Notes under the pieces: generated by a model
What the model was told of the DNA's origin: nothing
The model's database searches: none
The model's input: the letters and a program-made list of their open reading frames with translations, nothing else
Part shown: piece by piece, positions 1 through 37,963 of the stretch
How the letters are laid out: the number at the start of each line of letters is the position of its first letter
How positions within the stretch are numbered: position 1 is the first letter of the stretch
Source of the DNA: Parabacteroides acidifaciens
GTDB taxonomy: Bacteria > Bacteroidota > Bacteroidia > Bacteroidales > Tannerellaceae
Reading direction: 5' to 3'
DNA length: 37,963 nucleotides
Assembly (NCBI RefSeq): GCF_003363715.1
Contig: NZ_QREV01000025.1
Coordinates: 1-37,963 of the forward strand
Made by a program: the position numbers and the translations under genes

Positions 1-94
1 AATTATTTTTTGCTTTCTCCACAACTTTCCGGGGTGATCCTGTAAAAGAGCTACCCCCAAGAAATATCGGGTGAGCCCTTTTATTCCATAAAAA

Positions 95-102
95 CAAAGA
101 TA
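95..102 (-). promoter_or_regulatory. Putative -7 box for a gene off the left edge
   Basis: The minus strand reads TATCTTTG, an exact match to the Bacteroidetes primary-sigma -7 consensus TAnnTTTG. No good -33 TTTG lies 19-21 bp upstream, so this is moderate evidence. The transcript would run leftward out of the window. Confidence 0.4.
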
Positions 103-145
103 ATTATTTCCGGTTAACTTACCCGATAAAAAAGCTCTATAAACA

Positions 146-184
146 AAAACAGCATTTCACAGGATCACTGTAAAATGCTGTTTT
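146..184 (-). terminator. Terminator of the tRNA-Lys pair
   Basis: A 17-bp stem (146-162 with 168-184, one mismatch) closes a 5-nt loop. On the minus strand it is followed by a T-rich run, as expected of an intrinsic terminator for the two tRNA genes. The plus strand also carries T residues after the stem, so it could work in both directions. Confidence 0.75.
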
Positions 185-192
185 GTTATTTG

Positions 193-265
193 TGACCTGG
201 GAGGGGCTCGAACCCTCGACCCAATGATTAAGAGTCATTTGCTCTACCAACTGAGCTACCAAGTC
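193..265 (-). tRNA. tRNA-Lys (anticodon CTT), copy 2 of tandem pair
   Basis: A full cloverleaf folds on the minus strand. The acceptor GACTTGG pairs with CCAGGTC, the D arm is GCTC/GAGC, the anticodon stem is AATGA/TCATT around loop CTCTTAA, and the T stem is GAGGG/CCCTC with loop TTCGAGC. The anticodon CTT reads the lysine codon AAG. The gene is 73 nt with discriminator A, and CCA is not encoded, as is usual in Bacteroidetes. It is identical over its length to the neighbouring copy at 297-369 and is probably co-transcribed with it from the promoter at 403-433. Confidence 0.95.
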
Positions 266-296
266 GACGTTTTTTTGTTGGTTTTGTTTGAGTGAG

Positions 297-369
297 TGAC
301 CTGGGAGGGGCTCGAACCCTCGACCCAATGATTAAGAGTCATTTGCTCTACCAACTGAGCTACCAAGTC
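297..369 (-). tRNA. tRNA-Lys (anticodon CTT), copy 1 of tandem pair
   Basis: This has the same 73-nt cloverleaf as the gene at 193-265, with anticodon CTT and no encoded CCA. It is the promoter-proximal copy on the minus strand. The two genes repeat with a 104-bp period and the 31-bp spacer is T-rich on the plus strand. Exact identity suggests a recent tandem duplication or gene conversion. Confidence 0.95.
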
Positions 370-402
370 ATTCATGCTATCGTTGTTTCTCGATTGCGGG
401 TG

Positions 403-433
403 CAAAGATAGGAGTTTAATTTTTCTTTGCAAA
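403..433 (-). promoter_or_regulatory. Promoter of the tRNA-Lys pair
   Basis: The minus strand carries a TTTG -33 element at 430-433 and TATCTTTG at 403-410, separated by 19 bp. This is a textbook Bacteroidetes vegetative promoter. It lies about 35 bp upstream of the first mature tRNA. Confidence 0.8.
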
Positions 434-461
434 CTTTTCCTGCAGTTTTTATCGAAAAAAT

Positions 462-1265
462 CTATTCAAACTCAAAAATGTCAGACGGTGTAGTCCGCTT
501 CAATGCATGCAAAGAGACATCTTTGCCTACCCGCACGCCTTCCTGGAACAAGCGGATATCGACAGTCTTATAAGCAAGCTCGGGATGGTTATTATCACGG
601 CTCAGGTGACACAACCAGATGTCTTTCAGCTTCGGATCATAATGAGTCGCCAGAAACTCGGCTGCTTCACGGTTGCTCAAATGTCCGGTCGGACTGGCCA
701 CACGCTCTTTCAGGAAAGCGGGATAAGTACCGAACTTCAACATTTCCTCATCATAATTGGCCTCTATGATCAGATGGTTCGCCATACTCATATATTTGCT
801 TACCGTATCGGTAATATGGCCGACATCCGTCGCAAAAGTGAACTTATGGTCCCCGTATTCGATGTAGTAACCGACATTGTCGGTACTGTCATGCGGAACT
901 TCAAAAGCTGTAATATGGAAATCACGGATCGTGAAAGGGATTTCCTTTTCGATTATTCTACGGGAATTGACCAGCGTCTCCTCCACATAGCGACTCTTCT
1001 CGATACCTCTATGGACAGCGGCAGTCGCGTAGACCGGCAGATTAAGCTTCTCCCCCAGGCAACCCACCGTCTTGATGTGATCAGCATGGTCGTGCGTGAT
1101 CAGGACTGCAATAATTTTGGAGAAGTCGATCGCTCTATCTTTCAACACCTTCTTTATGGTACGAATACCGATACCTGCATCAATCAACACCCCGAACTCG
1201 GGTGTTCCCAGATAATAGCAGTTTCCACTGCTTCCACTTGCTAAACTTAAAAATGATAGTTTCAT
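462..1265 (-). CDS. MBL-fold metallo-hydrolase (YycJ/WalJ-like)
   Basis: This 267-residue protein has a metallo-beta-lactamase fold. The N-terminus has the family pattern LASGSSGN, followed by the metal-binding THDHADH motif, a later HDS with histidine, FATDVGH, EANYDEEM and LCHLSRDNNHPE. These features match the YycJ/WalJ group, which has been linked to exonuclease or cell-wall and chromosome functions in Firmicutes; its substrate here is unknown. An upstream TTG (1277) would add four residues, but ATG at 1265 places the conserved KLSFLSLASGS at the very start and is preferred. The gene follows the asparaginase gene by 30 bp on the same strand and is probably co-transcribed with it. No separate promoter was seen. 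Confidence 0.85.
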   Translation of the reverse strand: MKLSFLSLASGSSGNCYYLGTPEFGVLIDAGIGIRTIKKVLKDRAIDFSKIIAVLITHDHADHIKTVGCLGEKLNLPVYATAAVHRGIEKSRYVEETLVNSRRIIEKEIPFTIRDFHITAFEVPHDSTDNVGYYIEYGDHKFTFATDVGHITDTVSKYMSMANHLIIEANYDEEMLKFGTYPAFLKERVASPTGHLSNREAAEFLATHYDPKLKDIWLCHLSRDNNHPELAYKTVDIRLFQEGVRVGKDVSLHALKRTTPSDIFEFE

Positions 1266-1295
1266 TTCAATATCCAATTCAGTCCTTAACAGGAA

Positions 1296-2354
1296 TTACG
1301 GGCGAAACGTATCCGGGATTGTCACCTCCCCGATCAGCGAACAGTTCATATGGTCCTTCACCTCCTCCGGCGTCAAGCCGTGACCGAAAAGGAACATGAG
1401 CTTGGTCACAGCACTTTCCGTCGTGCTGTCGAATCCGCTTATCACCCCCGCTTCCAATAATTTATGCCCAGTCTCATACCGGTGCATTTCCACACTTCCG
1501 GCACTACACTGGGTTACATTCACAATCACAATTCCCCGACTTACCGCATCTTTGAGCATCGCCAGGAACCAGTCGTAACACGGAGCGTTTCCGCTTCCGA
1601 ACGTTTCCATGACCACTCCTTTCAAATCCGGGATATTCAGGATACTTTCTACCACCTGCGGGGAAATACCCGGAAAAAGCTTCAGTATCGCAATATTCCT
1701 GTCCAGCAGGTAATGCGGCTTCAACGGTTTCCGCGACACAGGATGATAGACCTGCTGCGTGTCATACTTTATATAGATGCCGGCATGTGCCAGCGGAGGA
1801 TAATTGTATGAACGGAACGCATTGAAGTTGTCCGCGTTGATCTTACTCGTACGGTTACCCCGCAACAGGTCGTTCTCGAAAAAGATGCAAACCTCCGGCA
1901 CGATCGGAATGCCGTTGTCCTTGGCGGCGGCAATCTCGATAGCGGTAATCAGGTTCTCCTTTCCATCCGTCCGCAACATGCCGATCGGCAACTGCGAACC
2001 GGTAAAGATGACCGGTTTACTCAGATTCTCCAACATAAAACTCAAAGCTGATGCAGTGAACGACATCGTATCCGTACCATGAAGCACGACAAAGCCGTCG
2101 TACAGCTGGTAGTTGTCAGCAATGATCTTCACAATCTTCATCCACGATTCCGGCCCCATCTCCGACGAATCCATCGCCGGGTCGAACTGGATAGTCGAAA
2201 CAGCATATCCCAGCTTCTTCAACTCCGGCATATTATCCTTCAAATGCTGGAAGTTGAACGATTCCAGCACGCCGGTTTCAGGGTTTTCGATCATACCGAT
2301 TGTTCCACCTGTATAAATGAGCAGGATAGAGGCTTTCTCACTTTGAGTGTTCAT
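1296..2354 (-). CDS. ansA: Type I (cytoplasmic) L-asparaginase, paralog 1
   Basis: This 352-residue asparaginase hydrolyses asparagine to aspartate and ammonia. Both catalytic threonine motifs are visible: YTGGTIG near the N-terminus and LHGTDTM around residue 80. There is no signal peptide, so it fits the cytoplasmic AnsA class. A longer start at 2375 is possible, but the -7 box at 2375-2382 places transcription initiation inside that extension. Start ATG 2354 also aligns with the N-terminus of the paralog at 20617-21660. The two proteins are about 85% identical by eye along their whole length. It lies between a UPF0126 gene (35 bp upstream) and a WalJ-like gene (30 bp downstream). Confidence 0.93.
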   Translation of the reverse strand: MNTQSEKASILLIYTGGTIGMIENPETGVLESFNFQHLKDNMPELKKLGYAVSTIQFDPAMDSSEMGPESWMKIVKIIADNYQLYDGFVVLHGTDTMSFTASALSFMLENLSKPVIFTGSQLPIGMLRTDGKENLITAIEIAAAKDNGIPIVPEVCIFFENDLLRGNRTSKINADNFNAFRSYNYPPLAHAGIYIKYDTQQVYHPVSRKPLKPHYLLDRNIAILKLFPGISPQVVESILNIPDLKGVVMETFGSGNAPCYDWFLAMLKDAVSRGIVIVNVTQCSAGSVEMHRYETGHKLLEAGVISGFDSTTESAVTKLMFLFGHGLTPEEVKDHMNCSLIGEVTIPDTFRP

Positions 2355-2374
2355 GTTTGCTGTCATATAGAGCA

Positions 2375-2382
2375 CAAAGTTA
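2375..2382 (-). promoter_or_regulatory. -7 box of asparaginase paralog 1
   Basis: The minus strand reads TAACTTTG (TAnnTTTG), about 20 bp upstream of ATG 2354. Its position overlaps the longer possible reading-frame extension and so supports the shorter start. Confidence 0.55.
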
Positions 2383-2388
2383 ATAATT

Positions 2389-3000
2389 TTATTCTTCCCC
2401 TTTTAATACAGGAACGCTTATATGATATTTTACGGCCAGTATTCTTGCAACAAATATACCGGTCGCCGCAATGAGCTGTGTCAGCGACGGACCGATCCCC
2501 ATTTGCAGGCAGGCAAAATAAATTACGCCGCCCAGCACACAGGCCAGCGCATAGATATCTTTACGGAATATCAGCGGCACCTCGTTAATCAGAATGTCAC
2601 GGATCATACCGCCGAAAGCTCCCGTGATCGTCCCCATCACGATAGCCACCCACATGGGAAAACCGAAGGCAAGCGCTTTCTCGATGCCGACCACGCCAAA
2701 CAAACCAAGCCCGATCGCATCGAATATAAAGAAGGTATTGTTCAAACTAATAACATATTTCCGGAATATAATAACGAAGAGTAATGCCAGCGCCGAGATA
2801 ATCAGGTAAGAGGCCTGTTCCATCCAGAAAGGAGTGGCATTGAGCAGGATATCGCGAATCGTACCGCCCCCCACTGCAGTAACTACACCAATCACATACG
2901 CACCGAACCAATCAAATTGTTTAGCAGAAGCCAAGCGGATACCACTAATAGCAAAGGCAAATGTCCCGGTGTAGTCGCAAAACGTAATGAAGTCTATCAT
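2389..3000 (-). CDS. TRIC/UPF0126 family membrane protein (YadS/YicG-like)
   Basis: This 203-residue integral membrane protein has about seven hydrophobic segments. It has two internally repeated halves, each with a glycine-rich signature: GGGTIRD at about residues 44-50 and GGMIRD at about 129-134. This duplicated layout defines the UPF0126 family, which is related to prokaryotic TRIC cation channels; some members have been described as glycine-linked. The ion or solute carried cannot be told from sequence. The gene has its own promoter (3015-3022) and is followed by asparaginase after 34 bp. The neighbourhood might suggest amino-acid handling, but that is only inference. Confidence 0.85.
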   Translation of the reverse strand: MIDFITFCDYTGTFAFAISGIRLASAKQFDWFGAYVIGVVTAVGGGTIRDILLNATPFWMEQASYLIISALALLFVIIFRKYVISLNNTFFIFDAIGLGLFGVVGIEKALAFGFPMWVAIVMGTITGAFGGMIRDILINEVPLIFRKDIYALACVLGGVIYFACLQMGIGPSLTQLIAATGIFVARILAVKYHISVPVLKGEE

Positions 3001-3014
3001 TTTGATTTTTTCTG

Positions 3015-3022
3015 CAAAAATA
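3015..3022 (-). promoter_or_regulatory. -7 box of the UPF0126 gene
   Basis: The minus strand reads TATTTTTG, matching TAnnTTTG, 15 bp upstream of the start codon. It implies a very short 5' untranslated region. Confidence 0.5.
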
Positions 3023-3108
3023 AGTATTTCCTTCCAATGTTGTTGTTTTCTATCAAGTCGACCTGATAATAATTTAAACCAAACGAATATCCGGCTGTTT
3101 ATTATATA

Positions 3109-3116
3109 TATGTTTG
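3109..3116 (+). promoter_or_regulatory. -7 box of the DUF3943 gene
   Basis: The plus strand reads TATGTTTG, matching TAnnTTTG, 40 bp upstream of ATG 3157. The -33 region is not clear. Confidence 0.5.
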
Positions 3117-3156
3117 TACCTGATTATGTGCTGATGATTATCTAATTAAGAGAAAA

Positions 3157-4635
3157 ATGAAGAAATTTATATTAGCCGGACTGATTTGTCTGCTTTCGTC
3201 CTCTTGGGCATGGGGACAAGATTATATCCCTCAAACTGTACACCGTTATTACGTCAGTGATACGACCTTGTTCCAACCCCGCCGCCCCTGGAAAGCGGCA
3301 GCCGAAACATTCGGGCTCAATATGCTTGTCTGGGGATTCGACCGTTTTATCATGAAAGAAGAGTGGTCCTATATCAACGGGCACACCATTAAAAGCAACT
3401 TCAAGAAAGGCCCGGTCTGGGACACCGACCAGTTCACCACAAACCTGTTCTCCCACCCCTATCACGGTTCGCTCTATTTCAATGCGGCCCGCAGTAACGG
3501 GATGAATTTCTGGCAGTCCGCCCCGTTTGCGGCCGGCGGTAGCCTGATGTGGGAATTTTTTATGGAGACCGAACCGCCTTCGATCAACGATATGCTGGCA
3601 ACGACATTCGGCGGGATCGAGTTAGGTGAAATCACCTACCGCCTGTCCGATTTGTTTATCGACAACCGCTCGTCGGGAGCCGAACGCGTAGGGCGCGAAG
3701 TGTTGTCGGGCATCCTCTCCCCCGTCCGTGCATTCAACCGCATCATTTCGGGCGAAGCCTGGCGGCACAGCTCTTCCAAAGGACGTACTTACAGCTCCGT
3801 CCCAGTCAACTTCGTAGTGACGACAGGACCTCGTTTTTTAGCTGAACAGGAAGGATCGAAACGGGGAACAACCAGTTTAAATGTTAACTTCCGTATCGAT
3901 TATGGGACACCGATTAATGATGATTTCTATTCGCCTTACGAATGGTTCCGCTTCAACTTCGGGCTCGACCTGTTCTCCGCCCAACCGGTCGTCAGCCAAG
4001 TGAATGCCATCGGCGCCTTATGGGGAAAAACGGTTTGGACGAAAGGACCTCGTACACTCTCCGCCGGGTTCTTCCAGCATTTCGACTTCTACAATTCCGA
4101 ACTGCGCCACGGAAGCGACATGACCGTTCCGCCCTATCGCATCGCCGCACCGGCCTCGGCAGGTGGCGGTCTAATCTACTACAAGCAGGCGACACCAGGA
4201 GACAAAACAGATATATATTCCGAATTTTATCTCAACGGCGTTGCGCTGGGCGCCAGCCTGTCCGATTATATGCTGCTCGGCGAACGGGATTACAACTTAG
4301 GCAGCGGCTACAGCACAAAAGCCGGAGCCGGCATCATCTATGACAAACGACTGGCTTTCCTGCTCAATTTGGAGAATTACCATATCTTCACATGGAAGGG
4401 CTACAATCCGGAGATGGACTGGTCCACAACAGACCCAAGCACCCTGAACATCCAGGGCGACAAGGGAAATGCACGTCTGACGATTTTCTCGATGAAATTA
4501 GCTTACATACTGAAAGACCGGTGGAACATCACGCTGACAAACCGCTATTTCTCGCGCCGGACAAACTACAAGTATTATCCGCGCGTAGATAGCTCTACTT
4601 ACGACTTGATGTTGGGATTGGGCATACGGATTTAG
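3157..4635 (+). CDS. DUF3943 domain outer-membrane-associated protein
   Basis: This 492-residue exported protein starts with a signal peptide (MKKFILAGLICLLSSSWAWG, cleavage before Q21). Residues about 70-190 carry the DUF3943 pattern: WDTDQFTTNLFSHPYHG, then AARSNG, FWQS, SLMWEFFMETEPPSIND and GEITYR. The C-terminal half is rich in alternating aromatic residues and ends in an isoleucine-rich strand, consistent with a beta-barrel-like domain in the outer membrane. The role of DUF3943 proteins is not known. It is transcribed alone, and its stop codon overlaps by two bases that of the convergent ABC-F gene, so no terminator separates them. Confidence 0.8.
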   Translation: MKKFILAGLICLLSSSWAWGQDYIPQTVHRYYVSDTTLFQPRRPWKAAAETFGLNMLVWGFDRFIMKEEWSYINGHTIKSNFKKGPVWDTDQFTTNLFSHPYHGSLYFNAARSNGMNFWQSAPFAAGGSLMWEFFMETEPPSINDMLATTFGGIELGEITYRLSDLFIDNRSSGAERVGREVLSGILSPVRAFNRIISGEAWRHSSSKGRTYSSVPVNFVVTTGPRFLAEQEGSKRGTTSLNVNFRIDYGTPINDDFYSPYEWFRFNFGLDLFSAQPVVSQVNAIGALWGKTVWTKGPRTLSAGFFQHFDFYNSELRHGSDMTVPPYRIAAPASAGGGLIYYKQATPGDKTDIYSEFYLNGVALGASLSDYMLLGERDYNLGSGYSTKAGAGIIYDKRLAFLLNLENYHIFTWKGYNPEMDWSTTDPSTLNIQGDKGNARLTIFSMKLAYILKDRWNITLTNRYFSRRTNYKYYPRVDSSTYDLMLGLGIRI

Positions 4636-6269
4636 TTCTTCCGTTCCAGCTCGTTCAGGTTCTCCATCTTCTTACGTTGCAGGAATTCGTAGATTCCTTC
4701 CAGATGTTCGGTAACTTTCTTGTTGCCGAACTCATATACTTTGGTGACAAGCCCGTCCAAGAAATCGCGGTCGTGCGAAACGACAATTAACGTCCCGTCA
4801 AAGTCCAGCAGGGCCTGTTTCAGGATATCTTTCGTTTTCATATCCAAGTGGTTCGTCGGCTCGTCGAGAATCAACAGATTGACCGGTTCGAGCAACAACT
4901 TGATCATCGCCAGACGCGTCCGTTCGCCACCCGAAAGCACTTTCACTTTCTTCGCCGAGTTCTCGCCGCCAAACATAAAGGCTCCTAACAGGTCCTTGAT
5001 TTTATTTCGGATATCACCTTTAGCCACATCATCTATCGTCTGGAACACCGTTAGGTTTTCATCCAGCAAGGAAGCCTGATTCTGGGCGAAATAACCGATC
5101 ATCACATTATGGCCGATCGTCAGCGTGCCATCGTGCTCGATTTCTTTCATGATACACTTCACCAACGTAGATTTACCCTCTCCGTTCTTTCCGACAAAAG
5201 CGATCTTGTCGCCGCGTTCGATCGTCAGATTGGCATTACGGAAGACCGTGTGTTCGCCATACGATTTCGCCACATTCTCGATGATCACCGGATAGGAACC
5301 GGAACGGGGCGACGGCGGGAATTTCAGGCGCAAAGCGGAAGTATCCTCTTCGTCCACTTCCAGTATCTCCAGCTTTTCAAGCATCTTCACACGGCTCTGC
5401 ACTTGCAAAGTCTTGGAATAAGTACCTTTGAAACGTTCGATAAACTCCTTTGTTTCGGCAATAAACTTCTGCTGCTCGTCGTAGGCTTTCTGCTGCTGTT
5501 CGCGGCGTTCCTTGCGCAATTGCAAGTATTGGCTGTAATTCACTTTATAGTCGTATATGCGGCCCATCGTCACTTCAATCGTACGGGTGGTGATATGGTC
5601 GACAAAGGCGCGGTCGTGGCTGATCACGACGACCGCCTGCCCGTTATCGATCAGGAAATCTTCCAGCCATTGGATAGACTCGATATCGAGATGGTTCGTC
5701 GGCTCGTCCAGTAACAACACATCCGGCTTCTTCAGCAACAGCTTGGCCAGCTCGATACGCATACGCCATCCACCGCTGAACTCGCTCGTCTGGCGCGTAA
5801 AGTCTTCACGGGTAAAGCCCAGCCCCAACAGCGTTTTCTCTATGTCGGCATCATAATTGATTTCTTCAATGGAATAGAACTTCTCACTCAAGGTCGAAAC
5901 ACGTTCGATCAGCTCCATATAACTGTCCGATTCGTAGTCCGTACGCGTTTCCAACTCCTTATTCAGTTCGGCAATCTCCGCCTCCATCTGGTGCAGATGG
6001 GCAAAGGCCTGTGCAGTCTCTTCAAACACCGTACGCCCGTCTTCCGTCATCAAATGCTGCGGCAGGTAAGCGATCACCGTATCTTTCGGGGCGGATACTT
6101 TTCCGCGAGTCGCCTCACGCACGCCTGCCAATATCTTCAACAAGGTGGATTTACCGGCTCCATTCTTACCCATCAGGGCAATCCGGTCTTTCTCGTTAAT
6201 GACAAAAGAAACATCTGAAAATAGTGCGCTACCGCCAAACTCTACTGTTAGTCCGTCTATTGAAATCAT
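4632..6269 (-). CDS. ABC-F family ATPase (translation factor type)
   Basis: This 545-residue soluble protein has two ABC domains and no membrane segment, the ABC-F layout. Domain 1 has Walker A GKNGAGKS (34-41), signature SGGWR and Walker B LLLDEPTNHLD. Domain 2 has GKNGEGKS (about 359-366), LSGGERTR and LLILDEPTNHLD. A charged coiled linker (about 240-310, rich in Q, K and E) joins them, as in proteins that bind the ribosomal E site. It resembles housekeeping ABC-F members rather than the resistance type. It converges with the DUF3943 gene and has its own promoter at 6306-6313. Confidence 0.92.
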   Translation of the reverse strand: MISIDGLTVEFGGSALFSDVSFVINEKDRIALMGKNGAGKSTLLKILAGVREATRGKVSAPKDTVIAYLPQHLMTEDGRTVFEETAQAFAHLHQMEAEIAELNKELETRTDYESDSYMELIERVSTLSEKFYSIEEINYDADIEKTLLGLGFTREDFTRQTSEFSGGWRMRIELAKLLLKKPDVLLLDEPTNHLDIESIQWLEDFLIDNGQAVVVISHDRAFVDHITTRTIEVTMGRIYDYKVNYSQYLQLRKERREQQQKAYDEQQKFIAETKEFIERFKGTYSKTLQVQSRVKMLEKLEILEVDEEDTSALRLKFPPSPRSGSYPVIIENVAKSYGEHTVFRNANLTIERGDKIAFVGKNGEGKSTLVKCIMKEIEHDGTLTIGHNVMIGYFAQNQASLLDENLTVFQTIDDVAKGDIRNKIKDLLGAFMFGGENSAKKVKVLSGGERTRLAMIKLLLEPVNLLILDEPTNHLDMKTKDILKQALLDFDGTLIVVSHDRDFLDGLVTKVYEFGNKKVTEHLEGIYEFLQRKKMENLNELERKN

Positions 6270-6305
6270 ATATTATTAATGTATTACCTTATATAAAATG
6301 AGCGG

Positions 6306-6313
6306 CAAAGGTA
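6306..6313 (-). promoter_or_regulatory. -7 box of the first ABC-F gene
   Basis: The minus strand reads TACCTTTG, matching TAnnTTTG, 36 bp upstream of ATG 6269. Confidence 0.55.
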
Positions 6314-6355
6314 CGAAATAAATCGACATCCTAACGAATGCCTTTTCGGGTCTTA

Positions 6356-6487
6356 TCATATAAATGATGATTCTATTCCGACAAGTTTTGAACCTTTTAC
6401 AAATAAAAAAATAGACAATAACCCCCATTTCGGCAGTTTTTCTATTTCGTCCGAAATCTTGATCAATTTTGGATTGACTCTTTTCAT
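6356..6487 (-). CDS. Possible 43-aa small ORF of unknown function
   Basis: From ATG 6487 a 43-residue basic, lysine-rich peptide with a short hydrophobic stretch (GLLSIFLFV) is encoded. A purine-rich GAGGGGG lies about 8 nt upstream and could act as a ribosome binding site, which is unusual for this genome. No family was recognised, no promoter box is clear and the region is repeat-rich. It may be chance or a remnant. Confidence 0.25.
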   Translation of the reverse strand: MKRVNPKLIKISDEIEKLPKWGLLSIFLFVKGSKLVGIESSFI

Positions 6488-6689
6488 GGTTTTACCCCCT
6501 CTACCTGACACCAGATGAAATGAGGTGCCGAGGTCACTCCGAAATACGTGCAATTTGATTATCAGAAGGCCAAAACAGCGGCAAAGTGATAAAGCTTAAC
6601 TCCCGGAGAATCGAATATTTGAAAATAAAACGGACGGCGTCCCAAATATCCCAAGGAAATTCAGGGGGCTTTTTTACCCTTACAACGGT

Positions 6690-6802
6690 CCTCTTTCCAA
6701 TTACGACCGTTCTAATCTCCATTACGACCGTCCTAATCTTCGCGAGGTGCCGAGTGCACTACACATTAGAACGGTCGTAATGGCAAAGAGGACGGTCATA
6801 AT
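6690..6802. repeat. Inverted pair of 21-bp-phased ATTACGACCGT repeats
   Basis: ATTACGACCGT occurs directly at 6700-6710 and 6721-6731. Inverted copies follow at 6771-6781 (ACGGTCGTAAT) and 6792-6802 (ACGGTCATAAT, one change). Adjacent copies are spaced exactly 21 bp. The flanking words CTCTTT and TCTAAT are also mirrored, so the block can fold into a long imperfect hairpin with a loop of about 40 nt. The inner half overlaps the dispersed 148-bp element. Confidence 0.75.
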
Positions 6803-6918
6803 TGCTGGAAACACTCAAAAAAGGCGAAAAAGTCCCTTTTTGAGGTCAAAAAAGTGGATTAACATTTATTTAATTTCAGATGTCTTTCGAGCCTGAAAAA
6901 TGCGTTTTATACAATAAG
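6771..6918 (+). repeat. Dispersed 148-bp intergenic element, copy 1
   Basis: This segment aligns without gaps to the reverse complement of 37813-37960 with 16 mismatches (about 89% identity). It begins with the two inverted 11-mers and contains a hairpin (6814-6824 with 6834-6844, arms CTCAAAAAAGG and CCCTTTTTGAG). It ends in the AT-rich word TTTTATACAATAAG. It lies 19 bp from the M28 peptidase stop codon, so the hairpin may terminate that transcript. It has no convincing coding capacity. Confidence 0.85.
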
Positions 6919-6937
6919 GGGGTAGGAATAGCATTAT

Positions 6938-7936
6938 TTAATACTCTTTCTCATTCGCCAGATTCCACATATTCAGAAAAGAGGCTTTGGTGATATCGAC
7001 GATTTTATTCCAATTGATTTTTTCCACATGGTCGCCCGGCATATGATAGTCGGGATGGCCATCCGTATGATACCAGATAACCGGAATATCCAACAGGGCA
7101 AATGAAGCATTATCACTCCCTCCTACCGGTTTGTCCCACGGACGATAATCCGGTGCCAGATTCAAACCGTATTTCTTGATATCGTTCTTCAACCAATCGC
7201 CAAACGCAGGATGCGTCTCGGTATAGAAATAGACGACGTGCGTCGGTTTAGACTCGTCGTTATTGCGGCCTATCATATCGTAATTCAGATATCCTTTCAC
7301 TTTATCCATATCGGGGAATGTCTGCACAAAATATTTGGAACCCAACAGGCCTTTTTCCTCACCGTCCCAGAAAGCAAAGATCACAGTCCGCTCCGGCTGC
7401 ACGCCCGTTGCCAAAAACGCTTTTGCAACCTGTAAAACAGCCGAAACGCCGGATGCATTATCGTCGGCGCCATTATAAATTTGGTCGCCATCCAGCATCG
7501 GATCGATCCCCAAATGATCGTAATGGGCGCCGATAATCACATATTCGTTCGGGTTCTTGCCTTCGATCTTTCCCAAAATATTATTCATCGACAACTTCTG
7601 GTGGACACCTTGCTTCAGCTTGGCGATCGAATCCGGATGAACCTGGAAACGCCCTCTCTTCTGCCGCTCTTTATTATAGGCATCGAAAGGCTGATAATAA
7701 GACTCGAACAAAGGCTCGATCCCCATCGTCTTCAGATTGGAAACAATATATTCGCCGGCAATACGCCCGCCGCGGAAACCGGCCTCGCGCCCTTCGAGGG
7801 CATCGCTTGCCAAGAAACCGATATAGGCCTCCGCATTGGTCTTATTAATCACATCCAGCCCTTTCTTTTCGGGCGATTCGGCCCACAATGTAGCACTTAG
7901 CGCTATGGAGACTAAGAATAATCCCGCTTTTCTCAT
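6938..7936 (-). CDS. Secreted M28 family zinc aminopeptidase
   Basis: This 332-residue protein begins with a signal peptide (MRKAGLFLVSIALSATLWA) and belongs to the M28 di-zinc peptidases. The expected metal and catalytic positions are present: AHYDH (137-141), NGADDN (155-160), DGEE (191-194), YDMIGR (219-224) and a final HPDYHMPGD with the last histidine ligand near 298. It probably acts in the periplasm, removing N-terminal residues from peptides, although substrate specificity cannot be assigned. It is transcribed alone from the promoter at 7976-7983, and its 3' end abuts the dispersed 148-bp element. Confidence 0.9.
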   Translation of the reverse strand: MRKAGLFLVSIALSATLWAESPEKKGLDVINKTNAEAYIGFLASDALEGREAGFRGGRIAGEYIVSNLKTMGIEPLFESYYQPFDAYNKERQKRGRFQVHPDSIAKLKQGVHQKLSMNNILGKIEGKNPNEYVIIGAHYDHLGIDPMLDGDQIYNGADDNASGVSAVLQVAKAFLATGVQPERTVIFAFWDGEEKGLLGSKYFVQTFPDMDKVKGYLNYDMIGRNNDESKPTHVVYFYTETHPAFGDWLKNDIKKYGLNLAPDYRPWDKPVGGSDNASFALLDIPVIWYHTDGHPDYHMPGDHVEKINWNKIVDITKASFLNMWNLANEKEY

Positions 7937-7975
7937 TTTGATACTGTGTTTTTACTGATTATAGTTTTACAACTA

Positions 7976-7983
7976 CAAAGATA
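7976..7983 (-). promoter_or_regulatory. -7 box of the M28 peptidase gene
   Basis: The minus strand reads TATCTTTG, an exact TAnnTTTG match, 39 bp upstream of the start codon. Confidence 0.6.
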
Positions 7984-8066
7984 ACATAAAAGCGGCGTAA
8001 TAAAATCACTCCTGATAAATAGAATGTTAATAAAATGGTTGTGTAAATACCCGGAAATACGAATTA

Positions 8067-8082
8067 GGAAGGAAGGAAGGAA
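8067..8082. repeat. GGAA tetranucleotide repeat (4 copies)
   Basis: Four perfect tandem GGAA units lie in the intergenic region about 90 bp upstream of the M28 peptidase promoter. Short tandem repeats of this kind can vary in length by slippage, but there is no coding frame or promoter spacer here that would make a switch obvious. Confidence 0.6.
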
Positions 8083-8146
8083 AAGGGCAATAAAAAAAGG
8101 CCAAACTCCGCTATCTCTTAAGCGTCGAATGCCTCCTCTGCATCTA

Positions 8147-8183
8147 TCTCTCACCTGTCTTTCTAAAGACAAGGGTGGAGAGA
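8147..8183 (-). terminator. Imperfect hairpin downstream of the 56-aa gene
   Basis: Arms at 8147-8162 and 8165-8183 pair over about 14 positions with small bulges around a tiny loop. The hairpin lies about 36 bp past the stop codon of the small gene at 8219-8389. It lacks a good T run, so it may be a transcript-end structure rather than a classical terminator. Confidence 0.35.
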
Positions 8184-8218
8184 CAACATCAATACAAAAT
8201 TATTTACTTGTTTAATAC

Positions 8219-8389
8219 TCAATTTTTAGAGCTTTCGCTCATTTGGTTCATCAATCTGCGGATCTCAGCATTTACTCGCTGACACATTGAACCATTTCCA
8301 ACGGACTGATAACGATCAGCCTGATAACGCAACATCGCTAAAGTACGCATACTTTTTTCATTTTCTCTCATCATCATAATTTTACTCAT
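8219..8389 (-). CDS. Unannotated 56-aa basic protein
   Basis: A 57-codon frame (including the stop) starts at ATG 8389 and begins MSKIMMMRENEKSMRTLAML. The product is a charged, arginine- and methionine-rich helix-like peptide with one cysteine and no membrane segment. Supporting evidence is an exact -7 box at 8463-8470, a 5' leader of about 70 nt, a start-proximal hairpin and codon use like that of neighbouring genes. No family was recognised, and two later in-frame ATGs at codons 5-7 are alternative starts. The gene is flanked by the carbonic anhydrase gene (upstream on the same strand) and the M28 peptidase gene. Confidence 0.6.
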   Translation of the reverse strand: MSKIMMMRENEKSMRTLAMLRYQADRYQSVGNGSMCQRVNAEIRRLMNQMSESSKN

Positions 8390-8409
8390 TTAAGTTCCCC
8401 ACGCTTGGA
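8390..8409 (-). promoter_or_regulatory. Hairpin immediately upstream of the 56-aa gene start
   Basis: On the minus strand GTTCTCC pairs with GGGGAAC (7 bp including one G-T pair) around a 6-nt loop. It ends just before the start codon at 8389. Such a structure could control ribosome access, which is an inference. Confidence 0.4.
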
Positions 8410-8462
8410 GAACGATTAATAATAACTAAACCTAAACTTTCTCTTTCTTTTTGTTTACAGTG

Positions 8463-8470
8463 CAAAGATA
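8463..8470 (-). promoter_or_regulatory. -7 box of the 56-aa gene
   Basis: The minus strand reads TATCTTTG, an exact TAnnTTTG match, about 74 bp upstream of the start codon at 8389. Confidence 0.55.
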
Positions 8471-8567
8471 AGCATTTTATTTAAAACAATGCTGTAAAAC
8501 ATAGTTTTTCTTGCACGTTTATACATTTTTAAGTTTTCATTCAGGTCTATCCAGTCCTGTTTCCCAA

Positions 8568-9110
8568 TCAAACAACCGGGGTTAACTCGCCTGTTGTCGA
8601 GTCGATTACAAATCCGCTAACCGTTATATCCGATGGGATCAGCGGATGGTTTCGCACTTGCGACACAGTCTCGCGGACTGAACTTTCTGGTGTGTCGAAC
8701 CCGCGCAACCAGGACTTGAAGTCAATGCCGCAATAGCGCATCATGTCGATATGCTCCGAAGGGATTCCCCTTTTCTTCATCACCTCGATCATCTGTTCGC
8801 TGTCCATATGCTTAGCGCCACAGTCGGTATGTCCGATAATCATCACTTCGTTCACACCCAATTCATAAATGGCGACCAGCAGGCTCCGGATCACACTGCC
8901 GAAGGGATGGGATATGATAGCTCCCGCATTCTTGATAATCTTGACATCGCCGTTCTTTATGCCCAAAGCGGCGGGCAACAACTCCGTCAGGCGGGTATCC
9001 ATACAGGACACGATCGCTATTTTCTTATCAGGATATTTGTTGGTGATAAACTTCTCATATCCTTTATTCTTTACAAATTCACGATTGAATCTTAACAGTT
9101 CGTCTATCAT
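8568..9110 (-). CDS. Beta-class carbonic anhydrase
   Basis: This 180-residue enzyme interconverts CO2 and bicarbonate. The beta-class zinc site is clear: C36 and D38-R40 in SCMDTR, then H94 and C97 in GHTDCGA. NAGAI and RSLLVAIYELG occur in the usual order. It is short, like the single-domain cytosolic forms found in many anaerobes. It lies 34 bp downstream of the HAD phosphatase gene on the same strand and no separate promoter box is obvious, so the two may form an operon. Bicarbonate supply would suit carbamoyl-phosphate synthesis, but that link is inference. Confidence 0.9.
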   Translation of the reverse strand: MIDELLRFNREFVKNKGYEKFITNKYPDKKIAIVSCMDTRLTELLPAALGIKNGDVKIIKNAGAIISHPFGSVIRSLLVAIYELGVNEVMIIGHTDCGAKHMDSEQMIEVMKKRGIPSEHIDMMRYCGIDFKSWLRGFDTPESSVRETVSQVRNHPLIPSDITVSGFVIDSTTGELTPVV

Positions 9111-9144
9111 AATCTCCCCTATTTTTATATATAACAGTTCAAAA

Positions 9145-9921
9145 TCAAATTATGTTGAAATGTTTCAGCGCATTGTAGATACCGTTCTCATCGACAGAAG
9201 TCGTCACATAGGCGGCCGACTTCATTACCTCTTCTGACGCATTTCCCATTGCCACACCGATGCCGACATGGCTAAGCATCTGGATATCATTGCCTCCGTC
9301 ACCAAAAGCCATGCATTCGTCCAAGCCGATATGGAAATGTGCCAGCATCTTGTCGATGCCGACACGCTTACTGCTTCCGTGCGGCACAACATCTGTAAAC
9401 AACGCATTCCAGCGCGTAGACTCACAATGGGACAGGACTTTCATAATACGCTTTTCCTGTTCTGCCGTAAAGAAAGCGATCAACTGGTAAACCGTCTTTC
9501 CATAAATATCTTCTATCGGACGGATGGGAGGCGCAGGGAAATTTAGCAGATGAAACACGTCGTTCACCGCCTTATCCGTATAGTTCATGAAAATCTCGTT
9601 TTCCTGCACAAAGGCGCACGGGAACTCACCTTCCTGATTCTGATAGCGCACCAGCGCTTCAATATCCTTATCCGGAATGCTATGTTTATAGATCACATCG
9701 TCCTTTCCGACAAACACATAACCGCCGTTCAGCGTCACATAACCGTCAAACTCGAGATCGCCTAAATTATTAATGGAGCTGCGATGACGACCGGTAGCGA
9801 TAAACACTTTAATTCCTTTTTTCTTCAATAATTCAAGCGCATGAAGAGTCGACTTGGGAACAACATGTGTCTTAAAACTGACTAACGTCCCGTCGATATC
9901 AAAAAAAACTGCCTTAATCAT
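9145..9921 (-). CDS. Cof-type HAD-superfamily (IIB) phosphatase
   Basis: This 258-residue hydrolase has HAD motif I FDIDGT (D8, D10) and a threonine-containing ATGRH. A C2-type cap lies between motifs II and III, and motif IV is FGDGGNDIQML. This matches the Cof/YidA group of sugar-phosphate or flavin-precursor phosphatases; the substrate is not predictable from sequence. It has a promoter at 9956-9963 and lies upstream of the carbonic anhydrase gene with a 34-bp gap. Confidence 0.88.
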   Translation of the reverse strand: MIKAVFFDIDGTLVSFKTHVVPKSTLHALELLKKKGIKVFIATGRHRSSINNLGDLEFDGYVTLNGGYVFVGKDDVIYKHSIPDKDIEALVRYQNQEGEFPCAFVQENEIFMNYTDKAVNDVFHLLNFPAPPIRPIEDIYGKTVYQLIAFFTAEQEKRIMKVLSHCESTRWNALFTDVVPHGSSKRVGIDKMLAHFHIGLDECMAFGDGGNDIQMLSHVGIGVAMGNASEEVMKSAAYVTTSVDENGIYNALKHFNII

Positions 9922-9955
9922 AACCTAAACTCTTTACCATATTAAAAACCTTAGG

Positions 9956-9963
9956 CAAAGGTA
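9956..9963 (-). promoter_or_regulatory. -7 box of the HAD phosphatase gene
   Basis: The minus strand reads TACCTTTG (TAnnTTTG), 34 bp upstream of ATG 9921. It is back to back with the porin promoter at 10002-10009. Confidence 0.55.
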
Positions 9964-10001
9964 AGAATAAATACGGATTTCCAAAGGTTGTGGAAAATTA
10001 C

Positions 10002-10009
10002 TATATTTG
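10002..10009 (+). promoter_or_regulatory. -7 box of the porin gene
   Basis: The plus strand reads TATATTTG (TAnnTTTG), 26 bp upstream of ATG 10036. Confidence 0.55.
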
Positions 10010-10035
10010 AACGCTAAAATATTTCAATTGCAAAC

Positions 10036-11211
10036 ATGAAAACACATCTTTACTTATTGACAATACTATTATTATCGGTCCAATCGGTTTTGGCCCAAGA
10101 AGTTGAAAAGGAATCCACTCCGGGACAGGAACCGACGCTCGTTGAACGCCTCACGGGAGGAAGGAAGTTGATCGAAAGTGCGGAAATGAATTTCCAGCTG
10201 TTCACTTCGGCCAACGCCAACTTCACCGGATCTAATTTCGACGGCATGAATTTCAAGCTAAACCGTGTCCGGTTGGAGATAAAAGGAGATGTATGGAAAA
10301 ACCTCTCCTATCATTATCGTCAGTCGTTCAACAAATATTCGGACCCTTATTCACTGGACAATCTTTCGTCTTCGCTCGAATTAGCTTATGTCAACCTGAA
10401 AGTGCATGACAAATTTGGCTTTACGATAGGTAAACAGTTCGTGAACTTCGGAGGATATGAGTATTATGTCAATTCGATAAAAGTGCGCGAGTTCAGTGAG
10501 TTCAATAACCTGCTGACTTGTTACCAGGCAGGTATATCGGGCAACTGGCAAGTCAACACAAACCAAGAGATTTGCTTCCAGATCGTCAACAACCGGAGCG
10601 GCCAGGACGATGAGATCTATCCGACCGGACTACCAGAGAACACACGGGAGGCGAAAGTGCCTTTCATGTACACGGTGAACTGGAACAGTTATTATTTCGA
10701 CCGTGTCCTGCAACTCCGCTATGCAGCCGCGATGGGACAGCAGACGCAGAAGCGTTATTCTTACTATTTCACCTGCGGCAATACGGTCGAGAAAGGGCCG
10801 TTGCTCACTTACTTGGATATCATGTACACGCGGCAAGGACTGGACCAGCACGGTGTTATCAGCCGCCTGCCCGCGACTGCACAAACGGCTTGCAACACCG
10901 AATATCTGTCCATCATCGCCGATCTCGATTACCGCATCCACCCGCGCTGGAACGTCTATGTGAAAGGCGCATACGAAACCGGACGTGTCTACAAGGCAAA
11001 CGGCCCGTTCGCCAAAGGCATGTACCGCCGGTCCTGGAACGCACAAAGCAGCATCGAGTTTTTCCCGATCAAGCAAAGCGACCTCTTCATCTTCCTGCTC
11101 TACACATACCGGGGCGTAAAACTCGAAAGGCCGGCCCTCGACATGGGAGCCGTCGACCCCGACACGCACCGCATTTCGCTGGGACTTGTCTATTCAATCC
11201 CTGTATTTTAA
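10036..11211 (+). CDS. Phosphate-selective porin O/P family outer membrane protein
   Basis: This 391-residue protein has a signal peptide (MKTHLYLLTILLLSVQSVLA) and the strand pattern of the OprO/OprP porin family. N-terminal FKLNRVRLEIKGD is followed by SYHYRQSFNK, then FGFTIGKQFVNFGG and alternating aromatic strands to the end. The C-terminus is SIPVF, with the terminal phenylalanine typical of outer-membrane barrels. Phosphate or another anion is the usual family substrate, but selectivity here is unproven and Bacteroidetes members may differ. It is transcribed alone from 10002-10009 and converges with aqpZ across a shared hairpin. Confidence 0.82.
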   Translation: MKTHLYLLTILLLSVQSVLAQEVEKESTPGQEPTLVERLTGGRKLIESAEMNFQLFTSANANFTGSNFDGMNFKLNRVRLEIKGDVWKNLSYHYRQSFNKYSDPYSLDNLSSSLELAYVNLKVHDKFGFTIGKQFVNFGGYEYYVNSIKVREFSEFNNLLTCYQAGISGNWQVNTNQEICFQIVNNRSGQDDEIYPTGLPENTREAKVPFMYTVNWNSYYFDRVLQLRYAAAMGQQTQKRYSYYFTCGNTVEKGPLLTYLDIMYTRQGLDQHGVISRLPATAQTACNTEYLSIIADLDYRIHPRWNVYVKGAYETGRVYKANGPFAKGMYRRSWNAQSSIEFFPIKQSDLFIFLLYTYRGVKLERPALDMGAVDPDTHRISLGLVYSIPVF

Positions 11212-11234
11212 ACGGTTCCTTTGGTTACTAAAAA

Positions 11235-11260
11235 GCGGAATCCTCTTTCGAAGATTCCGC
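11235..11260. terminator. Bidirectional terminator between porin and aquaporin genes
   Basis: GCGGAATC (11235-11242) pairs with GATTCCGC (11253-11260) around a partly paired loop. The minus-strand copy is followed by CTTTTTAG, so it best terminates aqpZ. The plus strand has a weaker T-rich tail for the porin gene. Confidence 0.7.
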
Positions 11261-11283
11261 CTCAATTATGTTTCTTTATAATT

Positions 11284-11955
11284 CTATTCTTTCTCAGCAA
11301 CCATTTTCCACACTCCGGCAGACAAAGCCGCACCGATTAACGGAGCTACGATAAACAGCCATAACTGCGACAAAGCCTCTCCACCGGCAAACAAAGCCGG
11401 ACCGATACTACGGGCGGGGTTTACGGATGTACCCGTAAGAGGTATGCAAACAATGTGCACCAGGACAAGAGACAGACCGATAGCCAATCCGGCAAAATTG
11501 CCCGCCCCTTTCTTCGCATCAGTCGTACCCAATACGACCAGCACAAAAACAAATGTAAAGACGATTTCCGCAATCAGGCCGCCGGCAATCCCGACACCCG
11601 GAGCACACGAATTAGCTCCCGTCGTTGTCGCATATTCCATATCGATATTAGAAGTAAGTATCCACAGAATCGTGGAACCGATCAAAGCTCCGATCACCTG
11701 GAACAGCATATACATAAGGCCTTCCTTTGATTTCATCCGGCCTGACAACATACACCCCAACGTAATAGCCGGATTAATATGGCATCCTGAAGTCCCGCCA
11801 ATTGTATAAGCCATCGCCACAACCGAAAGTCCGAACGCCATCGCAACCATTAATACCTGTGCGGGAGTTCCACATCCGCCATTAAAAATTGCGCTACCGC
11901 ATCCCATCAGTACCAGAACCATCGTACCGATCATTTCTGCCAAATACTTTTTCAT
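11284..11955 (-). CDS. aqpZ: Aquaporin Z-type water channel
   Basis: This 223-residue protein of the MIP family has six membrane spans. It carries both NPA half-helix motifs: HINPA (NPA at 61-63) and SVNPARS (NPA at 179-181, followed by R182). A histidine in LVHIVCIPLTGTS sits where AqpZ has its selectivity-filter histidine, and the protein lacks the long loops of glycerol facilitators, so water is the likely substrate. A near-consensus -7 box TATCTTTA lies at 11987-11994. It is convergent with the porin gene and downstream of a GNAT gene on the same strand. Confidence 0.92.
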   Translation of the reverse strand: MKKYLAEMIGTMVLVLMGCGSAIFNGGCGTPAQVLMVAMAFGLSVVAMAYTIGGTSGCHINPAITLGCMLSGRMKSKEGLMYMLFQVIGALIGSTILWILTSNIDMEYATTTGANSCAPGVGIAGGLIAEIVFTFVFVLVVLGTTDAKKGAGNFAGLAIGLSLVLVHIVCIPLTGTSVNPARSIGPALFAGGEALSQLWLFIVAPLIGAALSAGVWKMVAEKE

Positions 11956-11986
11956 AATAAGAAAATTAATTATAGATTCAATGTCG

Positions 11987-11994
11987 TAAAGATA
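11987..11994 (-). promoter_or_regulatory. Near-consensus -7 box of aqpZ
   Basis: The minus strand reads TATCTTTA, one base off TAnnTTTG, 32 bp upstream of ATG 11955 and between the GNAT stop codon and aqpZ. Confidence 0.35.
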
Positions 11995-11998
11995 CTAC

Positions 11999-12562
11999 TT
12001 ATTTTAGATTTTCAATCCACTCTGTTCTGAGCATAGCGTATATTATATCATCGACCCATTCTCCGCGTAGATAATAGCTTTCTTTGAAATGAGCTTCTTT
12101 CCTGAATCCCAGCCGTTCAATTAGTCGGATAGAAGCTCTGTTTCTTGGGTCAATAGATGCTATAACACGATGTTTCTTTAATGTCACGAAAAAACAGTTT
12201 ACCATTGCCGTCAATGCTTCGGTTGCATAACCTTTACCTTGAAATTTTTTATTCAACGTACAACCGATCTCTACCTGCATTCTTTCATGTCCTGTGAAAA
12301 TTATTCCCATATCCCCGATCAGGCGATTTTCATTCTTAGCCAGAATGGCAAACTGGAAACAGGCATCTGCAATATCCATATTCACGGGCATATTGGTGAT
12401 ATAATTACGAACTTCCTCAACAGATTCGGGAAACCAGCCCTGATATCGGTTTTCAATAGTATCAGAACGGTAAGAATATATTTCTTCTGCATCATCCGGC
12501 TTCGCTAACCGTATAATCAATCTGTCGGTCAGAATATCGTCAATAGTAGTACCTGTTTTCAT
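11999..12562 (-). CDS. GNAT N-acetyltransferase (RimJ/RimL type)
   Basis: This 187-residue GNAT protein starts with the family pattern TDRLIIRLAKPDDAEEIY. It has the acetyl-CoA pyrophosphate loop QGKGYATEAL (about residues 108-117) and ends with the motif B region RASIRLIERLGF. This resembles acetyltransferases of ribosomal-protein N-termini (RimJ/RimL) and of small amines; the acceptor cannot be assigned. The promoter -7 box is at 12608-12615. The gene is upstream of aqpZ by 43 bp. Confidence 0.85.
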   Translation of the reverse strand: MKTGTTIDDILTDRLIIRLAKPDDAEEIYSYRSDTIENRYQGWFPESVEEVRNYITNMPVNMDIADACFQFAILAKNENRLIGDMGIIFTGHERMQVEIGCTLNKKFQGKGYATEALTAMVNCFFVTLKKHRVIASIDPRNRASIRLIERLGFRKEAHFKESYYLRGEWVDDIIYAMLRTEWIENLK

Positions 12563-12607
12563 CTTTTATTTTTAGCTTGTTAAAATATATTGCTCCAAAC
12601 AGTCTAT

Positions 12608-12615
12608 CAAATCTA
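12608..12615 (-). promoter_or_regulatory. -7 box of the GNAT gene
   Basis: The minus strand reads TAGATTTG (TAnnTTTG), 45 bp upstream of ATG 12562. Confidence 0.45.
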
Positions 12616-12704
12616 TTGGTGATACACTATTCTTGTTTCATTCGTTTCACTCACAAAAATACTAATTATTTGGGATACTGGCATGAATAAATAATATAAT
12701 ACAA

Positions 12705-12751
12705 AGCAGAGTGTAACGAACGCTGTCCCAGCTAATCCGCTACACTCTGCT
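12705..12751. terminator. Long-stem hairpin between nifJ and the GNAT gene
   Basis: AGCAGAGTGTA (12705-12715) pairs perfectly with TACACTCTGCT (12741-12751); the 25-nt loop contains a small GCTG/CAGC hairpin. T-rich sequence follows on both strands. It is the second of two hairpins after the nifJ stop codon. Confidence 0.55.
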
Positions 12752-12772
12752 TATTTACTTTTCTATTTTATC

Positions 12773-12794
12773 AAGAGGGAATAAAAGCCCTCTT
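12773..12794 (-). terminator. Terminator hairpin just after nifJ
   Basis: AAGAGGG (12773-12779) pairs with CCCTCTT (12788-12794) around an 8-nt loop, 15 bp past the nifJ stop codon on the minus strand. Confidence 0.55.
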
Positions 12795-12809
12795 ATCTAC
12801 AAGAATCAA

Positions 12810-16361
<3,552 letters not shown>

Positions 16362-16391
16362 AGACTCTTACTATTAGTATTTAAAAATATT

Positions 16392-17570
16392 TCAATATAA
16401 AAAGCCGAAAAGCCAAAGCGGGATCATGTTACCCTCTCCTACTTCAACCTTATCGATCGCATAATACAGATCAGGGTTGTTCTTCACTTTCATGTTTTCT
16501 TCAATCCTGAAATTATAGGTCCCGTTCACTAAGAAGTGGGCATTCTTTCCGCCTTCATTCAGTTTGTTGTCTTTCAACAACTGGTTATAAAAGAATGATT
16601 CGCGCACAGACTGCATATTCACTTCCATCGGCCGGATGGGATACATCAGATTGGAGTTGTACATATATACCTTAGACGGCTTCTTGGGGAACGACTCTCC
16701 CACCGGATAAAGCATATTCATCAAACGGGCATCAGTCAGGTATTTGATATAGTTCATCACCGTAGCTCTTGACGTTTCTATATCCTTGCTCAACTGGCTT
16801 ACATTGGGCGTACAAGGGGCACTTATCGCCAACAGGTAAAGCAGTTTCCGCAGTTTTGGCAGATAACTTTGTTCGATTTGTTTTATGTATAACACGTCTA
16901 CTTCCAGCATCATATTCATCGTTTTCAGCAGGTTCTCCGAGAAATTGCGTTTCTCTAAGAAGAACGGGTAAAAACCATGATGCAAATAATCCTGAAAATA
17001 TGCCATCGGTTTCCCCACCGAACAGATTCCTTTCGCAATCTCCTGATGGTTTGCCAGTATTTCATCAAATGTGTATGCCGGAAAACTATTCCCGGACATC
17101 AGGTTAAAAAACTCACGGAATGAAAAACCTCTCAGGTTATAAGAAACCACCTTGCCCGACAGATCCGGATTTTCTTCTTTCAACCGCATCACGGACGAAC
17201 CGGAAAATATGATCTTCAGATCTGTGAAGTTATCAAAGCAATACCGGAGTTCTTTGGACCATCCCGAATATTTGAATACCTGATCGATCAGCAGCACTTT
17301 TCCTCCCTTTGCCCTGAATTCAGAAGCAAAATCGACCAGCGTACGTTCCGTGAAATAAAAATGATTCAGATTGATGTAGAGACACTCCTTATTATCCGCA
17401 CCAAAATGTTCACGGGCATAATCCAGCAGAAAAGTCGTCTTCCCTACTCCGCGGGAACCTTTTATGCCGATCAACCGGTCGTTCCAGTCGATCTCATCCA
17501 TCAGTCCTCTGCGAACCGGCGAATACAAGTGCTCTACCAGGTATTTATGTGTTTTAAAGAATGATTCCAC
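16392..17570 (-). CDS. AAA family ATPase with DUF4143-like C-terminus
   Basis: This 392-residue protein has Walker A KGSRGVGKT (37-45), a Walker B-like VLLIDQVF (92-99) and a sensor-type FSGSS. A middle segment with helix-turn-helix-like ATVMNYIKYL follows, then a C-terminal region resembling the DUF4143 domain. The family is common and poorly characterised in Bacteroidales and often varies in copy number. The residue after the Walker B aspartate is glutamine instead of the usual glutamate, which might slow hydrolysis. It has its own promoter (17615-17622), preceded by heptamer arrays, and lies just upstream of nifJ. Confidence 0.82.
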   Translation of the reverse strand: MESFFKTHKYLVEHLYSPVRRGLMDEIDWNDRLIGIKGSRGVGKTTFLLDYAREHFGADNKECLYINLNHFYFTERTLVDFASEFRAKGGKVLLIDQVFKYSGWSKELRYCFDNFTDLKIIFSGSSVMRLKEENPDLSGKVVSYNLRGFSFREFFNLMSGNSFPAYTFDEILANHQEIAKGICSVGKPMAYFQDYLHHGFYPFFLEKRNFSENLLKTMNMMLEVDVLYIKQIEQSYLPKLRKLLYLLAISAPCTPNVSQLSKDIETSRATVMNYIKYLTDARLMNMLYPVGESFPKKPSKVYMYNSNLMYPIRPMEVNMQSVRESFFYNQLLKDNKLNEGGKNAHFLVNGTYNFRIEENMKVKNNPDLYYAIDKVEVGEGNMIPLWLFGFLY

Positions 17571-17575
17571 TTGGT

Positions 17576-17610
17576 AATTGAAAATTGAAAATTAAAAATT
17601 GAAAATTACC
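17576..17610. repeat. Heptamer array (AATTGAA)5, left half of an inverted pair
   Basis: Five consecutive 7-bp units read AATTGAA, AATTGAA, AATTAAA, AATTGAA and AATTACC. They lie between the start codon and the promoter of the AAA ATPase gene, so they fall in its 5' untranslated region. The matching inverted array is at 17701-17728. Confidence 0.8.
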
Positions 17611-17614
17611 GGCA

Positions 17615-17622
17615 CAAAGATA
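17615..17622 (-). promoter_or_regulatory. -7 box of the AAA ATPase gene
   Basis: The minus strand reads TATCTTTG. A -33-like ATTG lies at 17641-17644 with an 18-bp spacer. The box is bracketed by the two heptamer arrays. Confidence 0.6.
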
Positions 17623-17700
17623 AGAATCTTTTCTTATTTGCAATGCCGAGATTGCAATTTTATTATAAAAAGATAAAGTTCAAACTAACAAACGGCATTC

Positions 17701-17728
17701 TCAATTTTCAATTTCCAATGTTCAAACT
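17701..17728. repeat. Heptamer array (TCAATTT-type), right half of an inverted pair
   Basis: Four 7-bp units read TCAATTT, TCAATTT, CCAATGT and TCAAACT, in the opposite orientation to the array at 17576-17610. The array directly abuts the ilvE stop codon. Confidence 0.65.
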
Positions 17729-17730
17729 AC

Positions 17731-18750
17731 TTATTCAATTACCGTGACCCAACCATACGTATCAGGCTCGTCACCATATTGAATAGCACGCAATTTATTG
17801 TATAGCTTTTCGCACACAGGACCCGGCTTGCCGTCTTTGGCGATAACATACGATTTATTAATATCCAGGTCGTCGATCTGCGAGATCGGAGCGATAACGG
17901 CAGCTGTTCCGCATTCGGCTGCTTCGTCGAATGTAGCGATTTCCTCTACCGGGATCGGACGGCGTTCCACTGTCAGGCCCATATCGACAGCCAACTGTTG
18001 CAAACTCTTGTTCGTAATAGAAGGTAGGATCGAATGGGATTGCGGAGTGATATAGCTGTTGCCGCGAATACCGAAGAAGTTAGCCGGACCGCATTCGTCC
18101 AGATATTTCTTTTCTTTCGGGTCCAGATACAGAACAGCTGCATAACCCAGTTCGTGAGCTCTTTCACCGGCAACTAAACTGGCTGCATAGTTACCACCTA
18201 CTTTGATCGTACCGGTTCCCTGTGGAGCTGCACGGTCGTATTCGCGCATGATACACACTTTGGAAGGTTTGAAACCGCCTTTGAAATACGGTCCTACCGG
18301 AGTAACAAATACCATGAACATATATTCGGGAGCCGGTTTCACGCCCACCTGCGCGCCCAAACCGATCATCAACGGACGGATATACAAGGCTGCGCCGCTT
18401 TCATAAGGCGGAACAAAACGTTCGTTCAGCTTCACCACCTTGCGGACCGCCTCCTCGAACATCTCGACGGGCAGTTCAGCCATCTTGATACCACGGCTGG
18501 AAGACTGCATGCGTTTGCCGTTCTCGTCCATACGGAACACACGGATCTTGCCGTCTTTCCCTTTGAACGCTTTCAGCCCTTCAAACGACTCCTGTCCATA
18601 ATGCAGACAAGTAGCCGCCATATGAATATTAATGATTTCGGAAGAACTCACTTCCAGCTCCCCCCATTTGCCATCTCGATAGTAACACCTTACATTATAG
18701 TCTGTCTTCATATAACCGAATGCCAGATCAGACCAATTCATATTTTCCAT
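17731..18750 (-). CDS. ilvE: Branched-chain amino acid aminotransferase
   Basis: This 339-residue fold-type IV PLP enzyme transfers the amino group between glutamate and branched-chain 2-oxo acids, the last step of leucine, isoleucine and valine synthesis. The PLP lysine is K183 in GTIKVGGNYAAS. YGQESFEGLKAF (51-62), YIRPLMIG and DECGPANFF mark the substrate and cofactor pocket. The length agrees with the long bacterial BCAT II type. It is transcribed alone from the promoter at 18778-18785, and its 3' end borders a heptamer array. Confidence 0.95.
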   Translation of the reverse strand: MENMNWSDLAFGYMKTDYNVRCYYRDGKWGELEVSSSEIINIHMAATCLHYGQESFEGLKAFKGKDGKIRVFRMDENGKRMQSSSRGIKMAELPVEMFEEAVRKVVKLNERFVPPYESGAALYIRPLMIGLGAQVGVKPAPEYMFMVFVTPVGPYFKGGFKPSKVCIMREYDRAAPQGTGTIKVGGNYAASLVAGERAHELGYAAVLYLDPKEKKYLDECGPANFFGIRGNSYITPQSHSILPSITNKSLQQLAVDMGLTVERRPIPVEEIATFDEAAECGTAAVIAPISQIDDLDINKSYVIAKDGKPGPVCEKLYNKLRAIQYGDEPDTYGWVTVIE

Positions 18751-19116
18751 ATCTTATCGTAATTAGATTATTGAACGCAAAGATATTAATAAAACGACAG
18801 ATCGAAACAAAAAAGTCGCTAAAAGAAAGTCTTCACCTAAACCTATTTGAAAATAGACCGGGATGTATCTGAAATTTCCCCGGCAACTAATCCGATGCCG
18901 ATAACCGTCGATCATACGACTTATAATTATCGGCCAACAAGACAATCGGTATTAACACACGAATAAAACCCGTTCATTATTCTGATTATTAGCAATTTAT
19001 TTAAAGGCCACCAGGTATAGAAGATTTAGAGATTAGGAGCGTATCCCTATATTTACTAATTTCGTCCTGTAATAAAAACAGGAAAAAGATAATATTAATC
19101 AATAAAACAGAACACA
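18751..19116. other. 366-bp intergenic region between ilvE and the PNPOx-like gene
   Basis: This divergent region holds the ilvE promoter and, on the plus strand, AT-rich sequence before ATG 19117. A short CCTGT/ACAGG hairpin lies near 19065-19081. No exact TAnnTTTG was found for the rightward gene and no small gene is supported. Confidence 0.5.
18778..18785 (-). promoter_or_regulatory. -7 box of ilvE
   Basis: The minus strand reads TATCTTTG, an exact TAnnTTTG match, 27 bp upstream of ATG 18750. Confidence 0.6.
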
Positions 19117-19551
19117 ATGAAAGATGCAGAAAAAACAATTGGAGCCATAGCCGACAAACAGTCTATTTCTTTTATCGGCTCGATAGATGCGGAAGGATTT
19201 CCGAATATAAAAGCGATGTTACAGCCCCGGAAACGTGAAGGGATTCAAACATTCTATTTTACTACGAATACGTCATCCAGGCGCGTTGCCCAGTATCTGA
19301 AAGATAACCATGCCTGCATATACTTCTGCGACAGGCGTTTCTTCCGGGGCGTCATGCTGCGCGGCACAATGGAAGTCCTGACCGACAATGCCAGCAAAGA
19401 AATGATCTGGCAAGACGGCGACACAATGTATTATCCGGAGGGAGTAACAGACCCGGATTACTGTGTTTTGCGGTTCACGGCAATTTCCGGAAGGTATTAC
19501 AGCAACTTTAAATCCGAGGATTTTATAATCTCAGATTGCAGGAACAGGTAG
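19117..19551 (+). CDS. Pyridoxamine 5'-phosphate oxidase-like flavin-binding protein
   Basis: This 144-residue protein has the split-barrel fold of the PNPOx-like family, close to the general stress protein 26 group. GSIDAEGFPNIKAM (about 22-35), FYFTTNTSSRRVAQ and CIYFCDRRFFRGVMLRG follow the family order. Such proteins bind FMN or F420-like cofactors; their substrates are usually unknown. It lies 34 bp upstream of metF on the same strand, but metF has its own good promoter inside this gap and the end of this gene. Confidence 0.8.
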   Translation: MKDAEKTIGAIADKQSISFIGSIDAEGFPNIKAMLQPRKREGIQTFYFTTNTSSRRVAQYLKDNHACIYFCDRRFFRGVMLRGTMEVLTDNASKEMIWQDGDTMYYPEGVTDPDYCVLRFTAISGRYYSNFKSEDFIISDCRNR

Positions 19552-19566
19552 GATTTATTACTTTTG
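19536..19566 (+). promoter_or_regulatory. Promoter of metF
   Basis: TACTTTTG (19559-19566) matches TAnnTTTG, and a TTG lies at 19536-19538 upstream with roughly the required spacing. The -33 part falls within the last codons of the upstream gene. Confidence 0.6.
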
Positions 19567-19585
19567 TGGCAAAATATAGCACAAT

Positions 19586-20536
19586 ATGAAAGTAATCGAT
19601 CTGATCAATAATAGCAAGAGCACTGCTTTTTCATTTGAAATACTTCCTCCACTGAAAGGGAACAGCATACAGAAAGTCTATAATGTCATAGACAAACTGA
19701 TAGAATTCGATCCTAAATACATTAATATAACGTCTCACCACAGCGAATATATTTATAAGACGTTGCCGGACGGCAGCATCCAGAAGGTGAATATCCGCAA
19801 ACGCCCCGGTTCGGTTGCCATCGCTTCGGCTATCCAGAATAAATATAACATCACGGCTGTGCCTCATATTATATGTAAGGGATTCACGAAGGACGAGACG
19901 GAATATGCACTGATCGACCTGAATTTTTTAGGCGTTTATGACCTGTTGCTGCTTCGCGGAGATGTGAAAACAATCGAAGCCGGACAAAACACGGACCTGT
20001 ATCACGAACATGCAACCGACCTTCAGGAACAAGTGAACAACTTCAATAAAGGTATTGCCCTGGACGGATCGAGATTTGAGGCGAACGAAACTCCGTACTC
20101 TTACGGAATGGCTTGCTATCCGGAAAAGCATGAAGAGGCGCCCAATATGGAATCGGATATTTTCTATCTGAAAGAGAAAGTAAAGAACGGGGCGGATTAT
20201 CTGGTGACACAAATGTTTTTCGACAACGAGAAATATTACTCATTCGTTGACCGTTGCCGTGCGGAAGGCATTACAGTCCCCATTATTCCCGGAATCAAGC
20301 CGATCGTATTTAAGAACCAACTGACCGTCCTGCCTAAGATATTCCGTTCGGACATCCCCGAACCGTTCGCAACAGAGCTTCGCAAATGCAAGACTGACGA
20401 AGAGGCAAAGGCCGTCGGTGTCGAATGGTGCATCCAGCAATGCAAAGACTTGATTGCGCATGGCGTTCCGAGTCTGCATTTCTATACGATGATGGCTTCG
20501 GATAGCGTCTATAAGGTGGCAAAAGAGGTCTATTGA
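19586..20536 (+). CDS. metF: 5,10-methylenetetrahydrofolate reductase
   Basis: This 316-residue flavoprotein reduces methylene-tetrahydrofolate to 5-methyl-tetrahydrofolate, the methyl donor for methionine synthesis. The family hallmark FSFEILPPLKG lies at the N-terminus (catalytic glutamate), with LLLLRGD, YPEKHEEA and TQMFFDNEKY in the expected order. It starts at ATG 19586 behind its own promoter. It converges with the second asparaginase gene, with a repeat-type hairpin between them. Confidence 0.93.
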   Translation: MKVIDLINNSKSTAFSFEILPPLKGNSIQKVYNVIDKLIEFDPKYINITSHHSEYIYKTLPDGSIQKVNIRKRPGSVAIASAIQNKYNITAVPHIICKGFTKDETEYALIDLNFLGVYDLLLLRGDVKTIEAGQNTDLYHEHATDLQEQVNNFNKGIALDGSRFEANETPYSYGMACYPEKHEEAPNMESDIFYLKEKVKNGADYLVTQMFFDNEKYYSFVDRCRAEGITVPIIPGIKPIVFKNQLTVLPKIFRSDIPEPFATELRKCKTDEEAKAVGVEWCIQQCKDLIAHGVPSLHFYTMMASDSVYKVAKEVY

Positions 20537-20548
20537 AATACGGAATTC

Positions 20549-20609
20549 TTTTCATGGGCATAAAACAATATTTCCATGCCCATGAAAATATGTTTCCATG
20601 CTCATGAAA
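20549..20609. repeat. Palindromic intergenic repeat and likely bidirectional terminator
   Basis: TTTTCATGGGCAT (20549-20561) pairs perfectly over 13 bp with ATGCCCATGAAAA (20576-20588) around a 14-nt loop. The second arm is then repeated directly with a 22-bp period (TTTCCATGCCCATGAAA, then TTTCCATGCTCATGAAA). It fills most of the 80-bp gap between the convergent metF and asparaginase genes. Confidence 0.7.
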
Positions 20610-20616
20610 TATATTC

Positions 20617-21660
20617 TCAAACAATAGTAATCTCTCCGATCAGCGAACAGTTCAGATGTTCCTTTACTTCGTCCGGTGTCATGCCGTGCCCGAACAGAAA
20701 CATCAGTTTGGCTACCGCACATTCGGTCGTACTGTCGTAACCGCTCACGACACCGGCGTCCAGCAATCTTCGTCCGGTTTCATAGCGATGCATTTCCACG
20801 CTCCCGGCCAGGCATTGTGTGACATTGACAATGACAATGCCCCGGTCGACCGCATCTTTCAACATTTCCAACAGCCAGTCATATCCGGGAGCATTTCCGC
20901 TGCCGAACGTCTCCATCACGACACCTTTCAATCCGGGAATATTCAGGATGCTTTCCACCACCAATGGAGAGATTCCGGGGAAAATCTTCAGAATAGCAAT
21001 ATTCCGGTCCAACAGATAATGAGGCTTCAACGGCTTTCTGGATACCGGATGATAAATCTGGGGAAAATCATATTTAATCGAAATGCCGGCATGCGCCAAC
21101 GGCGGGTAATTATAGGAACGGAAAGCATTGAAATTATCGGCATTCGTCTTGCTGGTCCGGTTTCCACGCAAAAGATCGTTCTCAAAGAAAATACAGACTT
21201 CGGGCACCAACGGCATATCGTTTTCCCGGGCAGCGGCAATCTCTATTGCTGTAATCAGATTTTCCTTTCCATCCGTACGAAGCATGCCGATCGGAAGCTG
21301 CGAACCGGTCAGGATCACCGGTTTGCTCAGGTTCTCGAGCATAAAACTCAGGGCGGATGCGGTAAACGCCATCGTATCAGTCCCATGCAACACGACAAAA
21401 CCATTATAGTCATGATAGTTTTCCGCGATGATCTGTACAATCTTCATCCATGAATCCGGTCCCATTTCCGAAGAATCCATCGGAGGATTAAACTGGATGG
21501 AAGAGACTTTATATCCAAGATTTTTCAGTTCAGGGACGTGTTCTTCCAAATGCTCAAAATTAAAGGCTTCCAAAGAGCCTGTTTCCGGGTTTTCTATCAT
21601 TCCGATAGTACCGCCTGTATATATAATCAGAATAGAAGCGTCATTTTTGCATACATTCAT
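20617..21660 (-). CDS. ansA: Type I (cytoplasmic) L-asparaginase, paralog 2
   Basis: This 347-residue asparaginase has the catalytic YTGGTIG and HGTDTMAF motifs and no signal peptide. It is about 85% identical by eye to the protein encoded at 1296-2354, 19 kb away. The start at 21660 (MNVCKNDASILII) aligns with the chosen start of the paralog. The differences are scattered conservative changes and none falls in the catalytic motifs, so both are probably active. It has its own promoter at 21697-21704 and converges with metF. The duplicates have different neighbours. Confidence 0.93.
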   Translation of the reverse strand: MNVCKNDASILIIYTGGTIGMIENPETGSLEAFNFEHLEEHVPELKNLGYKVSSIQFNPPMDSSEMGPDSWMKIVQIIAENYHDYNGFVVLHGTDTMAFTASALSFMLENLSKPVILTGSQLPIGMLRTDGKENLITAIEIAAARENDMPLVPEVCIFFENDLLRGNRTSKTNADNFNAFRSYNYPPLAHAGISIKYDFPQIYHPVSRKPLKPHYLLDRNIAILKIFPGISPLVVESILNIPGLKGVVMETFGSGNAPGYDWLLEMLKDAVDRGIVIVNVTQCLAGSVEMHRYETGRRLLDAGVVSGYDSTTECAVAKLMFLFGHGMTPDEVKEHLNCSLIGEITIV

Positions 21661-21977
21661 AATACTGCCAGAGTTTATTTGTTATTCTTCACAATGCAAA
21701 GATAAGAACTATCATTTTGAAATCAAAGTAGCAAAACAAAATAATACAAAAGTATAAATCAGACCTACAAAACCAAATAAACCACAGTAAAACATTACAT
21801 TTTGTCACAAACAGGAATAATATAAAAAGAAGAGTCATCCAATCGGTAAAAACCTCACCCGGATAAAATCGACAAAATATCAGAAGTTATGCAACAAAAT
21901 GAAAAAAAAGATTGTTATTGGATAGGGGTTTTTCAAGACATCACCGTCTTACTGGTAAAATTATAATTTTTACGAAG
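21661..21977. other. 317-bp intergenic region
   Basis: This AT-rich stretch holds the asparaginase promoter (21697-21704, minus) and an AT-rich near-palindrome near 21956-21974 just before a small reading frame. No other gene or structured RNA was recognised. Confidence 0.5.
21697..21704 (-). promoter_or_regulatory. -7 box of asparaginase paralog 2
   Basis: The minus strand reads TATCTTTG, an exact TAnnTTTG match, 36 bp upstream of ATG 21660. Confidence 0.6.
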
Positions 21978-22097
21978 ATGAAATACGTTTTGTTTATTGC
22001 AATGGATCTGGCTTTATATCCTTTTTTGCTCCTGCTTTTTATTGCGAAAGGCATCAAAGAAAAAATTATTCGTACCTTTGCTCTATCAACTCAATAA
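21978..22097 (+). CDS. Possible 39-aa single-span membrane peptide
   Basis: From ATG 21978 a 39-residue peptide begins MKYVLFIAMDLALYPFLLLL, with one hydrophobic span followed by a basic tail (KGIKEKIIR). This is the layout of a small inner-membrane protein with its C-terminus in the cytoplasm. It ends 9 bp before holB, and the holB -7 box lies in its last codons. A longer frame from 21912 exists but starts in less protein-like sequence. No family was recognised, and the frame could be fortuitous. Confidence 0.4.
   Translation: MKYVLFIAMDLALYPFLLLLFIAKGIKEKIIRTFALSTQ
22073..22080 (+). promoter_or_regulatory. -7 box of holB
   Basis: TACCTTTG matches TAnnTTTG and lies 26 bp upstream of ATG 22107, inside the preceding small frame. 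Confidence 0.5.
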
Positions 22098-22106
22098 GGA
22101 GCATAC

Positions 22107-23231
22107 ATGTACTTCAAAGATATTATCGGTCAGGAAGATATAAAAAAACGACTTATACAATCGGCGCAAACAGGCGTCGTCCCGCATGCACAACTTTTCA
22201 CGGAACAGGGCGGTGCAGGCGCTTTTCCTCTTGCATTGGCTTATGCACGCTACCTGAACTGCACGGATCGGACGGAAACGGATTCTTGCGGCCATTGCCC
22301 GTCATGTCTGAAGTACAACGAACTGGCACACCCGGATCTCCACTTCGTGTTTCCGATTATTTCCAAGAAAGAGAAGAAGAAGGAAGTCTGCGACGATTAC
22401 CTCACCGAATGGCGGGGTTTCCTGAAAGACCGTCCTTATTTCGATATTGACAACTGGCTGGATTATATCGATGCAGGCAATTCGCAGGCATTGATCTATT
22501 CGAAGGAAAGCGATGAAATTATCCGCAAGCTAAGCCTCAAAATATATGAAGCGACCTACCGGATACTGCTGGTCTGGCTGCCTGAAAAACTGCATCCGAC
22601 CTGTGCCAACAAGCTCCTGAAAATCATTGAGGAACCGCCGCAGAACACAGTTATCCTGATGGTATCGGAACTTCCCGACCTGGTTTTAGGAACGATTCTT
22701 TCGCGTGCACAGCGTATCAATGTGCGGGGCATTCAACCGGAAGATATCACAACCTCTATGATCTCCCGCTTCGGACTGGCTCCCGAAGACGCCAAGCATG
22801 TCGCCCACCTGGCAAACGGCAGCTACCTGAAAGCAGTCGAAGCAATCAGCTTAGGGGAAGAGAACAAATTCTATCTGGAACAATTCAAAGGTATGATGCG
22901 TAACTCCTGGGCGCGGAATGTCAGGGGCATGAAAGATATGGCGGACGTATTGGCAAGCATCGGCCGCGAACGGCAGAAAAACTTCCTGGCGTACTGCCAA
23001 CATCTGATACGCGAGAATTTCATGTACCGTTTCCAATCGCCGGAACTTAATTATATGAATTTAGACGAAGCCGGTTTCGCTGTGAAGTTCGCTCCTTTTA
23101 TCAATGAGCGGAATGTAATCGACATCATGGACGAATTGGCAAAGGCAGAACGCCATGTGACACAGAACGTAAATGCAAAAATGGTCTTCTTCGACCTCTC
23201 CTTGCGACTGACAGTGCTGATCAAACGGTAA
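22107..23231 (+). CDS. holB: DNA polymerase III delta-prime subunit
   Basis: This 374-residue clamp-loader subunit begins FKDIIGQEDIKKRL, the usual AAA+ N-box region. The zinc-binding cysteines of the clamp-loader module are visible (C52, C61, C64, C67 in CGHCPSCLKY). The P-loop position reads EQGGAGAFPLA, lacking the GKT of active ATPases, as expected for delta-prime, which does not hydrolyse ATP. NKLLKIIEEPPQNT and LSRAQRI match the conserved DnaX/HolB core. It is followed by a GldB-like lipoprotein gene after 243 bp. Confidence 0.92.
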   Translation: MYFKDIIGQEDIKKRLIQSAQTGVVPHAQLFTEQGGAGAFPLALAYARYLNCTDRTETDSCGHCPSCLKYNELAHPDLHFVFPIISKKEKKKEVCDDYLTEWRGFLKDRPYFDIDNWLDYIDAGNSQALIYSKESDEIIRKLSLKIYEATYRILLVWLPEKLHPTCANKLLKIIEEPPQNTVILMVSELPDLVLGTILSRAQRINVRGIQPEDITTSMISRFGLAPEDAKHVAHLANGSYLKAVEAISLGEENKFYLEQFKGMMRNSWARNVRGMKDMADVLASIGRERQKNFLAYCQHLIRENFMYRFQSPELNYMNLDEAGFAVKFAPFINERNVIDIMDELAKAERHVTQNVNAKMVFFDLSLRLTVLIKR

Positions 23232-23474
23232 TCTTTTGTTTCACGGCTGTAACATGAATAGCGGGTAGGTATCGAAGGAGCACACATCCCGCATCGTTCA
23301 TTCTATCTGCCGGGTTATTCATTCCTTTACGGCACTATAAACCCATGAAGTACTGCATTTGTTGATATGTGAATCATCGACATTCGTTCGAGTGAATACA
23401 AAGAAGGGATTGTACAATATAATGTAACTACATCCGTTATTATTGGTAACGTTGTCGATTCAAATGAAATTCTT

Positions 23475-24473
23475 ATGAAATCAAAATTACTGCTGATACT
23501 TTCCCTGTCGTTCTACCTGTTTAGTTGTAACGGACAGAATACACATATTCCGGCTGCCGTCACGTCGGCTGCTCCGGTAAAAATCAACCGTTTCGACAAA
23601 GAGCTTTTTAAGCTGGTCGATACAGGCGACTCAACCCGACAAGCAGAAATCACCGGCGGATATCCCCAAATGCTCGACGTCCTCGGGAAAGGCATCCTGA
23701 ATATGAAATCGCCGGCAATGCCCGGATTCTTCGATAAGCTGACAAGCTACTATTCCGAACCGACGCTGAAAAGCCTGTATGCCGATGCTATCCGCCAATA
23801 TGACGACGTATCACAGATCGAACAACAATTAGGCAACGGTTTCGCATGGCTGAAAGCTTGTTTCCCATCCATGCAGATTCCGGCTATTTATATGCACGTT
23901 TCCGGTTTTAACCAGAATGTATTGGTCGGCGACAGCCTGCTATCTATCTCGATCGATAAATACTTAGGCGAAGAATACCCGCTCTATCAGGAGTTCTTCT
24001 ATGATTTCCAACGCCGCCTCATGACGCCCGAACATATCGTTCCCGACTATCTGGCCGGTTGGTTGATGTCCGAATATCCGTTTGAAGGAAAAGAGAATGT
24101 GCTGCTGGACCGCATGATTTATGAAGGAAAAATAAAATACCTGATCCACCAGGCATTCCCCGAACTGACGCCCGAACAGCTAATGGGCTACACGGTGGCT
24201 TCCTATAACTGGTGCAAGGAAAACGAAGCCAACCTGTGGAAGGCAATCATAGAACGCAAACATCTCTATACTCCCGACCAGATGACTACCACCAAATATT
24301 TCGATAGTACGCCATCGGTGTTCCTCTCCAGCGACGCTCCTGGAAACATCGGCAGTTGGATTGGTTGGCAGATTGTTGACAAATATATGAAGGAAACGGA
24401 TGCTACGCCCGAAGCTCTGATGCAGAACAACGACAGCCAAGCCATCCTGACAGCTTCAAAATACAAACCCTGA
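23475..24473 (+). CDS. gldB: GldB-like lipoprotein
   Basis: This 332-residue lipoprotein has a type II signal with lipobox LFSC (cysteine 18). The body follows the GldB family, with INRFDKELF near the N-terminus and YMHVSGFNQNV, SIDKYLGEEYPLY and WLMSEYPFEG in the middle. The C-terminal part has SSDAPGNIGSWIGWQIVDKYM. GldB is needed for gliding in Flavobacterium, but homologs occur widely in non-gliding Bacteroidales, where the role is unknown. It follows holB, an arrangement I recall only loosely. The 243-bp upstream gap contains no exact -7 consensus. Confidence 0.85.
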   Translation: MKSKLLLILSLSFYLFSCNGQNTHIPAAVTSAAPVKINRFDKELFKLVDTGDSTRQAEITGGYPQMLDVLGKGILNMKSPAMPGFFDKLTSYYSEPTLKSLYADAIRQYDDVSQIEQQLGNGFAWLKACFPSMQIPAIYMHVSGFNQNVLVGDSLLSISIDKYLGEEYPLYQEFFYDFQRRLMTPEHIVPDYLAGWLMSEYPFEGKENVLLDRMIYEGKIKYLIHQAFPELTPEQLMGYTVASYNWCKENEANLWKAIIERKHLYTPDQMTTTKYFDSTPSVFLSSDAPGNIGSWIGWQIVDKYMKETDATPEALMQNNDSQAILTASKYKP

Positions 24474-24504
24474 AAGGAAACGGCAAATCAGATAAAAAAG
24501 AAAA

Positions 24505-24530
24505 CCGTCCTATTCTCGCGAACGGGACGG
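24505..24530 (-). terminator. Terminator of the second ABC-F gene
   Basis: CCGTCC (24505-24510) pairs with GGACGG (24525-24530), with an extra TTC/GAA inside. The minus-strand stem is followed by TTTTCTTTTTT, so it terminates the leftward ABC-F transcript; the plus side lacks a T run. Confidence 0.7.
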
Positions 24531-24569
24531 ATAACCTAATCTAACTTAATTCTAATACCATGAAAAACA

Positions 24570-26186
24570 CTATGTCTTAATAACAGGTCCGGAATTAAAA
24601 AGTTTAATGGAGCGGTTTATTTGTATTTCTTTCACAAAATAAAGATCATGCGAGATCAACAGCACCGTTCCTCTATAACTCTTTATAGCCGCTGTTATTA
24701 TCTCAACACTCCGAATATCCAGATTGTTCGTCGGTTCGTCTAAAATAAACAGATCCGGCGTATTATTGCCAATCATCAGGCAGCAGAACAGCAGGCGTAT
24801 CTTCTCTCCCCCACTCAGACAGGCGCAAGGTTTATCCCACGTCCCGTAAGGAAACAGATAACGGTTCAGGATCGATTTCAGTTCATGCTCCGCCTTATGT
24901 CCGGTATTGAAGCGTTCCGTCTGTTCAAAGACAGTCAGGGCGGGATCGATTACAGAACATTCCTGGTCGATATAAAGATAACTGAAATCAGCCCGCGTGA
25001 TTACTCCGGACACCGGCTGCAATTCGCCCAGTAAAAGCCTGACCAGAGTCGTTTTCCCGCTCCCGTTATTCCCGGTGATATGGACGCGGTCTCCACTCCT
25101 GATCCGGAAATCCAGCGGCGACGACCACAGGCAAGAAGAAGAATAACCGAAGTTGACCTGTTCGGCAGTTATCAGTATCTTGCCGGTGTGTAAGGCGGAA
25201 GAATTAAAGTTCGTCTGAAGCGCCCGCATATCAGGGATTGTGTTCTGGAGTTCCGCGACCGAACTTTGCAGGGAAACGATCTTCTCCTCGTGGACATCAT
25301 TCAGCCGGACAGTACTCTTCTCTGCTTTATCTTTCAGCGTATTGACTGCCATCCGCGAAATGCCCTTTTTAAAACTCGTCTTATCGCTATGGGCATTCGC
25401 TTTATTCTTCCGTTCCAACGTTTCACGGGCCACTTTGCGAGCCAGGCGCAACTCTTTTTCCTTTTCATCCAACTGGTTCTGCAAGGCTGTCAAAGCCAGT
25501 TCCTTCTGCTCCCTGTAAAAATCATAATTGCCGCCGTAGAGAGTGACGCCGTTCCTTTCCAGCTCGCAGATGCCTGGTAAAAGGTTCAGCAACGTCCGGT
25601 CATGGCTGACAATCAACAGGGTCGAACGCCCGGTCCGGACCATTTCATAGAGTTTGTCCCGACTGGATATATCCAGATGGTTCGTCGGTTCGTCCATCAG
25701 GATTATTTCCGGTGTATGAACCGAAATGCCGGAAAGGAACACCTTTGTCTTTTCCCCTCCGCTCAACGAATGCATCGGTTGGGATAATTGCAGATGTTCC
25801 AAATCCCAGAAAGCAAGAGCCGAGAGGCAACGTTCCTCCACACTCCAATCGTCATTCAGACGGGTAAAATTTTCCACCGAAGCGTCGCCCGCAAGAATAG
25901 CATGAAGTGCCTTTATCGGTCCGTCCACCCGCAAAGCCTCCGCCACCGTCAGGTGGTCGAACTGCCCGAAATGTTGCGGGACGTAATAAGGCCGGGAAGT
26001 ACATACAACCTCTCCTGAGGAGGGTTTCAGGCTTCCTTCGAGAATACGCAGTAAGGTCGATTTACCGGAACCATTATTGCCGACCAGCGCCAAACGCTGT
26101 CCTTTATTAACTGTTAAATTGATGTTCTGAAAAAGTGGTTCTTTGTCGGCATGAACATAGCATAGCTGATGTACGGATATGCACAT
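24570..26186 (-). CDS. ABC-F family ATPase, possibly antibiotic-resistance type
   Basis: This 538-residue twin-ABC protein has no membrane domain. Domain 1 has GNNGSGKS (36-43), LSGGEKTK and LMDEPTNHLD. Domain 2 has GNNGSGKTT (about 374-382), LSGGEKIR and FILDEPTNNLD. The interdomain linker is long and basic (about 235-320, with SFKKGISRMAVNTLKDKAEK), a style seen in ribosome-protection ABC-F proteins such as Lsa and Vga. It is clearly different from the ABC-F protein at 4632-6269. The 130-nt leader contains a small upstream reading frame and competing hairpins, which is compatible with drug-induced expression. Resistance function is inference only. Confidence 0.85.
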   Translation of the reverse strand: MCISVHQLCYVHADKEPLFQNINLTVNKGQRLALVGNNGSGKSTLLRILEGSLKPSSGEVVCTSRPYYVPQHFGQFDHLTVAEALRVDGPIKALHAILAGDASVENFTRLNDDWSVEERCLSALAFWDLEHLQLSQPMHSLSGGEKTKVFLSGISVHTPEIILMDEPTNHLDISSRDKLYEMVRTGRSTLLIVSHDRTLLNLLPGICELERNGVTLYGGNYDFYREQKELALTALQNQLDEKEKELRLARKVARETLERKNKANAHSDKTSFKKGISRMAVNTLKDKAEKSTVRLNDVHEEKIVSLQSSVAELQNTIPDMRALQTNFNSSALHTGKILITAEQVNFGYSSSCLWSSPLDFRIRSGDRVHITGNNGSGKTTLVRLLLGELQPVSGVITRADFSYLYIDQECSVIDPALTVFEQTERFNTGHKAEHELKSILNRYLFPYGTWDKPCACLSGGEKIRLLFCCLMIGNNTPDLFILDEPTNNLDIRSVEIITAAIKSYRGTVLLISHDLYFVKEIQINRSIKLFNSGPVIKT

Positions 26187-26234
26187 AGTTTTCTTTGGAT
26201 TAAGAAATTAAAACTAAAAGGATAATTCACAAAC

Positions 26235-26278
26235 GTGCCGGAGAGTGGCACTGGGGGAAAGGCCGGACAGAAACCGGC
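26235..26278 (-). promoter_or_regulatory. Candidate attenuator hairpins in the ABC-F leader
   Basis: On the minus strand GCCGG (26274-26278) pairs with CCGGC (26262-26266) around a 7-nt loop. GTGCC (26247-26251) then pairs with GGCAC (26235-26239), also around 7 nt. The first arm can instead pair with CCGGC at 26237-26241, so the structures are mutually exclusive. This is the usual logic of attenuation leaders, but no strong T run follows the second hairpin. Confidence 0.4.
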
Positions 26279-26296
26279 TTACTTGGATATTTTCAT
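26279..26296 (-). CDS. Putative 5-aa leader peptide (MKISK) of the ABC-F gene
   Basis: A five-codon frame, ATG AAA ATA TCC AAG TAA, begins about 20 nt after the predicted transcription start. Its stop codon directly touches the first arm of the leader hairpins. A ribosome on it would block that arm. This matches the arrangement of leader peptides ahead of inducible ABC-F genes, but chance occurrence cannot be excluded. Confidence 0.35.
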   Translation of the reverse strand: MKISK

Positions 26297-26322
26297 CGGA
26301 ATACTTATATAATTTATGACCG

Positions 26323-26330
26323 CAAAGATA
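26323..26330 (-). promoter_or_regulatory. -7 box of the second ABC-F gene
   Basis: The minus strand reads TATCTTTG, an exact TAnnTTTG match. The implied leader is about 130 nt, unusually long compared with the other genes in this window. Confidence 0.6.
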
Positions 26331-26455
26331 TACGTTTTTTCGATATCACCAGTTGTTTTACGAAACAAATCCGTATCAACAGAAAATTGCCTTCAAAGAC
26401 AACTTTGTTCCTTTACAAACAGTTATATATACGTATAATATAAAATTTAAAAGCT

Positions 26456-26698
26456 ATGGGGTTCTTATGGTACATTCTTATAGGGATAGTTGCCGGTTTT
26501 CTTGCCGGTAAAATAATGCGGGGCGGTGGCTTCGGAGTGATAATCAATTTGATTTTAGGAATAATAGGCGGCGTTTTGGGCGGCTGGGTATTCGGTCTGT
26601 TCGGAATTGCGGCTTCCGGCATAATCGGCAGCCTGATTACGGCTACAGTCGGAGCGATTCTGGTATTATGGATTGCTTCTTTGTTCAACAAATCATAA
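26456..26698 (+). CDS. GlsB/YeaQ/YmgE family small membrane protein
   Basis: This 80-residue, glycine-rich protein has three hydrophobic spans. It starts with the family pattern GFLWYILIGIVAGFLAGKIM and contains NLILGIIGGVLGGWVFG. Members are annotated as transglycosylase-associated or stress-response membrane proteins; their biochemical role is unclear. It lies divergent from the ABC-F gene and converges with lutC over a strong hairpin. A degenerate -7 box CAACTTTG lies at 26400-26407. Confidence 0.88.
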   Translation: MGFLWYILIGIVAGFLAGKIMRGGGFGVIINLILGIIGGVLGGWVFGLFGIAASGIIGSLITATVGAILVLWIASLFNKS

Positions 26699-26716
26699 AA
26701 ACAATATCCGGATTTT

Positions 26717-26769
26717 ACGGATTTCGCGGACTCGACCAATAAATGATCATGTTAATCCGTGAAATCCGT
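26717..26769. terminator. Bidirectional terminator between the GlsB-like gene and lutC
   Basis: ACGGATTTCGCGGA (26717-26730) pairs with TCCGTGAAATCCGT (26756-26769) over 14 positions with one mismatch, around a 25-nt loop. A T-rich tail (ATTTTTATTT) follows on the plus strand. The wording ATCCGTGAAATCCGT resembles a repeat family that I recall from Bacteroidales intergenic regions. Confidence 0.75.
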
Positions 26770-26777
26770 ATTTTTAT

Positions 26778-27356
26778 TTACTTCAATATCACCAATACTC
26801 CGACCGGTCCATGTGCACCAAACACAAGCGCCTGTTCGATATCGGCAGTCTTGGAAGGGCCGGAGATGAAGGCTCCAAAATCATAGGTCATACCTTCCGT
26901 CCGTTTATAGGCTTCATGCATATTATTCACGATCGCCTCTCTGTCGATCAGCATAACCAGACTGTTGGAAATGAAATACAGAGCCTTATGTTTCACTTGA
27001 CGGGTGATCCAGACAGCCCCGTTTTCGGCTACACCGAAATGGCCTTCCACGATGGCAAGATCGGTGTTGTTCAACTCACGAGGGTCGGCAAGGTCGTCGG
27101 GATTGAAGGTCGCACAGGTGATATCGGGCAGGTTAGACGCAATACGGGCGGCATCCGGAAAATGCTGGCGGATGATGTCGTTGACGTCTTCACCGGGCTG
27201 CAAAAGAACGGCTTTTCCTCCGGCAGCTTGCAGGGCGTCGGAGAATTGGGCGATTTTATCTTCGTAAACGATCGCATCCAGTGTCAGGTCAGGCATGTTG
27301 TAGCGTTTGCCGGTGTGACTGCGGATTGCGGATAATATGTCGTTTTTACTACTCAT
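26778..27356 (-). CDS. lutC: Lactate utilization protein C (LUD domain)
   Basis: This 192-residue LUD-domain protein is the third component of the LutABC system, which oxidises L-lactate to pyruvate in other bacteria. The LUD core includes NTDLAIVEGHFGVAENGAVW, VMLIDREAIV and the C-terminal FISGPSKTADIEQALVFGAHGP. ATG 27356 is preferred because it leaves 8 bp after lutB, whereas an upstream start (27389) would overlap lutB. It is the last gene of the lutA-lutB-lutC operon and faces the strong hairpin at 26717-26769. Confidence 0.9.
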   Translation of the reverse strand: MSSKNDILSAIRSHTGKRYNMPDLTLDAIVYEDKIAQFSDALQAAGGKAVLLQPGEDVNDIIRQHFPDAARIASNLPDITCATFNPDDLADPRELNNTDLAIVEGHFGVAENGAVWITRQVKHKALYFISNSLVMLIDREAIVNNMHEAYKRTEGMTYDFGAFISGPSKTADIEQALVFGAHGPVGVLVILK

Positions 27357-27364
27357 TGTTGTCG

Positions 27365-28732
27365 TTATTTTATCTTGTTGTTTTTCCACATATCATTGAA
27401 AGACTGTTTGGCGAAGGTGGGCAGCTCGCGGCCTTTACCCCACGCATTCAGACCATTGTAGATCATAAAACGGGGCATCTTGTTCACTAACGGGGCAAAC
27501 CGCAAAGCGGTGTTGAACAGTTTCGGGCGTTCCATCAGGAACTTCATGCCGCCGGACATAATCTTCTTCTCCGTACTCGCCTTCCCTATCCTGTCCAGAT
27601 CCTGACGCCAACGGTAGATCTGCTCGCCGAGGTCTATCTTGACCGGGCAGACATTGGAACAGGAGAGACAGAGCGAGCAGGCGGACACATTATCCGAATA
27701 CTTCACCGGGTCTTTCAACATTCCCAGGTTGATACCGACCGGACCAGGTATAAAATAGGTATAGGAATAACCGCCCGTGCGGCGATAAACCGGACACGTA
27801 TTCATGCATTCCCCACACCGGATGCAGTTGAGCATGCGGATATGGTCGGGACGTGCCAGGATGTCGCTACGGCCGTTATCGACAATGATAATATGAAATT
27901 CGCCGCCCTCTTTCGGTTTGCAATAGTGAGAGGTATAGGATGTGACCGGCTGTCCCGTACCGGAACGTGCCAGCAGGCGGGTGAAGACGCCCAATGCCTC
28001 CCGGGAAGGGACAATCTTTTCCATTCCGAACGTTGCGATATGGACTTTCGGAAAGGACGTTCCCATATCGGCATTTCCCTCGTTGGTACAAACCACGATC
28101 TCGCCGGTCGAAGCGACGGCAAAGTTAGCCCCCGTCATCGCAACATCGGCGGTCAGGAACTTTTCACGCATGTTCTTCCGCACGGCATGTGTCAGATAGG
28201 TCGGGTCGGAATTGCCTTTTTCCGTACCCAGTACGCGCTCCATCATCTCGCCGACTTCCTGGCGTTTGATGTGAATGGCCGGCATCACGATATGGCTGGG
28301 ATGGAGATGCATCCATTGCAGGATACGCTCGCCCAGGTCGCTTTCGATGATGTCATAGCCCTGCTCCTGCAGAAATTCGTTCATGCCGCATTCTTCCGTC
28401 AGCATGGATTTGCTCTTAATCAGCGTATGGGCATCGTGTTGGCGGAGGATTTCCTGCACGATGGCGTTATGTTCCGCCGCATTTTTCGCCCAATGGACAA
28501 TGGCTCCGTTGGCAAGGGCATTCTTTTCGAACTCCTCGAGCAGGGTGTCGAGGTGGCTGTTCGAATAGAGCTTGATGTCCGAGGCCAGTTCGCGCAAGCG
28601 TTCCCATTCGGGAATCGAATGGCTCATTTTATCCCGTTTGGCACGTACCATCCAGAGGGTTTCGTCGTGCCAGGCTTCCTGTTTGCGGTTCGCGATGAAG
28701 CGGGCAGCCGCTTTTGAATGTTTCGTGCTCAT
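27365..28732 (-). CDS. lutB: Lactate utilization iron-sulfur protein B
   Basis: This 455-residue protein combines an N-terminal LUD domain (about 70-280) with two [4Fe-4S] motifs: CIRCGECMNTCP (about 300-311) and CSLCLSCSNVCP (about 347-358). This is the LutB/YkgF layout. It is thought to carry electrons from lactate oxidation in a complex with LutA and LutC. Its start codon overlaps the lutA stop codon (ATGA), so the two are translationally coupled. Confidence 0.93.
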   Translation of the reverse strand: MSTKHSKAAARFIANRKQEAWHDETLWMVRAKRDKMSHSIPEWERLRELASDIKLYSNSHLDTLLEEFEKNALANGAIVHWAKNAAEHNAIVQEILRQHDAHTLIKSKSMLTEECGMNEFLQEQGYDIIESDLGERILQWMHLHPSHIVMPAIHIKRQEVGEMMERVLGTEKGNSDPTYLTHAVRKNMREKFLTADVAMTGANFAVASTGEIVVCTNEGNADMGTSFPKVHIATFGMEKIVPSREALGVFTRLLARSGTGQPVTSYTSHYCKPKEGGEFHIIIVDNGRSDILARPDHIRMLNCIRCGECMNTCPVYRRTGGYSYTYFIPGPVGINLGMLKDPVKYSDNVSACSLCLSCSNVCPVKIDLGEQIYRWRQDLDRIGKASTEKKIMSGGMKFLMERPKLFNTALRFAPLVNKMPRFMIYNGLNAWGKGRELPTFAKQSFNDMWKNNKIK

Positions 28733-29469
28733 AATCCGGAGGCTAATATTTCAACAATATGAATCGTTTTGACAGGAAGATTGTCGCGCTTGATCACGCC
28801 TTCCATATGCATCAGGCAAGAGCTGTCGGCGCCGGTGATGTATTCGGCCCCCGTGCTCATGTGGTCTTTCACCTTGTCCTGCCCCATGCAGACGGATACT
28901 TCCGGTTCCTCTACGGCAAACATACCGCCGAAACCGCAACACTCGTCTATGCGTTTCGGCTCGAATATCTCGATGCCCCGTACCAGAGAAAGGAGGTCGC
29001 GCAACTTGGAATAATACGGGATATTACGCTCGCTGGGAGAAGAGAGATGCAACTCGCGCACACCGTGGCAGCTATTATGAATGCTCACCTTATGGGGAAA
29101 CTCGGCTTTCAGTTCTTTCACTTTCACGACATCGTGCAAGAACTCGCAGATATCATATATCTTCTTGCTGTTCATACACACATGTCCGGCTTTCTCGAGG
29201 ATGCCGGGATGGTTTTCCTTGACGAAAGCCACACAACTGGCGGAAGGGCCTACCACATAATCGTATTTGCTGAACAACTCCTCCATCCGGACAGCCAACC
29301 CCAACGATTCATGCTCGAAACCGGCGTTCGCCATCGGCTGACCGCAGCAAGTCTGGTCCAGCGGATAGTCCACATCCAAACCGAGGCTTTTCAGTAGTTT
29401 ATAAGAAGCAACACCAACTTCCGGGTATACCGCATTGATATAACAGGGGATAAATAATCCTATCTTCAT
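28729..29469 (-). CDS. lutA: Lactate utilization protein A (CCG domains)
   Basis: This 246-residue protein has two CCG cysteine motifs, CCGQPM (41-46) and CCGFGG (about 177-182), each with an upstream cysteine-containing stretch. This is the pattern of LutA/YkgE and of the heterodisulfide-reductase-type iron-sulfur subunit. It is the first gene of lutABC, read from the promoter at 29492-29499. The upstream part of that promoter falls inside a large intergenic repeat element. Confidence 0.93.
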   Translation of the reverse strand: MKIGLFIPCYINAVYPEVGVASYKLLKSLGLDVDYPLDQTCCGQPMANAGFEHESLGLAVRMEELFSKYDYVVGPSASCVAFVKENHPGILEKAGHVCMNSKKIYDICEFLHDVVKVKELKAEFPHKVSIHNSCHGVRELHLSSPSERNIPYYSKLRDLLSLVRGIEIFEPKRIDECCGFGGMFAVEEPEVSVCMGQDKVKDHMSTGAEYITGADSSCLMHMEGVIKRDNLPVKTIHIVEILASGL

Positions 29470-29491
29470 ATTGGTTTATTTTATAATACTA

Positions 29492-29499
29492 CAAAGATA
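29492..29499 (-). promoter_or_regulatory. -7 box of lutABC
   Basis: The minus strand reads TATCTTTG, an exact TAnnTTTG match, 23 bp upstream of ATG 29469. The expected -33 position (29519-29522) reads TTTC and lies within the folded repeat element. Confidence 0.6.
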
Positions 29500-29502
29500 A
29501 CG

Positions 29503-29965
29503 ATGTTACTTTTCTCTTGAAAGAAAAGTAACCAAAAGTTCAAGGCTTAACCGTCCGGGCTACTCCGGGCAAAGGCTACGCTGTCGCCTGCGAAACTCGC
29601 TTCGCTCAGACAGCGCAGGCTCCTGCCGCTTCGCCTTTACCCTCCGCTTGACGCCCGTCCGCTTAGGCCTTTCTTAGAAAGCTCCGCTTTCTCTTAAGAT
29701 GGCCGATACCGCCTGCTCCTTTGCGGCCCCGTGTCAAGCACGGGGACAAGGAACAGGCGGTATCACAATCCTCAACAGAGCCGTCAGGCTCTACCTCCGG
29801 CCTAAGCTGGTGAGCGTTAAGCGCAGAGACCGCAGTGAGCGTCCGGAGCGTCTGCTGTTTGAGCGAAGCGAGTTTCAGACGCGACAGCGAACGAAGGGAA
29901 CGGAGTAGCGAAGCAGGTTCGGCCTTGATCTTTTGGTTACTTTTGGATCAAGCCAAAAGTAACAT
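29503..29965. repeat. 463-bp nested inverted-repeat element without a gene
   Basis: The outer arms 29503-29552 and 29916-29965 match inverted over 50 nt with about 8 mismatches; each arm itself holds a hairpin, perfect over 11 bp at 29936-29946 and 29953-29963. A 17-bp perfect inverted pair lies inside (29592-29608 with 29860-29876). In the centre a 60-nt hairpin (29705-29764) has arms of 11, 5 and 7 bp. It fills the space between carB and the lutABC promoter. A reading frame within it (29699-29908, plus) has arginine-rich, repeat-derived sequence and is not a likely gene. Confidence 0.75.
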
Positions 29966-32900
29966 CATTTATACTCTTGCCAACTCTTAATCTGTATATC
30001 ATCCAGACTCAGCGTGCAGAACGCCTCGATAAAGGCGCTTGCCAGGCGGGCGTTCGTGATCAGCGGGATGTTCAGGTCGATGGCGGCACGGCGGATCTTA
30101 TAGCCGTTGTCCAGTTCGCCGGCCGAGAGGTCACGCGGGATGTTGACGACCATGTCGATCTTCTTTTCGTGCAGCATGTCGAGTGCCTGCGGCTGTTTGT
30201 CCGCTTCGCTCGGCCAGAACACCTGCGTGTTGGAGATACCGTTTTCTTCGAGGAAGCGGTGCGTACCGCCTGTTGCGTAGAGGGTGTAGCCTTTTTCGGC
30301 CAGCATCCGGGCAGCGTCCAACATGGCCACTTTCTGTTTCGGCGTGCCGGTAGAGAGCAGGATACTCTTTTCCGGAATGCGGAGGCCGACGGAAAGCATA
30401 CTCTTCAGGACCGCTTCGGAGAGGTCGTCGCCAATACAGCCTACTTCGCCCGTCGAAGCCATGTCGACACCCAGAACCGGGTCGGCCTTCTGCAAGCGGT
30501 TGAAAGAGAACTGGGAGGCTTTGATCCCCACATAATCCAGGTCGAACTCGTTCTTACTCGGCTTTTCGACAGGCAGGCCCAACATGATGCGGGTAGCCAA
30601 TTCAATCAGGTTTATCTTCAACACCTTGCTGACAAACGGGAAGGAACGGCTCGCACGGAGGTTACACTCGATCACCTTTATTTCGTTGCCTTTAGCCAGA
30701 TACTGGATATTGAACGGACCGGAAATATTCAGTTCTTTCGCAATCTGACGGCTGATCCGTTTGATGCGGCGCACGGTTTCGACATACAACTTCTGCGACG
30801 GGAACTGGATAGTCGCATCACCCGAGTGCACCCCGGCAAACTCGATATGCTCGGAGATCGCATACATCACGATCTCGCCCTTATCGGCCACTGCATCCAT
30901 TTCCACCTCTTTGGCATGTTCGATAAACTGGCTGACCACGACCGGATGTTTCTTCGACACGTTAGCCGCCAGTTGCAGGAAGCGTTCCAACTCTTCCTGG
31001 TTAGAGCAGACGTTCATCGCCGCACCGCTCAGCACGTAACTCGGACGAACCAGCACCGGGAAGCCTACTTCGGCCACGAAATCGTTGATATCGTCCATCG
31101 AGGAAAGCTCTTTCCAGCGCGGCTGGTCCACACCGATGCGGTCCAGCATGGCGGAGAACTTCTCGCGGTCTTCGGCATTGTCGATGCTCTTGGCCGACGT
31201 TCCTAAGATGTTGACATGCTGTTCGTCGAGACGCATAGCCAGGTTATTCGGAATCTGCCCGCCCGTAGAGACAATCACGCCGTGCGGATTCTCCAGTTCG
31301 AGGATATCCATGACACGCTCGAAGGTCAGTTCGTCGAAGTAAAGGCGGTCGCACATATCGTAGTCGGTCGAAACCGTTTCAGGATTATAGTTGATCATTA
31401 CCGAACGCCAGCCCTCCTTGCGGATCGTGTTCAGCGCCTGCACGCCGCACCAGTCGAACTCTACCGAGCTGCCGATACGGTAAGCGCCCGAACCTAAGAC
31501 AACAATGGAACGGTGGTCGCCTACATACTGGACATCGTTTTCCGTCCCGCTGTAGGTCAGATACAGATAGTTGGTCTGTGCCGGATATTCGGCTGCCAGC
31601 GTGTCGATCTGTTTCACCACCGGGACAATGCCGTGCGCTTTACGATACTGGCGAACCAACATCATACCCTTCTCGATATCTTCTTCGAGGCCGAAAGCGC
31701 GGGCAATCTGGAAGTCGGAGAATCCCTGCTGCTTCGCCATGCGAAGCAATGGACAATGGACAATGGACAATTGACAATTAGAGTCCTTCTCTTCTTTCTT
31801 AATTGTCAATTGTCCATTGTCAATTGTCAATTTGTGAAGCTCCTTGGAGGTCTGCATGATGCCATAAAGCTTCTGCAGGAACCAACGGTCTATCTTGGTC
31901 AGTTCATGTATCTGGTCGACCGTATATCCGGCGCGGAATGCTTTGGAGATCGCGAAGATACGGCGGTCGGTCGGCTCGTGAAGCGCCTTGTCGATGTCTT
32001 CAATCACTAACTCTTTGTTTTCCACGAAACCGTGCATCCCCTGCCCGATCATACGCAGGCCTTTCTGGATAGCCTCTTCGAACGTACGGCCGATAGCCAT
32101 TACCTCGCCGACGGATTTCATGCTCGAACCTAATTCGCGGGCTACGCCGTGGAACTTACCCAAGTCCCAGCGCGGAATCTTGCAAACCACGTAGTCGAGA
32201 GCCGGTTCGAAGAATGCACTCGTCGTCTTCGTCACCGAGTTTTTCAGGTCGAACAGGCCGTAGCCTAACCCTAACTTGGCAGCGACAAAGGCAAGCGGGT
32301 AGCCTGTCGCCTTCGATGCTAATGCGGAGGAACGGCTCAGACGGGCGTTCACCTCGATCACGCGGTAGTCCTCGCTTTCGGGGTCGAAGGCATACTGTAC
32401 GTTACATTCGCCCACGATACCGATATGGCGGATGATGCGGATAGCTAACTCGCGCAGTTTATGATATTCGCTGTTGGTCAGCGTTTGTGACGGAGCAATG
32501 ACGATACTTTCACCGGTGTGGATGCCTAACGGGTCGAAGTTTTCCATGTTACAAACCGTGATACAGTTGTCGAAACGGTCGCGCACCACTTCATACTCCA
32601 CTTCCTTCCAGCCTTTCAGGCTCTTCTCGACCAATACCTGGGGCGAGAAAGAGAAGGCTTTTTCAACCAGCACATCCAGTTCCGCCTCGTTGTCGCAGAA
32701 GCCGGAACCCAGGCCGCCCAACGCGTATGCAGCGCGGACAATCACCGGATAGCCCAACTCGGCTGCTGCACGACGGGCATCCGCCGCATTCTCCACCGCC
32801 TCGCTCTTGATGGTCTTCACGCCGATCTCATCGAGCTTACGGACAAACAGTTCACGGTCTTCCGTATCCATGATGGCCTGCACCGGAGTACCGAGCACAC

Positions 32901-33234
32901 GGACGTTATATTTTTCCAGCACGCCGCTCTGGTAGAGCGCAACGCCGCAGTTCAACGCCGTCTGTCCGCCGAACGCTAACAGGATGCCTTCGGGACGTTC
33001 CTTGGCAATCACCTTCTCGACGAAGAACGGGGTGACAGGCAAGAAATAGACCGTGTCTGCCACGCCTTCCGAGGTCTGCACCGTCGCGATGTTCGGGTTG
33101 ATAAGCACTGTCTCGATGCCTTCTTCCTTAATGGCCTTCAACGCCTGGCTGCCTGAATAATCGAACTCGCCCGCTTCCCCTATCTTGAGGGCTCCGGAAC
33201 CGAGTACCAGGACTTTCTTTATATCTTCTTTCAT
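29965..33234 (-). CDS. carB: Carbamoyl-phosphate synthase large subunit
   Basis: This 1089-residue subunit makes carbamoyl phosphate from bicarbonate, ammonia and ATP for pyrimidine and arginine synthesis. The two ATP-grasp halves start with VLVLGSGALKIGEAGEFDYS (about 9) and VVLGSGAYRIGSSVEFDW (about 575). Signatures VEVNARLSRSSALASKATG and IECNLRASRSFPFVSKV are present, and the C-terminal MGS-like regulatory domain has YATGGTHRFLEENG. Residues about 467-496, in the oligomerisation region between the halves, are encoded by an inverted heptamer array. They read like repeat DNA (KLTIDNGQL and CQLSIVHCP) rather than conserved protein. It lies 29 bp after carA. Confidence 0.95.
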   Translation of the reverse strand: MKEDIKKVLVLGSGALKIGEAGEFDYSGSQALKAIKEEGIETVLINPNIATVQTSEGVADTVYFLPVTPFFVEKVIAKERPEGILLAFGGQTALNCGVALYQSGVLEKYNVRVLGTPVQAIMDTEDRELFVRKLDEIGVKTIKSEAVENAADARRAAAELGYPVIVRAAYALGGLGSGFCDNEAELDVLVEKAFSFSPQVLVEKSLKGWKEVEYEVVRDRFDNCITVCNMENFDPLGIHTGESIVIAPSQTLTNSEYHKLRELAIRIIRHIGIVGECNVQYAFDPESEDYRVIEVNARLSRSSALASKATGYPLAFVAAKLGLGYGLFDLKNSVTKTTSAFFEPALDYVVCKIPRWDLGKFHGVARELGSSMKSVGEVMAIGRTFEEAIQKGLRMIGQGMHGFVENKELVIEDIDKALHEPTDRRIFAISKAFRAGYTVDQIHELTKIDRWFLQKLYGIMQTSKELHKLTIDNGQLTIKKEEKDSNCQLSIVHCPLLRMAKQQGFSDFQIARAFGLEEDIEKGMMLVRQYRKAHGIVPVVKQIDTLAAEYPAQTNYLYLTYSGTENDVQYVGDHRSIVVLGSGAYRIGSSVEFDWCGVQALNTIRKEGWRSVMINYNPETVSTDYDMCDRLYFDELTFERVMDILELENPHGVIVSTGGQIPNNLAMRLDEQHVNILGTSAKSIDNAEDREKFSAMLDRIGVDQPRWKELSSMDDINDFVAEVGFPVLVRPSYVLSGAAMNVCSNQEELERFLQLAANVSKKHPVVVSQFIEHAKEVEMDAVADKGEIVMYAISEHIEFAGVHSGDATIQFPSQKLYVETVRRIKRISRQIAKELNISGPFNIQYLAKGNEIKVIECNLRASRSFPFVSKVLKINLIELATRIMLGLPVEKPSKNEFDLDYVGIKASQFSFNRLQKADPVLGVDMASTGEVGCIGDDLSEAVLKSMLSVGLRIPEKSILLSTGTPKQKVAMLDAARMLAEKGYTLYATGGTHRFLEENGISNTQVFWPSEADKQPQALDMLHEKKIDMVVNIPRDLSAGELDNGYKIRRAAIDLNIPLITNARLASAFIEAFCTLSLDDIQIKSWQEYK
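31747..31834. repeat. Inverted heptamer arrays inside carB
   Basis: On the plus strand left units read CAATGGA three times, then CAATTGA and CAATTA. After a 19-nt spacer the right half reads AATTGTC, AATTGTC, CATTGTC, AATTGTC. The core 31761-31780 and 31800-31819 is a perfect 20-bp inverted repeat. The whole is read in frame as part of carB, without a stop codon. Confidence 0.85.
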
Positions 33235-33263
33235 TGTTATTCGTATTAATCTTAAAAATCAGG

Positions 33264-34430
33264 TTAAAGCAACGCTACAAACTTATCGAAGATAAACTCC
33301 GTATCCGTCGGTCCGCTGCATGCTTCGGGGTGGAACTGGGAAGAGAAGAAAGGCTTCGTCTTATGCTTGATGCCTTCGTTCGTCCCGTCGTTCATATTGA
33401 TAAAGAGCGGCTCCCAGTCTGCACCTAACGTATCGTTGTCTACGGCATAACCATGATTCTGGCTGGTGATGAAGCACCTCTCCGTCCCGACCATGCGAAC
33501 CGGCTGGTTATGGCTACGGTGGCCGTATTTCAGTTTATAGATAGAAGCGCCGCCCGCCTTGGCAAGCAACTGGTTTCCCATGCAGATGCCGCAGATCGGT
33601 TTGTCTCCGGCAAGTGCCTTGCGGATATGCTGGACAGCCACATCGCAGGTATCCGGGTCGCCGGGACCGTTCGAGATGAAAAGCCCGTCGTATTCCAGCG
33701 TATTGAAGTCGTAGTCCCAGGGGACGCGAACAACAGTCACATTCCGTTTCAGCAGGCAGCGTATGATATTCGCTTTCACGCCGCAGTCGAGAAGCACAAC
33801 ATGCTTCAGTTGAGAGTTGAAAGATGAAAGTTGAAAGTTATCAGAGCCTATAGGGTAAGTGGAAGAGGTGCCGTCGGGCCGGTAGACGATGATATCTTTG
33901 CAAGAGACACGGTCGACGTAGTTGATGCTTCCGTAATCCGGCATTTCACTTTCATCTTTCACCTTTCCACTTTCCACTTCGTTATCGGCATCGCTGATAA
34001 CGATGCGTCCCATCATTACCCCATGCTCGCGTATCTTTTTTGTCAATGCACGGGTGTCTATGCCCGTAATTCCGGGAATCATTTCCCGCTTCAGCCAGTC
34101 ACTCAGGCTTTCCACAGCATTCCAGTGGCTATATTCTTCGCTATAGTCACTCACAATAATTGCCTCCGCATGGATTTTCTCACTCTCCATAAACGTAGGC
34201 AGATCGTTCTCTTCGATAGAGAAAGGAGGTACTCCGTAGTTTCCGACCAACGGATAGGTCAGCACCATCAACTGACCGGCATACGAAGGATCGGTAAGGC
34301 TTTCCGGATAACCGGTCATGGCAGTATTGAACACCACTTCGCCGGCTACCGCCTTATCGTAACCAAAAGAGAAGCCGTGGAACTCGCTTCCGTCATCCAA
34401 AACCAATGTCGCTGTTTTTCTAACTTGCAT
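33264..34430 (-). CDS. carA: Carbamoyl-phosphate synthase small (glutaminase) subunit
   Basis: This 388-residue subunit releases ammonia from glutamine for CarB. The N-terminal CarA domain (about 1-150) has LVLDDGSEFHGFSFG and FNTAMTGYPE. The class I glutamine amidotransferase domain has the nucleophile cysteine in GICMGNQ (about residue 281), plus QNHGYA and SQFHPEA. Two segments, about residues 149-163 and 196-208, are encoded by heptamer arrays (33942-33983 and 33807-33841). They bracket the conserved NYVDRVSCK segment at the domain junction. carA starts 7 bp after purF and precedes carB by 29 bp. Confidence 0.95.
   Translation of the reverse strand: MQVRKTATLVLDDGSEFHGFSFGYDKAVAGEVVFNTAMTGYPESLTDPSYAGQLMVLTYPLVGNYGVPPFSIEENDLPTFMESEKIHAEAIIVSDYSEEYSHWNAVESLSDWLKREMIPGITGIDTRALTKKIREHGVMMGRIVISDADNEVESGKVKDESEMPDYGSINYVDRVSCKDIIVYRPDGTSSTYPIGSDNFQLSSFNSQLKHVVLLDCGVKANIIRCLLKRNVTVVRVPWDYDFNTLEYDGLFISNGPGDPDTCDVAVQHIRKALAGDKPICGICMGNQLLAKAGGASIYKLKYGHRSHNQPVRMVGTERCFITSQNHGYAVDNDTLGADWEPLFINMNDGTNEGIKHKTKPFFSSQFHPEACSGPTDTEFIFDKFVALL
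33807..33841. repeat. Heptamer array inside carA (array 2)
   Basis: Five tandem 7-bp units on the plus strand read CAGTTGA, GAGTTGA, AAGATGA, AAGTTGA and AAGTTAT. Read in frame on the minus strand they encode NFQLSSFNSQL. They are inverted relative to the array at 33942-33983. Confidence 0.85.
33942..33983. repeat. Heptamer array inside carA (array 1)
   Basis: Six 7-bp units on the plus strand read CATTTCA, CTTTCAT, CTTTCAC, CTTTCCA, CTTTCCA and CTTCGTT. Read in frame on the minus strand they encode EVESGKVKDESEM. About 18 of 20 positions are complementary to the array at 33807-33841, so the carA mRNA could fold between them. Confidence 0.85.
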
Positions 34431-34437
34431 ATTTCTT

Positions 34438-36324
34438 TTAATTGACTAAATATTCTTCTTCCATATAATGAATAAACGCTTCGTTCACCATGCGAGTGCC
34501 GCCGGGTGTCGGATAATCTCCCGAGAAATACCAGTCTCCCGGATGATTCGGGCAAGATGCGTGCAGGCCTTCGAGCGTCTGGTAGACAATCTCCACCTTC
34601 GCCCGTGTACCGGCCGGAGTAAGCAGTTCCACCATCTTGGCGGAAATCTCTTCGTCGGTGAAAGACGCATATATTTCCTTGACATAATTCACAATCGTTC
34701 CGTCCTGCCCGGCCTGTTGCTTCTTCGCCTTGCGGTAGGCATCCAGCAGAATGTTTTCCATACCCCGGTCTTTCAGCAGGGCAACAGCAGCCTTGAAAGC
34801 GATGAACTCGTTCATACGCGACATGTCGATGCCGTAATAGTCCGGATAACGCACCTGCGGCGAGGACGAGACAATCACGATTTTCTTCGGATGCAGACGA
34901 TCCAGGATTCCGATGATACTTTGCCGAAGGGTTGTCCCGCGCACGATACTGTCGTCTATCACGACCAGGTTGTCCACATCGGGCACGATGCTGCCGTAAG
35001 TAATATCATACACATGGGTTGCCAAATCGTTGCGGCTGTTGCCTTCGGCGATAAAAGTACGCAATTTTATATCCTTAATCGCCACTTTCTCGCACCGGAC
35101 GCGCATGGAAAGTATCTGTTCCAGTTCTTTTTCCAGCAACAGGTGGCTGCGGTCGGCGATCCATTCCTTCTTGACCTTGTTCAGGTATTCGTTCAATCCC
35201 TCCTGCATGCCGAAATAGGCCACCTCGGCCGTGTTGGGGATGAAAGAGAAGACAGTATGGTTCAGATCGTTGTCCACCGATTTCAGAATGGCCGGAACCA
35301 GGTTTTCCCCCAAGCGTTTGCGCTCTTTGTAAATATCCACATCGCTACCCCGGGAGAAGTAGATGCGCTCAAACGAGCAAGCTTTATTCTCTTTCGGCTC
35401 CACGATCTGCGACGTGCGCCATTCGCCTTTCTTGTTGATAAAGAGGGCTTCTCCCCTTTGCAGTTCGCGGATATCTTCCGCATGTACGTTCATGGCTGTC
35501 TGGATAACCGGACGCTCACTGGCCAGGATCACAATCTCGTCGTCGGCATAATAGAAAGCCGGACGGATGCCCCAGGGATCGCGAACGCTGAAGGACTCCC
35601 CGCTTCCGGTCAGCCCGCAGATCACGTAACCGCCGTCCCACTGCGGAGCGCAACGTTTCAGGACATTCGCCAGATCCACATTCGCCTCGATTGCGTTTGT
35701 AATATCCATGCCCGTCAACCCCTCGGCCTCGTATTTCTGATACAGACGTTCTACCTCGCGATCCAGGCGGTGTCCCACCTGCTCGAGCATGATAAAGGTG
35801 TCGGCATAGGCGCGCGGGTGCTGACCGATGGCTGTTATCTCTTCGAAAATATGTTGAACGTTGGTAAGATTGAAATTACCGCAAAGAGCGAGGTTCTTGG
35901 CTCTCCAGTTGTTGCGGCGTAAAAAAGGATGGACGTAGGAAATACCGGATTTACCGGTTGTACTGTAACGCAGGTGTCCCATATAAAGTTCTCCTGCAAA
36001 AGGAAGGTCTGTCTTAGCAAAAAACGGATCGTTCAGCTTACCGGGTGGTAAATCTTTGTAATGTTGATGAACGTCAGCGAATATTTCGGTAATAGCTCCG
36101 GTTCCTAATGCTCTTTCCCGAAACATATATTCTTCACCGGGGCTGGCTTCTAACTTAACGCAGGCTAAACCGGCTCCCTCCTGACCGCGGTTATGCTGCT
36201 TTTCCATCAACAAATAGAGCTTATTGAGCCCATACATCCAGGTACCATACTTCTGATGATAATATTCCAAAGGCTTTAGTAACCGGACCATGGCGACTCC
36301 ACACTCGTGTTTAAGTACTTCCAT
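34438..36324 (-). CDS. purF: Amidophosphoribosyltransferase-like protein
   Basis: This 628-residue protein has a class II glutamine amidotransferase domain with a likely nucleophile cysteine at position 8 (MEVLKHECG). This suggests removal of a seven-residue propeptide, as in the Bacillus-type enzyme. RGQEGAG, MGHLRYSTTG and CGNFNLTN are glutaminase motifs. The phosphoribosyltransferase loop is VVIDDSIVRGTT (about 460-471). It is longer than E. coli PurF (505 residues), with a C-terminal extension, and canonical PurF may be a separate gene. It is first in the purF-carA-carB operon, from the promoter at 36355-36362. Confidence 0.85.
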   Translation of the reverse strand: MEVLKHECGVAMVRLLKPLEYYHQKYGTWMYGLNKLYLLMEKQHNRGQEGAGLACVKLEASPGEEYMFRERALGTGAITEIFADVHQHYKDLPPGKLNDPFFAKTDLPFAGELYMGHLRYSTTGKSGISYVHPFLRRNNWRAKNLALCGNFNLTNVQHIFEEITAIGQHPRAYADTFIMLEQVGHRLDREVERLYQKYEAEGLTGMDITNAIEANVDLANVLKRCAPQWDGGYVICGLTGSGESFSVRDPWGIRPAFYYADDEIVILASERPVIQTAMNVHAEDIRELQRGEALFINKKGEWRTSQIVEPKENKACSFERIYFSRGSDVDIYKERKRLGENLVPAILKSVDNDLNHTVFSFIPNTAEVAYFGMQEGLNEYLNKVKKEWIADRSHLLLEKELEQILSMRVRCEKVAIKDIKLRTFIAEGNSRNDLATHVYDITYGSIVPDVDNLVVIDDSIVRGTTLRQSIIGILDRLHPKKIVIVSSSPQVRYPDYYGIDMSRMNEFIAFKAAVALLKDRGMENILLDAYRKAKKQQAGQDGTIVNYVKEIYASFTDEEISAKMVELLTPAGTRAKVEIVYQTLEGLHASCPNHPGDWYFSGDYPTPGGTRMVNEAFIHYMEEEYLVN

Positions 36325-36354
36325 TTGGTTCTAACTTGTTTTTTATTTTGCGTG

Positions 36355-36362
36355 CAAAGATA
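36355..36362 (-). promoter_or_regulatory. -7 box of the purF-carA-carB operon
   Basis: The minus strand reads TATCTTTG, an exact TAnnTTTG match, 30 bp upstream of ATG 36324. No clear -33 or regulatory palindrome was seen. Confidence 0.6.
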
Positions 36363-36497
36363 CTTACATTATATTACATATTATTCATACAATCGCAATT
36401 TATTTGACACATTAATAGAAATAATCATTTTATCCGCCATTTAGTTAAATTATTATATAAAATGATGCCGTTTCGGCAAACCTTTCAAAAACAAAGG

Positions 36498-36544
36498 AAA
36501 AGCCCTTTTCATCCTTACAATCCGTGCAAAAGAAGAGGGCTTTT
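36498..36544 (-). terminator. Terminator of the flavin reductase-GNAT operon
   Basis: AAAAGCCCTTTT (36498-36509) pairs with AAGAGGGCTTTT (36533-36544) over 12 positions with one G-T pair. T-rich tails follow on both strands, including CTTTTCCTTTG on the minus strand past the GNAT gene. Confidence 0.75.
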
Positions 36545-36607
36545 ATTATATAATCATAATCAGGACGAATTTGTTCAGACGTATCCGTCCGACCAGATGC
36601 AGATAGT

Positions 36608-37117
36608 TCACTTTTTCTTATAAACGAAATGCGGCATATCCACACCCCGATAGTGCTTGACGAAAGTTGCGACTTTCTCCATCCCGTTACGTTGTGCCAC
36701 TTTTTGGGAAGCGATATTCGTATCCCGGATGATAGAATAAACTTCGTTGAAACCAAGCGCATGAAAGGCATATTCCCGGCAAGCGATAGCCGCTTCGGTG
36801 GCAAAGCCTTTATGCCAAAACTCTTTCCGGAACAGATAGCCGACTTCGGCAATTTGTTTTCCGTCAAATTCTTGATAAGTAATGCCGCATTGCCCGATCA
36901 ACTCGTTACTGCTTTTCTCCACCACGCCCCATAAGCCGAAACCGTCATGCCGATAGCGCCTGAACTGTTTATCCAGCCACTCCTGCACTTCCTGATCGCT
37001 GAAGGGCCCTTCGTAAGCGTACATAACTTCACTATCCTGTAACAACTTGCATACCTCATCAAAATCGTCCTGTACCAGCGTTCTCAATATTAACCGCTCA
37101 GTTTCCAGTATCTTCAT
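36608..37117 (-). CDS. GNAT N-acetyltransferase
   Basis: This 169-residue GNAT protein starts ETERLILRTLVQDDFDEV. It contains the acetyl-CoA loop region WHKGFATEAAIA (about 112-123) and ends with the NIASQKVAQRNGMEKV motif. It is of the RimJ/RimL type like the protein at 11999-12562 but is not a close copy. The acceptor is unknown. It begins 7 bp after the flavin reductase gene and is probably co-transcribed with it; a terminator lies 64 bp past its stop codon. Confidence 0.85.
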   Translation of the reverse strand: MKILETERLILRTLVQDDFDEVCKLLQDSEVMYAYEGPFSDQEVQEWLDKQFRRYRHDGFGLWGVVEKSSNELIGQCGITYQEFDGKQIAEVGYLFRKEFWHKGFATEAAIACREYAFHALGFNEVYSIIRDTNIASQKVAQRNGMEKVATFVKHYRGVDMPHFVYKKK

Positions 37118-37124
37118 TTTACAT

Positions 37125-37685
37125 TTACCTTAATGCCACTCCATCCTTGAATGCATTCCCTACTTTTTCACCGATTACAAGATAGTCGTTATGTACCGGA
37201 TCAAAGGTGATAGGACGTAGCTTGGCTGGGTCGATCTTACCTTTTTCATCCAACACGGATTCATCTGCCGAGACATTGATGATGCGACCCACAAGGTGGC
37301 AGGTTTCGGAATCATACGATATGAGTTCACACTCAATGGCCATCGGCAGTTCGTCAATGAGCGGAGCATTTACAAATTCGGACTTCATAGCATGAAAACC
37401 GGCTTTGGCAAACTTATCCGGCTCTTTGTTTCCGGAAACAATACCTACATAATCACAGGCAACCAATTGTTCTACCGTGCCCATACTCACAGTGAAAGCT
37501 TTTGTAGCAAGCAGATTTTTCACGGTCTTGTGACCGGCACTCAGGCACAGGTTTATCTGGTCATCCAAGTCAATACCTCCCCATGCGGCATTCATGGCAT
37601 CAGGCGTTCCTTCCTCATCATAAGTCGCAACGATAAACACGGGTTGAGGATAGCTCCACGGTTTTGCTCCAAAATTCTTTCTCAT
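37125..37685 (-). CDS. Flavin reductase domain protein
   Basis: This 186-residue protein has the FMN-binding split-barrel of the flavin reductase family: PVFIVATYDEEGTPDAMNAAWGG at the N-terminus, then TVKNLL and AFTVSM, with HLVGRIINV near residue 130. Such proteins reduce flavin or bind FMN in electron transfer; a specific partner is not apparent. It heads a two-gene unit with the GNAT gene. Its promoter is at 37723-37730, and the second copy of the 148-bp element lies further upstream. Confidence 0.85.
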   Translation of the reverse strand: MRKNFGAKPWSYPQPVFIVATYDEEGTPDAMNAAWGGIDLDDQINLCLSAGHKTVKNLLATKAFTVSMGTVEQLVACDYVGIVSGNKEPDKFAKAGFHAMKSEFVNAPLIDELPMAIECELISYDSETCHLVGRIINVSADESVLDEKGKIDPAKLRPITFDPVHNDYLVIGEKVGNAFKDGVALR

Positions 37686-37722
37686 CTTGATTATTTTTTA
37701 AATCTATAAATATGATTAGTTA

Positions 37723-37730
37723 CAAAAATA
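37723..37730 (-). promoter_or_regulatory. -7 box of the flavin reductase gene
   Basis: The minus strand reads TATTTTTG (TAnnTTTG), 37 bp upstream of ATG 37685. Confidence 0.5.
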
Positions 37731-37812
37731 GCGATTCTAATCCATATATAAAACAGATAGGCATAGTCAGAATCAAAGTCCATTTCTAAATAATAATTGT
37801 TCAAAAGGGGGG

Positions 37813-37960
37813 CTTATTGTATAAAACGTATTTTTCCGGCTCAAAAGACATCCGAAACAAAACAAATGTTAATCCGTTTTTTTGACCTCAAAAAGGGACT
37901 TTTTCCTCTTTTTTGAGTGTTTTCCGCCATTGCGACCGTCCTCTTTGCCATTACGACCGT
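37813..37960 (-). repeat. Dispersed 148-bp intergenic element, copy 2
   Basis: This is the reverse-complement counterpart of 6771-6918, with 16 mismatches and no gaps. It carries 11-mers ATTGCGACCGT (37929-37939) and ATTACGACCGT (37950-37960) at 21-bp spacing, and the CTCAAAAA/TTTTTGAG hairpin. The element probably continues past the right edge of the window. It lies upstream of the flavin reductase promoter. Confidence 0.85.
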
Positions 37961-37963
37961 GCT

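What the first reader, a model, noticed from the sequence alone, without database searches (positions are those of the whole stretch)
31747..31834. An inverted heptamer-array repeat is inserted in frame within carB
An 88-bp block of 7-bp repeats, including a perfect 20-bp inverted pair, sits inside an essential pyrimidine gene. It encodes about 30 residues of repeat-derived peptide in the region between the two synthetase halves. The same style of repeat is otherwise found between genes here. The other two frames of the arrays contain stop codons, so only certain frames and lengths are tolerated. Because 7 is not a multiple of 3, gain or loss of one unit would shift the frame, which could act as a slippage switch on carbamoyl phosphate synthesis. 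It recalls Rickettsia palindromic elements in coding genes, but with a heptamer design.
Basis: partly seen in the sequence, partly recalled or inferred. Interest (0 to 1): 0.8.

Follow-up and report, generated by a model that had tools for sequence, protein, structure and literature searches.

The report
Translated heptamer-array hairpin in carB
The repeat inside this carbamoyl-phosphate synthase gene is real and lies in an open reading frame, and it is one of many hairpins built from 7-base repeats scattered through Parabacteroides-like and some Bacteroides genomes; at several sites both arms change their repeat motif together between species, while nothing here suggests an on/off switch.

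Summary
Window 31747-31832 carries two ~32-nt arrays of a 7-nt unit facing each other around a 21-nt loop, in frame in carB (1089 aa), encoding ~30 residues in the oligomerisation domain. Markov shuffles of the window give none.

It is not a lone insertion. Hairpins of the same design recur in this genome, part of its genus and some Bacteroides, mostly between genes, but also in frame in carA of the same window, in metH, and twice in a PD-(D/E)XK nuclease gene.

At orthologous sites the hairpin can persist while both arms switch to another heptamer (AATTGAC, AGTTGAA, AGTTGAC), keeping register and pairing. In coding arms the unit that would give TGA in frame reads TGG.

Best reading: translated copies of a dispersed inverted-heptamer family, tolerated in linkers, evolving in concert by hairpin template switching, 7-nt slippage and conversion between copies. 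The slippage switch is not supported: the six carB orthologues found with the hairpin are all open. Within-strain variation could not be tested, and how new copies arise is unknown. Closest published anatomy: facing GGGAATC arrays of Xanthomonas; closest behaviour: heptamer class replacement in the Nostoc trnL intron.

The parts
29965..33234 (-). carB, carbamoyl-phosphate synthase large subunit, 1089 aa, host of the hairpin
   Evidence: ORF and translation; Pfam CPSase_L_D1, D2, D3 and MGS domains
31747..31779 (.). arm of the carB hairpin, unit CAATGGA/AATTGAC; encodes the C-terminal part of the insert (minus strand)
   Evidence: period-7 run
31780..31800 (.). 21-nt loop between the arms
31801..31832 (.). 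other arm, unit AATTGTC; encodes LTIDNGQLTI on the minus strand, with TGG in the unit that would be an in-frame TGA
33264..34430 (-). carA, small subunit, 388 aa, host of a second in-frame pair
33808..33839 (.). carA arm, AGTTGAA type; encodes part of the second linker (DNFQLSSFNSQL)
33949..33979 (.). carA arm, complement of AGTTGAA type; encodes part of the first linker (EVESGKVKDES); 109 nt, mostly CarA coding sequence shared with relatives, lie between the two arms
17576..17719 (.). intergenic pair, AATTGAA type, with an 89-nt spacer, between two minus-strand genes

Best explanation
The carB block is a translated member of a dispersed family of hairpins made of two facing ~32-nt arrays of one heptamer. 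Shown: the family is abundant in this genome and in part of its genus and occurs in some Bacteroides; most copies sampled lie between genes; in-frame copies sit in variable linkers of CarB, CarA, MetH and a nuclease; both arms change heptamer type together while position and register are kept, and at the glycosyltransferase junction the loop is kept too. Inferred: copies survive in genes only where a linker tolerates them and where the in-frame TGA is lost. Inferred: homogeneity comes from replication template switching between the arms (which restores pairing), slippage by one 7-nt unit within arms, and conversion between copies in a genome (two sites in one nuclease gene share arms and loop). 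Not known: how a new copy is first made. No regulatory role is shown; a stem of about 30 bp in the mRNA could slow ribosomes at a domain boundary, but this is untested.
For: Period 7 only: 18 and 20 arrays in samples of two genomes against 0-2 for each other period from 4 to 15; inverted pairs 9 and 10 (8 distinct in the second) against at most 1 for each other period from 5 to 12. Of 16 neighbouring arrays within 130 nt in three genomes, 14 are inverted, 1 direct, 1 neither. Arm length peaks at 31-33 nt (44 of 102 arms of 51 sequence-distinct elements, outgroups and orthologues included). 17 of 20 elements in three samples are not inside a gene although about 10% of the sequence is intergenic by rough gene calls. 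In-frame hairpins: carB in 6 of 30 proteins aligned, carA in genus and Bacteroides genomes, metH in G000, G020, G025 and decayed in G013, two sites in the nuclease P0005 with the same 16-nt loop in G000. Arm switching: at the acyltransferase/glycosyltransferase junction G000 has AATTGAC and G014, G011 AGTTGAA, in the same register around a related loop; 8 of 30 stem pairs change on both sides, 0 of 500 shuffles as high. In carB, G023 differs from G000 by A to G at the same place in 4 of 5 units of one arm and by the matching T to C in all 4 aligned units of the other; 3 of 27 pairs changed on both sides, 3 of 500 shuffles as high. In carA, pairing of a species' own arms scores 16.5 against 10.8 when arms are dealt across species, 0 of 10000 permutations as high. 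Coding arms: the unit in the stop frame reads G in 22 of 22, other units in 17 of 67, intergenic arms in 24 of 130.
Against: No enzyme or intermediate was found, and no clean empty site with a target duplication: at metH the hairpin stands where relatives have about 72 nt of other linker sequence, so it looks like replacement, or insertion plus deletion. Concerted arms could also reflect selection for a pairing RNA. Loops are not shown to be native sequence in carB. Gene transfer between species could explain part of the sharing. In carA several species pair their own arms no better than average. The stop-avoidance count is partly built in, since only open frames were read, and the stems were drawn from one of the sequences counted, with only 5 and 4 related rows.
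Confidence: 0.68

Rival explanations
1. Slippage switch: gain or loss of one 7-nt unit turns carB off and on.
For: Arithmetic of 7 and 3; in the GA-type arm of carB both other frames hold TGA.
Against: Six of six hairpin-bearing carB orthologues found are open; the first arm aligns without a gap in 5 of 5 species aligned; arms across the family peak at 31-33 nt, unlike a freely slipping array; TTGA and TGGA units are mixed; a second carB exists. One genome per species: population variation not seen.
Confidence: 0.06
2. A functional RNA or DNA hairpin, for example setting translation or mRNA stability, kept by selection; base pairing is what is conserved.
For: Predicted stem of -40.6 kcal/mol, z -8.9; changes on both sides of the stem; intergenic copies abut gene ends, and at one junction the loop holds the start codon of the downstream gene.
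Against: Relatives do without it at the same genes: 24 of 30 CarB aligned, 17 of 30 genus carA without any period-7 signal, 16 of 20 metH linkers read, 25 of 30 glycosyltransferase junctions. No gene-orientation preference beyond base rate (15 of 17 co-directional, p 0.11 to 0.15); the carA stem is weaker (z -2.3); decayed copies exist; no Rfam match.
Confidence: 0.17
3. A mobile element moved as a whole by a trans-acting enzyme (REP/RAYT-like or reverse-transcriptase-based).
For: Dispersed copies; the same 16-nt loop at two sites of one gene; four of five hairpins around carAB of G023 of one heptamer type.
Against: The Y1 transposase family (RAYT) is found in 8 of 37 genus genomes and is missing in 8 of the 11 richest in the heptamer pattern (some of these are incomplete drafts); loops differ between most copies; no target duplication seen. 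Reverse transcriptases were not tested.
Confidence: 0.15
4. Assembly artefact.
For: Draft genome with 144 contigs.
Against: Orthologous inserts at the same site in five other genomes, one of them a single-contig assembly (G014).
Confidence: 0.01

Closest known systems
Facing GGGAATC heptamer arrays of Xanthomonas (PMC4692102; passages and section 10 read)
   Same: 7-nt unit, most arrays of four units, 186 and 183 sites in two genomes, 70 and 75 pairs facing each other, mostly intergenic, with length and sequence variation between the two species.
   Different: There G-rich and studied as quadruplexes; here A+T-rich without G-tracts. What I read does not describe in-frame copies in core genes followed across species, nor joint switching of the heptamer in both arms.
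Heptanucleotide Class I / Class II repeats of the Nostoc trnL intron P6b stem (PMC4476775; abstract, introduction and one discussion section read)
   Same: A stem built of complementary 7-nt repeats, with replacement of one heptamer class by another.
   Different: One intron stem in an RNA, not a dispersed genomic family and not translated.
Rickettsia palindromic elements (recalled; only a search listing seen)
   Same: Palindromic repeats translated in frame inside genes.
   Different: Recalled as families with a conserved sequence; here the constant part is the design (7-nt period, facing arms, arm length).
TAACTGA direct repeats of Beggiatoaceae, Cyanobacteria and five Bacteroidetes (PMC4679880; passages read)
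   Same: Dispersed heptamer arrays, some in Bacteroidetes.
   Different: Direct repeats, mostly just upstream of start codons; one inverted case among 170 sets in the genome studied.
Coding palindromes in Nematomorpha mitochondria (PMC6649704; abstract read) and template-switch hairpins (PMC8794818, PMC8604942; abstracts read)
   Same: Inverted repeats in coding DNA; a mutational route that keeps arms complementary.
   Different: No heptamer periodicity in what was read.

Membership tests
Facing heptamer arrays (Xanthomonas type) | 7-nt unit, about four copies, dispersed, many in facing pairs | tested here: met
Facing heptamer arrays (Xanthomonas type) | GGGAATC-like unit able to form G-quadruplexes | tested here: not met
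   units AATTGAC, AGTTGAA, AGTTGAC, GATTTAT, AATGAAG
Rickettsia palindromic elements | palindrome in an open frame inside genes | tested here: met
   (translation itself not tested)
Rickettsia palindromic elements | copies share one conserved sequence (recalled) | tested here: not met
   heptamers and loops differ between most sites
REP elements with RAYT transposase | a Y1 transposase in genomes rich in the element | tested here: not met
   PF01797 not found in 8 of the 11 array-richest genomes
Phase-variable simple sequence repeats | copy number varies and shifts the frame | tested here: inconclusive
   not seen between species; within-strain data not available
Invertible DNA segment | loop found in both orientations | tested here: inconclusive
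   at the one junction aligned, the loop has the same orientation in 4 of 4 species; no other site tested
Known Rfam RNA | match above gathering score | tested here: not met
   only two tRNAs in the window

The most novel reading that the evidence does not exclude
Bacteroidales carry a genome-wide, self-homogenising system of inverted heptamer arms: a trans-acting process with a lineage-specific heptamer rewrites both arms at many loci, also inside core genes, so that the arms of unrelated genes in one genome can resemble each other more than the orthologous arms of sister species.
Probability: 0.15. Interest if true: 0.85.

Novelty: new variant of a known kind. Interest (0 to 1): 0.55.

Why it matters
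It offers natural replicates of concerted evolution in very short DNA: both arms of a hairpin, separated by up to about 115 nt of ordinary sequence, change together while the protein stays open. That makes template switching between hairpin arms testable in bacteria. It also warns annotators that linkers of core enzymes in gut Bacteroidales can be repeat-derived, and that such peptides make unrelated proteins look alike (the CarB query hit the metH gene of this genome this way).

Tried and rejected
Whole-hairpin mobilisation by RAYT: tested with PF01797, not supported. Loop of the carB hairpin as leftover native linker: by best score no species beats its shuffles; by mean score G014 is weakly high (34 of 500 shuffles reach it), the other four are not (60 to 329 of 500). 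Preference for gaps between co-directional genes: not significant. AlphaFold2 model of CarB from 20 sequences: mean pLDDT 48.7, pTM 0.32, not usable; I rest the placement on Pfam and on natural length variation of the linker. Literature: searches returned no paper; the capped listings showed none describing these arrays in Bacteroides or Parabacteroides (one search listed 20 of 46,017, none with the word heptanucleotide). The library lacks most subscription journals, so absence from print is not established. Plasmid collection: 5 records matched the carB stretch; the one Parabacteroides record, P. distasonis TSDC17.2-1.1, has carB without the insert, and carA with one clear array but no detected inverted partner.

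Full report
What is there. carB (29965-33234, minus strand) is one open frame of 1089 codons. Inside it, 31747-31779 and 31801-31832 are arrays of a 7-nt unit facing each other across 21 nt; the longest perfect inverted pair is 22 bp. 200 first-order Markov shuffles of the window gave no such array or pair. As RNA on the coding strand it folds at -40.6 kcal/mol, z -8.9. The encoded segment lies in the oligomerisation domain PF02787.

It is one of a family. In 438 kb of this genome (window included) I found 18 period-7 arrays and in 400 kb of a relative (G014) 20, against 0 to 2 for each other period from 4 to 15. Inverted pairs: 9 and 10 (8 distinct in the second after overlaps are removed), against at most 1 for each other period from 5 to 12. 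A third sample (G011, 400 kb) has 3, so density varies. Of 16 neighbouring arrays within 130 nt in three genomes, 14 face each other, 1 pair is direct and 1 neither. Arm lengths over 51 sequence-distinct elements, outgroups and orthologues included, peak at 31-33 nt, 44 of 102 arms; gaps between arms range from 5 to 117 nt. 17 of 20 elements in three samples are not inside a gene, although about 10% of the sequence is intergenic by rough gene calls; two of the three genic ones come from the window itself. Exact three-unit matches to one degenerate heptamer pattern occur in 22 of 37 genus genomes; the tool's control (the pattern read backwards) also matches in 9 of them, which is expected in part because that pattern is itself a rotation of AGTTGAA. 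The stricter pattern gave 25 matches and 0 for its control in this genome. Outside the genus, 80 loci (1.5 Mb) gave 13 period-7 pairs against 6 of period 8 and 0 of period 6, and 46 arrays of period 7 against 16 of period 8; the background is higher there, but several of the pairs lie in carA of Bacteroides at the same place as here.

In-frame copies. carB: 38 genus genomes were searched and 30 CarB proteins aligned; 6 carry the heptamer linker (G000, G013, G014, G020, G023, G017), two others have long linkers of another kind, the rest a short one. The carriers fall in two clades of the CarB tree, with non-carriers beside them (G011; G003 and G004; the fork placing G011 is weakly supported), so loss, transfer or repeated gain must have happened. 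carA: of 110 loci examined (window, 29 genus, 80 outgroup), carA was read in 69; 25 have a second linker of 20 residues or more, and 20 show a period-7 signal, at a low cut-off, in at least one linker, 12 of them in both. Many other Bacteroidales have short linkers of 19 and 6 residues. metH: the linker was read in 20 of 30 loci; G000, G020 and G025 have clear arrays and G013 a decayed form. A PD-(D/E)XK nuclease gene (P0005) has two sites, seen in an alignment of 14 of the 30 loci fetched; in G000 both sites have the same 16-nt loop and AATTGAC arms, in G011 both have AGTTGAA-type arms and like loops.

Arms change together. At the acyltransferase/glycosyltransferase junction G000 has AATTGAC arms while G014 and G011 have AGTTGAA arms, in the same register around a related loop; G013 has one decayed arm; G020 has a GATTTAT-type pair; the other 25 of 30 loci show no array. 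8 of 30 pairs change on both sides, none of 500 shuffles as high (four related sequences, stem drawn from one of them). In carB, G023 differs from G000 by the same A-to-G step in four of five units of one arm and by the matching T-to-C step in all four aligned units of the other, five if the sequence is read on across the gap that MAFFT placed; 3 of 27 pairs changed on both sides, 3 of 500 shuffles as high (G020 was not in that alignment; the second arm of G014 is decayed and was not detected as an array). In carA, own arms pair better than arms dealt across species: 16.5 against 10.8, 0 of 10000 permutations as high (25 sequences, some without arrays, and several species below or near their cross-species mean). 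In 25 kb around carAB of G023, four of five hairpins are of the AGTTGAC type; another 224 kb of that genome added only two hairpins with loops up to 60 nt, both of a GATTTAT type, so one type per genome is not a rule.

Reading frame. A pure GA-type arm of three or more units has a TGA in every frame. In coding arms read in carB, carA, metH and the nuclease, the unit that would be a stop reads TGG in 22 of 22 cases, other units 17 of 67, intergenic arms 24 of 130. This is partly built in because only open frames, read from stop to stop, were taken, but it shows how a family member becomes translatable.

Mechanism. Shown: dispersal, facing pairs, a preferred arm length, in-frame copies, joint change of arms. 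Inferred: template switching between arms, 7-nt slippage within arms, conversion between copies. The route of new copies is open. The metH comparison shows replacement of about 72 nt by 82 nt rather than a clean insertion; at one intergenic hairpin (G000 C57:119220) G014 and G011 have only 10 and 24 nt at the site, the 10 nt being one heptamer and a half, which could be a seed or a remnant. The RAYT route is not supported. A role in expression is possible but unshown; relatives often lack the hairpin at the same genes.

The switch idea. The six carB carriers found are open; the first arm is gapless in the five aligned. The genome has a second CarB, by its length without the insert. I found nothing in favour of length switching, but one genome per species cannot exclude it.

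Known relatives. Facing heptamer pairs with about four units, mostly intergenic, are published for Xanthomonas (PMC4692102, passages and section 10). Replacement of one heptamer class by another in a paired stem is published for the Nostoc trnL intron (PMC4476775, abstract, introduction and one discussion section). TAACTGA arrays include five Bacteroidetes (PMC4679880, passages). Template switching as a maker and keeper of hairpins: PMC8794818 and PMC8604942 (abstracts); coding palindromes: PMC6649704 (abstract). Rickettsia palindromic elements are recalled. I therefore file this as a new variant of a known kind. The genus is named only by inference: the nearest named records are Parabacteroides.

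Noticed in passing
window 6680-6918 and 37813-37963: A ~239-nt repeat with internal 21-nt units and inverted parts; 40 near-full-length copies of 88-100% identity seen in this genome (this one included), with 40 of 141 candidates scored, so there may be more. The second copy lies inverted at the window end. MITE-like; function unknown.
   Followed up: partly
window 29499-29969: Between carB and the next gene, an interrupted inverted repeat (69-nt and 52-nt arms, 80-83% complementary) ending in TTTGGTTACTTTTGGATCAAGCCAAAAGTAAC, which has 11 copies in this genome at up to 2 mismatches, some as facing pairs.
   Followed up: partly
window 192-369: Two identical tRNA genes in tandem.
   Followed up: no
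window 20559-20614: Tandem 22-nt unit that is itself partly palindromic.
   Followed up: no
L151:16442-16549: The loop of an intergenic hairpin holds the predicted start codon of a glycosyltransferase, and an arm encodes part of its N-terminus, so the hairpin reshaped that end of the protein.
   Followed up: partly
L011 (G011 carB): G011 has a short CarB linker although its nearest relatives carry the hairpin; its linker resembles that of G002, which suggests local recombination.
   Followed up: no
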